The translations under genes and the position numbers were made by a program. DNA of 46,730 nucleotides from a virus: positions 1 through 46,730 of IMG/VR virus record IMGVR_UViG_3300045241_000030. One strand, written 5' to 3'. Position 1 is the first letter of the stretch, and each line of letters starts with the position of its first letter. Below, piece by piece: positions 1 to 46,730 of the stretch. The notes under the pieces were generated by a model. That model was not told the DNA's origin and did not search any database. It saw only the letters and a program-made list of their open reading frames with translations.

Positions 1-127
1 TTTTAACAAAGCCCGAAGTATTGCCCATTGTGAATTTAAAAGCCACTCTGACATTAAAATATAATATCCTTTCCTGAACACCTGGCGGCAATGTCAGACC
101 GCTATAAATTAATTCACCGGCAGGGGC
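1..127. repeat. 127-bp terminal overlap, left copy
   Basis: Bases 1-127 are identical to 46604-46730. The copies are direct and sit exactly at the two ends, and the baseplate gene reads through the join in one open frame. This indicates a circular or circularly permuted genome whose assembly was left with one k-mer of overlap. The length of 127 matches a k-mer size often used by short-read assemblers, so I do not read it as a biological terminal repeat. Confidence 0.95.
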
Positions 128-1510
128 GACGGGCTCATTTAGGCCGTCAATATTATTTGATGTAGCCTGAAATGGTGGCCCTGTTGTTTTCCATTCTTCT
201 GGACCTGGCGGGTTAAATTCACTGCTTAATGCAATTGAGGTGCTTACTTCAGTATAACCCACACCATTCCACCGATAATATTTTCCGGTATCGAGCGCTT
301 TATAAACTCTTCCTGATTTGCCCACGGCTGGAAAAGAAGCCAGATTCGCAAATTCTAAGATCGTCCCGATTTGCTTATTAAAAATGAAATTAGCCTCATG
401 CGTCAATAGCCTGGGATGAAGGAATAATTGCCTCATTGGCACCGGTTCAAGGCTTAATCTTTCAACTGAAAAAGTGCCGAAAAGATCAACGGCAGTATCA
501 AATCTTGTGCGAAGCTTATCAGCAAAGCTTTTGCGCTCACAATTCATTTTAACCGTGTATTTGCCTTCTTTGTATGAATCGAAATTTAGCTGTGATTCGA
601 AGAGTATGGTTAAAACATTATCACTGGAAAGCTCCCCGAATTTCAATGAAAGGTTCATTCTTTCGAACCTGTTTTTGTAGGCGTTACGAATGATTGAACG
701 CCCGGCAGCTTCATCAAATTCAAGAAGTACGTCACCGTCCGTAAACTCGAACTTGTAACCCTTCATCAAATCATCCCATTTTATTGATATGTCTATGTCT
801 CCCCATTTGATTGGTTCCTCTATTTCATAAACGGTCGATTGATCCGTTAGCAAAAAGACATTACGAACATAATACAGTTTATTGCCGGTAAATTGTTTGC
901 TTGGCGGGTCTGGAATTTCTGTTACAAATTCGGCGTTGGCTTCATCTATCCATATAAAGGCTCCGGCAGGTTGATTTGTAACAGCTTCATAATCCATCAA
1001 CATGGAATAAAATTCTTTCTTTCCGTCTGAAAAAGTATTCTCAGCTAATCTGAAACGGGCTGAATTAATAAGTGTAGATACCTGGAAAGTCAATTGTCCA
1101 CCGGCAGGGATGCCATGAAAATATGCAACGAGCTCAACCCAACCAATTTTCGCGCGGCTTGCACGTACCGGCACTGTGTATCCTTTAATTAATTGCGATG
1201 AATCAAGATTGATTACATCAAGGAATAATACATTATCGTCTGCAAAATCTCCATTGACCTTTACCCAGCATGAAACCCGATAAGCTTTGAATTGTTCTCC
1301 CGGAAAATCAATTGCGATAAATGGGGCCGTTCCATTTGCAAGCGTTGGACCATTTAAAAAAGCAGTGGTAAGTTTTGCAGAGTATAAACCTTCGTGAAAT
1401 TCTGCTCCATCCCTTTCTTGGGCCGTTGACGATAAGTAAAATGTTGCGTCCCAACTTGAAAGAACACCTTCAAATGTTCCGTTGGTGTATTGACTAATAA
1501 GATTCGCCAT
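1..1510 (-). CDS. Baseplate hub / tail-tip protein, N-terminal part (continues at 46603..44904)
   Basis: This is the first 503 codons of a protein of about 1,069 residues that crosses the circular junction and ends at 44904. The start is ATG at 1510, one base after the tape measure stop codon. Residues about 1-150 look like a jellyroll carbohydrate-binding module (MANLISQYTNGTFEG start, W- and G-rich strands). Near residues 385-425 there is a short module with the pattern LEF-NLASFP-G-Y-YRW-G that recurs in the fibre gene at 7528-9153. Its place directly after the tape measure gene is where siphoviruses encode the distal tail and hub proteins. The hub role is inferred from position and size; I see no enzymatic motif. 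Confidence 0.8.
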   Translation of the reverse strand, partial: MANLISQYTNGTFEGVLSSWDATFYLSSTAQERDGAEFHEGLYSAKLTTAFLNGPTLANGTAPFIAIDFPGEQFKAYRVSCWVKVNGDFADDNVLFLDVINLDSSQLIKGYTVPVRASRAKIGWVELVAYFHGIPAGGQLTFQVSTLINSARFRLAENTFSDGKKEFYSMLMDYEAVTNQPAGAFIWIDEANAEFVTEIPDPPSKQFTGNKLYYVRNVFLLTDQSTVYEIEEPIKWGDIDISIKWDDLMKGYKFEFTDGDVLLEFDEAAGRSIIRNAYKNRFERMNLSLKFGELSSDNVLTILFESQLNFDSYKEGKYTVKMNCERKSFADKLRTRFDTAVDLFGTFSVERLSLEPVPMRQLFLHPRLLTHEANFIFNKQIGTILEFANLASFPAVGKSGRVYKALDTGKYYRWNGVGYTEVSTSIALSSEFNPPGPEEWKTTGPPFQATSNNIDGLNEPVAPAGELIYSGLTLPPGVQERILYFNVRVAFKFTMGNTSGFVK

Positions 1511-1511
1511 T

Positions 1512-4500
1512 TTAGAACTTGTATTTAGTATCAAGACGCATTACGCGCCCGTTTACGCCTCTTTCAAATCGTCTATAACCTTTATCGTCGAAATAATCCT
1601 GTGGTATTTTACCGATGGCATTTGTTAACTGCTCAGTGCTTTGACCGATGGCTTCAGTTACTTTATCCATATTGACCCTGGCGGTTTCTCTTACAATGCT
1701 TATGCCATTACGAAGAATACCGGATTCATTTTGCATGTCCAAATAATCCAGGTGCTTGGCGGTTTCGCTGGCTGTTATTATTCGAGAACCCTTTTTCAAA
1801 TACGTTAATGTTGGTCCATCGGTTCCGATCATTCGGGCCTTTCCTGATTTATCAACTATTATTTCCGGCCCCAATTCATTGACAATTGCCAAGCCTTCAG
1901 GTGAGTTTTCGGTACCAACCGCAAAGGAAGGAATCGGTTTTGAAGCCACTACGCCAATCTGAACGGCTCCGGCAGCGGCAACTAATGCAGCCAATACAAA
2001 TGAGGCCGGCGGCGGGTAATCTCCTAACGCCTGGCTTACACCCTTGGCGGTGTTTATTCCTATTTCAGTGATCGCCAAAGCCTTTTCGAAAATGGCCCTG
2101 CGTCTATTGGCTTGTCGTTGCTCGTCGTCTATCTTCTTTTTTCTTGCCGCAAATTCAGCCTGAATTAAAGCTTTGGCCTGTTCATCATCTTTGACAAGGG
2201 CTAATTGAGCCGATTGTTCTTGACTTAATTTATCAAGACGGTTATTACGGTCAGCGTCAGCGGCTGCATTTTGTTGGTCAATGATTTGTAAGGCACCTTG
2301 AAAAGCTACTTGTTTTAAGTTGGTGACTGCATCCTGAATCTTCTTTTCAACTTCGATGCGTTTATCCGCACTTTGTTGTGAAAGCTGAAGTTCCAACTCA
2401 GAGATTGACTTTTCAACGGCTGCGCGTTCCTTTGAACCTTCATCCAATAAAGCGGCCCTGGTCTTTAAATATTCAATCTGTGAATTGAGGGAAGCGGTTT
2501 GCCCCTCTTCCTGAATCTTTAATTTTTGCTTTTCAAAATCTTCAAGGCTGGAAACGTCACCATTTGCAAACGCTTCATTTAAAGCGGTTAATTTTTCATT
2601 AACGCCCTTATCCAGGTTATCCGCGAAAATGGCCGCGTCCCTGTCCAGAACTTTAAAAACGTTGTCTTCAGCTGCTTTTTTACCATCTTCAAGAAGCTGA
2701 TCTGATTTGGCCTGATAGTCTTCTTGTATTTTGATTGTGTTCTTTGTGTAGGCTACGTCAGTGCCTAACAATTTTTCCTTTTCGCTCCGAACTAATGCAA
2801 TCCGGTCCTTGATGGAAATATCTTCCCGGCTATATATTTTATCAAGCGTATCCCCGTCTAAATCAATCCTTGCAAGGGCAGCTTCTTTTTCTGCTTCTAA
2901 AGCCTTATCGCGATTGTCCTGAAGAAGCTTTTCTTGCGCATGGTCCATATCAGTGATCGCCTGTAAGCGATCTCCTAAACTGGATTCCTCATTTGCTAAT
3001 ATTTTTTGATTTGTACGAACAGTCTCATTTAACCGGAATGAATTTAATGCGGTTTCTGCGTCTTCTTCACGCTTCTTTTGCGCAATAATGTCGTTTGTCA
3101 TTTCATTAATCAGGGCTATTTCGGCTTGTTGCCGGCGCTTACGTTCCTGATAGAATTTACTTTGAAGGGCTACTTCAGCCGCTTGCAATTCAACCAATTT
3201 TTGACGCGATTCGTACGTCTCGCCATCCTGTTTAATGTTCAGTTTTTGCAGGGCTATTTCATCCCGAGCTAATTTAAGATCGCCTTCAAGTTGGTCTTGG
3301 AGTTTTTGATTTGCCTCACGTAGTTTGTTGAAACGTTCTTCATCACTGAATCTCAGCTTATCTTTTGATTCAAGAAGAAGTTTACCCACTTGCAATTCCG
3401 TACGCGCATCATCAATTATGTCTGCGATCCGGTCCTTACGTAGTTGATTCTCTAAAGCTGAAATTTGATTGCCAAGTGCTACCCTGGCCTTAAATGCGGC
3501 CATTGTTTCATCGGCCATCTTCTTTATTCCATCGACTACGACCTGAATCGCGTCAGAGGTTTTATCCAAAAGTTTTGTTACGCCGGTCGCTTCCTGGGCT
3601 AATGCATTGCCCAGGTCTTTGAATCCATCTGTAAAGCCGCTTTTAAATATTTTCCCAATGGCCTGAAATAATAATGGTATGGCTTTTAGACGATTGAATA
3701 CATTTTCTAAAATAGCATCGCCAAGCTTTTTAAGCGTGTCGATAGGGTGTTCGAATGCTTGGGTAAATGCTTCGGTCAATGGTTTTAATAGGTCTATTAA
3801 AGCCTGAAGCGTTTCTTTTGGATGGGTTAAGGCTTCGAATATTGCTTTACCCAAATCCTTAATTACGGCCATGAATGTTTCAAGGATGGCTTCACCAACC
3901 TTTAACACTTTATTAAAATCGTCCTGGCCTTCAATTGAGCCTTTGAAATAGGCCATTAAAGCGCCAAGGGCTGCGGCAATTGCGATGATTATCGCGCCAA
4001 CTGGATTGGTAGCCAATGCATAAAAAGCCTTTCCTAAGCCTTTAACTTCTTCGATTACCTGGCCGAATTCAGGCGCTATTCTGCCGAGATTACCCTGCAT
4101 TCCTTCGAGGGCTTTTCCATAATCGCGTACGCTTCGCTGATTGTCACCTACTGCTTTATCCCATTTTTTAAGCTTTTCGGTATTATCTGAAACGAATTTT
4201 TGAAGCTGTTTGAATTCATCACTCGTGCCATCAATGCCGCCTTCCATTGCTTTCAAATCCTTCTTGGCTTCAGCAACTTGTTTGCTTAATTCATCATAAG
4301 AGCCAGCCGCAACCAAGACACCTTTACGGGCTTCTTTTAATGCGGAATTTGAGGCGTTATATTCATAGGCCAGAGCTCTAACCTTTTCTATTTGTGTATC
4401 CTTAATTGCGTTGTCAGACGCATCGCCCATTGTTTTATATGCGGCTTCAGCTTCAGCAAGTCTTTTGCGTAGATCGTTAAGGCTTCCGGTTTCGTCATTT

Positions 4501-4877
4501 GTGGCTTTGCTGGCCTCTTCTTTGGATTTGGTTAAACTATCAAGTTGGGTTTGTAGCGTTTTTGTGACCTTAGAATTATCTGTTTGCGCGGTCTTTAATG
4601 CAACATAATTCTTTACCAAAGTCTCTGAAGCGTGGGAAGCCTCAACAAGTACCTTTTCGTTTTTCTGCATGGATGCGCCCATACCGGTAACTGTTTTAAC
4701 CAATCCTTCAGCAGCATTTTGAACCGCAACAAATTCACCGGCTAATTGCTGATTGCTTTCTTCAATGCCGCTTATCATTCCCTGATATGCCTTTTCCAGG
4801 TTATCAAATTGCTTTAATGCGTCCTTTATGGGCGTATCGTCATTGAAATCGAAGAAGGTTTCAAAACCTATTTTCAT
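1512..4877 (-). CDS. Tape measure protein
   Basis: This 1,121-residue protein is the longest in the genome. It is rich in Lys, Glu, Gln and Ala with long heptad-like stretches (about residues 30-260 and 480-900). A small hydrophobic segment lies near residues 285-310 (ALATNPVGAIIIAIAAALGA) and a second one near 980-1010. This architecture is typical of phage tape measure proteins, which set tail length and are ejected with the DNA. By the usual rule of about 0.15 nm per residue it would specify a tail near 170 nm, so a siphovirus. Its ATG overlaps the stop of the upstream gene (ATGA at 4877-4874), which implies translational coupling to the lysis genes. Confidence 0.93.
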   Translation of the reverse strand: MKIGFETFFDFNDDTPIKDALKQFDNLEKAYQGMISGIEESNQQLAGEFVAVQNAAEGLVKTVTGMGASMQKNEKVLVEASHASETLVKNYVALKTAQTDNSKVTKTLQTQLDSLTKSKEEASKATNDETGSLNDLRKRLAEAEAAYKTMGDASDNAIKDTQIEKVRALAYEYNASNSALKEARKGVLVAAGSYDELSKQVAEAKKDLKAMEGGIDGTSDEFKQLQKFVSDNTEKLKKWDKAVGDNQRSVRDYGKALEGMQGNLGRIAPEFGQVIEEVKGLGKAFYALATNPVGAIIIAIAAALGALMAYFKGSIEGQDDFNKVLKVGEAILETFMAVIKDLGKAIFEALTHPKETLQALIDLLKPLTEAFTQAFEHPIDTLKKLGDAILENVFNRLKAIPLLFQAIGKIFKSGFTDGFKDLGNALAQEATGVTKLLDKTSDAIQVVVDGIKKMADETMAAFKARVALGNQISALENQLRKDRIADIIDDARTELQVGKLLLESKDKLRFSDEERFNKLREANQKLQDQLEGDLKLARDEIALQKLNIKQDGETYESRQKLVELQAAEVALQSKFYQERKRRQQAEIALINEMTNDIIAQKKREEDAETALNSFRLNETVRTNQKILANEESSLGDRLQAITDMDHAQEKLLQDNRDKALEAEKEAALARIDLDGDTLDKIYSREDISIKDRIALVRSEKEKLLGTDVAYTKNTIKIQEDYQAKSDQLLEDGKKAAEDNVFKVLDRDAAIFADNLDKGVNEKLTALNEAFANGDVSSLEDFEKQKLKIQEEGQTASLNSQIEYLKTRAALLDEGSKERAAVEKSISELELQLSQQSADKRIEVEKKIQDAVTNLKQVAFQGALQIIDQQNAAADADRNNRLDKLSQEQSAQLALVKDDEQAKALIQAEFAARKKKIDDEQRQANRRRAIFEKALAITEIGINTAKGVSQALGDYPPPASFVLAALVAAAGAVQIGVVASKPIPSFAVGTENSPEGLAIVNELGPEIIVDKSGKARMIGTDGPTLTYLKKGSRIITASETAKHLDYLDMQNESGILRNGISIVRETARVNMDKVTEAIGQSTEQLTNAIGKIPQDYFDDKGYRRFERGVNGRVMRLDTKYKF

Positions 4878-5350
4878 TTGCCGAAGATTAATTTAAGGAC
4901 TTCCAATGTACCTATTACAATGATCCCTATACCTTCAGGCTTTTTGTACCAAGGCTTTAAAGATTGTTGTATCGCTGCATTAAAATTTTTATTCAAGATA
5001 TGATTCACACTATCCTTTCGCGCATTTGCCTTTTCAAGGATTGTGATTTGCTTTTGTGATTCTGCATTGATGGAATCAGAAAGGATTACCTCTTTTTCAA
5101 GTGAATTTATTTCAATGGAAAGGGAGTCTTCCAATTGCTTAAACAGCTTGAATTTCTTTGTTTCTAATCGGTAACGATCTATTCGGACCGCTACGGCTGT
5201 ATCGAATGGGGATTTTTCACCGCGAAGTAATTTTCTGTATTGTGCTGAAGCTTTAGAAATCGGGACGATCTGAAAGATCAAGATCATTAACCCTACGTGT
5301 AAGCAGATCGGTATTTTTTCTAAGAAGAATGTTTTGTGTGTGCGTTTCAT
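4874..5350 (-). CDS. Secreted/membrane lysis-cassette protein (outer spanin candidate)
   Basis: This 158-residue protein has a basic start (MKRTHK), a hydrophobic stretch and a plausible signal-peptidase site (SKASA|Q near residue 36). A charged, probably coiled-coil middle follows (about 60-125), then a C-terminal hydrophobic segment (GIGIIVIGTLEVLKLIF). It overlaps the upstream single-span coiled-coil gene by 98 nt in another frame and lies just after a DUF5675 gene. Nested, overlapping envelope proteins beside an endolysin candidate resemble Rz/Rz1 spanins. There is no lipobox, so it is not a classical Rz1. The function is inferred, and a tail-related membrane protein remains possible. Confidence 0.6.
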   Translation of the reverse strand: MKRTHKTFFLEKIPICLHVGLMILIFQIVPISKASAQYRKLLRGEKSPFDTAVAVRIDRYRLETKKFKLFKQLEDSLSIEINSLEKEVILSDSINAESQKQITILEKANARKDSVNHILNKNFNAAIQQSLKPWYKKPEGIGIIVIGTLEVLKLIFGK

Positions 5351-5567
5351 CTTTCTTGACCTGTAATTGCTGCTTCAATTGTGTTATTTTCAATAACAAA
5401 ACCGTCTCATTTGCCGAGCGTATAGAGTCGTAAGTTAAAGATTTTTTGACATTTTCATTAAGCTGATTGATTACAGCGTTATCCGTGGCGTTTTTTTGCC
5501 ATAAAAAATAAATGGCAATGCCTTCACAGATTATTAAAATGATGGTTAACCAGGGTAGCGCTTTCAT
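5253..5567 (-). CDS. Single-span coiled-coil protein (inner spanin candidate, Rz-like)
   Basis: This 104-residue protein has one N-terminal transmembrane helix (about residues 4-23), followed by a Lys/Gln/Leu-rich coiled coil facing the periplasm. That is the standard layout of an inner-membrane spanin. Its 3' third overlaps the next gene in a different frame by 98 nt, as Rz and Rz1 often do. Its start overlaps the end of the DUF5675 gene by 4 nt (ATGA). It probably acts with the 4874-5350 product in disrupting the outer membrane at lysis. Spanins share little sequence, so this rests on topology and context. Confidence 0.6.
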   Translation of the reverse strand: MKALPWLTIILIICEGIAIYFLWQKNATDNAVINQLNENVKKSLTYDSIRSANETVLLLKITQLKQQLQVKKDETHTQNILLRKNTDLLTRRVNDLDLSDRPDF

Positions 5568-6034
5568 TTGATTTCGTCTCTTATATCAATAATTGCCATG
5601 CCTCCTTTTTCCAGGTGTGGATACACCAATTCATAAAATCTTTTGATCGCCTGAAGACTATAAGACATTGGGTTTTTGTCTTTTGAATAATCGCATGCAT
5701 CGGCAAATAAAAGGCACCCATCCGTATGGGTTTCGTCAATCCCTGAGTGAATGTAAATACCTTGAAATCCTGGAACATTCATAACCTGGATATGGTATTT
5801 GAACCAAGAACCGTATGCCTCCCGGTGTTTTAAGGTCAATGGTGTATCCTCTTTATTGATTTGCAAATCATATATCGCTGCGGGAATTCTTGTCTCGTGA
5901 GCCAGCTTTATCTTTCTAAATTCATCTTCAAGGGTATGCGCTTTATATCCCTGGCCTGATACAAAGCCGAAGGTTTGGTTTCCGGTATCATACAGCCTGG
6001 GCATGATGAATTTCATTTCAGTTAGATTTTCCAT
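5564..6034 (-). CDS. DUF5675-like protein, probable peptidoglycan-acting lysis enzyme
   Basis: The 156-residue protein carries the DUF5675 pattern: an N-terminal strand, then HTLEDEFR, and late in the protein a GIYIHSG stretch followed by THTDGCLLF. The His and the T-DG-Cys resemble the catalytic His/Cys arrangement of L,D-transpeptidase-like folds. Members of this family are common in Bacteroidota phages next to lysis genes. Here it sits directly before the spanin-like pair, which supports an endolysin role. The frame is open to a TTG at 6055, but ATG 6034 or ATG 6016 is more credible; 6016 would avoid overlapping the chaperone extension. Family assignment is from recognisable motifs; the enzymatic activity is an inference. 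Confidence 0.75.
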   Translation of the reverse strand: MENLTEMKFIMPRLYDTGNQTFGFVSGQGYKAHTLEDEFRKIKLAHETRIPAAIYDLQINKEDTPLTLKHREAYGSWFKYHIQVMNVPGFQGIYIHSGIDETHTDGCLLFADACDYSKDKNPMSYSLQAIKRFYELVYPHLEKGGMAIIDIRDEIK

Positions 6035-6329
6035 TCGCTCGTTTTTTAGCTTCAAAATATTTTAATGCCGCATAGAATCGTAATACCGTCATTTTATCCG
6101 GGGATTGAATCCCGTTTGCCATTAATGCTATACACAACTCCTCAAAATTGATCCTGAATTGAATAATAATATTGTAGTGGCTATCTCCATCCATGTTTTT
6201 TGGAGTAATCAAACTTACGAAATACTGATTTAATGCTAAAATCTGGTCGATATATTGTGCTTCACCGTCGCTTATGATGAAGTTGCAATTAGCTAAAATC
6301 TTATCCCTAATGGCTGATAAATGGTTCAT
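6018..6329 (-). CDS. Tail assembly chaperone, frameshift extension (T-like)
   Basis: This frame encodes 103 residues from ATG 6329. It is also open further upstream, without a stop, to a TAG at 6402-6404, which lies just before a run of ten A on the coding strand (6385-6394). It is in the +1 (equivalently -2) frame relative to the upstream gene 6367-6792. Slippage on the A10 run would therefore fuse the two into a protein of about 257 residues. The joining segment (KTQLKVVFPDKFGDSGQ) resembles the continuous sequence I recall from related Bacteroidota phage proteins. Position before the tape measure gene fits the G/GT tail chaperone pair of siphoviruses. Its own ATG may not be used. Confidence 0.7.
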   Translation of the reverse strand: MNHLSAIRDKILANCNFIISDGEAQYIDQILALNQYFVSLITPKNMDGDSHYNIIIQFRINFEELCIALMANGIQSPDKMTVLRFYAALKYFEAKKRANGKSN

Positions 6330-6366
6330 TTGGCCTGAATCTCCAAACTTATCCGGGAAGACTACC

Positions 6367-6792
6367 TTAAGCTGAGTCTTTATATTTTTTTTTTGCGGCC
6401 TCTATGTCCGTTTTTACTTTCCCCTGCGTAAGTCCTTCTTTTGCCAACCCTTCTAAAATTAGCTTCAGGCAATTTAATGAGTAATCAGGAATCGGCTGGC
6501 CGTCAATTGATTTGAGCATTGAGGCCCATTGAAGCGCTGGAAAATTGTTGTGAAAAAGTAAATGATAGAAATTTTGATGTTGATTTTTCCGGGCTTGTAT
6601 TGCCTCCTCTATCTTTTTTTGAGACAAAAAGAAGTCAAGCTTATGGAAATGCTTTTCTATTGATGGTAGGTCGCTCCCGATTTCTGAGTCCATAACGGCA
6701 TATTCATTGAAGAGATTATAGTTTGTAATAATCAATTCGTCTATATCGTCGTATCGCTCAATTGTTACATTCCCAATCTTTTCTTGGATCAT
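6367..6792 (-). CDS. Tail assembly chaperone (G-like), upstream partner of frameshift pair
   Basis: The 141-residue protein is acidic and helical and ends with EAAKKKYKDSA just after the A10 slippery run. I chose ATG 6792 because it overlaps the stop of the preceding membrane protein as ATGA; the longer frame to 6900 would begin with TTG inside that gene. Chaperones of this type bind the tape measure protein and recruit tail tube subunits, and are made in a short form and a frameshifted long form. Gene order (neck, fibre, chaperone, tape measure) agrees, although membrane and lysis genes are inserted around it. Sequence similarity to lambda G is not visible. Confidence 0.7.
   Translation of the reverse strand: MIQEKIGNVTIERYDDIDELIITNYNLFNEYAVMDSEIGSDLPSIEKHFHKLDFFLSQKKIEEAIQARKNQHQNFYHLLFHNNFPALQWASMLKSIDGQPIPDYSLNCLKLILEGLAKEGLTQGKVKTDIEAAKKKYKDSA
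6385..6394 (-). other. A10 slippery run at the chaperone frame junction
   Basis: The coding strand reads GC, ten A, then TATAAAG. Upstream codons are GCA AAA AAA AAA TAT. The -1 frame hits TAA within three codons, whereas the +1/-2 frame stays open for more than 110 codons. Losing one A, by transcript slippage or in the genome, restores a single long protein. Ribosomal +1/-2 shifting, polymerase slippage and a homopolymer sequencing error are all possible. Confidence 0.7.
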
Positions 6793-7043
6793 TTGGTTAT
6801 CATGTGGTTCACTATTGTTGCGGCTATTGGAACGATTAACAATTGGATTGTAAAAGGGATCAATAGTAAGGCTAAGGTACAAAGCACGATTGACAACCAA
6901 AAGCCGAGGCAGAAATCACATTCCCAGGGAAGCCAATAAGGGGTTCTTGCCTGGAACCAATCGAAAATATATAGATTTCTACAGGTAATTATTACAAAGG
7001 CAACGATGCAGCCAATGATTAAGGAATAAACTATGATGGTCAT
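6789..7043 (-). CDS. Small two-helix membrane protein with C-x-x-C motif
   Basis: This 84-residue protein has transmembrane helices at about residues 3-22 and 48-75. Between them is an aromatic loop (WFQARTPYWLPWECDFCLGFW) with a C-x-x-C. Small integral membrane proteins of this shape are candidates for holins or other envelope proteins. The gene overlaps both neighbours by 4 nt (ATGA at 7043-7040 and 6792-6789), so it is coupled to the tail chaperone. I do not recognise a specific family with certainty. Confidence 0.7.
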   Translation of the reverse strand: MTIIVYSLIIGCIVAFVIITCRNLYIFDWFQARTPYWLPWECDFCLGFWLSIVLCTLALLLIPFTIQLLIVPIAATIVNHMITK

Positions 7044-7303
7044 ATCTTCCGGTTACGCCTATGAATGCTGTCCATTTGATGATTTATGCGTTCTAAGGTT
7101 TCAATCCTATTCCGGGACTTGATAAGTTCTTTGTGATACATCTGAATAACGTTAGCTTTTTCGATGTACTGTATCGTTAGAATTCCTGTCCCGCGTATGT
7201 ACATTATGATAACAAACAAAAAAAGGGCACCTAGCATGCATAAAGAGACAACGAACTTGCAAAATGCCTTCTTAATTTCCTGGTTTCGTTCTTCTAAACT
7301 CAT
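7040..7303 (-). CDS. Single-span membrane protein with coiled-coil tail
   Basis: This 87-residue protein has one hydrophobic helix (about residues 14-35) followed by a basic and acidic, heptad-like tail with several Ile and Met positions. The layout resembles inner spanins or holin partners. It is linked by 4-nt overlaps to genes on both sides. No family is recognised; an envelope or lysis role is suggested only by the cluster of membrane proteins between 4.9 and 7.5 kb. Confidence 0.65.
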   Translation of the reverse strand: MSLEERNQEIKKAFCKFVVSLCMLGALFLFVIIMYIRGTGILTIQYIEKANVIQMYHKELIKSRNRIETLERINHQMDSIHRRNRKI

Positions 7304-7515
7304 TTGCGATTCTTCAATTCAGTTAAGTCTCTCGCAATTTGTTTAATTATTTCTTTTATGTCACCATCCGCATTCAGTTTTTTAAGATGCATGGTCAAAA
7401 GTTTCCAGCATATTCTTGCCAAGACGACGATAATAACTACCATTACCGCGAACAAAGCGTTTTGTTCCATTAGCGTCTTGATCGCCCCTGGTGCCTCCAT
7501 TTGTAGTATAATCAT
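7300..7515 (-). CDS. Small membrane protein, holin-like
   Basis: This 71-residue protein has one transmembrane helix at about residues 19-38, followed by an amphipathic, charged C-terminus. It has the size and topology of single-span holins or haemolysin-XhlA-like proteins. It starts 12 nt after the fibre gene and overlaps the next gene by 4 nt. A second ATG at 7500 is possible. The holin role is a guess, because several other small membrane proteins lie in this genome. Confidence 0.6.
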   Translation of the reverse strand: MIILQMEAPGAIKTLMEQNALFAVMVVIIVVLARICWKLLTMHLKKLNADGDIKEIIKQIARDLTELKNRK

Positions 7516-7527
7516 TCTCGCAATATA

Positions 7528-9153
7528 CTAGCCAATTGTGGTTTCTTGACCATTTATATAGCCTATTGTTCCGGTAGTCCTTATTCGGACCCACACGCCA
7601 GCCGCGATAAGCTGGCCTAAATGACATCTTAATACAATTGTTTGGGCAAATCCGATTACTAAAGTAGTGCTGAAGCTGGCACCGTCGCTGTCTACTTCAG
7701 TCCAAGGGCCAGAACTTGAAGAGGCAGTTTCTAAAAAGCATTGCGATGTAACGGTCCCGCTAACAGTTATTGCGCATGTTGCTGAAAGATTATAGCGACA
7801 ATTTACCGGTTTCGTTGTGGATGGCTGAAAGGCAGTATTAAGTGATCTAGTAACCGGCGATCCTGTTTGAGATAATGCAGCAACAAGGCCCGATACGGTT
7901 ACATAAGTATTGCTTGATGATGGAGTCCCATTGTTCCCGGCCAAGGCATCCTTCTGCCCTGCGCTTGGAGCTGTGGCAATCAATGCTGTTATCTGTGCCT
8001 GAAGTTTGCCTAATGCTACAAGTATCGTGTCCGTGGCTGTGATGGCTGAATTTGTGGCAAATGATATACCCGTTAAAACAGTGCTTAAAACCCTGGCCGT
8101 TGTGAAATATAAATTAGTGACACCTTCTGTCACTGAGTCGGTACTTCCTGGCGAAGCTGATATTTCAATATAAACAGACCCAGACCATCTATATATCTTC
8201 GCCGTAGTTAGATCAACGTATATTTTGCCAGTGCTTCCGGTGCCCGGAAATGATGCAAGATTTGTGAATTCGAGCACATCGTCAACATACGAAGGAAGTA
8301 AAGACGATGGAATTAACCCGTCTGAATCCAGGCCAGCATATCCATTAACTGCGTTTTTATTGGCTGAATTTTCGGGCGTGAAACCTAATGCATTTTGCTT
8401 TGTGTTCCATGTTGCTTTTTCTGCATCCGTTGCAAATCTATGCATTGAATCCTGGCTTGAAAATACCCTCGTGTTTGTGAAATATTGATTCGTGGAGCCT
8501 TCCGGCAGGCCGTCTGTGGTCCCGCTTGGAGCTCTGGAATTTGAATTCCTTGGATCACTATCCGTAACAAATTTATTTGAATTTGATGGTGACCCATTGG
8601 TTCCTTGCAATGCGCTTTTCTCATTGCTTGTCGGGAATCGTGCATCCGTTACTTCGGCTTTGTTTGCTTGTAAGCTGGCAACATCATCAATAAGGTCTTC
8701 CAATTCACCCGCAATTGCGTTGCGCGATGATACCCAACCGGCACCACTATAAAAATAAATACCTTCAGGATAATATATTCCTCCAAGCGTTCCGGGTAGC
8801 CAGGCGGTCCCTTGTGAATTATATACATAAGCCAAAGAACCAATTGAAGCAGTCGGGAAGGTTGAAGTTAATGAAGAATAATTGTCCGCTACAAAGCTGA
8901 TATTGATAGCGCCATTATTTAAAAAAAAAAGTTCTTCAAGGTCTGTCTGAAGATCGGCCAGGCTGGCGTATGGCGTATCTGAATCGTCAGTCCATTGGTT
9001 ATAGTGTTGCGGTGTAACCAGAATTATATAATCTGAAAGCCTGCTAATGCCAACCATGTTACCGGTCATGATTATTTCATACGCGCCTTTTTGATAAGGC
9101 TTGCCATTAATGCGAAATGTTGATGAACTGTTACCGGGCTTTAGATTTATCAT
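7528..9153 (-). CDS. Tail fibre / virion appendage protein
   Basis: This 541-residue protein is rich in Ser, Thr, Asn and Gly and lacks enzyme motifs. It shows repeated fibre-like patterns: LEGSTNQYFTNTRV and VTEGVTNLYFTTARV units, FTPENSANKNAVNGYAGLDSDG, and alternating beta strands. Residues about 290-335 hold the module LEFTNLASFPGTGSTGKIY followed by YRWSG, which also occurs in the hub protein. The C-terminal 120 residues look like a compact beta domain with Cys residues that could bind a receptor. The position between neck and chaperone genes is unusual for a terminal fibre. It could decorate the neck, the capsid or the tail. Confidence 0.75.
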   Translation of the reverse strand: MINLKPGNSSSTFRINGKPYQKGAYEIIMTGNMVGISRLSDYIILVTPQHYNQWTDDSDTPYASLADLQTDLEELFFLNNGAINISFVADNYSSLTSTFPTASIGSLAYVYNSQGTAWLPGTLGGIYYPEGIYFYSGAGWVSSRNAIAGELEDLIDDVASLQANKAEVTDARFPTSNEKSALQGTNGSPSNSNKFVTDSDPRNSNSRAPSGTTDGLPEGSTNQYFTNTRVFSSQDSMHRFATDAEKATWNTKQNALGFTPENSANKNAVNGYAGLDSDGLIPSSLLPSYVDDVLEFTNLASFPGTGSTGKIYVDLTTAKIYRWSGSVYIEISASPGSTDSVTEGVTNLYFTTARVLSTVLTGISFATNSAITATDTILVALGKLQAQITALIATAPSAGQKDALAGNNGTPSSSNTYVTVSGLVAALSQTGSPVTRSLNTAFQPSTTKPVNCRYNLSATCAITVSGTVTSQCFLETASSSSGPWTEVDSDGASFSTTLVIGFAQTIVLRCHLGQLIAAGVWVRIRTTGTIGYINGQETTIG

Positions 9154-9163
9154 TGGAGGGTCT

Positions 9164-9742
9164 TTAACAATTGAATTGATACGAAAGGTCCATTTCTATA
9201 CGAAAGGCACTATAAGGGTACATCAATAAATCGCGGTGAGTTGGGAAGAGTGTAAAGCCTTTGTAAATGTCCTCTATTCGGTCGTCCCAGACCTTTGAAA
9301 CGAGAACATTCGAATCTTTATTGAGGACTGCAAGCACATCTTTAAGTAATTCTTCTTTGAAAATATAGTCTTTCGATGGGTCTATTTGCTGAAGATTAAG
9401 CCAGAAAATAATGCTGACTGTATCCTTAAAAAAGAAGGTTCCAAATGCAGTATTCGCATTATACTCTTCTGTGCTCCTTGGACCTGGGACCACGAAAAAG
9501 CAGAATGATTTTAATGCATCATTTGGCAATACTGGGTAATATTCACTACCACTTTGATAAACTACGGGTTCGATCCTTTTATCTCCCGCAATATTGCGGT
9601 TCATATTCCATGCCCTTCCAAATGCCTTTTCAAGCCATGTCAATTCTCCTAATTTCGATTGAATGTTGCTTATGGCAAGATCAATTCCAACCGGATTGGG
9701 AATAGTTACAACGGAAGGATTTTTTAACGTCTCGTTTGTCAT
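9164..9742 (-). CDS. Tail completion/terminator-like structural protein
   Basis: This 192-residue protein has alternating strands and helices with no catalytic motif. It follows the HK97-gp10-like gene with a 4-nt overlap, which is the slot usually taken by the tail terminator or neck protein in siphoviruses. Proteins of this type are widespread in Bacteroidota phages without a described function. The assignment is by gene order alone. Confidence 0.5.
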   Translation of the reverse strand: MTNETLKNPSVVTIPNPVGIDLAISNIQSKLGELTWLEKAFGRAWNMNRNIAGDKRIEPVVYQSGSEYYPVLPNDALKSFCFFVVPGPRSTEEYNANTAFGTFFFKDTVSIIFWLNLQQIDPSKDYIFKEELLKDVLAVLNKDSNVLVSKVWDDRIEDIYKGFTLFPTHRDLLMYPYSAFRIEMDLSYQFNC

Positions 9743-10173
9743 TTTTCAAAGTATTGGTTCACCTCGTCTGAAAGTACTGGCTGAAGGTAGTCTTCTGTAA
9801 TTGAATCCTGGCTTTTTTCACTCAATCCGATTATCTCGTCACCATATCGAAGCTGAAGCATTTGGGTCTTAATATCCCGTCCGATCAATTCTATGCTATC
9901 GTCATAGACTTCCAAGGTTATCCCGCGCCAAAATGATCCTGTATCGTGTAGATTCATCGGGCCAGGCTTCTTGCCATATACACCAACCGAAACAAAGGAA
10001 TAATTTGGGAGCATGGTACCGTCCGCTCGCTCCCCTCTATCAAGCTGCTCAATGTTTGCGTCCTCAACTGAAGGCTTTATTTGCTCAAACGAGGACTTGA
10101 TTAAAACAGGCATAGCCGGGATGATTCCGGCTATTTTCCTCTTTATTTCCTCGAATTCTTCAGGCATTTCCAT
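9739..10173 (-). CDS. HK97 gp10-like tail completion / neck protein
   Basis: This 144-residue protein has the features of the gp10/virion-morphogenesis group: an N-terminal helix, a central LHDTGSFWRGI motif, then a strand-rich part and a late YGDEIIGLSE motif. The open frame reaches a TTG at 10272, but ATG 10173 lies just after the stop of the preceding gene and gives a normal length. It probably connects the head connector to the tail. The family call is made from motif pattern and place. Confidence 0.65.
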   Translation of the reverse strand: MEMPEEFEEIKRKIAGIIPAMPVLIKSSFEQIKPSVEDANIEQLDRGERADGTMLPNYSFVSVGVYGKKPGPMNLHDTGSFWRGITLEVYDDSIELIGRDIKTQMLQLRYGDEIIGLSEKSQDSITEDYLQPVLSDEVNQYFEK

Positions 10174-10174
10174 T

Positions 10175-11476
10175 TTAAGTTCCCCTTGATATGGTTGCGG
10201 TACCGTAAGAAAGACCGCCTTTTTTATTACATGGCAGGCACAAATCATCCAGTGCCGAAAGCTCAAAATCAACTGCCTTTAATTGATTTGTAAGTTTTTG
10301 CATGAATCCCATCCCACCGGCAAAGGTGCCCATCAATTCATTACGCGCCATTGTTGAGGCTTTTTCCTGGCCTCCATTCTGACGTGTTGAATTTGAAATA
10401 CCTTCAAGTATTTTCTTTGTGACCATATCACGAAAGGCGTATTGAAATACGTCCTTTTGCTGAAGAATAAAATCAGTCAGATCGCACCTGATCGTAAAGG
10501 CGAAGTTCATACCGAAATTATTATCAGTTACCAATTGCGTCTTGCGAATGTCCCAAAGGTGGATATCGTTATCTGGATTACGATCTACTGCTTTCACGCG
10601 CACCGATTGCATGAATAGGTATTTTGAATAAAGCATGAATGTATTAAGGTTATACGCACCGCAATAACCGCAGGGAGCCAAATGAAAATTGATCTGTTTC
10701 TTGACAGCCTGGCCGACTAAGTTATTTTGATCGTACATAATGAAGAAGGTACCGCCTGCATCATGCTCTTCATTTAGGTAGTTCATTTTCCATTTCAAAT
10801 CATGCCATTGGAATGAAACAGTTTTCGTATGGTTTATTATCGCCGTGGCGATGGGCTCAATTTGACTATCGTGATATAGGTATAAAGTGAAGTCTACTTG
10901 CGGCTGTGTAAGTTGCAAACCGATTTGCTCCACTATTGCCAAGATATTGTTCTTGTAAAGAAGCTGAACTTGAACGCCGACAAGATCGCCTTCATTCAAT
11001 ACCGTATCAGAAATAATGCCCACACCTTCATAAAAGCGCAATGATTTAAGCAAGGATTTGGTTTGACCATTGATCTTTTTTTCAACAAAAACTTCATTTA
11101 CCGAATCTTCAGCCGCGTTTCTGAATACATCTTCCAAGTACAATGAAAGCAGGTTTATGACTTTCCAATCGGCTGGCGATGTGTTCGGTTGGTTCCCTAT
11201 GTTTGCGTCGATCAATGATTCATATACCACGTTTAAATATTTTACCCTGTCACCTTCATTGTATTCTGTGAGGGCCGCATAGGCCGCGTATGCAAACTGT
11301 GAATAGTTTCTTGCGGCCATGTCAATGTTCTCGATGTTTAATAATGGGTGCTGAATCAGCACATTATCTCCATCATATAGCAAATCATCGGAAAGGGTCG
11401 GGAAATTGGGGTTATCCGTTTGGCGAAAGCCTGCCAGTTTTCGAATAGAATCAATCACAACGGGGTTATTATACAT
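10175..11476 (-). CDS. Virion structural protein with internal carbohydrate-binding-like module
   Basis: This 433-residue protein lies between the major capsid and the neck genes. Residues about 65-106 match the aromatic spacing of ChiC/CBM5-12 modules (YNEGDRVKYLNVVYES, then P..W). Two Cys pairs, APCGYCGAY near residue 273 and LCLPCNKKGG near the C-terminus, could bind a metal. Its start follows a terminator and a TACATTTG -7 box, so it may open its own transcript. I do not recognise the family. A connector, head-closure or head-decoration role is possible. Confidence 0.55.
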   Translation of the reverse strand: MYNNPVVIDSIRKLAGFRQTDNPNFPTLSDDLLYDGDNVLIQHPLLNIENIDMAARNYSQFAYAAYAALTEYNEGDRVKYLNVVYESLIDANIGNQPNTSPADWKVINLLSLYLEDVFRNAAEDSVNEVFVEKKINGQTKSLLKSLRFYEGVGIISDTVLNEGDLVGVQVQLLYKNNILAIVEQIGLQLTQPQVDFTLYLYHDSQIEPIATAIINHTKTVSFQWHDLKWKMNYLNEEHDAGGTFFIMYDQNNLVGQAVKKQINFHLAPCGYCGAYNLNTFMLYSKYLFMQSVRVKAVDRNPDNDIHLWDIRKTQLVTDNNFGMNFAFTIRCDLTDFILQQKDVFQYAFRDMVTKKILEGISNSTRQNGGQEKASTMARNELMGTFAGGMGFMQKLTNQLKAVDFELSALDDLCLPCNKKGGLSYGTATISRGT

Positions 11477-11498
11477 GTGAGTAAATTTTTTGTCTATT

Positions 11499-11506
11499 CA
11501 AATGTA
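11499..11506 (-). promoter_or_regulatory. Candidate -7 box (TACATTTG) before the 10175-11476 gene
   Basis: The minus strand shows an exact Bacteroidota -7 element TAnnTTTG, 22 nt before the start codon and directly after the capsid terminator. No TTG lies at the expected -33 distance, so activity is uncertain. Confidence 0.4.
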
Positions 11507-11510
11507 AAAA

Positions 11511-11544
11511 ATAAAAGCCTTTCTTTTTAGGGAAAGGCTTTTTT
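11511..11544 (-). terminator. Rho-independent terminator after major capsid gene
   Basis: The arms AAGCCTTT and AAAGGCTT pair around a short loop and are flanked by A/T runs on both sides, so it may stop transcription in either direction. On the coding strand the stem is followed by TTTTATTTTTT. It ends the capsid transcript 22 nt after the stop codon. Confidence 0.8.
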
Positions 11545-11565
11545 CGGGTATAGGAGCGGAAGAAA

Positions 11566-12627
11566 TTACGTAGCTGAAATCTCAGTCTTCACGATTGGGT
11601 TGTACCTGGTCGTTGGTGAACTGTTATAAGCTGTGGCGGTAACCACGTCAACGGACCATTGAAAGCTTTCTTTCATGGTTGCGGTCAATCCAGCTACACC
11701 GGTGTTTGGTGACTGAAGTGCCGAGCCGTCAACGCAATCCTTGCGATACAACGAGCCCATTTCAATACCGTAAGGGGTATTTGGAAGCGGCACGTTTACC
11801 TGGTTCCATTCAACAAAATCGCCGATTCTGTTACCCGCGATACTATCCGGATCAATGCGGGTTTCAATCGCACAAGTTCCTTCTTGCACTGCGTAATGGG
11901 TTGATTGAATGCCCACACCATTTGCAATACGGTTGGTCCAATGCCAATCGTAAGGAGAAAGCTGGAATTCTTCATTGATGGCGTTACCGGCACCTTGATT
12001 CACAAGACGACGCACCATAGGTTGACCGGATACATTTGAAATGATATGCGGCTTGCCGTAAAAATCCATCGTTTCCATGATGGATTGAAGATTATTATAA
12101 TAATCATTCTTTTGGGCCTGGGTCACTTGTAGTGCATTGGCTACTTGTGGGTAGTATGCAGTTACGCCGGTCCAAAATTGATTTTTTGCATTTTCAAGGG
12201 TTGTGATGCCCTGGCTGTCCAACAATGCCGCAAACTGGTTCAGGTAGTTTTTAAGCTTCCTATTAAAGTCTGCTTGATATTTCACATCATTGTTGAAATA
12301 CTGAGCTCCGTACATAGTGAACCCGAAAGCGTATGTAGTGAAGGTCAACGTCACAAGCTTAGATGTGTTTTCATCGTCGGCAATGGTACATGAACGAACG
12401 TTCCCAATCGTTACGGTTTTCGCATCAATAACAGGGACAACCACGGAATTACCGAAGGATGCCTTGATTTTTGCGCGAATATCTTGATCGAAAATTGAAT
12501 CAGGTCTTGCCGCATCTTCGCGGAAATAATCGTAAGCGCCGTATCGGCTTCCCCTGGCTTCGTTTTTATCTAAGCTGCCCATGTACTCCGTACGAAGGGG
12601 TTGCATTAGTGTGGTAACTAAAGACAT
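11566..12627 (-). CDS. Major capsid protein
   Basis: The 353-residue protein lies just downstream of a scaffold-like gene. It has the composition of a phage coat protein: few Lys/Glu clusters, many Asn, Thr, Gln and aromatic residues, and an N-terminal arm before a mixed alpha/beta body. It stands alone between two terminators and has its own strong promoter 114 nt upstream, as expected for the most abundant virion protein. The leader carries a 10-bp inverted repeat. No delta-domain protease is recognisable nearby, so cleavage-dependent maturation is unclear. The identity rests on order, size and expression signals. Confidence 0.82.
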   Translation of the reverse strand: MSLVTTLMQPLRTEYMGSLDKNEARGSRYGAYDYFREDAARPDSIFDQDIRAKIKASFGNSVVVPVIDAKTVTIGNVRSCTIADDENTSKLVTLTFTTYAFGFTMYGAQYFNNDVKYQADFNRKLKNYLNQFAALLDSQGITTLENAKNQFWTGVTAYYPQVANALQVTQAQKNDYYNNLQSIMETMDFYGKPHIISNVSGQPMVRRLVNQGAGNAINEEFQLSPYDWHWTNRIANGVGIQSTHYAVQEGTCAIETRIDPDSIAGNRIGDFVEWNQVNVPLPNTPYGIEMGSLYRKDCVDGSALQSPNTGVAGLTATMKESFQWSVDVVTATAYNSSPTTRYNPIVKTEISAT

Positions 12628-12700
12628 AGTTTTTAAAAGTTTAAATGAATAAAATATTTTGAACTTTTTCCGCTACGACCTTTAGAAGCGAAGGGTGTAA

Positions 12701-12740
12701 AATCATGTTGATGGCGACCTTTTACCGATGCAACATGATT
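12701..12740 (-). promoter_or_regulatory. 10-bp inverted repeat at the capsid transcript start
   Basis: AATCATGTTG and CAACATGATT are perfect inverted copies separated by 20 nt. The upstream arm touches the -7 box of the capsid promoter, so the repeat spans the expected transcription start. It could be an operator, or a 5' hairpin that protects the mRNA. A weaker stem (CGCTTC/GTAGCG) lies further down the leader. Confidence 0.6.
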
Positions 12741-12770
12741 CAAATGTACTGAATTTTACTTCAAACGCAA
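12741..12770 (-). promoter_or_regulatory. Bacteroidota-type promoter for major capsid gene
   Basis: On the minus strand TTG (12770-12768) is followed after 19 nt by TACATTTG (12748-12741). This is a full match to the TTG-N19-TAnnTTTG consensus of Bacteroidota sigma-ABfr promoters. It lies 10 nt after a strong terminator and 114 nt before the capsid ATG. Confidence 0.8.
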
Positions 12771-12779
12771 GTATGGACA

Positions 12780-12810
12780 TAAAAAAACCCTTACCGTGTG
12801 TGGTAAGGGT
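12780..12810 (-). terminator. Rho-independent terminator after scaffold gene
   Basis: A perfect 9-bp stem (ACCCTTACC/GGTAAGGGT) with a 6-nt loop is followed on the coding strand by seven T. It separates the scaffold transcript from the capsid promoter. Confidence 0.9.
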
Positions 12811-12844
12811 GGCCTTTGTTTAGGTTTGGCCTGTCCGATAATGT

Positions 12845-13768
12845 TTATTTCAAAGGCAAACTTTTTCCTAAATTCTCATAGGCTTCAGAGAACTCCTTTG
12901 TCGATTCATTCATCTTTAAATCCTTGCTGAGATAAGAATGTAGTTTAACTTTTGAGGTAACGGTAGCCGGTATTGAAATGTCTTTCCATTTACCTTGTGC
13001 GTCGCCTGCTTCACCTTTTCCACCTGATCCGGCGCCGCCTTGTTCGCGCTTTTTGTCGATCAATTCCACAAATAATTCGGAAAGAATGTCGTCGGTGTTC
13101 TTTGGCTTGCCGTCTGCTTTGCTAGTGATCGTGGCTCCGGCTGGATTGGTATATATGATATGGCCGTCTAAATCCTTGGCTTTATTCTCATTTCTGAACT
13201 TATAAAGCTTTCCGGCAATTGCATCTTCCAAAATAGCTGGCTCAACGTCCTGACGAAATTTCAAGCGAAGTTTAGAAAGACTTCTTTCTATTTCAGATTC
13301 AACCTTTGCGCCGAATACCTCGCTTTCCTTCTGGGTAAATTTACCCTGCCATTCTTCATTCAATTGCTTTACCTGGGCCTGGGCTTGTTCGAGCTCCTTC
13401 TTGTATTGTTGGGCTAGCGCTGACCCCTCCACGCCTTTAGATTCATATTCCTTGACCTTTTCAGATAAGGCGGCGGCTTCCTTCAGTTTGTCAGCCACGG
13501 CACGTTCCATGTATTCATAAAACTTTTCGCCGTTGTTCTTATTCAGGCCGGTTATTTTCAATACCGTCTGTTCGATTTGCGTGTTACGTTCGCCAAGAAC
13601 TTTATCAATACGTGGCTGAACTTGTGATTCTACATAATCCTGATCCTGTTTAGAGGTTCTGATTACATGGCCTTTCTTTTCGAGATAAGAAACGATTGCT
13701 TTTTCTGTTGTTTCGTCCGTTCCTTCACCGACTTTCTCGGGGGCGGTACCTTCTGCGATTTTAAACAT
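12845..13768 (-). CDS. Capsid scaffolding protein
   Basis: This 307-residue protein is dominated by Lys, Glu, Gln and Ala, with long predicted coiled coil between residues about 80 and 165, and a Gly-rich linker near 240-255 before a C-terminal tail. Scaffold proteins of siphoviruses have this composition and are encoded directly before the major capsid gene, as here. The basic C-terminal residues may contact the coat protein. No protease motif is seen. Confidence 0.8.
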   Translation of the reverse strand: MFKIAEGTAPEKVGEGTDETTEKAIVSYLEKKGHVIRTSKQDQDYVESQVQPRIDKVLGERNTQIEQTVLKITGLNKNNGEKFYEYMERAVADKLKEAAALSEKVKEYESKGVEGSALAQQYKKELEQAQAQVKQLNEEWQGKFTQKESEVFGAKVESEIERSLSKLRLKFRQDVEPAILEDAIAGKLYKFRNENKAKDLDGHIIYTNPAGATITSKADGKPKNTDDILSELFVELIDKKREQGGAGSGGKGEAGDAQGKWKDISIPATVTSKVKLHSYLSKDLKMNESTKEFSEAYENLGKSLPLK

Positions 13769-13802
13769 GTGTTTTTGGGTTTTAAATTTTTACCTATCGA
13801 AA

Positions 13803-13833
13803 TTTAAAAACCACGACCTATGGAAGATCGTGG
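13803..13833 (-). terminator. Weak intergenic terminator or attenuator before scaffold gene
   Basis: CCACGA/TCGTGG arms with an imperfect loop are followed by TTTTTAAATTT on the coding strand. With a 6-bp stem, partial read-through into the scaffold gene is likely, and there is no room for a separate promoter. Confidence 0.6.
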
Positions 13834-13843
13834 ATTTTACATT

Positions 13844-14353
13844 TTAGAGATCATTAATTAAGTCGATCAAGTCGTCTTTCTTGATGCCTTTTGGCGCATC
13901 CTTGCCACTTAATTCCAAATATTTTGCCTTCAAGTCAACGACGGTAAGGTCGTCTAAATCACCATCGTCCGGGTCAGGATCAGCTTGTTTTTTCTCCTCT
14001 TTTGCTTTTATGTTATTAAGCTCTGGATTGTGGAGAAGGTGGACCGTCTGGCCTGCGAATCCATTGTGTTTTTTGTGGAATTCGAAGGCTTCTTTTGTAA
14101 AGGTGTTCACCACTGGCGTGGAAGTCTTTTCACCTGATTGTTGATTAAAGAACCTGGTTTCAGAAACAACATGGTAAATATGCTTTTCATGCTCCGGGAT
14201 TTGATGGCCTTCAAATTCTTTGAAGTACTTGTCTTTGATCTCCTCTGCATTATTGGCCGGTACATACTCGACTTCGTTATGCATTTGTTTGTATTGGAGG
14301 TCAACCATTTGTTCCTGTGTTAGCCCGTGGGCCTGTAATTTTGGTTTTTCCAT
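13844..14353 (-). CDS. Unknown virion-region protein with C-terminal HeH/SAP-like motif
   Basis: This 169-residue acidic protein lies between portal and scaffold. The last 37 residues (from LDDLTVVDLKAKYLEL onward) have the helix-extended-helix pattern of HeH/LEM/SAP-like domains, which often bind DNA or mediate protein contacts in phage head genes. A DPDPDDGDLDD acidic linker precedes it. The rest is charged and has no known motif. A head-assembly role is suggested by the neighbours. Confidence 0.6.
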   Translation of the reverse strand: MEKPKLQAHGLTQEQMVDLQYKQMHNEVEYVPANNAEEIKDKYFKEFEGHQIPEHEKHIYHVVSETRFFNQQSGEKTSTPVVNTFTKEAFEFHKKHNGFAGQTVHLLHNPELNNIKAKEEKKQADPDPDDGDLDDLTVVDLKAKYLELSGKDAPKGIKKDDLIDLINDL

Positions 14354-14404
14354 GATTGAAAGTTTTTTGTGTTTTGAAACACCAAGTTAATGCAGAATTG
14401 AGCA

Positions 14405-16255
14405 TTAATACAAACCGGCTGATTTGGCTGGCGGTAATGGAGGATTTGTAGCACTCGCGGCGGCTGCGGCTGCATCGGCTGCGGCTTTATCTTGTTGGGC
14501 TTTTGCGTCTTGTTCAGTATAATCCTGGTCCACATATTCCAGAAGTTTGGCTTGAATAAATTCGACCTTGCTTTCGAAAGGACTGTATTGCATGAACATT
14601 GAAATATTCATGAATTCGCGTTCGAATCTGCTTACATAGCTATCAAAGTCAACCTTCAGCCTTAATTGACGGGTATTCAATCCGATCTTTTCATTCAAGC
14701 TAATGAGCTCGTCATACTTATATGGCGTGTATGGTTCTATTGCACTCAATACCCTGGCACGCTCCAACATTGAAGGGTTTTCTTTGTATTTGGTAGCTAT
14801 TATCTGGGTAATCTGTGATCCCAATTCAAAGTTAGGGAATCCATTGTTTTTGGCGGTTTGAAATGATTCCTGAAGAGAATCAATAGAGTAAATGAAAAAC
14901 TTATCGCCATAATTTACAGTGCTCCCGACAAATGCCTTACCATAGCGAAGCTTGGCAACGGTATTGATTACGAACTTATGAATGTTTTCGAAGTTCTCTT
15001 TTACTTCGATTAACACATTGTATTGACTCTGAAACCTGGCCCGAACCTGTTCTTTGTTCATGGCTTCGGTTACATCTTCTTCAGTATATCCGGCGATATT
15101 TATCGAAATGGTTGTTTCCAGGCCATCAATTCTGTCGAGTAGGTACTTCAAGGATTCAACGTCAGCACTGATCCGGTTCATACCCTGGATAAGATCAACA
15201 TCGTCCTTACTTGACATGGCTGGCGCTGTTAATAGCCTTCCCGCGCCAAGTGTTCTTTTATTCTTACATGTAGGGCAATCCTCATAAACGATCTTTGGAC
15301 TTGCTGGACCGGTTGTATTGATAAGGGTGTTTACCGTCTTTCTGATTTTACCGCCATCACACGCGTTTCCTTCAGCGTCCTTGTAATCGCAACGTTGTTC
15401 GTAAATTACCTCAACTGGGAATCCTGCGGCTAGTTCGCTGTGCTTGGTTGAAGTGTACATGAATAACAACCAATCAAGTTTTGAAAGGGAATTCGATATA
15501 GGACCGGCCTTTTGAATTCTGCTTCGATCATTGTAAGGGGTAGACCAAAAGGAACGTACGGGTGTGTATCCGAGCTCATGGAATGTTTCAGACAATAGTG
15601 TTACGGTATTATTCTTTTCTTGATAAACGCGATAAGCTGCATCATCAAAGGCATAGAATTTCGAGTCGTCATAACAGTCCTTAAACACAATGTATTGGAC
15701 ATTGTTATTATCATCAATTTCAACGCTTATAACTTCCTGGCAATCCAGGAAATAATAATATGGCTCTGGATATTGTGATTTTTGAATGGTGGTCCCATCA
15801 TCCTGTGTTAAAAGTGCTGGCAAATCAATAACGATAAAGCTATTAATTTGCGACTTCATGGCCTTGAATCCCTTCGTTTTCCAGAAATCAAAGTCATTTA
15901 TCTGCTTACGATATTCCTCGAAATCAGCCATAAGCTGAGGATTGGTGAATTCAAATCCTATGAATCTATTTTGAGCCTCGAAGACTTTCTTTAATTCATC
16001 GAATACGCCTTCAGTGAAGTCTATCGTTTCAATGGGAAGTGTTAAAAGATGGGTGTAAACAGCGACCTTTTCGCTATCAATGATGGTGCCGACCCAGGCT
16101 AAATGTTCAGCAAGATATTTCGGACCTTTTTTGTAAAGGACGGGTTCGGTGTGGAACCTTGCCCTTACATCATGGATTCGGCAGCTTTCGAGCTCTTCCG
16201 GTCTTGTCCTCTTTTGGAGGATTTGCAGAATCTGATTGCTTGATAAGATCGCCAT
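14405..16255 (-). CDS. Portal protein
   Basis: The 616-residue protein has portal-like size and mixed structure and lies between terminase and scaffold. Residues about 295-345 contain four Cys in two groups (CDYKDAEGNAC and CPTCKNK) that could hold a zinc ion. The Ala/Pro-rich C-terminal tail is disordered. The middle has the helical region expected for the stem and clip. The start ATG 16255 lies inside the small upstream gene (86-nt overlap), and the next ATG is more than 100 codons further, so this start is probable. Confidence 0.8.
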   Translation of the reverse strand: MAILSSNQILQILQKRTRPEELESCRIHDVRARFHTEPVLYKKGPKYLAEHLAWVGTIIDSEKVAVYTHLLTLPIETIDFTEGVFDELKKVFEAQNRFIGFEFTNPQLMADFEEYRKQINDFDFWKTKGFKAMKSQINSFIVIDLPALLTQDDGTTIQKSQYPEPYYYFLDCQEVISVEIDDNNNVQYIVFKDCYDDSKFYAFDDAAYRVYQEKNNTVTLLSETFHELGYTPVRSFWSTPYNDRSRIQKAGPISNSLSKLDWLLFMYTSTKHSELAAGFPVEVIYEQRCDYKDAEGNACDGGKIRKTVNTLINTTGPASPKIVYEDCPTCKNKRTLGAGRLLTAPAMSSKDDVDLIQGMNRISADVESLKYLLDRIDGLETTISINIAGYTEEDVTEAMNKEQVRARFQSQYNVLIEVKENFENIHKFVINTVAKLRYGKAFVGSTVNYGDKFFIYSIDSLQESFQTAKNNGFPNFELGSQITQIIATKYKENPSMLERARVLSAIEPYTPYKYDELISLNEKIGLNTRQLRLKVDFDSYVSRFEREFMNISMFMQYSPFESKVEFIQAKLLEYVDQDYTEQDAKAQQDKAAADAAAAAASATNPPLPPAKSAGLY

Positions 16256-16412
16256 TTTTTAGTTTGAAGTTTTGACCTTCTGAAAGTGTCCAATCGTTGC
16301 GCTTTTTCTCATGCTGAAGACGAAATAGTTTTCTCGCATGTTCAAAGTTTAACTCCTTGCCTTTAATGTCCTCGTCGAGGCAATCGACGAGGACAGTTTC
16401 AGTAACATTCAT
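16170..16412 (-). CDS. Small charged protein overlapping portal start
   Basis: This 80-residue, Lys/Glu/Asn-rich protein is followed by the portal gene, which starts inside its last 86 nt in another frame. A short hairpin (ACCGA/TCGGT) precedes its start. No function is recognised. It may be a minor head protein or chaperone. Confidence 0.55.
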   Translation of the reverse strand: MNVTETVLVDCLDEDIKGKELNFEHARKLFRLQHEKKRNDWTLSEGQNFKLKNGDLIKQSDSANPPKEDKTGRARKLPNP

Positions 16413-16445
16413 ATAGGAACCGAAAAATCGGTATTTATTAAAAGA

Positions 16446-16778
16446 TTAAAGGCAGAAATCCAGAACGATTAAACCGTTAACATAAAGGCTTAAATCCGTG
16501 GTGGTTGTTATTGCTACGTTTGTAGCCGTAATGTCAATCGTTACACCGATTGAATTCTCAGTCTTACAGATCGTGCCGTTTGATGCCCAGATAGTAGCTT
16601 TTGCGTATCTGGTTGCGATCAATGATTCACTGTGCGCAAAGTTCTTCGCGCCTGCATTCGGCAGGGAATCAATGGCTAATATTTTGCGAAGCACTGGACG
16701 CGGCACACCATCGGCCCCGATGTATTTCATGCCTGTATCAAACCTTTCGCCTACTTTCAATTGTATGTTGCCTTCCAT
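16446..16778 (-). CDS. Small beta-rich structural protein
   Basis: This 110-residue protein is rich in Ile, Thr and Val, with alternating strand pattern in its second half, and lacks charge clusters. It sits between the tail-tube-like gene and the portal. It may decorate the head or tail. No family is recognised. Confidence 0.55.
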   Translation of the reverse strand: MEGNIQLKVGERFDTGMKYIGADGVPRPVLRKILAIDSLPNAGAKNFAHSESLIATRYAKATIWASNGTICKTENSIGVTIDITATNVAITTTTDLSLYVNGLIVLDFCL

Positions 16779-16808
16779 TGGAATAAATATTTTAGTTGAG
16801 AAATTTAT

Positions 16809-17435
16809 TTAAAGATCGAAACGAGCATTGAAGTTCGAAGGGGTGACAAACTTTAATTTGTCTCTCCATCCGTAGCGAAGATTAAAACGGAACATGGTTT
16901 TGTCCTGGGTGTTTTTACCTTCATTTCCACCGTCTCCGATAAAGAATTCAGTGATTTCGATACCGCGAAAATCAGTTGAAACCAAGGTCGTTGATTCGCC
17001 TATGATCTTTCCAAATTCATTAATCATGAAGATGGTCAAATCATTCTCGCAATTGAAGGCTTTCAAAGCAGCCAGCATTGCAGCTGGGATTGAACGGAAG
17101 TTACCCGTTACTGATACGGTTGACGCACCAACCACTAACGGCGTACCATCAAGTGTGGTGTTATCGTTCCCGCCTTCTGTAATGGCTTCAACGTGCGGGA
17201 TTATAAAGTTTTCAAAAAATGGCGTTGTCTGAACTTTCGTTGCATCGCTGGCCGTTTTTAACGTTGTCCAGTTAGCAAGTGTAGCCGGTAAAATCAGGGT
17301 GGCAAAGGTTGGTGAACCTGTGGCCTGGCGGCGTTGGAATACTATTTTTTGAATCTGGCCGAGATTTTCGCCGCATTCTAAGGCTGGTATATCTCCAATT
17401 TCTGTGGGTAGAGGACATGCGCATGAAGCGAACAT
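16809..17435 (-). CDS. Probable major tail tube protein
   Basis: This 208-residue beta-rich protein starts with a Cys-containing segment (MFASCACPLPTEIGDIPALE) seen in many Bacteroidota phage structural proteins. It has the length of siphovirus tube proteins. Its own promoter-like sequence lies directly after the terminase terminator, which implies high expression, as for the capsid. The location between large terminase and portal is atypical for a tube gene, so a head decoration protein is the main alternative. Confidence 0.55.
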   Translation of the reverse strand: MFASCACPLPTEIGDIPALECGENLGQIQKIVFQRRQATGSPTFATLILPATLANWTTLKTASDATKVQTTPFFENFIIPHVEAITEGGNDNTTLDGTPLVVGASTVSVTGNFRSIPAAMLAALKAFNCENDLTIFMINEFGKIIGESTTLVSTDFRGIEITEFFIGDGGNEGKNTQDKTMFRFNLRYGWRDKLKFVTPSNFNARFDL

Positions 17436-17520
17436 AGTTTTAAGAGTTTAGTTGAAAATGTTTCTTTTAAACCACTAAAAACCGTCTACCTCTCAACAGC
17501 TTTTTTGTATTTGAATAATC

Positions 17521-17551
17521 CAAATTAAAGGACTTTCCAGATTAAAAGCAA
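17521..17551 (-). promoter_or_regulatory. Candidate promoter for the tail-tube-like gene
   Basis: On the minus strand TTG (17551-17549) is followed after 20 nt by TTAATTTG, one mismatch from TAnnTTTG. It lies 7 nt after the terminase terminator and 86 nt before the ATG. Confidence 0.5.
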
Positions 17552-17557
17552 GTTCCA

Positions 17558-17593
17558 TAAAAAAAGGCGGTAAATCTTGCGACTTTACCGCCT
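17558..17593 (-). terminator. Rho-independent terminator after large terminase
   Basis: A perfect 10-bp stem (AGGCGGTAAA/TTTACCGCCT) with a 9-nt loop is followed by seven T on the coding strand. It lies 68 nt after the terminase stop. Confidence 0.9.
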
Positions 17594-17660
17594 AATGCAT
17601 AAACAACAAACAGCAACGAATTCCACATGACTAGAAATTCAAGCTGAGCAAATATACTGT

Positions 17661-19220
17661 TTATCTTAAATATTTCTTCTTCTTCAGAAATTCGAATTCA
17701 CAGCGCATCATAAGCATATCCCCAAAATCCGGCGATCTTCCACCGAGGGCATTTTTAATTGCATCCTTTGGCGTTATTTCCTTCTTGCCTTCATGGTCCA
17801 CCCGTTCACGCTTCACCTTCTGAAGGTCTTCTTTGATTAAATCCTTGATGGTCCGGTCCCGGCCTCGCAACTTGATTTTAGATACCAGGTAAGAAACTGT
17901 TTCCGATTCATGGAACCATACATTATCAAGGTCAATTAACATTTCAGCCTTGTTTACCTTTTCAGAAAGGAAGAAATAAAGCTGTGCCCTTTTGTTTTTA
18001 TAACCTCGCTTTTCAAAGACTTTACCCACTCGGGTTGCTGGATTGGCTTCATTTTGAATTTCATGCTCTGCGGCCCCGCCATGAAATGAATGACAATCTA
18101 AGAAATCCTTTACTCCAATGCCGTCTTGGTCAATGATGATGTTCGACGTTGGGATTCCCCCATAGTAGCGCCGAATATGCTTAATTACTTGGAGGATGAA
18201 ATTAGTATCTGACTTTGGTATTATGTCGATCCTCATGCATTTCCAGCCGGACCATGTGCCTATAACGCATAAATCCCGACCGAATCGGGCATGGTCCACA
18301 ACAATATAATTTTCTGCCCGATCATCTTCGACAATGTTATGAAACATGTCGTTAAGCCGTAAGAAATCGAATAACTGCTTATTGTCGCTTCTGATTTTCC
18401 AATTCCCCTTTAACAGCCTGGCCTTGGTATCTTCATCCTGGGCTAAAAGATTTCCCATGTATCCAGGGTCTTTTTGCTGAAGGATTTGATTATCGTTTAT
18501 CGTCCCTGGAATAAAGGTTACCGACTTAATCATCGCAAGCTTTTGTTCGAATGTTAGACCGTCAAACATTTCCTCATTGAAGACATGTTCAGCCTTTTCG
18601 AATACCTCCCGTCTGCTATCTCCCCAAACAAATTCATTTTGATCGCTAATCATATAGCGTAATTTGCCGCACCTGGATAGGTCCGGGAATCCGCTTTCCT
18701 GGTCGATCCACCAATCAATAAATTCCGCTACAAAGCTGTCAGGGTCTGGATTACAACTGCCACGCATGTATGGCCTGACTCCGCAAGCTGAACGGTTACG
18801 CGTCATTAGGTAGATGAACATGCGCTTTGTAAAATGGGTCAATTCATCAAACTCAATAAGCGGAATTTGGGCACCTTGGTAATCACTCAGAACCTTTTCG
18901 TTCTGCATGTGCTTGAAGGTAAGCTTGGCGCCAGATAAGAAATTCCATTGAAGATCATTTTTATTCGGGTAAGCTCCTATGTAAGGGTACATATTGCTCG
19001 ATTCATCCCATAATCCACCCTCAACCGTAATTTCTGGATATGATCGCCGAAAGACAATGGTACCGAAGTTTGAGATTTTTCGGTGCCGTAATGGTTCCAT
19101 TAATAAGGCCGTTGTTTTACCGCATCCCGCTGCACCTCCACCTATGGCTATGTCTGCACTCGTTTCAAGAAAAGATTCTTGAAATCCCTTTTGCGGTTTT
19201 ATATCTATTTTTTTTGCCAT
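17661..19220 (-). CDS. terL: Terminase large subunit
   Basis: The 519-residue DNA-packaging motor has an N-terminal ATPase with Walker A GGGAAGCGKTT (residues 27-37) and Walker B LIEFDE (121-126). The C-terminal RNase H-like nuclease has acidic residues in VVDHARFGRD (Asp309), IIIDQDG (Asp364) and SPDFGD near residue 500. The enzyme translocates DNA into the prohead through the portal and cuts the concatemer. Unusually, the small-subunit gene is about 6 kb upstream. The gene ends before a strong terminator. Confidence is high because all motifs are present in order. Confidence 0.96.
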   Translation of the reverse strand: MAKKIDIKPQKGFQESFLETSADIAIGGGAAGCGKTTALLMEPLRHRKISNFGTIVFRRSYPEITVEGGLWDESSNMYPYIGAYPNKNDLQWNFLSGAKLTFKHMQNEKVLSDYQGAQIPLIEFDELTHFTKRMFIYLMTRNRSACGVRPYMRGSCNPDPDSFVAEFIDWWIDQESGFPDLSRCGKLRYMISDQNEFVWGDSRREVFEKAEHVFNEEMFDGLTFEQKLAMIKSVTFIPGTINDNQILQQKDPGYMGNLLAQDEDTKARLLKGNWKIRSDNKQLFDFLRLNDMFHNIVEDDRAENYIVVDHARFGRDLCVIGTWSGWKCMRIDIIPKSDTNFILQVIKHIRRYYGGIPTSNIIIDQDGIGVKDFLDCHSFHGGAAEHEIQNEANPATRVGKVFEKRGYKNKRAQLYFFLSEKVNKAEMLIDLDNVWFHESETVSYLVSKIKLRGRDRTIKDLIKEDLQKVKRERVDHEGKKEITPKDAIKNALGGRSPDFGDMLMMRCEFEFLKKKKYLR

Positions 19221-19229
19221 TCATGGGTG

Positions 19230-19511
19230 TTATTCCTGGATAAAATCAATGCCGTCTGATAAATCGGTGTCAATGCGTAATGGTTGAAAGCTTTGCGGTT
19301 GCTGGCAATTCCGGCATGTTTGGCCGAAGGTCCAACGTCTATAAAAAATCCGTTTGTTCTTTACTATTTGCTCTATCTCCTCTTCTGTGAGCTCAAAGCA
19401 AATGATAAGTTCGCCTTCTGGACCTGGGACCGGCATAGCATGAATAACACTATATTCTGGCTGGCCTTTACCTATCTGAAGGGTCGCGCCTGGGAATGGG
19501 ACAGATTTCAT
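19230..19511 (-). CDS. Unknown small protein with C-x-x-C
   Basis: This 93-residue protein lies 9 nt before the terminase gene. It contains VIHAMPVPGPEGELIICFEL, an acidic helix and a CRNCQQPQ motif. Similar short proteins precede terminase or accessory genes in Bacteroidota phages, but I know no function. Confidence 0.6.
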   Translation of the reverse strand: MKSVPFPGATLQIGKGQPEYSVIHAMPVPGPEGELIICFELTEEEIEQIVKNKRIFYRRWTFGQTCRNCQQPQSFQPLRIDTDLSDGIDFIQE

Positions 19512-19512
19512 T

Positions 19513-19785
19513 TTAAACTTGTCTAAGTGGATACATTAAATCACTCATTTTGGCTTTTAAATCATCAATCTTTTTATTGATTACCTTCAGCAAAGCCGGT
19601 ATAAGTTCTTCTTTGCAGTCCGATAAATTGCAAGCATAGCCCGAGATTCCTTCCATAGGTACCTCCTTAGATGATTCGATCACAAAAATGTTATCTGTTT
19701 GCTTTTGCGATTGGTTCAGATTGTCTTTATAAGACATGAGTTCTTCAATACGTTGCGCTATCTGTGTTAAAGTTTGAGTTTCCAT
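19513..19785 (-). CDS. Unknown small helical protein
   Basis: This 90-residue protein has heptad-like N- and C-terminal helices. A central segment contains two Cys (YACNLSDC). It is packed 1-2 nt from both neighbours, so it belongs to the resolvase-terminase transcript. Confidence 0.55.
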   Translation of the reverse strand: METQTLTQIAQRIEELMSYKDNLNQSQKQTDNIFVIESSKEVPMEGISGYACNLSDCKEELIPALLKVINKKIDDLKAKMSDLMYPLRQV

Positions 19786-19787
19786 AA

Positions 19788-20267
19788 TTAGAATATTTCG
19801 TTTAGTCCAAGGTCAGTAATACAAAGGTTGTAGATATGCAATGCATCGGCGTGATTATCGTCGATTATCTCAATACCATATTTTCGTTTGGCTGCTTCGA
19901 TCATCAAAGGCTTTCCACTATTGCCTTTTCCGGTAGCGAATTTCTTTATTTCAGAAGCTGAATAAGCGCGGTATTCTATCTTGTTTTCTTCGCAAACCAT
20001 CTTCAAAACTCCATGAATTTCCGATTGGACAATAACCGTGGATTGATATTGCCCGGAGCTCCTTTCAAATGCTATGAGCTTTATTTCATGCTTTTGAATC
20101 ATTTCTTGAAGCTTGCTTTTGAATCGGATTAAGCGCATCCCGCTTGATTCATCGCGCTTTATTGATAAATCCCAAACGCCTGAAGCTATGGAAGTCGCGA
20201 AGCCGGTCTTCGTTGATACGTCTAGTCCAAGTATGTTTTCACGTGTTATTGCGGTTGTTGTTGGCAT
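19788..20267 (-). CDS. RuvC-like Holliday junction resolvase
   Basis: The 159-residue protein has the RuvC RNase H-like fold signature: LGLDVSTKTGFA with Asp16, AFERS with Glu68, and DDNHADAL with Asp136/137 and Asp141 as metal ligands. Such enzymes resolve branched DNA before packaging, which fits its place just ahead of the terminase gene. Length is slightly below that of bacterial RuvC (about 170). Confidence 0.85.
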   Translation of the reverse strand: MPTTTAITRENILGLDVSTKTGFATSIASGVWDLSIKRDESSGMRLIRFKSKLQEMIQKHEIKLIAFERSSGQYQSTVIVQSEIHGVLKMVCEENKIEYRAYSASEIKKFATGKGNSGKPLMIEAAKRKYGIEIIDDNHADALHIYNLCITDLGLNEIF

Positions 20268-20363
20268 GATCTTTTTTAATTAAGGTAACAAATAGATTCT
20301 GAATTCCTGGCCTGGCTTTATATTCAGCGTATAAGGCTCAGGTCAGCTATTCAGGTGCATGCA

Positions 20364-20882
20364 TTATGCAGCTTGCTTTTCGAAAGTAAATGACATTTGA
20401 ACTTTGTCGGCATTCTTACCATCCAGGTAAAGCCAAACTTCGTTAATCACATTTTCAATCTGTTTGGTCATTTCATCGGCCTTGGCGTATTCGTCACCAT
20501 ACATCATGGTTTGTGGAGTGGCAATATTAACGACCTTATTACGGGACTTCACATATTTGCCAATGCTGAACATAACCCGTGAATTCTGCATGTCCATATC
20601 GCCGGATATTACGCACGAAATGACACTGAATTGATTACGAGTTTTAGGATCGTCCGGGAATTCGCAAATGTCCAATGCATACTTGCGTAGCTTGGTCATG
20701 GCCGTGGTCAAATCTTCATGCGGTGCATGGTTGCCCTCGACTATGTAGTTTAGACTTCTTTCTTTTGAATCTTCAGCGCTGTTTTCTGGCGCAATGATTA
20801 CACGTTCTTGGAATTTAATTTCTACGTTGCCCCTCGCATCAATCTTGATTTTGCGAAGCTGGCGGGTTTTGGTTGATAACAT
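20364..20882 (-). CDS. Conserved-looking unknown protein
   Basis: This 172-residue soluble protein has a basic N-terminus and mixed helices and strands (QFSVISCVISGDMDMQNSRV, then a helical C-terminus). It is the last gene of the early/middle block; 96 bases with no gene or clear signal separate it from the resolvase. No motif is recognised. Confidence 0.6.
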   Translation of the reverse strand: MLSTKTRQLRKIKIDARGNVEIKFQERVIIAPENSAEDSKERSLNYIVEGNHAPHEDLTTAMTKLRKYALDICEFPDDPKTRNQFSVISCVISGDMDMQNSRVMFSIGKYVKSRNKVVNIATPQTMMYGDEYAKADEMTKQIENVINEVWLYLDGKNADKVQMSFTFEKQAA

Positions 20883-20907
20883 ATAGATTGGGATTTAAGT
20901 GTAGTTT

Positions 20908-21210
20908 TTAAGGCATATCAGGGTTATCTCCTACACGCATGCAGAAACCTCGAACAGCCGGAGCAAGACCGTTCATAATGATTTGTGCTGAAGTTTTGGT
21001 GAAATACTTTTTGCCGTTCTCGTCTTCTATTTCGAAGATAATACCCACTCTGTTTCTGGCGGTCATACCTTCAATGATATTGGCCTTTACGATTTCTAAT
21101 TGTGGAATTCCGGTTAGTTTAACGTCCATCTTTGCCTTATCGGATTTAGTGTGGAATTCAATATATTTTTTGGCAGGCTTGCGCTTGGCCGGTTGTTTTG
21201 CTGTTTTCAT
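20908..21210 (-). CDS. Unknown basic small protein
   Basis: This 100-residue protein has a strongly basic N-terminus (KTAKQPAKRKPAKK) followed by a beta-rich body. The tail may bind nucleic acid. It lies directly upstream of the 20364-20882 gene and is probably co-transcribed with it. Confidence 0.55.
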   Translation of the reverse strand: MKTAKQPAKRKPAKKYIEFHTKSDKAKMDVKLTGIPQLEIVKANIIEGMTARNRVGIIFEIEDENGKKYFTKTSAQIIMNGLAPAVRGFCMRVGDNPDMP

Positions 21211-21223
21211 GCTGTTTGGTTGT

Positions 21224-21433
21224 TTAATTGTCTTGATCTATTTCAAATTCAATGTTCTGGCAATCCACGCAAATGGCTGATCCGTTTTTTCTGACTACCC
21301 ATTCACAAGATACTGCGGTATCTATGATTTCTTTTATCGTGCTGAAAACGCTTTCGCCTTGGTCGTCTTCATCCCCGAACTTTACCTTGCATTGGTCACA
21401 TTGGAGGCCGTAAAGTGTCTGTGTTGTTATCAT
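21224..21433 (-). CDS. Small zinc-ribbon-like protein
   Basis: This 69-residue acidic protein has C-x-x-C near the start (LQCDQCKV) and a second pair near the end (AICVDC). Together these could form a zinc ribbon. It follows the phosphoribosyltransferase-like gene by 13 nt. Function unknown. Confidence 0.6.
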   Translation of the reverse strand: MITTQTLYGLQCDQCKVKFGDEDDQGESVFSTIKEIIDTAVSCEWVVRKNGSAICVDCQNIEFEIDQDN

Positions 21434-21446
21434 GCGCGTATGTGGT

Positions 21447-21947
21447 TTAGTATAGCCAAAATTTGATTTTAGGAAAGAGCTCAGGAAGAAGTTTCTCGTG
21501 CTGGCTTAATTTGCTGTATTCCGGGTTGCTTTCCATCCATGTTCTTGCAATTACACCGATCACATTATCGAGACAATCTTGCGCTTGTAGCTGATCCGAT
21601 ACCTCACGAATCGTATCGCCTTCACAAATATGGTCGTCAATAATAATGATCGGGTAATTTTTATTTAATGTAGTATAGGAATCACTTTTCCCCTGTGAGG
21701 TAGTGTCTTCTGGCTTTCTTAAAAGAATAAAATCAAAATAATTTTCCCATGTAATTCTACCCGCCAAGGCTCCTAATAGCAACGCACCCGATGTTCCAAT
21801 GCCTATAAATTGGACCTTCTTATAATTATTGCCCATTGATCGAATACATACCTCATTAAGTGCGGCTTCGATATTGAACTTTAAGTGGAAGGGTTGGGAA
21901 CAAACCGGATAACTCCATTCGTGAACTAGGACTTTCATTTTTTCCAT
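21447..21947 (-). CDS. Phosphoribosyltransferase-like protein
   Basis: The 166-residue protein has the core of a type I phosphoribosyltransferase: a GIGTSGALL loop (residues 49-57) and the PRPP-binding motif IIIIDDHICEGDT (100-112), with the two acidic residues in place. Such enzymes join a base to PRPP in nucleotide or NAD salvage; some homologues are regulatory. The substrate is not readable from sequence. It sits 2 nt after the ASCH gene in a coupled cluster, which may point to RNA or nucleotide modification. Confidence 0.75.
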   Translation of the reverse strand: MEKMKVLVHEWSYPVCSQPFHLKFNIEAALNEVCIRSMGNNYKKVQFIGIGTSGALLLGALAGRITWENYFDFILLRKPEDTTSQGKSDSYTTLNKNYPIIIIDDHICEGDTIREVSDQLQAQDCLDNVIGVIARTWMESNPEYSKLSQHEKLLPELFPKIKFWLY

Positions 21948-21949
21948 GT

Positions 21950-22417
21950 CTACAATATTTGAATTTTGGCTTTGGTTTCTTCATTAATTAGCCTCGGGAG
22001 TCCCTGATAGCCCTTTATGGGGAATGGAATGATTCTCTTTACATCTTGGTAGATGTGCGCGTATAGGTCCGGCGGGTGCTTAAAAAATGTATTGTCTGTG
22101 ATCCGCACGCGCCTGCATGAAACTATCCGGCCTATGGCAATAGCGTATCCGTTTAGATCAAATACATTGTGTCCGATTTGTTTTTCCACTGTCTTGGCAA
22201 GCAATAGTTCAGACTCATTTCGCTCTGATAATTCGATGGTCTGGCGTACTTCTAATGGCTGCTTTTCGAATGGTGTAAGTGTTGAGCATATCAATATTAA
22301 ACCCCGATATTGGGTAGACCATTTACGCGTTTCAACTTTGCCGTATAGCATGGCACCGGCGAATGGTTGCCAGAAAGACAACATTCTGATTTCTTCCTTT
22401 CCGAATATGTCCGTCAT
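21950..22417 (-). CDS. ASCH-domain protein
   Basis: The 155-residue protein has the ASCH signature LSFWQPFAGAMLYGKVETRKW followed by YRGLILI (residues 13-43). ASCH domains have a PUA-like fold that binds RNA or modified nucleosides, and some have amidohydrolase or nuclease activity. The open frame reaches further upstream, but ATG 22417 overlaps the previous stop as ATGA and starts 12 residues before the motif, so I use it. Confidence 0.8.
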   Translation of the reverse strand: MTDIFGKEEIRMLSFWQPFAGAMLYGKVETRKWSTQYRGLILICSTLTPFEKQPLEVRQTIELSERNESELLLAKTVEKQIGHNVFDLNGYAIAIGRIVSCRRVRITDNTFFKHPPDLYAHIYQDVKRIIPFPIKGYQGLPRLINEETKAKIQIL

Positions 22418-22785
22418 GATAATATGATTATGGCTAAGGATGCAATCAATCCGCCGATTATGCCTAATAAAATGGCTCTTTGAATTCTTAATTTTTCGCG
22501 TAATCGTTCGTTCTCGTTTTCCCAAAGATTATTGGTTAAAGAATCATACTTCTGATCTAATTTTTTTAGCTCCAAAACTCTATCAATCATACGTTTTTGA
22601 TCTTCGAAAATGGCCTTCAGGTGCTGTGGAAGGAATGGATCATCTGCATTGTATCCTTCGACATGGTATAATTTATTGCTGGAATCCATGCGGCTTATGA
22701 TTACTTTGATTTTTTCATCACTGGATAGCCTGGCCCTTTCTTCCAGTTCTTTGAATTCGTCTTCTTCTATGGTTATGTATCTCAT
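22414..22785 (-). CDS. Tail-anchored coiled-coil protein
   Basis: The 123-residue protein has an acidic start, a long coiled coil (about residues 60-100), and a C-terminal transmembrane helix (ILLGIIGGLIASLAIIILS). It would face the cytoplasm with its tail in the inner membrane. The start ATG 22785 overlaps the stop of a 44-residue gene (ATGA); the longer frame would begin with TTG. It is coupled to the ASCH gene by a second ATGA. Confidence 0.65.
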   Translation of the reverse strand: MRYITIEEDEFKELEERARLSSDEKIKVIISRMDSSNKLYHVEGYNADDPFLPQHLKAIFEDQKRMIDRVLELKKLDQKYDSLTNNLWENENERLREKLRIQRAILLGIIGGLIASLAIIILS

Positions 22786-22916
22786 GATAGGCAGGCGATA
22801 ATCATCGCGATAAGGCAGCAAACAAGAAAGCCAAGCATGAAGACAGCAAATGGCCTTATTAAGCTTGGTTTTTGTGGTTCTCGGTGTCTCCGGATACCTG
22901 GATATGGCTTTGTCAT
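22782..22916 (-). CDS. 44-residue membrane microprotein
   Basis: The frame starts ATG ACA AAG CCA and ends TCA TGA. It encodes a basic, Pro-containing N-terminus followed by one hydrophobic helix (AVFMLGFLVCCLIAMIIACL). It overlaps both neighbours by ATGA, at 22916-22913 and 22785-22782. This exact tiling on both sides supports it as a real gene despite its size. Function unknown. Confidence 0.6.
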   Translation of the reverse strand: MTKPYPGIRRHREPQKPSLIRPFAVFMLGFLVCCLIAMIIACLS

Positions 22917-23089
22917 GCGCTTAGGATTGGAGTAATGAAATAATTCAAACCAAAAAATCCTAAAACTTGTCCAAGTTTTAAATGTCCTTTAGCCAGCACG
23001 CGTTTAGTAACTACGCCATTGGTGACAACTAAATGAGATTCTAAAATTTCACGGTAAGTCGGTTGCCTAAAAAATATTCTGTATCGCAT
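22913..23089 (-). CDS. 58-residue basic microprotein
   Basis: The frame begins MRYRIFFRQPTYREIL and ends FITPILSA. It is the first gene after an extended phage promoter at 23109-23146, with a 20-nt leader, and ends in an ATGA overlap with the next microprotein. The mixture of basic and hydrophobic residues gives no family clue. Confidence 0.6.
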   Translation of the reverse strand: MRYRIFFRQPTYREILESHLVVTNGVVTKRVLAKGHLKLGQVLGFFGLNYFITPILSA

Positions 23090-23108
23090 GTGTTTGTTGT
23101 TTTTATTG

Positions 23109-23146
23109 CTAACGGTAAACTTAAATGATAAGTTTTATAAATGCAA
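23109..23146 (-). promoter_or_regulatory. Extended phage promoter, copy 3
   Basis: The coding strand has GTTGCATTTATAAAAC, 13 variable nt, then TTACCGTTA. TTG is followed after 20 nt by TAAGTTTA, close to TAnnTTTG. It shares the same upstream block and 3' block with copies at 37435-37471 and 40198-40234. Confidence 0.7.
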
Positions 23147-23150
23147 CAAA

Positions 23151-23438
23151 TTAGTAATTTATCTCTAACCACTTTGTTACAATCTCCTCAAAAGGTAGAT
23201 TGATAATTACTGTGGTATTATTGTAAAAATGTAATGTTGTTGCTTCACATTCTTCAAGGAATTCTTTTTTCATGGTCCGTCTTATGGTCATTACATCTGT
23301 GAGGTCGAAACCATAATCTTCCCAGGTATCTTCTGTATCATGGACTTGGAATCCCATTTCACGGTTCTTTTCGTCCGCATCAGTATTTAGACACCACACT
23401 TTACAGGCAATTTTTAGTGTTTTGATTTCAGCACTCAT
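23151..23438 (-). CDS. Unknown acidic small protein
   Basis: This 95-residue protein contains a Trp- and Asp-rich stretch (VHDTEDTWEDYGFDLTDVM) and a strand/helix C-terminus. It overlaps the upstream membrane gene by 11 nt and ends just before a phage promoter. No family recognised. Confidence 0.55.
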   Translation of the reverse strand: MSAEIKTLKIACKVWCLNTDADEKNREMGFQVHDTEDTWEDYGFDLTDVMTIRRTMKKEFLEECEATTLHFYNNTTVIINLPFEEIVTKWLEINY

Positions 23439-23862
23439 TGTAAAAACTGAATATTTTACCCCAACATATATAAATCGTCATAGCCATCCCAAAGAACATA
23501 AGCATAAGGATAAGCCGTATGGACCAATGCAAGCCGCTCCATGCGTCCCATTTATCAGGGATTGCCGTCTTGCTTAGATGATCCCACCATTTAGGATCGT
23601 GCGTTACACCGCGTTTGTATTGCACAATGTTTACTGCATAAGGGAATATCAGCGTGAACATGGCAAAGGATAAGAATAATGCTTGAAAGAAGTTCTTTGT
23701 CGGGTGTATTAAGAATACGATCATACTTCCGACGAGCATTAAAAGGCCGCGAAGAATCCAATCATCGTTTTTTCCTCCGTGGTCGTCGCCGTCCCGATCG
23801 TCCCAACATTCCCAGATAACAGGAAATAATAATACTAAAATGCAAAATGGTTCTAATAACAT
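23428..23862 (-). CDS. Four-helix membrane protein
   Basis: This 144-residue protein has hydrophobic helices near residues 1-18, 38-54, 60-80 and 113-136, and a His/Asp-rich loop (DDRDGDDHGGKNDD). It overlaps both neighbours slightly. Its place among early accessory genes suggests a host-envelope role such as superinfection exclusion, but nothing in the sequence proves it. Confidence 0.6.
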   Translation of the reverse strand: MLLEPFCILVLLFPVIWECWDDRDGDDHGGKNDDWILRGLLMLVGSMIVFLIHPTKNFFQALFLSFAMFTLIFPYAVNIVQYKRGVTHDPKWWDHLSKTAIPDKWDAWSGLHWSIRLILMLMFFGMAMTIYICWGKIFSFYNEC

Positions 23863-24341
23863 GGTTTTATGGTTTGGTGGATACTGTGTCGAGTTTCTTG
23901 AATCGCTTTATCGGCGTCTGCATGGCCGATGAACCAAATACCTTTCTGCTTCTTACACCAAAGGTTCTTTTGGTTTATGATTCGCTGGAATAAGCCGTTA
24001 TCATTCGACTCATGCATGTTTATAGCCTGCCACCCGTAATCTCCCCAAGCTATGAAAAGAGTTAGTGTCCGGGGCTTTATGATGTTTATCCGATGGTAAA
24101 CGTTTTGATTCCTGATTATCACTGATAAAAAACTGTGCTCTAAATCCTTACCATTCATCACGCTTTCGGTGTATCCACCGCTTAGGATTATGCTTACATA
24201 ATGGAATGGATGATTATGATAAAGGGTTGACCCATCCGCACTCACGATTCTATGCAATCGGATATGCAGCTTGCCAACCTTCAAAATGGTAAACCTTAGA
24301 AGAAAGTCTTTAATGCTTGTATATGGCTTGAATATTATCAT
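23853..24341 (-). CDS. Cupin-like protein
   Basis: The 162-residue protein has a cupin-type double-stranded beta-helix pattern. Motif 1 is like HNHPFHYVSIILSGGYTE with His ligands, and motif 2 has HRINIIKPRTLTLFIAWG. The substrate is unknown; cupins include dioxygenases, isomerases and binding proteins. The frame is open to TTG 24374, but ATG 24341 is preferred. It overlaps the previous gene by 32 nt. Confidence 0.65.
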   Translation of the reverse strand: MIIFKPYTSIKDFLLRFTILKVGKLHIRLHRIVSADGSTLYHNHPFHYVSIILSGGYTESVMNGKDLEHSFLSVIIRNQNVYHRINIIKPRTLTLFIAWGDYGWQAINMHESNDNGLFQRIINQKNLWCKKQKGIWFIGHADADKAIQETRHSIHQTIKPCY

Positions 24342-24630
24342 GGCATTCCTTGGCTTGTTTGTACTGCTCAGCAATGGTTAATGGGCTATCAAAATCATAT
24401 TTGAATCTGATCTTGGGGCAAATATGGCCCTCGACTATATCCTTAATGGTCTTTAGGTCCGGCTCAAATGGTGAGGCTTGATAATGCCTGTAAATGACTT
24501 GATAACAGATTGAGCAAATCAGATCGCCATAGATGCAATTAAAACCGTGTTCTATTGCCCTGGGTGTGTTTGGCGGGTGAATGAATGGTCTTTTCTTCAT
24601 GTCATGTGTATGCCGCATATATGATTTCAT
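24310..24630 (-). CDS. Unknown Cys/His-containing protein
   Basis: This 106-residue protein has clustered Cys and His residues (CIYGDLICSICYQVIYRHY, later HICPK and a C-terminal H/C), which suggests a metal site. ATG 24630 overlaps the previous stop as ATGA, so that start is used. Function unknown. Confidence 0.6.
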   Translation of the reverse strand: MKSYMRHTHDMKKRPFIHPPNTPRAIEHGFNCIYGDLICSICYQVIYRHYQASPFEPDLKTIKDIVEGHICPKIRFKYDFDSPLTIAEQYKQAKECHDNIQAIYKH

Positions 24631-24842
24631 TTATGGCCTGTTTTTCGCCTGTTAATAAGCATAAGCCGATCTATTTCATCCCGCCTATTCCACATTCCGA
24701 TTACTTTGTCCCGCCTATCTTCCTTCATTATGATATGGCAATGAGGACATTTTATGTAATAATGACCGTCTGGTATGGTTTCATTTATCCATATAGGACG
24801 TGAACCGCAAAAAGGACAATCAAGTAATCTATCCGTTTTCAT
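24627..24842 (-). CDS. Lar-like restriction alleviation zinc-ribbon protein
   Basis: The 71-residue protein has CPFCGSRP (Cys9, Cys12), HYYIKCPHC (Cys32, Cys35) and a terminal WNRR (residues 51-54). This is the typical pattern of Lar/restriction alleviation proteins, which modulate host type I restriction. Many phage zinc ribbons share this layout without proven function, so anti-restriction is a family-based hypothesis. It is coupled by ATGA to the next gene. Confidence 0.7.
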   Translation of the reverse strand: MKTDRLLDCPFCGSRPIWINETIPDGHYYIKCPHCHIIMKEDRRDKVIGMWNRRDEIDRLMLINRRKTGHK

Positions 24843-24847
24843 GCTTT

Positions 24848-25069
24848 TTAATCTACCTGTCCTATTACTCGCAAGCGTGACAAATCCACAAGGGTTATCA
24901 ATTTATCGCCGTTCTGCAAGATGGGCTCAAACGTGTGGTTATCGACCTGATTAACGAGTGCCTTTTTGGCTTCAATGAATTTCTTTTCTTGTCTGGCATG
25001 GTACATTATGCCGGTCTTTAAGCCGTCCTTGCCGATCCATTGAACTATTTTACCTGGGTTGCCGCGCAT
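24848..25069 (-). CDS. Unknown small protein
   Basis: This 73-residue basic protein has a beta-barrel-like pattern (GKIVQWIGKDGLKTGIMYH, later KLITLVDLSRLRVIG). Its start is TAATG-type against the small terminase stop (1-nt overlap), so it is co-translated with it. Confidence 0.55.
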   Translation of the reverse strand: MRGNPGKIVQWIGKDGLKTGIMYHARQEKKFIEAKKALVNQVDNHTFEPILQNGDKLITLVDLSRLRVIGQVD

Positions 25070-25770
25070 TATTGAACAATTTTAGCTTCCTGAATGTCTT
25101 CGTCTCGTTTATTATCCGGCATATAGAAGACCACATTGTTATCGTCAAGGGTCTGATTGACGTTGTGGACCGTTTCAATATATCCACGCTTGCGGCCCTG
25201 GGTCTTCAGCGCGAATATGATTGCTGCCGGCTGGCGTTGCCTAATTAGATCATGAAGTGCATCTTCATAGAAATCGAGGGCTACTTCTTTGATCGCATTA
25301 ATCTGCTCCCGATAAACTTCATCATGCTCCATCCACCAAAAATGGGTTCGTTGAGGGATTCCGCTTATTATCACAGCCTTTGACACAACACCTAAGCTTT
25401 TCACCATTGCATTCATAAAAGCCTTTTTTCTCGCTGCAATGTGCTGTAGGGCGCCTTTTGCCTTCTTCTCAGCCTCTTCGCGCACTTTCTTTTCTTTTAA
25501 CGAGGCGTTTCGTTTAGCTATGATTGATTGTTTTGTTGGAGGCTGTGGGTTTGTTTGTCCCTTGGGAAGAAGGGTTTGGGGTTGGTCTTTATAGGCTTCT
25601 TGGTCTATTTGGTTAAGGCTGTTTCCTTGAAGGAATTTTTCAAAGTTGGGGGTTTGATCCTTGGGGTCAGATTCAGAGGTAAGTAGGTTAACCGATTCGG
25701 TGGTTAATGGAAAACTATTTTTTGTATTGACTCGCTTCTTGGGCGCTTTCTTCGCTGGCTTCTTCTTCAT
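25069..25770 (-). CDS. terS: Terminase small subunit-like DNA-binding protein
   Basis: The 233-residue protein has a basic, disordered N-terminal third followed by the small-terminase pattern of many Bacteroidota and Firmicutes phages. This pattern is a helix-turn-helix (VVSKAVIISGIPQRTHFWWM), a helix with YREQINAIKEVALDFYEDAL, then AAIIFALKTQGRKRGY (about residues 120-210). It would recognise viral DNA for packaging. The large subunit is about 6 kb downstream, which is unusual but seen in other phages. Confidence 0.75.
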   Translation of the reverse strand: MKKKPAKKAPKKRVNTKNSFPLTTESVNLLTSESDPKDQTPNFEKFLQGNSLNQIDQEAYKDQPQTLLPKGQTNPQPPTKQSIIAKRNASLKEKKVREEAEKKAKGALQHIAARKKAFMNAMVKSLGVVSKAVIISGIPQRTHFWWMEHDEVYREQINAIKEVALDFYEDALHDLIRQRQPAAIIFALKTQGRKRGYIETVHNVNQTLDDNNVVFYMPDNKRDEDIQEAKIVQ

Positions 25771-25830
25771 AAACCTACCTTTCAGTTTATTTTAATTCAA
25801 ATATGGTGAAAAATGTATTTCAATTCAAGG

Positions 25831-26391
25831 CTATGCTTGCGGATCTGGATTTATGAAATCTTCCTTTTTTAGCATACCCATAGACATGGAGTGTTTAATT
25901 GCGCCAAAATCGCAAACTTCTTCGCCGGTGTCTGGGTCTACTGATTTTCTGCCTGTATTGACTATCAGTCCACCTAAAGGGTATTGCGGTAAAGGATAGC
26001 ATTGTAAAGGTTTAAGTATTGGAAGATCATTATTGCAGTAACTGCCAACATTGAGATGATTATCGTTATACAATTCATAATAGGCTTTGCGTGGCAATGG
26101 CTTGAATTTTTCATCATATACTTTGGATATAGCCTTTTGAGTATCCATACAAAGATTAGTTATGCTTAACTCTTTTGATGGAATAAGTGATTTATCAAAT
26201 GGTGGCGTTGCTGCTATCATTGCCATCTGCATTGAGCCATAAAGGGCAGTGCTCAGTGCTATCACTGATTTTTCAATCCTTTGCTTCCTTCTGAAATGAA
26301 GATTTAAGATGCATAATTCAGGATTGCTGACATGTCGGCCATCGCGAAACTTCGCCTTAACCTTTTTAAGCCTTCGGTTACTCAGTTTCAT
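25831..26391 (-). CDS. Unknown protein
   Basis: This 186-residue protein has a basic N-terminus (KLSNRRLKKVKAKFRDGRH), a central hydrophobic-helical part and a Pro-rich C-terminus with four Cys. It lies upstream of the small terminase, with a 60-nt gap in which I see no clear signal. No family is recognised. Confidence 0.55.
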   Translation of the reverse strand: MKLSNRRLKKVKAKFRDGRHVSNPELCILNLHFRRKQRIEKSVIALSTALYGSMQMAMIAATPPFDKSLIPSKELSITNLCMDTQKAISKVYDEKFKPLPRKAYYELYNDNHLNVGSYCNNDLPILKPLQCYPLPQYPLGGLIVNTGRKSVDPDTGEEVCDFGAIKHSMSMGMLKKEDFINPDPQA

Positions 26392-26572
26392 TGTCTCGAT
26401 ATATTGTTTTGTTGGCTACATGAATGTCATATAAAACGTGCGCATGTTCAATGTCCCGAATTTTAACAGGGACCATCTTTTGACCATTTTCGAACTCATA
26501 AACGGGGTTCCTGAAGACGACTTTTCCAATGTGTTCTTCAAACCAGGAAGGCGATAAGCTTACATCTGTCAT
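26378..26572 (-). CDS. Unknown small protein
   Basis: This 64-residue acidic protein overlaps the next gene by 14 nt. It has strand-rich composition (KVVFRNPVYEFENGQKMVPV). A weak copy of the phage promoter upstream block precedes it. Confidence 0.5.
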   Translation of the reverse strand: MTDVSLSPSWFEEHIGKVVFRNPVYEFENGQKMVPVKIRDIEHAHVLYDIHVANKTIYRDNETE

Positions 26573-26592
26573 GTGATTGTTTGTTTAAATGC

Positions 26593-26608
26593 GTTTTAAA
26601 AATACAAA
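26593..26608 (-). promoter_or_regulatory. Degenerate copy of the phage promoter upstream block
   Basis: The coding strand reads TTTGTATTTTTAAAAC, matching 13 of 16 bases of the block shared by three phage promoters. No matching -7 part is present before the start codon at 26572, so it may be inactive. Confidence 0.3.
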
Positions 26609-26611
26609 AAA

Positions 26612-26908
26612 TTAGTTACTCCTATTACGTTTCTTTAATTCTTTTTCAATTAAATCTTCAGCCGTGGCCGCAATCAGTTTTAAGACTGTTATCATTTCAT
26701 TGACCGTCTGAAAGTCTCCGGTGCCAATTGCTTGATTGTAGAGTATGCCAGCGACCTTGGCAGGGTTGTTACAATACATTCGGGTAATTACGCCGTCGTC
26801 ACTCTCAGTGCCTGTAATCAAAAGGATAGCGTTTTTAGTGCTCTTAACATTTTCGATCACTTCCTTGCCGAGTGTATCCAGGCTTGTTTCAAATTGTCGT
26901 GTAGCCAT
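26612..26908 (-). CDS. Unknown small helical protein
   Basis: This 98-residue protein has a strand (NAILLITGTESDDGVITRMY) and long C-terminal helices. The layout resembles small phage regulators but no family is recognised. Its start overlaps the previous stop by 1 nt. Confidence 0.5.
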   Translation of the reverse strand: MATRQFETSLDTLGKEVIENVKSTKNAILLITGTESDDGVITRMYCNNPAKVAGILYNQAIGTGDFQTVNEMITVLKLIAATAEDLIEKELKKRNRSN

Positions 26909-27234
26909 TATTGGGAATGTTTAAGTTTTTCCGCATCCAAAAAGCGTTTACGCATTAAATCACGGACTTTAAACCACCTGGACGTGGTGAGAAAGTGCTG
27001 TTTAATCTGGCGGTTTCTGGTCGCCCATATTTCGAAATCATAATCATTGTTCCATACCATTTCGAATCTTATTTCGACATTTCTTAATGGATATTCAGAA
27101 ACCGGGATTGAAAAAGATACCCGTTGCTGAGTCTCCAAAATCAAATTGTTGATTCTCTTTTGTGGCATGGCGACCGCGAGAATATCACGGATTAGTCCAA
27201 GTTTTCTGTCTATTGTTGTTGTGCTCGTTGTCAT
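26908..27234 (-). CDS. Unknown small basic protein
   Basis: This 108-residue basic protein has several strands followed by a C-terminal helix rich in Lys and Arg. It overlaps the HNH-like gene by 50 nt; a later ATG (MPQKRI) would avoid that. Function unknown. Confidence 0.5.
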   Translation of the reverse strand: MTTSTTTIDRKLGLIRDILAVAMPQKRINNLILETQQRVSFSIPVSEYPLRNVEIRFEMVWNNDYDFEIWATRNRQIKQHFLTTSRWFKVRDLMRKRFLDAEKLKHSQ

Positions 27235-27613
27235 GTTGTATAAGTGCTAATTGTGTTAATTCAATGCGTACCGCGTATCCTTCCGGGTCATGTTTTTTCA
27301 GGAATGCAAGCCTTTTTTGGACGTTGGCATGTTCGATCCATAGGCCAGATTTAAAGTTCTCCCATTCTGCATGGGACTTTGCGCAACTGCTTTCGTAATT
27401 ATCAGGATGCCATATTAATTCTGTCTTGTGAATTACTTTACACCTGGCCTTCGCGATGGTATGGTCATTATGATCCGCTCTGCCACCACAACCGCAACCG
27501 CAAATAAATACTGTTTGGCCTTCATGCTTTTTCTTTAATGAAGCGCCATACTTTGATTTAATCGTGTTCTCGGTGACGCGCGAACCGTCTGAACAATAGT
27601 GCCTTGTTGCCAT
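27185..27613 (-). CDS. HNH-type endonuclease-like protein
   Basis: The 142-residue protein carries an HNH-like motif: DHNDHTIA (His48, His51), an Asn in HPDN (Asn72) and SHAEWE (His81), with a Cys/Gly-rich ICGCGCGG stretch before it. These nucleases cut DNA with a single metal; in phages they act in packaging, recombination or as homing enzymes. It stands next to an adenine methyltransferase, which could protect phage DNA from it or from the host. Confidence 0.6.
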   Translation of the reverse strand: MATRHYCSDGSRVTENTIKSKYGASLKKKHEGQTVFICGCGCGGRADHNDHTIAKARCKVIHKTELIWHPDNYESSCAKSHAEWENFKSGLWIEHANVQKRLAFLKKHDPEGYAVRIELTQLALIQHDNEHNNNRQKTWTNP

Positions 27614-27634
27614 TTAAGGTAACTATATACTTAT

Positions 27635-28111
27635 TCACCCTTGTTTACTTGTTGGTTTTACTATCATTAATATACAGGGTTGTATGTCAGAACTTTTGCA
27701 AGGATTAGGTGTATTATCCTCAACCGCAAGCCAACGAATTTTACCGACATATCTAACTTCTGCTCCTTGGTCTTCCAGAAATGAAATTACCCTGACTTGG
27801 TAAATCGGAAATATTAAAACACTTGTTCTTCCTTTATCTCTTTCTGCTAAAGCTTTCCTAGCCCAGGCCATTGGCCCTATCTTACGTTTACCTACCTCCT
27901 TTACCATACCGGTAAAAGGAGGATTGACCCAATTACATTTTCCCCAATCAACCTCTAATCCATCAAAACCATCTGGCCTTGGAAAAGGACAAGGGTCGAA
28001 ATCAAATGTAAATTCACTTGATAAATTATTGATAAATTCAGGAGGAATTAACCAATAGTGCTTTATATCCTTCCTTTTGGAAGTGTCAATAAATTCTGGG
28101 CCTAATATCAT
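27635..28111 (-). CDS. Phage DNA N6-adenine methyltransferase
   Basis: The 158-residue protein matches the small phage Dam-type methyltransferases. It has FDFDPCPF near residues 37-43 and the catalytic WVNPPF (61-66), which is the N/DPPY/F motif of N6-adenine methylation, followed by a conserved core. Modification of phage DNA would block host restriction. The target site cannot be read. It is 21 nt upstream of the HNH-like gene in transcription order. Confidence 0.85.
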
Positions 28112-28154
28112 TTCTTCATTTATTTTAGGGTGAATAAGTATATAGTTACCCCAT

Positions 28155-28361
28155 TTAATTAGTTCTTATTTGAAAACTACAGAAATGCGTAATTGGATGG
28201 CTTACAATAATTCCATAGCCTACCTTATCACATAAATGCATGTAGTCTATAAATTCTTCCATCGTTCCGGTTCTTTTGAAGCCGTTGCAGCCACATGAAC
28301 AATCTTCGAACCAGGTGTAAATAAGTTCGTCAAAATCAGAATCCCGAAAATGCTTGTTCAT
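28155..28361 (-). CDS. Unknown small Cys-containing protein
   Basis: This 68-residue acidic protein has a CSCGCNG cluster and scattered His. It overlaps the NinB-like gene by 26 nt. Function unknown. Confidence 0.5.
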
Positions 28362-28788
28362 AATCGTTATTTATTTTCATCCAATCTTCGTAAGTCGTGT
28401 CTTCCTTGCGCTTAAATTTAACGGAAGGAAATTCTTCTTGAACCCATTGAATAAAATTATTGCACATGGCCGCAAATTCCTTTGTATCCAGATTGCTTGT
28501 TTTCTTGGGTATCTTTTCAGTCTTGCCGCTTGGATAGTAAACAATTTCGAAATGCCTTGCCATTTTAAACATATTTTCAATTTCATCAACAAAGTGCCCC
28601 GTTTCAATTGAAACTACCTTAATCAAGGCATGGTAATATTTGTTCGCGTCAAGTGATCTAATGGCGCGTTTCTTTTTTACCTCAATCAGATAATCCCCTT
28701 CGTGAAGTTCAAGGATGGCCTGAATAAGCTTTTCAGCTGTCTTTTGGTCCTGATCCTTCTTTTCGACTTTAAAATGAAAATATCGCAT
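28336..28788 (-). CDS. NinB/Orf-like recombination protein
   Basis: The 150-residue protein has the KKKRAIRSLDANKYYHALIK signature (about residues 38-57) and following helices typical of NinB/Orf proteins, which bind single-stranded DNA and assist recombination. This fits the nearby ERF and exonuclease genes. Confidence 0.65.
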   Translation of the reverse strand: MRYFHFKVEKKDQDQKTAEKLIQAILELHEGDYLIEVKKKRAIRSLDANKYYHALIKVVSIETGHFVDEIENMFKMARHFEIVYYPSGKTEKIPKKTSNLDTKEFAAMCNNFIQWVQEEFPSVKFKRKEDTTYEDWMKINNDYEQAFSGF

Positions 28789-28794
28789 GTCTTT

Positions 28795-29052
28795 TTATTC
28801 GAATTGCTTGCCTTGTTTTTCAGCTTCTGCCCTGTTTTTTAATGATTCTAAGTATTGATTCTCAGCTTTTAATGATCGTTCGTGAATGATAAATAGAATC
28901 AACATGGGAAGGAATGTTTGCCCGAGAATGACGAGTAAAAAGCCAATCTTTCTAAGCGTGGCATAATCGGTGAATCCGAAGAGGCTGTAAATTCCATACG
29001 ATAGAAATGAAAATGCAACGGCAACGGCTAATAATAACAAGTAGTTTTTCAT
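28795..29052 (-). CDS. Two-helix membrane protein
   Basis: This 85-residue protein has two transmembrane helices (about residues 3-24 and 35-58) and a charged C-terminal helix. It sits inside the replication block, 7 nt upstream of the NinB-like start. Membrane proteins in early phage regions often act on the host envelope; no family recognised. Confidence 0.6.
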   Translation of the reverse strand: MKNYLLLLAVAVAFSFLSYGIYSLFGFTDYATLRKIGFLLVILGQTFLPMLILFIIHERSLKAENQYLESLKNRAEAEKQGKQFE

Positions 29053-29056
29053 GGCT

Positions 29057-29329
29057 TTAAAATAGGTTAGTTTGTTTTATCGTTTTCTGGCCGGACGGCC
29101 AAAGCTTTTCAATCATGTTATCAACATGCTTTTCATATTCGCGTGACTTTTCGAGATAATGACGTTTAATCTTTTCATCGTTCTTTTCTCTAAAGAATGA
29201 TTTTTGATAGAACCGCATTAATGCCACTGAATGAATGAATTCTATTATCATAGCCCATCGTTTGAGGCCATCTAAAAACCCTGGTTCGAGGTGCTTTGAA
29301 TCTTCAGTTTTAAGAATTTCCATATCCAT
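29057..29329 (-). CDS. Unknown helical protein
   Basis: This 90-residue, Lys/Glu-rich protein is predicted mostly helical. It follows the 75-residue gene by 24 nt and precedes the membrane gene by 4 nt. No motif recognised. Confidence 0.5.
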   Translation of the reverse strand: MDMEILKTEDSKHLEPGFLDGLKRWAMIIEFIHSVALMRFYQKSFFREKNDEKIKRHYLEKSREYEKHVDNMIEKLWPSGQKTIKQTNLF

Positions 29330-29353
29330 AAATATACAATTTTGTTGTGTTTT

Positions 29354-29581
29354 TTATTCTCTAAAGTCGTGAAAAGCTTTATCCCGCCTGGTAAAAAGTT
29401 TGCCTTCGACTGAATATTTTTTCGTCGCTTCCCGATATTCTTTAAGCTGCCTCGGTGAATATGAATCCGGTTGACAATCGCATTTATCAAACTCACCATC
29501 ATCCCTAAGGAGATAAAATATGGCCCCTGGAAACAATTCATTTGCTTTAATCGGCCTAAGTTTTTTAATGTCTATTACCAT
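29354..29581 (-). CDS. Unknown small protein downstream of primase-helicase
   Basis: The 75-residue product starts with ATG 29581, overlapping the primase-helicase stop as TGATG. It contains a PGAIFYLLRDDGEFDKCDC segment with a beta-barrel feel and a charged C-terminus. Function unknown; translational coupling suggests a replication accessory. Confidence 0.6.
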   Translation of the reverse strand: MVIDIKKLRPIKANELFPGAIFYLLRDDGEFDKCDCQPDSYSPRQLKEYREATKKYSVEGKLFTRRDKAFHDFRE

Positions 29582-31602
29582 CAAAATATCGTATCGTGTT
29601 CGGTTGGTTCGAAATCAATTGTTGGCTCTGCGGCTGCTTTTTGTTTCCCTTTTTTGGGCTCTGCTTTTGCCTTTTCAGCATTTGCGGCCTTTGCGTTTTC
29701 TATTTTCTTGTAAAGCGGTTCATTGTATGTGCCATCAATGGGGCAATGCCCATCAAAGTAATAACGGTTTGTTTGAAAAAGGAATTCTATCTTATCATAT
29801 TTCCCAACCCGTCCGACAAGCTGTTGTTTACGTTGCTTCAGGTTCAAGAAGGCGACCCGTGGGTCAATCGGGTTTAAATGCTTGAATAGCCTAGCAATTG
29901 AATAAATGCCATCCATGCTATTATTCCAAGCGGCCCCGCCTGATAGCATGTATTGGGTACAAATCTTGAATGTACCGTCCTGGTTCTTTGGATCGACCTG
30001 GGCCTTTGGATGGGCTATCCAATTCATTGAGGTATCGGTTTCTAATGCGAATTCCTTAGTGTCGCTGAATACACGATCCAAATATAAATCGAATCGGCCT
30101 TCGCTTTCGTTGTGGTCTAAGTTCTTAAAAGGATCAACTAAAGCGCCATCGAATTTATACACATCATAGAAGTATCTGAAATTGTCCAGTAGGTCAGTAT
30201 ATTTTCTTTGCTTCGGATTGATGATTATGAAATGCTTTTTAACCCATTGGACTGCTTCCCTATATTCGAATTCCGGCATTTGAGGAATGTTGTACATTTT
30301 CTGATAATGCAGATATGGGCATTTTCCAGTGAGCATGAATACCAATTCATCCACAATGTCTGATCCCGAGGTTTTTATTTTCCCGTTCGAATCTTTGTAT
30401 GTATTCAGCATTTCAGGGGGCCAAATACACCAAACCCAATCATCGACAAGCGACTTCATTAAGGCCATGAACATGAAGTAGGTCGATTTGCCATCATTCG
30501 GCCAGCCGGTCCAGCAATTTTGAAAGGCTCGTTTCCAGCTAAAGTTTTCTTTTATGGCTTCAATTCTGGATTCTTCGCCAACTGCTTTACCGTTCCTGAA
30601 TTCTTTTATGAGCTCCTCTTCATCAATTACGACAATGCTTTGATGCCTCTTATCGTGAAGTTCGTTTGAATTACGGCCTTTAGTCCAGGTTGGTTTTATT
30701 TCGGGTTTCAGGCCATCCAATACCGCATCGCCTATGTCATAGCCATCGGTCCGGGTTGGGAATAAATCAACTACATGAACTTTGTCAATATGCTTTATCA
30801 GATTGCGGACACTTGACGGCCAAATCCATTCTTTAGTTTCTGGCTTGCCTTTTTCCTTTTCGATATATTGGCCGCGTCCGGCTTTGTCCGCATCGGCGAT
30901 CCAGTAAACTTCCCTGCCCTTTAGAGGTGATATTTTATCGGCTGTGTTATCCGAACCATCACTTAGACCGCTTGCGGAACCACATGAAACCCAATCGAAT
31001 TGCGGATATGTGATCTTGCATATTGCGGCTGTTTTCTCGCTTTCGACAATGCAGACTATTTTCTTTTTTTCTGGGTCAAGGGTATGTTCAAGATATAAGC
31101 AAAGCCCGTAATAATCCTTTACGTATTGATTCGTTTGTTCCGGCTGCTTCAGGCTGAATGATGCGAAATCATGGTCACGGTGCCCATCTTTTTTGTATTT
31201 GAACCATTTGAAATTGACGACATTTTTGTTTTTATCGCAAAACACGAATACAGTAAGTCCATTCTCTTCAAGCATTCCCAGGGTGTATAATGCATTCGTA
31301 TCAAAGCCTTTTGATGTCAGATAATTGTGAAAATTGGAGGGCTGGCGTTTAAGCGATTTGATTTTATTTTCATCCGGGAAGATTTGATGAAGGACCGAAT
31401 CAGAAGCGCCTTTCTTCTTTTCGATCTGTGGAGCATTATGATAACCGCATTCGCTTTCCCTATCACATCGGCCAAAAGCGTATTCGTTGATCGGCTCTAA
31501 TGTCTCGGCATTGACGTAGATAACGAAGCGCTTCTTATTGCATTGTGGGCAAATATATTTCTTTGATGTCTTGTCGAGGTGAAAGGGGAATTTTTCGCTC
31601 AT
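29581..31602 (-). CDS. Bifunctional DNA primase-helicase
   Basis: The 673-residue protein has an N-terminal zinc ribbon (Cys18, Cys21, Cys46, Cys52), a TOPRIM domain (VESEK 186-190 and DADKAG 237-242), and a C-terminal RecA-like ATPase with Walker A GWPNDGKST (366-374). This order is the T7 gp4/Twinkle plan: it would unwind DNA and make primers at the fork. The linker has little known similarity. I start at ATG 31602, which overlaps the previous stop as ATGA; the frame also extends to a GTG. The C-terminal 40 residues are Ala/Lys-rich and disordered. Confidence 0.85.
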   Translation of the reverse strand: MSEKFPFHLDKTSKKYICPQCNKKRFVIYVNAETLEPINEYAFGRCDRESECGYHNAPQIEKKKGASDSVLHQIFPDENKIKSLKRQPSNFHNYLTSKGFDTNALYTLGMLEENGLTVFVFCDKNKNVVNFKWFKYKKDGHRDHDFASFSLKQPEQTNQYVKDYYGLCLYLEHTLDPEKKKIVCIVESEKTAAICKITYPQFDWVSCGSASGLSDGSDNTADKISPLKGREVYWIADADKAGRGQYIEKEKGKPETKEWIWPSSVRNLIKHIDKVHVVDLFPTRTDGYDIGDAVLDGLKPEIKPTWTKGRNSNELHDKRHQSIVVIDEEELIKEFRNGKAVGEESRIEAIKENFSWKRAFQNCWTGWPNDGKSTYFMFMALMKSLVDDWVWCIWPPEMLNTYKDSNGKIKTSGSDIVDELVFMLTGKCPYLHYQKMYNIPQMPEFEYREAVQWVKKHFIIINPKQRKYTDLLDNFRYFYDVYKFDGALVDPFKNLDHNESEGRFDLYLDRVFSDTKEFALETDTSMNWIAHPKAQVDPKNQDGTFKICTQYMLSGGAAWNNSMDGIYSIARLFKHLNPIDPRVAFLNLKQRKQQLVGRVGKYDKIEFLFQTNRYYFDGHCPIDGTYNEPLYKKIENAKAANAEKAKAEPKKGKQKAAAEPTIDFEPTEHDTIF

Positions 31603-31787
31603 GCTTCGGTTCTGATTTCTATTTGATCCGTCCACGCCAAGTCTCCTGTAATTTCATCGGGAATAAGCCGATTATGAATGATTGCTTTATACCCATCGGT
31701 TAATTCTATAACCAATTCGGTATTATTTTTCCTGAGATAACAATCTTTGATTGTCTTCCCATTTAGTCCAAAGGGTTCGATTACCAT
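31599..31787 (-). CDS. Unknown small protein between initiator and primase-helicase
   Basis: The 62-residue product starts at ATG 31787, just inside the initiator gene's end, and is coupled to the primase-helicase by ATGA. It looks like a small beta protein (NTELVIELTDGYKAII). A longer start at 31856 would overlap the initiator by 76 nt and is less likely. Confidence 0.55.
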   Translation of the reverse strand: MVIEPFGLNGKTIKDCYLRKNNTELVIELTDGYKAIIHNRLIPDEITGDLAWTDQIEIRTEA

Positions 31788-32563
31788 GTGAAATTGGACG
31801 GCATACCGTCGTTTAGTGGTTGTGAATTGTCCGGTTCTATTCCTGATTGCTCCCATCCTTTTTCAGGCTGTGCAATTGATTGCTCCATGTATCCGGTGAA
31901 TTTTGATGGTCTGAAAAGTGTCTCGGGTGTTAAATACCTTTCCCATTCCGTGTTCTTCCAAACTCCGCAACGGTGTTGAAGCATTTTAATTACCTGTTCA
32001 AGCGTGAAGTCATGCGCTTTTAATCGTGCGTTTATTGACTTTGCGCGTTCGAGTGTCCAAATAGATTTTCCACGTACTCCATGATCCTTTTTGAATTGAT
32101 TTAATTTATCAATTATCAATTTTGAGAAATCATGTATATGTTCTTCTTCTTGGTTCTTCTTAAACTGGTTCTTCTTAGGTTCATCACCTGAACAGGTATC
32201 ACTCACCACATGAACACTATCGTTCACCACATGAACAGATTCAATTGAAAGTTTTTCGTTAGAATATTTCTTTATGTTTTCGCTTGAAACATCGACCAGG
32301 TAAATAATAATCCCCTCGCCTCTTTCTATTATTTTGATAAATCCCTTATCCTGAAGATTCTTTCGACATTCAGAAACCTTGCCGACACTCATTTTACAAA
32401 TCTCTGCCGTCTTTCTAACGCCTTCCCAACATTCACCGACACGGTAATAATGCAGCAAAAGACGGTATTCAAAAGGGCTTAAATCTGAATCATCAATGAT
32501 GTTAGGGAATTGCGTGAAGTATTTTTCGAGATACTTCGGATTGTGTACACGGGACTTATTCAT
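31781..32563 (-). CDS. Replication initiator (lambda O-like, Phg_2220_C type)
   Basis: The 260-residue protein has an N-terminal winged helix-turn-helix (about residues 28-90), a linker containing duplicated VHVV motifs, and a C-terminal domain ending in W..YLTPETLFRPSKFTGYM (about 205-230), typical of conserved phage replication proteins. It would bind origin repeats and load the primase-helicase. Three iteron-like repeats lie inside its own gene (32180-32237), as in lambda O. I use ATG 32563, because the earlier ATG at 32596 falls inside a terminator hairpin. Confidence 0.8.
   Translation of the reverse strand: MNKSRVHNPKYLEKYFTQFPNIIDDSDLSPFEYRLLLHYYRVGECWEGVRKTAEICKMSVGKVSECRKNLQDKGFIKIIERGEGIIIYLVDVSSENIKKYSNEKLSIESVHVVNDSVHVVSDTCSGDEPKKNQFKKNQEEEHIHDFSKLIIDKLNQFKKDHGVRGKSIWTLERAKSINARLKAHDFTLEQVIKMLQHRCGVWKNTEWERYLTPETLFRPSKFTGYMEQSIAQPEKGWEQSGIEPDNSQPLNDGMPSNFTW
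32180..32237. repeat. Three iteron-like repeats, candidate origin of replication
   Basis: Three 15-bp units, TTCATCACCTGAACA, CTCACCACATGAACA and TTCACCACATGAACA, begin at 32180, 32202 and 32223, giving spacings of 22 and 21 bp. Each contains a TTCA...TGAA half-palindrome. They lie in the linker-coding part of the replication initiator. Two copies of GGTTCTTCTTA (32152, 32167) lie beside them. Confidence 0.55.
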
Positions 32564-32574
32564 AGCGATTGGAA

Positions 32575-32679
32575 AATAAAAAAGCCCGGTAAACATCGCT
32601 GAAATGGTTACACGGGCTATTTAGGTTTTAGACCTAAAATTCTCTAAAGACTATCGTTTCAGCGCCGATCGTCTTTACG
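32575..32679 (-). ncRNA. Structured leader or small RNA before replication initiator
   Basis: From the expected transcript start near 32678 the coding strand folds into three hairpins. H1 (32676-32646) has an 11-bp stem with one mismatch and a 9-nt loop. H2 (32638-32620) has a perfect 7-bp stem. H3 (32618-32583) has a 6-bp GC-rich outer stem and is followed by six T. The H1 loop CGCTGAAA (32664-32657) is the exact complement of TTTCAGCG in the H3 loop (32604-32597). H3 has the form of a terminator and lies 12-20 nt before the initiator start. The element could be an attenuator, a regulatory leader or a small RNA of about 100 nt. Confidence 0.6.
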
Positions 32680-32684
32680 TTCAA

Positions 32685-32714
32685 CAAATCTATGAAAAAT
32701 TAAGAAGGTGGCAA
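32685..32714 (-). promoter_or_regulatory. Bacteroidota-type promoter before replication initiator
   Basis: TTG (32714-32712) is followed after exactly 19 nt by TAGATTTG (32692-32685), a full consensus match. It overlaps the end of the upstream gene and fires into the structured leader. Confidence 0.75.
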
Positions 32715-33125
32715 AATGATCGCCTTCTTACCGCCATGTTGTTCGACGGCACTTTCAATATTCTTTTCCAAATCGCTCTTGCCGCCATCTTCAGAAGCCC
32801 CGCCATTAATGAATTTAAAGCGCATGCCATACTTCTTTTCAATATGCCTGGCAAAACGCACACCCATAGCAGCAACTAGCGGCTGAAGGGCTGTAATATC
32901 ATGCTGGACCTTATCCCGACGTTCGAGTAACTTCGGATTGAATGGGTTTTGCTTCAAACTTTGAAGACAAGATTGATAAGCAAGGAATAGATCATCCAGA
33001 TTCTTGACAATGAACATGGTTTCAATCATGTTTTCAAGTGTCATGTCACCTGATCCATAGTTCTTTTGAACTTCGGCATATTGTTTTGCTTGCGCTTTCG
33101 CGGCTTCAGCTTGCTTGTTCTCCAT
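32700..33125 (-). CDS. Unknown helical protein
   Basis: This 141-residue protein is rich in Ala, Gln, Lys and Glu and mostly helical, with a small Gly-rich segment (FINGGASEDGGKSD) and a C-terminal IILPPS. It overlaps the HTH gene by 20 nt and contains the replication promoter near its 3' end. No family recognised. Confidence 0.55.
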   Translation of the reverse strand: MENKQAEAAKAQAKQYAEVQKNYGSGDMTLENMIETMFIVKNLDDLFLAYQSCLQSLKQNPFNPKLLERRDKVQHDITALQPLVAAMGVRFARHIEKKYGMRFKFINGGASEDGGKSDLEKNIESAVEQHGGKKAIILPPS

Positions 33126-33510
33126 TTGATTCGATTTTTAATATGTTTAGTAAACGCTTAACGCCAAAAGTAATCTTCTTACGCCTTCCCTGGATGATGT
33201 GATAAACCGACGTATGATTGAATTGCGGGTTTTCCAGGCAAAAATGAAGAACACCGCCATATTCGTTTATGCCTGCTTCAATCTTCTTTCGTAATTCAGG
33301 TGAAATTTCATTGATCCGGCTTTTTGCTGCCGTGGTTTTAACCAATGATTCCAATGTCTGAAGATATTTTTCACGCTCAGGTGTCATTTTCTTTGATGCA
33401 GCGGCAAAGAATTTCTGAAGGTCGTAACTATCTATTTTTATCAATTCAGCGAACTTTGACATGGTGCCGAACTTGTTCTTAATTAATTTTTTTACCGTTT
33501 TAATCTGCAT
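33106..33510 (-). CDS. Tandem helix-turn-helix-like regulator candidate
   Basis: The 134-residue basic protein shows two similar helical segments. The first is VKKLIKNKFGTMSKFAELIK followed by DLQKFF, and the second is GVLHFCLENPQFNHTSVYHI followed by QGRRKKITFGVKRLL. Both resemble phage repressor-type HTH folds. It might bind the repeats or inverted repeat before the initiator gene. The HTH reading is by eye. Confidence 0.5.
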   Translation of the reverse strand: MQIKTVKKLIKNKFGTMSKFAELIKIDSYDLQKFFAAASKKMTPEREKYLQTLESLVKTTAAKSRINEISPELRKKIEAGINEYGGVLHFCLENPQFNHTSVYHIIQGRRKKITFGVKRLLNILKIESNGEQAS

Positions 33511-33522
33511 ATCGAATTTTAT

Positions 33523-34443
33523 TTAATAATCTTCATTGAGCCGGACAAGCTTTACTTCCGGCACATCTTGACGGCTTTCACATGCATTGCGCAAGGCACA
33601 AGACGTGCATCGTTTTATGTCTGGATAGGCATTAAATCCAACTTCATTGTAAGTTTCCATCTTCTGACGGGTATCTTCAACGTCAATGAAATGGCTTTGA
33701 ATGCTATGGTCGTCAAATACAATTTCATTAAAAAGAATGTCGATCAAGTTAGTTGATGAAACGACCAGGAAGTAAAAAGGCGTATCTGTCAAAATGTGAT
33801 AATGCGTTGCCTGTGTACCGTGAAATTTCTTTTGTTCCCGTGTCCATCGCCAGCCTAGTTCATTCCATTGATCGTCTATCAGGCCGCTATATTTTACGTC
33901 TATTGTGATCTCCTGGCCTTTGTATAGGGCTTTAATGTCAATCGTTCCCTCCATTCCATTCTTTGAAATGGTGACCCCGACCGAAATAACCTTAATACCC
34001 ATTTTATCAAAGTAATGGCGTACCCGAGCAGCATTAGCATGCGCCAGGCGATAAGGTTCATACATATCATCAACGCCAAGGGTCGAAATGATTTCCTGTT
34101 CTGATTTGCCTTTATTTTCGATTAGCTTCTTTTTGGCATTGATTACGGAAACCATGTACTCAGCTTGCGGAATGGTCCCGGATTTAGGAAGACCGCCAAA
34201 AAGAATGTATTCAAAGTACCGACCTATCTTTTTTGCTGGACTATCATCCGCATCGTAGGGGTAAGTCTTGGTTATGTATTTGGCCTTTAAAACGAGCCCA
34301 CACATTTCTTTTTTAAGGTACTTCCTTACGTCCTTAATCATTGATTGCGATACATTAAGCACTTCTTTTTTAGGTGCCTTCGCTCCCTTCCTGGGTTTAT
34401 AATGAATAGATTTTTGCGGCTTTGGACAATCTTCTGTTATCAT
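33523..34443 (-). CDS. PD-(D/E)XK nuclease (Cas4/RecB-like)
   Basis: The 306-residue protein has GRYFEYILFGG early, a nuclease core GMEGTIDIKALYKGQEITID followed by VKYSG (Asp then D-x-K), a QATHYHIL motif, and a Cys cluster CTSCALRNAC at the end. This is the usual phage Cas4/RecB-type exonuclease, which generates single strands for the ERF annealing protein. The Cys cluster may bind an iron-sulfur cluster. Confidence 0.78.
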   Translation of the reverse strand: MITEDCPKPQKSIHYKPRKGAKAPKKEVLNVSQSMIKDVRKYLKKEMCGLVLKAKYITKTYPYDADDSPAKKIGRYFEYILFGGLPKSGTIPQAEYMVSVINAKKKLIENKGKSEQEIISTLGVDDMYEPYRLAHANAARVRHYFDKMGIKVISVGVTISKNGMEGTIDIKALYKGQEITIDVKYSGLIDDQWNELGWRWTREQKKFHGTQATHYHILTDTPFYFLVVSSTNLIDILFNEIVFDDHSIQSHFIDVEDTRQKMETYNEVGFNAYPDIKRCTSCALRNACESRQDVPEVKLVRLNEDY

Positions 34444-34468
34444 GTGTGTAAAGTTAATTGTTTATTTT

Positions 34469-34741
34469 TTAAAACTTTAATCGTTCCGGATTCTTTGTAA
34501 GCTCCATCCTTTTGGCTTCGCTAAGGCTTCCGGTTGGCATATCATTGCCTCGTATTGGAATACATTGATCGTCTTTTAATCTTCCACATTTCCAGCATTT
34601 TGAATTCTTAATGCCGGATATATAGCTACATGGACAGATAAAAGAAACAATCCTAATATTGCAATCTTCACAAACTATGTCTTGCGAATTACTCGGCGAA
34701 AATTGTGATTCGCATCCTTTACAAATCTTTAATAATTTCAT
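34469..34741 (-). CDS. Cys-rich zinc-ribbon protein
   Basis: This 90-residue protein has four Cys pairs or near pairs (CKGC, CEDC, CPC, CWKC), giving two putative zinc ribbons. It lies between the nuclease and exonuclease genes. It may bind DNA or protein; function unknown. Confidence 0.6.
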   Translation of the reverse strand: MKLLKICKGCESQFSPSNSQDIVCEDCNIRIVSFICPCSYISGIKNSKCWKCGRLKDDQCIPIRGNDMPTGSLSEAKRMELTKNPERLKF

Positions 34742-34750
34742 ATTCCCTTT

Positions 34751-35638
34751 TTAGGCATTGCGATCTTTTCCAGCATCTAATTTTTCGGTTTCTGGAATAA
34801 TAGCGGATTCTTCCTCTATAGATTTCTGCCTATTTTCCGACACTCGAATTATGTTTTCAGGTGCTATTGTCTTCAAGTTCTTCATGCTGAAGTAAACATT
34901 TGCAAGTGTGGAAACATCACCCTCGCAATATGTTTCGATGATCTTCATACGTTCTTCTTCGCCTTCCCAGGGTAATTGATCGGTCTTATCCGGGCTGTAG
35001 AATAGATCATAAACATCGCTGCCGGATACTGTTTGTTTTGGCGATGGAAGCCCGAAGATATAAGCCAGCATATCCAATGAACATGTGTAATTGAAGGCTG
35101 TAAACTTCCAAAGGTCCATTGTGTCGATCAAATTACATTCCCAGGGCTTTTTCCCCATTGTGTTTAAGATATATGGAATCTCCATTTTATTGGCTAAAAA
35201 TCGCCTGGCTGTAAATCCAAAATCAAAGTTATTGCCAGCATGGGCACATAAAAGAATCGCCTTGTTTATGAATGGACCGGCTTCTTTCAGTATCTGATTT
35301 TCAAAGCGGCCTGCAAATGATTTTAATCGAAGTTTTATAACACCTTCTTTTATCTCAGTTATGCCCAGGGAGATACAAACTATCTTCCCGAATTCGGCAT
35401 GAAGTGAGGCTTTTTGCTGATAGAACTCCTGAACCTCTTCAGTATATTTTACATTGTCTTTAATCGCTAGGTTTCTATCTCCTATCTCCTCCATTTCACG
35501 CCTGAACTTCGCATCAAATAGGTCTTTTAATCTTCCCGGCATTTCAGAATAAAACTTGAATTGCGGGACCGTTTCGATGTCAATAAACATCACGTTCGTT
35601 GACGTTGGTTGAATTTCTTCTTTTTTAGAATATGCCAT
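34751..35638 (-). CDS. DEDD 3'-5' exonuclease (DNA polymerase B-like)
   Basis: The 295-residue protein has FIDIETVP (Asp20, Glu22), LLCAHAGNNFDFGF and YCEGDVSTLANVY, the three exonuclease motifs of DEDDy-type enzymes, without a polymerase domain. Such enzymes occur in Bacteroidota phages near recombination genes. It may process ends or proofread host-polymerase products. Confidence 0.82.
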   Translation of the reverse strand: MAYSKKEEIQPTSTNVMFIDIETVPQFKFYSEMPGRLKDLFDAKFRREMEEIGDRNLAIKDNVKYTEEVQEFYQQKASLHAEFGKIVCISLGITEIKEGVIKLRLKSFAGRFENQILKEAGPFINKAILLCAHAGNNFDFGFTARRFLANKMEIPYILNTMGKKPWECNLIDTMDLWKFTAFNYTCSLDMLAYIFGLPSPKQTVSGSDVYDLFYSPDKTDQLPWEGEEERMKIIETYCEGDVSTLANVYFSMKNLKTIAPENIIRVSENRQKSIEEESAIIPETEKLDAGKDRNA

Positions 35639-35651
35639 GTTTTCAGTTTTT

Positions 35652-35837
35652 TTATCTTTCGTCGATCAATTTATTTTCATTATCAAATAGCTCCTCCAAA
35701 TCGCTTTGAATCCATTCATTCCAATACGCTTTAAATTCGGCAAATACTCGTGCCTTATCTTCAGGCTTCAGACTTTCAAAGATATTAGTCTTATTAACCA
35801 GGAATTCAGGCGTAAGGCGTTGTTTAAGCGTTTCCAT
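35652..35837 (-). CDS. Unknown small acidic protein
   Basis: The 61-residue product starts at ATG 35837 in the end of the ERF gene (14-nt overlap). It is helical and acidic. It may be a partner of the ERF or exonuclease protein, but no motif is present. Confidence 0.55.
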   Translation of the reverse strand: METLKQRLTPEFLVNKTNIFESLKPEDKARVFAEFKAYWNEWIQSDLEELFDNENKLIDER

Positions 35838-36696
35838 TGGGAGGCACAAAGTTTACGGTACCGCTGCCATCTTTAATGTCTATATCCGGGCCGTTCTTCT
35901 TCTTGGATGGAGATTTGCCGCTTGCTTTCGGTGCGGTAGCCTGGATCGCTTTAATAGCATTTTCCTGTTCTTCATTCAAAGCATAGTGTTCATGTAACTT
36001 GTCATGCAGGCCAGGCTCACCCTTGCTGATCCTAATTAAGGCTTGTTTGAATGCCACGTCCGAAATCTTCGGCTTTGGAATGGAGTCATTTGATTTCTTG
36101 GCCGGTCCATTTCCGGGTCCTTTCCCGTCTACGTCTGATTGTGCCGTGGTTAAGCCAAATCCACCGATTAGCGTATAACGCTGCAAATATGATGCGGTTG
36201 AACCCATTGATTGAATATTGTTCTTCCCGCCTGAATTATCATAATAAGATTCCATTTCGGTAATCTCAGAATGCCCCCCAATATGGGACACGATAAAAAT
36301 TGCCTTCAGCTTTGGATTGCCTTTTTCATCTTTAAGGTCTTGAAATTTCCAATCATAAGTAAGCCCGTTCTTATAGCAAGCAGGCTTTATCTGTTCGGCG
36401 ATTTCATCTAATGGGGCATACGCATAAGAAGCTTTTCCGGGTCCGAAATCTGCGTTTTTTGTCTTCTTAATGACCGGAATATCATTTTGAAAGTTCTTTT
36501 TGGCTTCCAAAAATTCAGCTTTCGCGATCCTAGCAAACCAGCGTTCTTGCATATCCATCAAGCGTTCAAGCTGCTCAATAGAAAGACCTTTTTCAATTCC
36601 CAATGCTATCAGCATGTCAGGTGTGTTTACTACCGGGTGCTTTGATGTTTGGATTACTTCAGCGGTTTGAACCGCAATTTCTTGCTTTGGCTTCAT
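35824..36696 (-). CDS. erf: ERF-family single-strand annealing recombinase
   Basis: The 290-residue protein has the ERF core: YAYAPLDEIAEQIKPACYKNG, then IQSMGSTASYLQRYTLIGGFGL followed by TTAQSDVDG. A Lys/Pro/Asn-rich disordered tail follows. It anneals complementary single strands during phage recombination, working with the nuclease encoded just downstream. Confidence 0.85.
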   Translation of the reverse strand: MKPKQEIAVQTAEVIQTSKHPVVNTPDMLIALGIEKGLSIEQLERLMDMQERWFARIAKAEFLEAKKNFQNDIPVIKKTKNADFGPGKASYAYAPLDEIAEQIKPACYKNGLTYDWKFQDLKDEKGNPKLKAIFIVSHIGGHSEITEMESYYDNSGGKNNIQSMGSTASYLQRYTLIGGFGLTTAQSDVDGKGPGNGPAKKSNDSIPKPKISDVAFKQALIRISKGEPGLHDKLHEHYALNEEQENAIKAIQATAPKASGKSPSKKKNGPDIDIKDGSGTVNFVPPNGNA

Positions 36697-36699
36697 GTG

Positions 36700-37020
36700 T
36701 TATTTGTTTTTGCGTTTATGTTTCTTGATTTGCTTTTTACGGGCCTTGCGTCTGTTTTTTCGCGTATTAGTCGTTCCTGAATGCACATAACAACCATTAA
36801 CGATATTCAAATATGGGACCGTCTTACCTTCAAAATTAATTGCTGCCTGGGTTAATGCTGGCCTTTTATATTTGGTCTTCATGGCCTTTTTAATCCTTCT
36901 GTCAAGCCTGCCGACGGGCACACTTAACTTTAGTGTTTTAACCAGGTCAGCCGTTTCCAGTTGATCCGCATACCATTTCCGAAGGCTTATAAGAAGCCGG
37001 ACGCGCTTGGATGGTATCAT
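36700..37020 (-). CDS. Unknown very basic protein
   Basis: This 106-residue protein has an extremely Lys/Arg-rich C-terminus (NTRKNRRKARKKQIKKHKRK), a likely nucleic-acid-binding tail. Its start overlaps a 53-residue gene as ATGA and it ends 4 nt before the ERF gene. Confidence 0.6.
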   Translation of the reverse strand: MIPSKRVRLLISLRKWYADQLETADLVKTLKLSVPVGRLDRRIKKAMKTKYKRPALTQAAINFEGKTVPYLNIVNGCYVHSGTTNTRKNRRKARKKQIKKHKRKNK

Positions 37021-37178
37021 TCTTTGGAGGCTTTAGATTCGTAGAATAGATTTGCAAAGTATCGCCAGATATGGAACTTTAAGCCCTGGCCTTCTGGCGT
37101 GTTTGGCGCCATTCTCGAAGACCAACTAAGAAGCTTTTCGGCCATCCACATACGGATTTCGATTATTAATTTCTTCAT
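37017..37178 (-). CDS. 53-residue small protein
   Basis: The frame from ATG 37178 (MKKLIIEIRMWMAEKLLSWS...) ends in TGA that overlaps the ATG of the next gene. The product is an amphipathic, Trp-rich helical peptide. The exact ATGA overlap supports it. Function unknown. Confidence 0.55.
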   Translation of the reverse strand: MKKLIIEIRMWMAEKLLSWSSRMAPNTPEGQGLKFHIWRYFANLFYESKASKE

Positions 37179-37190
37179 AAATAAAGGCAA

Positions 37191-37412
37191 TTATTTTACG
37201 TATTTTACGTATTTAACTGAAGAGACAGAACCGAAACGGGCCTTTAATGACGCGTAAATATCATCTTTCCAGCCGTTTCCGGTTAATGGTGGCTTTTCTA
37301 TTTCAACGATTACGCCGTCAGGGCTATCACAATAAGTGAAGGCTAAGGAGTGCATTTTGCCCTCGTTGGCATTTTCTGCCCAAAGGCTAGTATTTAAAAT
37401 TGATGAAGTCAT
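37191..37412 (-). CDS. Unknown small protein, first gene after phage promoter copy 2
   Basis: This 73-residue protein follows the promoter at 37435-37471 with a short leader. It is a mixed alpha/beta protein ending in a repeated VKYVKYVK encoded by a small tandem repeat. No family recognised. Confidence 0.6.
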   Translation of the reverse strand: MTSSILNTSLWAENANEGKMHSLAFTYCDSPDGVIVEIEKPPLTGNGWKDDIYASLKARFGSVSSVKYVKYVK

Positions 37413-37434
37413 GTATTTCAGCGTTTGTTTATAC

Positions 37435-37471
37435 TAACGTAAATCTAATGTATTGGTTTTAAAAATGCAAC
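37435..37471 (-). promoter_or_regulatory. Extended phage promoter, copy 2
   Basis: GTTGCATTTTTAAAAC, 13 nt, then TTACGTTA on the coding strand. TTG is followed after 20 nt by TAGATTTA, one base off TAnnTTTG. Its first 16 and last 8 bases are identical to copy 1. Confidence 0.75.
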
Positions 37472-37474
37472 AAA

Positions 37475-37843
37475 TTAATATATAGTTTTTCTTATTTCGT
37501 TGCTTAGAATTCTGACCGGTTCACCACGTTCTTTGCTCCAAATCCATATATCATTTTTGAATTCACGTTCATGCTCTTCAGGGCATTTAACTACATCATA
37601 TATGCCTTCTTGCATGCTTAATCCTGGAATATTCGTAATTACAACCTGTTTTGGAATATCTCTTTTATGGGTGCATTTTTCCGCCTTTAGATACATCTTT
37701 TCGGTAACAATGATATAATCTACAAAGCCCTTGCGGATGCCTTCACAACCGCAAATACTGCATTTGTATTTATCCCAACCTTGCTTAAGGCTCACCAGAT
37801 TGACTTTATCGAATTTATGGTTTGTTATGTCTACTCGTTTCAT
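37475..37843 (-). CDS. Unknown protein with zinc-finger-like Cys pair
   Basis: The 122-residue product starts at ATG 37843; the longer frame begins with TTG inside the upstream gene. It contains CSICGCEG near residue 30 and two more Cys later, suggesting a metal site. It ends just before a phage promoter. Confidence 0.55.
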   Translation of the reverse strand: MKRVDITNHKFDKVNLVSLKQGWDKYKCSICGCEGIRKGFVDYIIVTEKMYLKAEKCTHKRDIPKQVVITNIPGLSMQEGIYDVVKCPEEHEREFKNDIWIWSKERGEPVRILSNEIRKTIY

Positions 37844-37847
37844 AGAT

Positions 37848-38384
37848 TTATTTTGTTTCACGTGAAAGAGATTCAAGCATTTTGTCAGCCCAATAGATAG
37901 GCCATTGAATCAATATTTGAATGTTGTAATTCGCATCCCATTCATTTCTTTCTTTGACCCTTTCAATGTATTCTTCGAGATATTTATTGACTTCATCCCT
38001 GCATTCTTGGGGTATTTCGTCGGAATCTGGGAATCCATCCCCTTCCGCTTCTTCATTCCAATATTCCATAAATAAATCTTCATACTTATGACCCGATCCC
38101 CTACCAAATTTTAGATATAATGGCGTTTCCATTTCTGGTTTTTTTGGTACGTTTGGCTTAAACCATTCCGGTACGCCTTTCGGAGCATGAGCGATGAAGT
38201 ATTCGCGCTTGGTAATGTTCTCCTGGATTGTTGATAGATTGTTGATATATCTTTCAAGAACATCGTGATAAAGTGCTTCCTTTTCTTCGACTTCTAAATC
38301 ATGCCAATCCCGGCCTGCGCTTTCGCTATAGTACTCTTTAGCGATTTTGTTTTTAATCTCGTCTAGCAATTTCTTGTCTATCAT
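37848..38384 (-). CDS. Unknown acidic protein
   Basis: This 178-residue, strongly acidic, Trp- and Tyr-containing protein is probably helical. Acidic early phage proteins can mimic DNA or bind host enzymes, but nothing here identifies a target. Coupled to the previous gene by ATGA. Confidence 0.55.
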   Translation of the reverse strand: MIDKKLLDEIKNKIAKEYYSESAGRDWHDLEVEEKEALYHDVLERYINNLSTIQENITKREYFIAHAPKGVPEWFKPNVPKKPEMETPLYLKFGRGSGHKYEDLFMEYWNEEAEGDGFPDSDEIPQECRDEVNKYLEEYIERVKERNEWDANYNIQILIQWPIYWADKMLESLSRETK

Positions 38385-38782
38385 GCTGTTTGGTTTATAA
38401 TTTCAAGTATGTCGCGAAGCTGTTTAATGGTGAAATCGTCGATTTTCTTTCCCTTCCAAAAATCGAACGTATCTTTTATTTTCATGTATAAGTCGTGACG
38501 TTCATTTCTATCAAGAATTTCCTGTTCGGTTCGATAGTATTGTCGATTGTTTTGCGAATATTTTTTCATTGCGAATAGGAGACTTTTTTTATCAATTGGG
38601 TATTGAGTCATGATGTTCCCAAATGAATCTTCTAAAAAGATGAATTTCGTGCCTATTCTGACAATTTTTTCGCTTTTAATGTTACCCTTAGCACTTTCAT
38701 GATAAAGCATTTGACCGATTTCAGGCTTTCCATTAATTTGATATTCTGCATCTGATAAAGGATTATTTTTATTTGATTTCAT
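38381..38782 (-). CDS. Unknown protein
   Basis: This 133-residue protein has an N-terminal beta segment (IGQMLYHESAKGNIKSEKIV) followed by helices with YYRTEQEILDRNERHDLYMK and a C-terminal IKQLRDILEIINQ. The pattern recurs in Bacteroidota phages without known role. Confidence 0.55.
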   Translation of the reverse strand: MKSNKNNPLSDAEYQINGKPEIGQMLYHESAKGNIKSEKIVRIGTKFIFLEDSFGNIMTQYPIDKKSLLFAMKKYSQNNRQYYRTEQEILDRNERHDLYMKIKDTFDFWKGKKIDDFTIKQLRDILEIINQTA

Positions 38783-38786
38783 AGGT

Positions 38787-39014
38787 TTAATGATTATCCG
38801 CTATTCCACCGGACCAAGCCTCGCGATCTTGCGGCCCATCATAGTTGCGGTTATTGTGAATTCCTTCAAGTTCAAACATTAATAGCATCGGGGAAAAGAT
38901 ACCCGCGTGTCGCTTAATCAGGCGTTCGTAGCTCCAAGATTTGCCCTTATAAATTACCAAGCTGTTCGCCTTTGCATTTATTTTTTGGTGTATGGATAAT
39001 TGCGCGTAGTTCAT
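38787..39014 (-). CDS. Unknown small protein
   Basis: This 75-residue protein with Asn/Gly-rich C-terminus (GIHNNRNYDGPQDREAWSGG) overlaps the previous gene by 4 nt. No motif recognised. Confidence 0.5.
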   Translation of the reverse strand: MNYAQLSIHQKINAKANSLVIYKGKSWSYERLIKRHAGIFSPMLLMFELEGIHNNRNYDGPQDREAWSGGIADNH

Positions 39015-39223
39015 TTGTTTGTTGATAAGTTGTTCAGTCTTTCACGTTCTTCGTAAAGTCTTCGGATAAATCCTTCCCTGGTCATGTGATGTGCCCAATT
39101 TCCAAATGCAACCCGGTAAATTGAATCCAGATCATCAAAACTCATATCTTCGAACGGCCTATCATTATCTGTTAATCGTATAAAGCAATCAATAACAGAT
39201 AGATTTGATTTATTGCCTTTCAT
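39011..39223 (-). CDS. Unknown small protein
   Basis: This 70-residue helical protein is coupled by 4-nt overlaps to the lipoprotein gene upstream and the next gene downstream. No family recognised. Confidence 0.5.
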   Translation of the reverse strand: MKGNKSNLSVIDCFIRLTDNDRPFEDMSFDDLDSIYRVAFGNWAHHMTREGFIRRLYEERERLNNLSTNK

Positions 39224-39597
39224 CGGCTGAAGGTGTAAGAGTTGTCAGACGTAAGGGAGTGCCGTTCTATTTCATTATCTCCGATATAGACCTGGATTAC
39301 TAGGTTATCGGTGCTCGTGGCTGTAAGCGTGAATTCCTGGCCTTCCCGTAGGTCAAATTCTGAAGTGTAGCCCCAAGTCTTAACAACCGTATCAGAAATG
39401 TTATGGCCCGGATCGCTCCAAACTATTTTTGCGCTGAAGGGATTCGTTTTAGTTGTGGACTCCACCCGGAAATTATAGGAGGTCTTTTTCCCAACGATTA
39501 ATATTTCATCCTGGGAACATGAGGTTAACGCCACGCTTAAAATGATGGCGAAAATGTAGATTAAAATCCAAGGATCGTCTTTGATGATAGTTTTCAT
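39220..39597 (-). CDS. Phage lipoprotein, possibly surface exposed
   Basis: The 125-residue protein has a charged start, a hydrophobic core and a lipobox LTSC (residues 24-27), so signal peptidase II would leave lipidated Cys27. The residues after Cys (SQDE) resemble the acidic export signal that sends Bacteroidota lipoproteins to the cell surface. The mature part is an Ig-like or beta-sandwich chain of about 100 residues. A superinfection-exclusion role is plausible for an early phage lipoprotein but unproven. Confidence 0.75.
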   Translation of the reverse strand: MKTIIKDDPWILIYIFAIILSVALTSCSQDEILIVGKKTSYNFRVESTTKTNPFSAKIVWSDPGHNISDTVVKTWGYTSEFDLREGQEFTLTATSTDNLVIQVYIGDNEIERHSLTSDNSYTFSR

Positions 39598-39599
39598 GT

Positions 39600-39851
39600 T
39601 TAGTTATGGTTTAGTGTGCTAAAATTGAATGTTGTTTCTCCGATTAATGATTCGTTAGTCCTCACATGGTTATAATTCACAGTGAAGTCGAAGCCCTGAA
39701 AGCCTGTGCCTTTGTATAAAATACGGCCGTATTGTATATCTACAGGGTAGCCAGAATTAACCACGAAAAGAAAGTCTTCAGTCTTCTTGGGCTTGTTATG
39801 CCTCCAATTCCAAATTTGGAGGATCGCGATAAGGCGCTGTAGTCTGTTCAT
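39600..39851 (-). CDS. Unknown small protein
   Basis: This 83-residue protein has a basic N-terminus and a strand-rich C-terminal half (YGRILYKGTGFQGFDFTVNY). It overlaps the previous gene by 4 nt and ends 2 nt before the lipoprotein start. Function unknown. Confidence 0.5.
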   Translation of the reverse strand: MNRLQRLIAILQIWNWRHNKPKKTEDFLFVVNSGYPVDIQYGRILYKGTGFQGFDFTVNYNHVRTNESLIGETTFNFSTLNHN

Positions 39852-40045
39852 GGCTTTTTTATTACTCGACCTTTACCATATTGTTCGTACAATTCTTTGG
39901 CTTTTTCTTCAGCCTGATCCTTATACATGAATACCTTAGCTTCGTCAAGATGGCATGTATGAAGATGGTCAGTGATAAAATAGGTTGGAACAAGTCCACC
40001 GAAACGGATTATAAACCCTGTAAAATCTTCAGCTTTAGTTTCCAT
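39848..40045 (-). CDS. Unknown small protein
   Basis: This 65-residue protein has a short beta part followed by a charged helix (AKVFMYKDQAEEKAKELYEQ). It lies at the head of the early operon, second after a 36-residue frame. Confidence 0.55.
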   Translation of the reverse strand: METKAEDFTGFIIRFGGLVPTYFITDHLHTCHLDEAKVFMYKDQAEEKAKELYEQYGKGRVIKKP

Positions 40046-40050
40046 GTGGC

Positions 40051-40161
40051 TTATCTCTTTACAAGGTAAGACTGTTTCAAATTGCTTAGAATCTGGGTTT
40101 GGTTATTATTCCAGGCTTCAAGACTTGCGATGATGGCGGCGGCTTTCTTTGTAGTTGTCAT
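40051..40161 (-). CDS. Possible 36-residue leader protein
   Basis: The frame from ATG 40161 (MTTTKKAAAIIASLEAWNNN...) ends with TAA at 40053-40051. It is the first frame after the early promoter and ends 5 nt before the next ATG. Its regular amphipathic helix supports it, but so short a frame could be chance. Confidence 0.45.
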   Translation of the reverse strand: MTTTKKAAAIIASLEAWNNNQTQILSNLKQSYLVKR

Positions 40162-40197
40162 GTCTGTAGTGTTTATGTGTTGCTGTTATAATTACTA

Positions 40198-40234
40198 TAA
40201 CGTAAAGTAATGCAAAAAGTTTTAAAAATGCAAC
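40198..40234 (-). promoter_or_regulatory. Extended phage promoter, copy 1 (early operon)
   Basis: GTTGCATTTTTAAAAC, 13 nt, then TTACGTTA on the coding strand, 37 nt before the first frame of the early region and 32 nt after the late terminator. TTG is followed after 20 nt by TTACTTTA, a weaker -7 match than the other copies. Confidence 0.7.
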
Positions 40235-40265
40235 AATTATCTTTCGTAATATTATAGGATGGACA

Positions 40266-40288
40266 TAAAAAAAGCCCTTAAAAGGGCT
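40266..40288 (-). terminator. Terminator at end of late operon
   Basis: AGCCCTT/AAGGGCT arms with a very short A-rich loop are followed by seven T on the coding strand, 39 nt after the fibre-like gene. It separates late from early transcription. Confidence 0.85.
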
Positions 40289-40326
40289 AATTTCTCACGA
40301 TTTAGGCTATGAAAATATTTTTTAAA

Positions 40327-41736
40327 TCAATACATTTTTAACCAATTCGCCCCGTTTGATTGAACCCGAATACCATCGAATTGATTAAGTGTTATACTTG
40401 TTGGCGTTCCTGATACATTCGCAAAGGTCTGGCTTGAAGTTGTGAGCACTGTTACAACGCCGGTTCCTGAATTGGTAATGAAAAACATTCTTCCGGCTCT
40501 GCCCACTGCGGTTGGTAATGTCTGATTGTTGGTACCTGAAGTTACATTTACAGTAAAATCAGAAGTTGTAAGGGTATAGTTAGCCGTTTTAGCAACATAA
40601 TTTAAAGTAGCCCTTAAATCTGTAGTGGTTGCATTCGTGATTGCTGTAGTTACGTATTGTTTGGTTGTAATGCTGGCATTTGTAGGTACTGAAGCAGCGC
40701 CACCGGTTAATTCATATTTCGCACCATCAAATGTAACGGCACCTGGTTGTAAGTCAATGGATGAATTTGTCCCGCCGTTCGCACAATAAAAATTAATTTC
40801 ACTACTAGCCGCACCACTGGAAACTATACTAACTCCACCGCTATTACTATATGAAACCGTGTTGGTCTTTCCACCCGATGTTCCTGTTAATGACACACTA
40901 TTTGCGCCTGATTCAATTGTTGTATTTGTGGTAATTGTTCCCCCCAAATCTACCGCCGTACTATTAGCCGTGGTTCCGCTTCCATTAGTGAGCGCAAAGG
41001 TGACCCCTGATAAAGCACTTGTAATGCTATTCTGGTCCATTGTACCATCTGTATTTGTTCCGGTAGTTGTGTATAATTTTGTTTTACCTGATACAGTAGG
41101 CGAAGCCGTATTCACGGTTCCCGCGGCTGTCACGTTTCCGGTACCATCAAATGAAGGGGAGGTGTAAGCAATATCGCCTGTAATTGATAGCGTTATACCT
41201 GTTTGAAATTTAGGAGCGCTGACTATTGTTATAACCGGTGTTGTTGTTGTATTGGCTATCGTTGCGTTACCGTCCGCACTTGTAACGCTTGTTACGGTAC
41301 CGGCACCAATTTCACTAACCTGTAAATTTGTTCCATCATAATAAAGTGTATAAGATTTACCCGCGATAATATCTCCTGAAGCTAAAGCGGTGCTTACTCC
41401 TTTTACAAGATTGATAGGCCCAATAGTTCCGTTAAATGTTAATGTGGATGCAGCCGTATTTCCATTCGTGAATTTAACGGGTATTGTGAAGCCGGAAGGA
41501 AGTGAAGTAAACCCGGAAAGTGTCGAATAGGTATAGGTATTTGTTCCTGATACCGTTACCATATCGGCATACGATTTTTTATTATTGATAATGTCGTAAT
41601 CCAGCGTTTTTGTTCTCCCAGGGTCAAAAGTGTGTAGTCCGATATAATCGGCTTGTGTTTTCATTGCCCCGTCTGTGACCTGGCCGCTTGCAAATGCGCT
41701 TATTAGCAGAAAAAAGAATAATAGTATGTTTTTCAT
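40327..41736 (-). CDS. Fibre-like protein with Sec signal peptide
   Basis: The 469-residue protein begins with a clear signal peptide (MKNILLFFFLLISAFASG|Q). The mature part is Thr/Ser/Gly/Asn-rich, repetitive and beta-structured, like tail fibres. It has repeated patterns (TVTSVTSADGNATI, LTNGSGTTANSTAVDLGG) and a C-terminal domain (GRAGRMFFITNSGTGVVTVL, FDGIRVQSNGANWLKMY) typical of fibre tips. A signal peptide on a virion fibre is odd, since tails assemble in the cytoplasm. It could be a secreted decoy or surface protein, or the leader may be retained in the virion. Confidence 0.7.
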   Translation of the reverse strand: MKNILLFFFLLISAFASGQVTDGAMKTQADYIGLHTFDPGRTKTLDYDIINNKKSYADMVTVSGTNTYTYSTLSGFTSLPSGFTIPVKFTNGNTAASTLTFNGTIGPINLVKGVSTALASGDIIAGKSYTLYYDGTNLQVSEIGAGTVTSVTSADGNATIANTTTTPVITIVSAPKFQTGITLSITGDIAYTSPSFDGTGNVTAAGTVNTASPTVSGKTKLYTTTGTNTDGTMDQNSITSALSGVTFALTNGSGTTANSTAVDLGGTITTNTTIESGANSVSLTGTSGGKTNTVSYSNSGGVSIVSSGAASSEINFYCANGGTNSSIDLQPGAVTFDGAKYELTGGAASVPTNASITTKQYVTTAITNATTTDLRATLNYVAKTANYTLTTSDFTVNVTSGTNNQTLPTAVGRAGRMFFITNSGTGVVTVLTTSSQTFANVSGTPTSITLNQFDGIRVQSNGANWLKMY

Positions 41737-41760
41737 GATTATATATTTTGTTGAAACTTT

Positions 41761-42027
41761 TTAACCTTTATCGACGACCCAATTAACCATTTCCTGACCA
41801 GGTTTTTTGTATTTGGCCCATATTCTACAGCCGTCAACCAACTCCACACCATCAATAATTGCAGGGATTGAAGGATTCCTTAATCGAACTATAAAGGTGT
41901 TGGCGGTCTTTATATTTCCATTCCGTCCGGTTCCTCCTTTTTCAGGCATTTGTGGGTCGGCATTGTTTATCATGTGTTCACCGCAATAAGCAAACAGATA
42001 AATCTTGGTCTTCTTTTTAAATGGCAT
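41761..42027 (-). CDS. Unknown small protein of the tail-tip cluster
   Basis: This 88-residue basic protein has short strands and Gly-rich turns (KGGTGRNGNIKTANTFIVRL). It lies between the holin candidate and the secreted fibre-like gene. Function unknown. Confidence 0.5.
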   Translation of the reverse strand: MPFKKKTKIYLFAYCGEHMINNADPQMPEKGGTGRNGNIKTANTFIVRLRNPSIPAIIDGVELVDGCRIWAKYKKPGQEMVNWVVDKG

Positions 42028-42033
42028 GGCTTT

Positions 42034-42291
42034 TTATTTTGAGTTATCAATTTTACGCCTAACGAACACGTCAAGATAAGACGAAACCTTATCCCGCATG
42101 AAAAGAAGGGCAAAACCTACTGCCCCAACAATTGCAACTTGCATAACCGGTATTTGCTTCAATTCGAAAAACCAATTCATACAAATAGCAACCGCGCTAA
42201 TTATCATTAAAACTGAGCCAATGATCGTGGTTATTACATTTTTAGATACATTTTCCGTGTGGAAATACTTATCTTCTTTCTGCTCTTCCAT
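42034..42291 (-). CDS. Two-helix membrane protein, holin candidate
   Basis: The 85-residue protein has helices at about residues 20-42 and 48-66 with charged ends, matching class II holins in size and topology. It lies near the end of the late operon, but the endolysin-like gene is about 10 kb away along the circle, so the pairing is uncertain. Other candidates lie at 6789-7515. Confidence 0.55.
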   Translation of the reverse strand: MEEQKEDKYFHTENVSKNVITTIIGSVLMIISAVAICMNWFFELKQIPVMQVAIVGAVGFALLFMRDKVSSYLDVFVRRKIDNSK

Positions 42292-42309
42292 ATAATTAGG
42301 GGTTTAAAA

Positions 42310-43014
42310 TTATGCTCGTCTATCCCAGTTAGCTTCTGTTTGATTATTGGACCCGTCCAAATCAACCCTAACAACTAACCAAGTACCATCTGGCCAAAAA
42401 TTCCCGTTTAAATTTGCGCCTATATTTCCTGGCGTTGTGATTCTATATATTGAATTACGTGGAATTGTGCCGGTCGGATATGCATTTGTGATTGATGCAT
42501 CATAATCAATTACATCAAATGGGAGTGCTATTGTGGCCCCAACGATTACCCAATCCCCTATGCCAAGTTCGGTAATGAAGTCAGTAGAATTATATGGTCT
42601 GGTCGGATTGGCTAATAAATAAAGTCCCCAATGTCCTGAAATCTGATAAAGTACTGTAACATTTGTATCTGCATAGATTCCAGACGCCCAAGGCACAAGT
42701 CCAGATTTACCCATTACGGCAATAGTCCAGAATGTTGAAGCTGGCCCAGGAACATTGCCCAAATTATCGGCACTTTCTGAAATCCAAGCCTCATACGGTT
42801 GGCCTGGTCCCTGGCTGTAAACCACAATATCCCCTTCTGCATAATTCATGATTGAAGACCATATTGTGTCTGGATTTGTACCGCTTACAATGAAGTCTTC
42901 AACATTAATATGATAGGTTGTATCTGACGTTGGATCATAGAATGGGAACTTAGACCCTGTTAGGAGTGAAGGATTATATGGAAGTTCAGGAATTCTTTTG
43001 TCTAAGTCAGCCAT
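42310..43014 (-). CDS. Tail-tip/fibre protein with carbohydrate-binding-like module
   Basis: This 234-residue protein begins MADLDKRIPELPYNPSLLTG, a start common to Bacteroidota phage tail-tip proteins that attach to the baseplate. Residues about 50-95 show the CBM5/12-like aromatic spacing (W..IMNYAEGDIVVYSQG, then F-W-T). It probably helps in host adsorption. Confidence 0.6.
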   Translation of the reverse strand: MADLDKRIPELPYNPSLLTGSKFPFYDPTSDTTYHINVEDFIVSGTNPDTIWSSIMNYAEGDIVVYSQGPGQPYEAWISESADNLGNVPGPASTFWTIAVMGKSGLVPWASGIYADTNVTVLYQISGHWGLYLLANPTRPYNSTDFITELGIGDWVIVGATIALPFDVIDYDASITNAYPTGTIPRNSIYRITTPGNIGANLNGNFWPDGTWLVVRVDLDGSNNQTEANWDRRA

Positions 43015-43024
43015 AAGAACAAAG

Positions 43025-44911
43025 TTATAATTTTATTCGACCTCCACCATCACCAAGTAAAAGCGGGTCGTCGCTTCCGACTATGGTAATATCAGTAAGC
43101 GGTGCATATCTGTTTGCGGTGCTAAATGCCTGCTCATACATTTCAATTGTGCCCTTCATGACCTTTTTTCTTGCATCGAATGCGATCTTGAATAATGATT
43201 TTGGTAAAAAGAACTTATCATTTATGGTAATGAACCCATGAGCTTGCCATACCATCATGCCATCGTGCGCCAGATCATCGAAATAATAAGCTTCAAAAAC
43301 GATGAATTTATCGAGCTCAAAGGATACGTTTCTTAATCGGCCTGTTGAAACAGCGCGATATTGTGTTAGGTTGCCGTCTGCCTGGTTATCAATCCGGTAT
43401 AGTTTTAGGCGTATTTTATTGATATAAAACGGTACGAGCTCATAATAATAATTATAGATGTTATACCCGTGTTTGTGCTGAAGCCTCACAGAATCGCATT
43501 TCGCTTGCTGTAGTGACATTAATTCAATAGGATTTGAAACCATTATGATGGCGTTCGTATCCTGGCGGTAAATCATCAAGTAATAAACGCCGAAATCAAT
43601 ACCTCCCGGCAATTCCACTGAAGCATAAATATTATAAACGCCCGTGGTTATGTCGTGTTTCTGAAGCGGTGCAATGTCTGCCATTACAAGACCTTGGACA
43701 TTAAATAGGCCCAAACGGTAAAAGGAAAAATCTGGGTCCGTTAATGGTTGATCGAAATTGATATAGAATGCGAATTCCTCCAACGGTGAAACGATTGGGG
43801 TATGAATTCTATTCGTTTTATTTTGGCGATCATACCCTTTCGGTAAGTCAAAGCAACAATTTTCCGTTTGTATTTCGGTGTAATTGGTTGGTCCAAAAGC
43901 TGAAAACCAATTAATAAAATTATAGTTATTCAAAGGCTTTTGGTCAACCGTAAGTGGACCTGGTACCGGTGTTGGCGGGTCAGGATCGGGTGCACCGGCC
44001 AATATTTCTATTCCTGTCACCGAATCGGTACAGCCTCCCGAATCACGTACGTAAAGCGTATATGTGCTAGGTGCTAAACCCGTGAATACGTTTGATAATT
44101 GCCATGTTGCATTGTCAAGTGAATACTCAATCGTATTTGAAGAGGTATAATGCGCGGTAATTGTTCCGTCATGTGCGCCTGCCGTTACTTCGTTTGTCTT
44201 ATTATAGGATGGTGTGCCGGGGGTAAGATCACATACAAGGATTTCTTCTAAGGATATATCATCCATATAAAGAACTCCACCTGGATTTATTGTTCCCTCG
44301 AAAATATGACCAGGAATACTAGGTACATCACCGGGGCCAATCGAACTATCTAAAATATAGATTGATACATAAGTGAATGAATTTACCTGTAAAAAACCAT
44401 TAGGTTGGGTTCCTATAATTTCATATTCGAATTCTACCCATTGATCCAAACAGTCAGCTACTGTTTTAATCGTTCTTGAAATTATTGTTGGGGTAACGAT
44501 TGGACCAATTCCGTTAAGTCCTCCTCCTCCTTGTATTCCCGGACCAATATAAACGTGTGCATCATTTGATGCTATTGGATTGCTTGAAGGTATATAAACC
44601 CAAACTTTAAATTTAAACTGTTTGTTTGGTATATGCCCTGCTATTGTCTCCGGTGAGAAATTAAGACCTAATATCGGCCTGGGTCCAGTTCCATATCTAA
44701 CAATAGGAAAATAAAATTTTGGAGCATGCCAAAAACTAGGGTTTATAGGATCAGCAACAAATCTTCCTTTTCCTGAAAAGGAACCACTATGGGCAAAATC
44801 TGAGCTCCTTGTCGTTTTACAAACTACAGAACTACCCTGGGCAACTACTTCATCGCCTGAAGAGTATGACTCCCAAGTACCGTTATCAATGAATGGGTAT
44901 AAATTAGCCAT
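43025..44911 (-). CDS. Large tail-tip protein with jellyroll and SprB-like repeat
   Basis: The 628-residue protein starts with a jellyroll-like domain (MANLYPFIDNGTWESYSSG), similar to the start of the hub protein. A SprB-like repeat follows near residues 258-300 (IEYSLDNATWQLSNVFTGL, then GTYTLYVRDSGGC-type pattern), then a Pro-rich linker and a C-terminal beta-rich half. SprB repeats belong to Bacteroidota adhesins, so this part could mimic a host surface protein or bind glycans. It overlaps the hub gene end by 8 nt. Confidence 0.7.
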   Translation of the reverse strand: MANLYPFIDNGTWESYSSGDEVVAQGSSVVCKTTRSSDFAHSGSFSGKGRFVADPINPSFWHAPKFYFPIVRYGTGPRPILGLNFSPETIAGHIPNKQFKFKVWVYIPSSNPIASNDAHVYIGPGIQGGGGLNGIGPIVTPTIISRTIKTVADCLDQWVEFEYEIIGTQPNGFLQVNSFTYVSIYILDSSIGPGDVPSIPGHIFEGTINPGGVLYMDDISLEEILVCDLTPGTPSYNKTNEVTAGAHDGTITAHYTSSNTIEYSLDNATWQLSNVFTGLAPSTYTLYVRDSGGCTDSVTGIEILAGAPDPDPPTPVPGPLTVDQKPLNNYNFINWFSAFGPTNYTEIQTENCCFDLPKGYDRQNKTNRIHTPIVSPLEEFAFYINFDQPLTDPDFSFYRLGLFNVQGLVMADIAPLQKHDITTGVYNIYASVELPGGIDFGVYYLMIYRQDTNAIIMVSNPIELMSLQQAKCDSVRLQHKHGYNIYNYYYELVPFYINKIRLKLYRIDNQADGNLTQYRAVSTGRLRNVSFELDKFIVFEAYYFDDLAHDGMMVWQAHGFITINDKFFLPKSLFKIAFDARKKVMKGTIEMYEQAFSTANRYAPLTDITIVGSDDPLLLGDGGGRIKL

Positions 44912-46730
44912 TGTATTTTTCGATAAAGTTCGCCTTTATCATTTGGGTAACCGGATTAAGTTTCAAGTCGAAAATATAACCCTTTTCTAGTTCTCCATCT
45001 AAATTGAACCATTCAAAGTAACCATAATTCGCGCCGTTAGGGTCGCGTCCTTCGAATGCCAGACGTATTGCCTTCAGTGTTTCCCAGGTTATTGGCGCTT
45101 CAAAATAGATGTTATTACCCGAAAATAACGGCAATTGCAGTGAACTTGGGGCGCTTTCCGCGAATTGATCGCCGTAAGGTTCTGAAACAGAACCATATCG
45201 ACACGTGACACTATCCTTTAATTTCGTTTCCGCTTTCACATTATTCTTTCCATCCGTGAAAGTTATTGCTTCACCACTTCCTATCAATTTGTAAATGCCT
45301 GCGTTGAATATTTTAGCCCATCGAAGCATTATTCTTTTAATATGATGTTCAAGATTATAGACCGATTCAGGGCTTTTTATCCCGGACGTGGTTTGAAAAT
45401 CTTCATTCCTTCTAGCCTTCATACGGCTGGCGGTAATGGTTATGTCTCCGGTCCCTGCTCCGTCGCTTGCAAGTGTTTCTTTGATGGTTAAAATGGTCTG
45501 ATTATAAGCGTATGGAATTTCTATTGCCAGGATGGTATAAACTCCGTCTGTCACGCTTCCGGTACTGCCTGAAATTGTGAATGTATCATTTGGCACTACT
45601 GCCAAAATATCGTTCACGGTAATGATCCCGCCTGCCTGGTCAAAGTTCATCGTCTTACCGATGGCGCTCGTCGCTTCAGTAGCTGAGATTAAAAAAGTAT
45701 CGTCGTCAGTTTCATAGGCATTATTAGGATTGTTTACGAAGCTTTGAACGCGCGCATACTGGATATAATAAGGCGAAAGAATCCAATCTATGATAATTGA
45801 AAGCTTTGATTTTATGCTTTTGATCGGAAGAATGTAATCAAATTTTGTCATCCAATCTTCTATGGAATCCTGTTGATTATTTTGCGGGTACTTTCTGAAG
45901 CCAAATTCAATTTCATTATAGATATAGCGAAGTGCTGGCGATTTCTCATAGTTTGAAATAACGTCAAATCTCATGATTCTCGTATTCCTGAAGAAATAAG
46001 GAAGTTCTTCAAACCTCACAAACTCTTCACCCAAATCATTCCGTTCAATACTTAGGCCGGCGCATACAAGACCTGAAAGGGAATTGAACCACTGATTAGC
46101 GGACATATTGAAGGCTTTATTGGGGATGCCTCTTATCATCAATCCATCTAAAGTATTATGATTTGAAAGACAACCGTTATTATCATATCCCAGGTCAACC
46201 CGTCCAAGAAGATTGCTTTTCAATGGATTGACGGTATCCAATATTAATTCGAGTTGACGGTTAATTGCCTCATGGATCCGCAATGAATTAACAACGCTTG
46301 CCGCGCTTACCGTTTGCTCATTTACGAATAAAAAGTGTGTGCTTGTATTGATGTATTTAAAATCTGTTATCGCAAAAGCTGCATTATTCGGCGTATAAAC
46401 CCAACATTTTATAAATATGGCTTCATCTTCAACCAGGCGTAAGATTCCATCTATACCGCCGTCAAACGTTTCAGTATGGGCAACATTTCCGCAATCTTGT
46501 TCCCGTACAAGTGCTGTTTCTGTTACACCGTCGGCAATTGGTGGCTGTTCATCACTTCCAATACTTTGAGAAATCAGGCTTCTTTTATAGATCGAAATTC
46601 CGGTTTTAACAAAGCCCGAAGTATTGCCCATTGTGAATTTAAAAGCCACTCTGACATTAAAATATAATATCCTTTCCTGAACACCTGGCGGCAATGTCAG
46701 ACCGCTATAAATTAATTCACCGGCAGGGGC
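44904..46730 (-). CDS. Baseplate hub / tail-tip protein, C-terminal part (joins 1510..1)
   Basis: This holds the last 566 codons (46603-44904) of the hub protein whose N-terminal part is at 1-1510; 46604-46730 only repeats bases 1-127. The frame is continuous across the join. A separate start inside this end, at about 46694, would be an artefact of the linear cut. The region contains a second beta-rich domain (NNPNNAYETDDDTFLISATE), short strand repeats and a C-terminal portion ending IKANFIEKYNG. It likely forms the tail tip that binds the host and opens for DNA release. Confidence 0.8.
   Translation of the reverse strand, partial: APAGELIYSGLTLPPGVQERILYFNVRVAFKFTMGNTSGFVKTGISIYKRSLISQSIGSDEQPPIADGVTETALVREQDCGNVAHTETFDGGIDGILRLVEDEAIFIKCWVYTPNNAAFAITDFKYINTSTHFLFVNEQTVSAASVVNSLRIHEAINRQLELILDTVNPLKSNLLGRVDLGYDNNGCLSNHNTLDGLMIRGIPNKAFNMSANQWFNSLSGLVCAGLSIERNDLGEEFVRFEELPYFFRNTRIMRFDVISNYEKSPALRYIYNEIEFGFRKYPQNNQQDSIEDWMTKFDYILPIKSIKSKLSIIIDWILSPYYIQYARVQSFVNNPNNAYETDDDTFLISATEATSAIGKTMNFDQAGGIITVNDILAVVPNDTFTISGSTGSVTDGVYTILAIEIPYAYNQTILTIKETLASDGAGTGDITITASRMKARRNEDFQTTSGIKSPESVYNLEHHIKRIMLRWAKIFNAGIYKLIGSGEAITFTDGKNNVKAETKLKDSVTCRYGSVSEPYGDQFAESAPSSLQLPLFSGNNIYFEAPITWETLKAIRLAFEGRDPNGANYGYFEWFNLDGELEKGYIFDLKLNPVTQMIKANFIEKYNG
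46604..46730. repeat. 127-bp terminal overlap, right copy
   Basis: Identical to bases 1-127. Removing one copy gives a circular genome of 46,603 bp. Confidence 0.95.

Follow-up and report, generated by a model that had tools for sequence, protein, structure and literature searches.

The locus directly upstream of the replication initiator in a Bacteroidota-type phage raises the question of whether a contact between two complementary loops of an RNA leader controls expression of the gene behind it. To our knowledge, replication control in these Bacteroidota phages is largely unknown. The window, which denotes the whole 46.7-kb viral record that was analysed (46,730 nucleotides), is assigned to a Bacteroidota-type phage by its portal matches: among its best matches, the portal shares 31–37% identity with portals of Croceibacter, Bacteroides and Elizabethkingia phages, and portals of Flavobacterium phages also match. 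The large genes with family matches lie on the minus strand, as does the leader, which consists of a promoter, the hairpins H1 and H2 and the terminator H3, followed by the replication-initiator gene (Table 1). The initiator P0001 as listed starts at an ATG within H3; the ATG given in Table 1 is used here. Elsewhere in the window, P0004 (33523–34443, minus strand) lies inside the recombination/replication block, matches phrog_1706 ('CRISPR/Cas system associated', E 1.5e-4) and possibly encodes a Cas4-like nuclease. A 469-aa protein with no PHROG match is encoded at 40327–41736 (minus strand), upstream of a strong terminator at 40288–40273.

Table 1. Features of the leader and of the replication genes in the window.
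Feature	Position	Strand	Basis or remark
Bacteroidota sigma-A type promoter, TTTG-N19-TAGATTTG	32685..32715	−	Box consensus and position from PMC9723704
−33 element, TTTG	32712..32715	−	
−7 box, TAGATTTG	32685..32692	−	
Predicted transcription start, 5th base past the −7 box	32680	−	Inferred from the −12 to −5 box placement
H1, 5' hairpin, 7+4 bp, 9-nt loop	32645..32677	−	
Seed CGCTGAAA in the H1 loop	32657..32664	−	
H2, 7-bp hairpin	32620..32638	−	
H3, intrinsic-terminator hairpin	32583..32618	−	−15.6 kcal/mol folded alone
TTTCAGCG, apical H3 complement of the seed	32597..32604	−	
Terminator T tract, six T	32578..32583	−	First T also within the H3 stem
Replication initiator P0001, 260 aa from the ATG at 32563	31781..32563	−	Phg_2220_C (PF09524), phrog_428, phrog_270
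Primase/helicase P0003 (Zn ribbon, DUF6371, helicase part)	29581..31635	−	Downstream of the initiator, same direction

The earlier note had described a promoter followed by H1, H2 and a terminator-shaped H3 with six T before the initiator, and this anatomy is confirmed. The RNA from 32684 to 32574 folds at −32.5 kcal/mol compared with −20.5 ± 3.2 kcal/mol for dinucleotide shuffles (n = 200; z −3.8), and none of the 200 shuffles folds equally well. The promoter overlaps the 3' end of gene P0002, the stop of which is at 32700. It is the sole coding-strand match to TTTG-N18-21-TAnnTTTG in the window; by itself it is weak evidence, because about 1.4 such sites are expected by chance on both strands. 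The genome is AT-rich, and promoter-like or terminator-like sites are without significance by themselves. Since the TAnnTTTG box sits at −12 to −5 in Flavobacterium (PMC9723704), transcription is predicted to start at about 32680, which is three nucleotides upstream of H1, instead of at 32678 as first proposed. The seed in the H1 loop and its complement in the H3 loop are perfectly complementary over 8 nt, as had been claimed, but 3 of the 8 H3 bases are already in pairs in the minimum-energy fold. The seed has a single complement in the window leader.

Close relatives of the window phage were sought in IMG/VR with the initiator, the upstream protein, the helicase and the portal, and none was found. 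A blastn comparison of the window with phages revealed no close relative, and a search for Phg_2220_C in 395 Bacteroidota genomes returned one weak match only. In Flavobacterium rivuli (L297 and L317), a below-cut-off Phg_2220_C match coincides with the position of a DUF6291 gene, hinting that the initiator type of the window and the DUF6291 type may share a C-terminal domain. When the loop sequences of the window were used as a search pattern, at least 119 stretches were retrieved, none of which repeated the full arrangement with the same loops; L126, among the loop-pattern matches listed, proved by chance to contain a comparable leader whose loops differ. Because no close relative was found, the comparative test was run on analogous leaders, and the architecture was sought 5' of the replication initiators of other phages.

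A screen of 1163 terminators (2.1 Mb) for those with a loop matching a preceding hairpin loop revealed that the architecture recurs with other sequences. The screen yielded leaders upstream of the initiator of Tenacibaculum phage JQ (AGCATCCTAC/GTAGGATGCT), of a Lin1244_N protein and helicase (L159), and of a DUF6291 protein (L126). Homology searches at the protein level in IMG/VR, bacterial genomes and cultured phages were then used to collect relatives of DUF6291 proteins, several of which have PHROG matches of the primosomal, O-like or replisome-organizer type. The resulting set contains 196 loci, nearly all found by protein homology, and includes the window, JQ, L159 and FL-1. A filter that is blind to complementarity retained 64 of the 196 loci with both a promoter box and a terminator, and these form 29 non-alignable clusters with less than 65% identity. 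In 24 of the 29 clusters, including the window with its 8 nt, the first 40 nt contain a stretch of at least 7 nt that is complementary to the apical region of the terminator in the same leader. Only 1.8% of mismatched leader–terminator pairs contain such a complement and none of 20,000 permutations reaches the observed sum, where the distances were set after some examples were known and the mismatched control used identical definitions. When the leaders found through complementarity (the window, JQ, L126 and FL-1) are removed, the complement is present in 20 of 25 clusters compared with 2.0% of mismatched pairs (0 of 20,000 permutations). In the five remaining clusters, L214 and L381 resemble coding sequence by eye, the terminators of L221 and L258 were drawn too short (complements of 7 and 10 nt exist), and the complement in L362 is 6 nt.

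The leaders precede initiators of different families: DUF6291, phrog_270/1701 (JQ), the O-like phrog_678 (P12002L), Lin1244_N (L159) and Phg_2220_C (window). They are present in the cultured Cellulophaga phages phi19:3 and phi13:2, Olleya phage Harreka_1, Flavobacterium phages 11b, tooticki6-1 and FL-1, Polaribacter phage P12002L and Tenacibaculum phage JQ. Leaders also occur on bacterial contigs of Pedobacter sp. Leaf170 (L299), a Vicingaceae genome (L304) and two MAGs (L294 and L310), of which L299 and L294 were judged by eye alone and L304 and L310 are also within the cluster count. We define the class by a TAnnTTTG-type promoter 85–170 nt upstream of the first gene, an intrinsic terminator less than 60 nt upstream of that gene, a complement of at least 7 nt between the first 40 nt and the terminator apical region, and a replication gene downstream. 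The window has its −7 box, H3 and the 8-nt complement at these positions, followed by P0001, and its element is best filed as a class member by architecture, which does not imply homology to the other leaders. Some members of the class have a weak H1 or none, so that the class is not a strict kissing-hairpin family. An H2-like hairpin is absent from most other leaders; the three-hairpin model proposed at the outset is too specific, and H2 appears to be private to the window phage.

Several further sites were recorded beside the class. Flavobacterium phage FCOV-F2 carries a leader of the same anatomy (L131, 6982–7085; GTAGTGC/GCACTAC) before an HNH endonuclease gene and not an initiator. Matches in L142 and L144 were left uncounted, as the replication genes there are encoded on the other strand; these two related intergenic sequences, at about 3000–3130 and minus relative to the helicase, lie upstream of a recombination gene, and their paired hairpin loops vary together (ATATAAT, ATATTTA). 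In Elizabethkingia phage TCUEAP3 (L003, about 31850–31970, minus strand), a 10-nt complement (CTCTCACCCC/GGGGTGAGAG) with nested inverted repeats occupies the gap preceding a Mom-like DNA modification gene and may represent a different form of RNA control.

Compensating changes in the two loops of related phages had been named in the earlier note as a check on the contact, and they are observed in the analogous leaders of other Bacteroidota phages. Close families carry the pairs GGTAGGA/TCCTACC, GGTCGGA/TCCGACC and GGTGGGA/TCCCACC. In family A4 (12 distinct sequences), the loop–loop helix is 97.6% paired, one column pair varies among A-U (8), C-G (2) and G-C (2), and two further pairs with double changes lie in the H3 stem; the alignment is small and its covariation reflects few independent events. 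Sliding the partner by 1–3 columns lowers the paired cells in A4 from 99% to 38–53%. In L230, L374, L220 and L304, which were compared element by element (the MAFFT alignment slipped by one column in some rows), the H3 arms are 79–93% identical whereas the seeds are just 38–88% identical, and every seed matches its own partner at 7–8 of 8 nt. Below the apical loop, the letters on the two sides of H3 in part of the class fall into two groups, AGUA/GAA or UGA/GAU, in a census of letters that involved no structure test; the groups comprise L260, L270, L321, L357, L361, L362 and JQ, L212, L230, L304, L323, L130. These letters perhaps form structured inner loops, which could bind a protein or set the geometry of the hairpin, and the AGUA/GAA letters resemble the G-bulged loop E motif.

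The reading with the best fit to the data, which we hold with moderate confidence, is that the 5' leader of the replication operon acts as a transcription attenuator and sets the dosage of the initiator. It is supported by the fixed order of promoter, 5' seed, terminator and initiator, with the seed at +1 to +17 of the transcript; the leader before the HNH endonuclease gene of FCOV-F2 argues against it. In computed folds of nascent RNA just past the emergence of the H3 loop, the full seed helix is optimal in 21 of 24 leaders, an outcome that partly follows from any 7–12-nt match. The full-length optimum is without the seed helix in 23 of the 24 leaders, and the median cost of the helix is 5.7 kcal/mol. 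In the window, L373 and L405, the nested seed helix is not formed in the nascent fold; the window contact would have to be of the kissing (pseudoknot) type, because H1 is too stable for the nested form.

As an attenuator, the window leader would operate in the following order. RNA polymerase would initiate near 32680 and transcribe H1 first and the terminator last. Once the 5' arm and the loop of H3 emerge, the H1 loop would pair with the H3 loop ahead of the H3 3' arm, and this seed helix would delay H3 formation in the manner of a timing switch. The polymerase would either escape into the initiator gene or stop at the T tract to release a small RNA of about 100 nt, and this outcome would set the initiator dosage. 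We infer that contact between the loops makes termination less frequent, and that the released small RNA may exert feedback in trans as a competitor for these loops. For a functional H1–H3 contact with an attenuator role, as first proposed, the compensating changes in other phages and the fit of this reading speak in favor, and the weak or absent H1 in part of the class speaks against. The observation of the earlier note is confirmed overall, and its interpretation is partly supported.

The terminated leader might also serve as a trans-acting immunity or copy-number RNA like P4 CI, pairing with nascent leaders of the same phage and forcing their termination. The replication genes of co-infecting or resident copies would be shut off, with the seed as the specificity tag. 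The short RNA would hold both partners, the seeds of L230, L374, L220 and L304 diverge more than their H3 arms while each matches its own partner, and P4 silences its own replication genes through RNA-directed termination (PMC4825925). However, the compensatory changes are equally expected from cis pairing alone, and P4 CI, a processed RNA, is flanked by its two targets, seqA and seqC (PMC4825925), compared with one target here. We consider this reading unlikely. Action in trans would be possible, since both partners sit on the terminated RNA and the seeds change faster than the scaffold, and the present data fit cis and trans action alike. A wider form of the idea, for which we see about one chance in several, holds that RNA-only self-recognition is widespread in Bacteroidota phages, the hypervariable seed of a short leader RNA recognising in trans those terminator loops that are of its own type. 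If this were true, replication would be metered by copy number, related superinfecting phages would be excluded or tolerated by seed type, and the seeds would act as incompatibility groups.

The direction of the cis effect could also be the reverse of that in the attenuator reading, with a kissing contact that helps H3 form and makes the terminator more stable rather than slowing its formation, in which case the paired leader would be the off state. H1 and H3 can both stand with the loop–loop contact in place, and an apical loop formed in advance would be in keeping with the possible structured inner loops that some H3 hairpins carry. We judge this improbable, as the seed is the first part to be transcribed and, in the same 21 of 24 nascent folds, its pairing is optimal while the H3 3' arm is still to come.

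It is very unlikely that the 8-nt match in the window is a coincidence between an ordinary promoter and an ordinary terminator that are unrelated to the leaders of other phages. In favor of coincidence, no close relative of the window phage was found, its H2 and very stable H1 are atypical, its H3 is without the inner-loop motifs found in part of the class, and a loose single-locus test of the longest complement between the first 45 nt and anything downstream gives p ~0.06. A more specific rule combines the TAnnTTTG box, a terminator, and a complement of at least 7 nt (at least 3 G/C) that links the terminator apical region to the first ~40 nt. Against coincidence, this rule gives one match in about 1.57 Mb of shuffled sequence (three dinucleotide shuffles of the 0.52-Mb set) and one in 1.07 Mb of shuffled IMG/VR loci. 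Its single match in the window sits at the class position, immediately 5' of the initiator. The combination of box, terminator and complement in the window exceeds chance, under a rule that was formulated only once the window had already been seen. With the same rule, no convincing leader was found in P2559Y, P2559S, TCUEAP2, RAP44 and four Bacteroides/Alistipes phages (a match in L408 aside), so that the class is not universal.

That the loops co-vary as DNA operator copies for a repressor or the initiator is hardly credible: they do precede the initiator gene, and two sites of one protein would change together, but the copies are inverted with no direct repeat between seed and terminator apical positions in any of the 29 clusters, their positions are +1 to +17 of the transcript and the apical region of the terminator, and a hairpin frequently surrounds the seed.

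The structured leader class recurs upstream of replication genes of several families in phages with hosts that include Cellulophaga, Flavobacterium, Polaribacter, Olleya and Tenacibaculum. The paired loops make the attenuator hypothesis open to direct test, changing seeds could account for compatibility among related phages, and the element could be used as a compact RNA switch in Bacteroidota genetics. The Rfam 15 covariance models gave no match in the window at the gathering threshold and no leader match in 20 related loci, where the best sub-threshold leader match has E ~0.3. The only Rfam match is a DUF805b RNA (RF02914) at 723–755 of the IMG/VR contig L234, several hundred bases upstream of the leader. 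No published description of such leaders was found in the open-access literature, preprints excluded, which is weak evidence of novelty; the leaders apparently form a recurrent, widespread, unnamed and undescribed class in Bacteroidota phages.

Among known systems, the plasmids pT181/pIP501, ColE1 (RNA I/II) and R1 (CopA/CopT) set initiator or primer expression by loop complementarity, and loop changes alter specificity. Their control uses a counter-transcript from the opposite strand; in contrast, both partners of the window leader lie within one transcript. A consensus search of the plus strand near the leader found no TTTG/TTG-N18-21-TAnnTTTG promoter for a counter-transcript, which leaves weaker promoters possible. 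In the HK022 put RNA, hairpins at the 5' end of a phage transcript likewise influence termination, and put acts on RNA polymerase at distant terminators; it is not known to be matched to a terminator loop, unlike the leader seed. The Bacteroid-trp attenuator (RF01692; PMC2864571) and other Bacteroidota attenuators share with our leaders the phylum and an attenuator-like organization, whereas our leaders have no Rfam match and their pairing needs no leader peptide. The C4 antisense RNA of phages P1/P7 (RF01695; listed in PMC2864571) is also a phage RNA, and by pairing with a leader it controls the gene downstream, but our leaders do not match RF01695, and C4 is associated with different genes and with Proteobacteria. 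In P4, as proposed here, an untranslated phage leader with a terminator precedes the replication genes, and RNA–RNA pairing decides premature termination (PMC4825925). Unlike P4 CI, the window leader has one seed and one target, which is the terminator's own loop.
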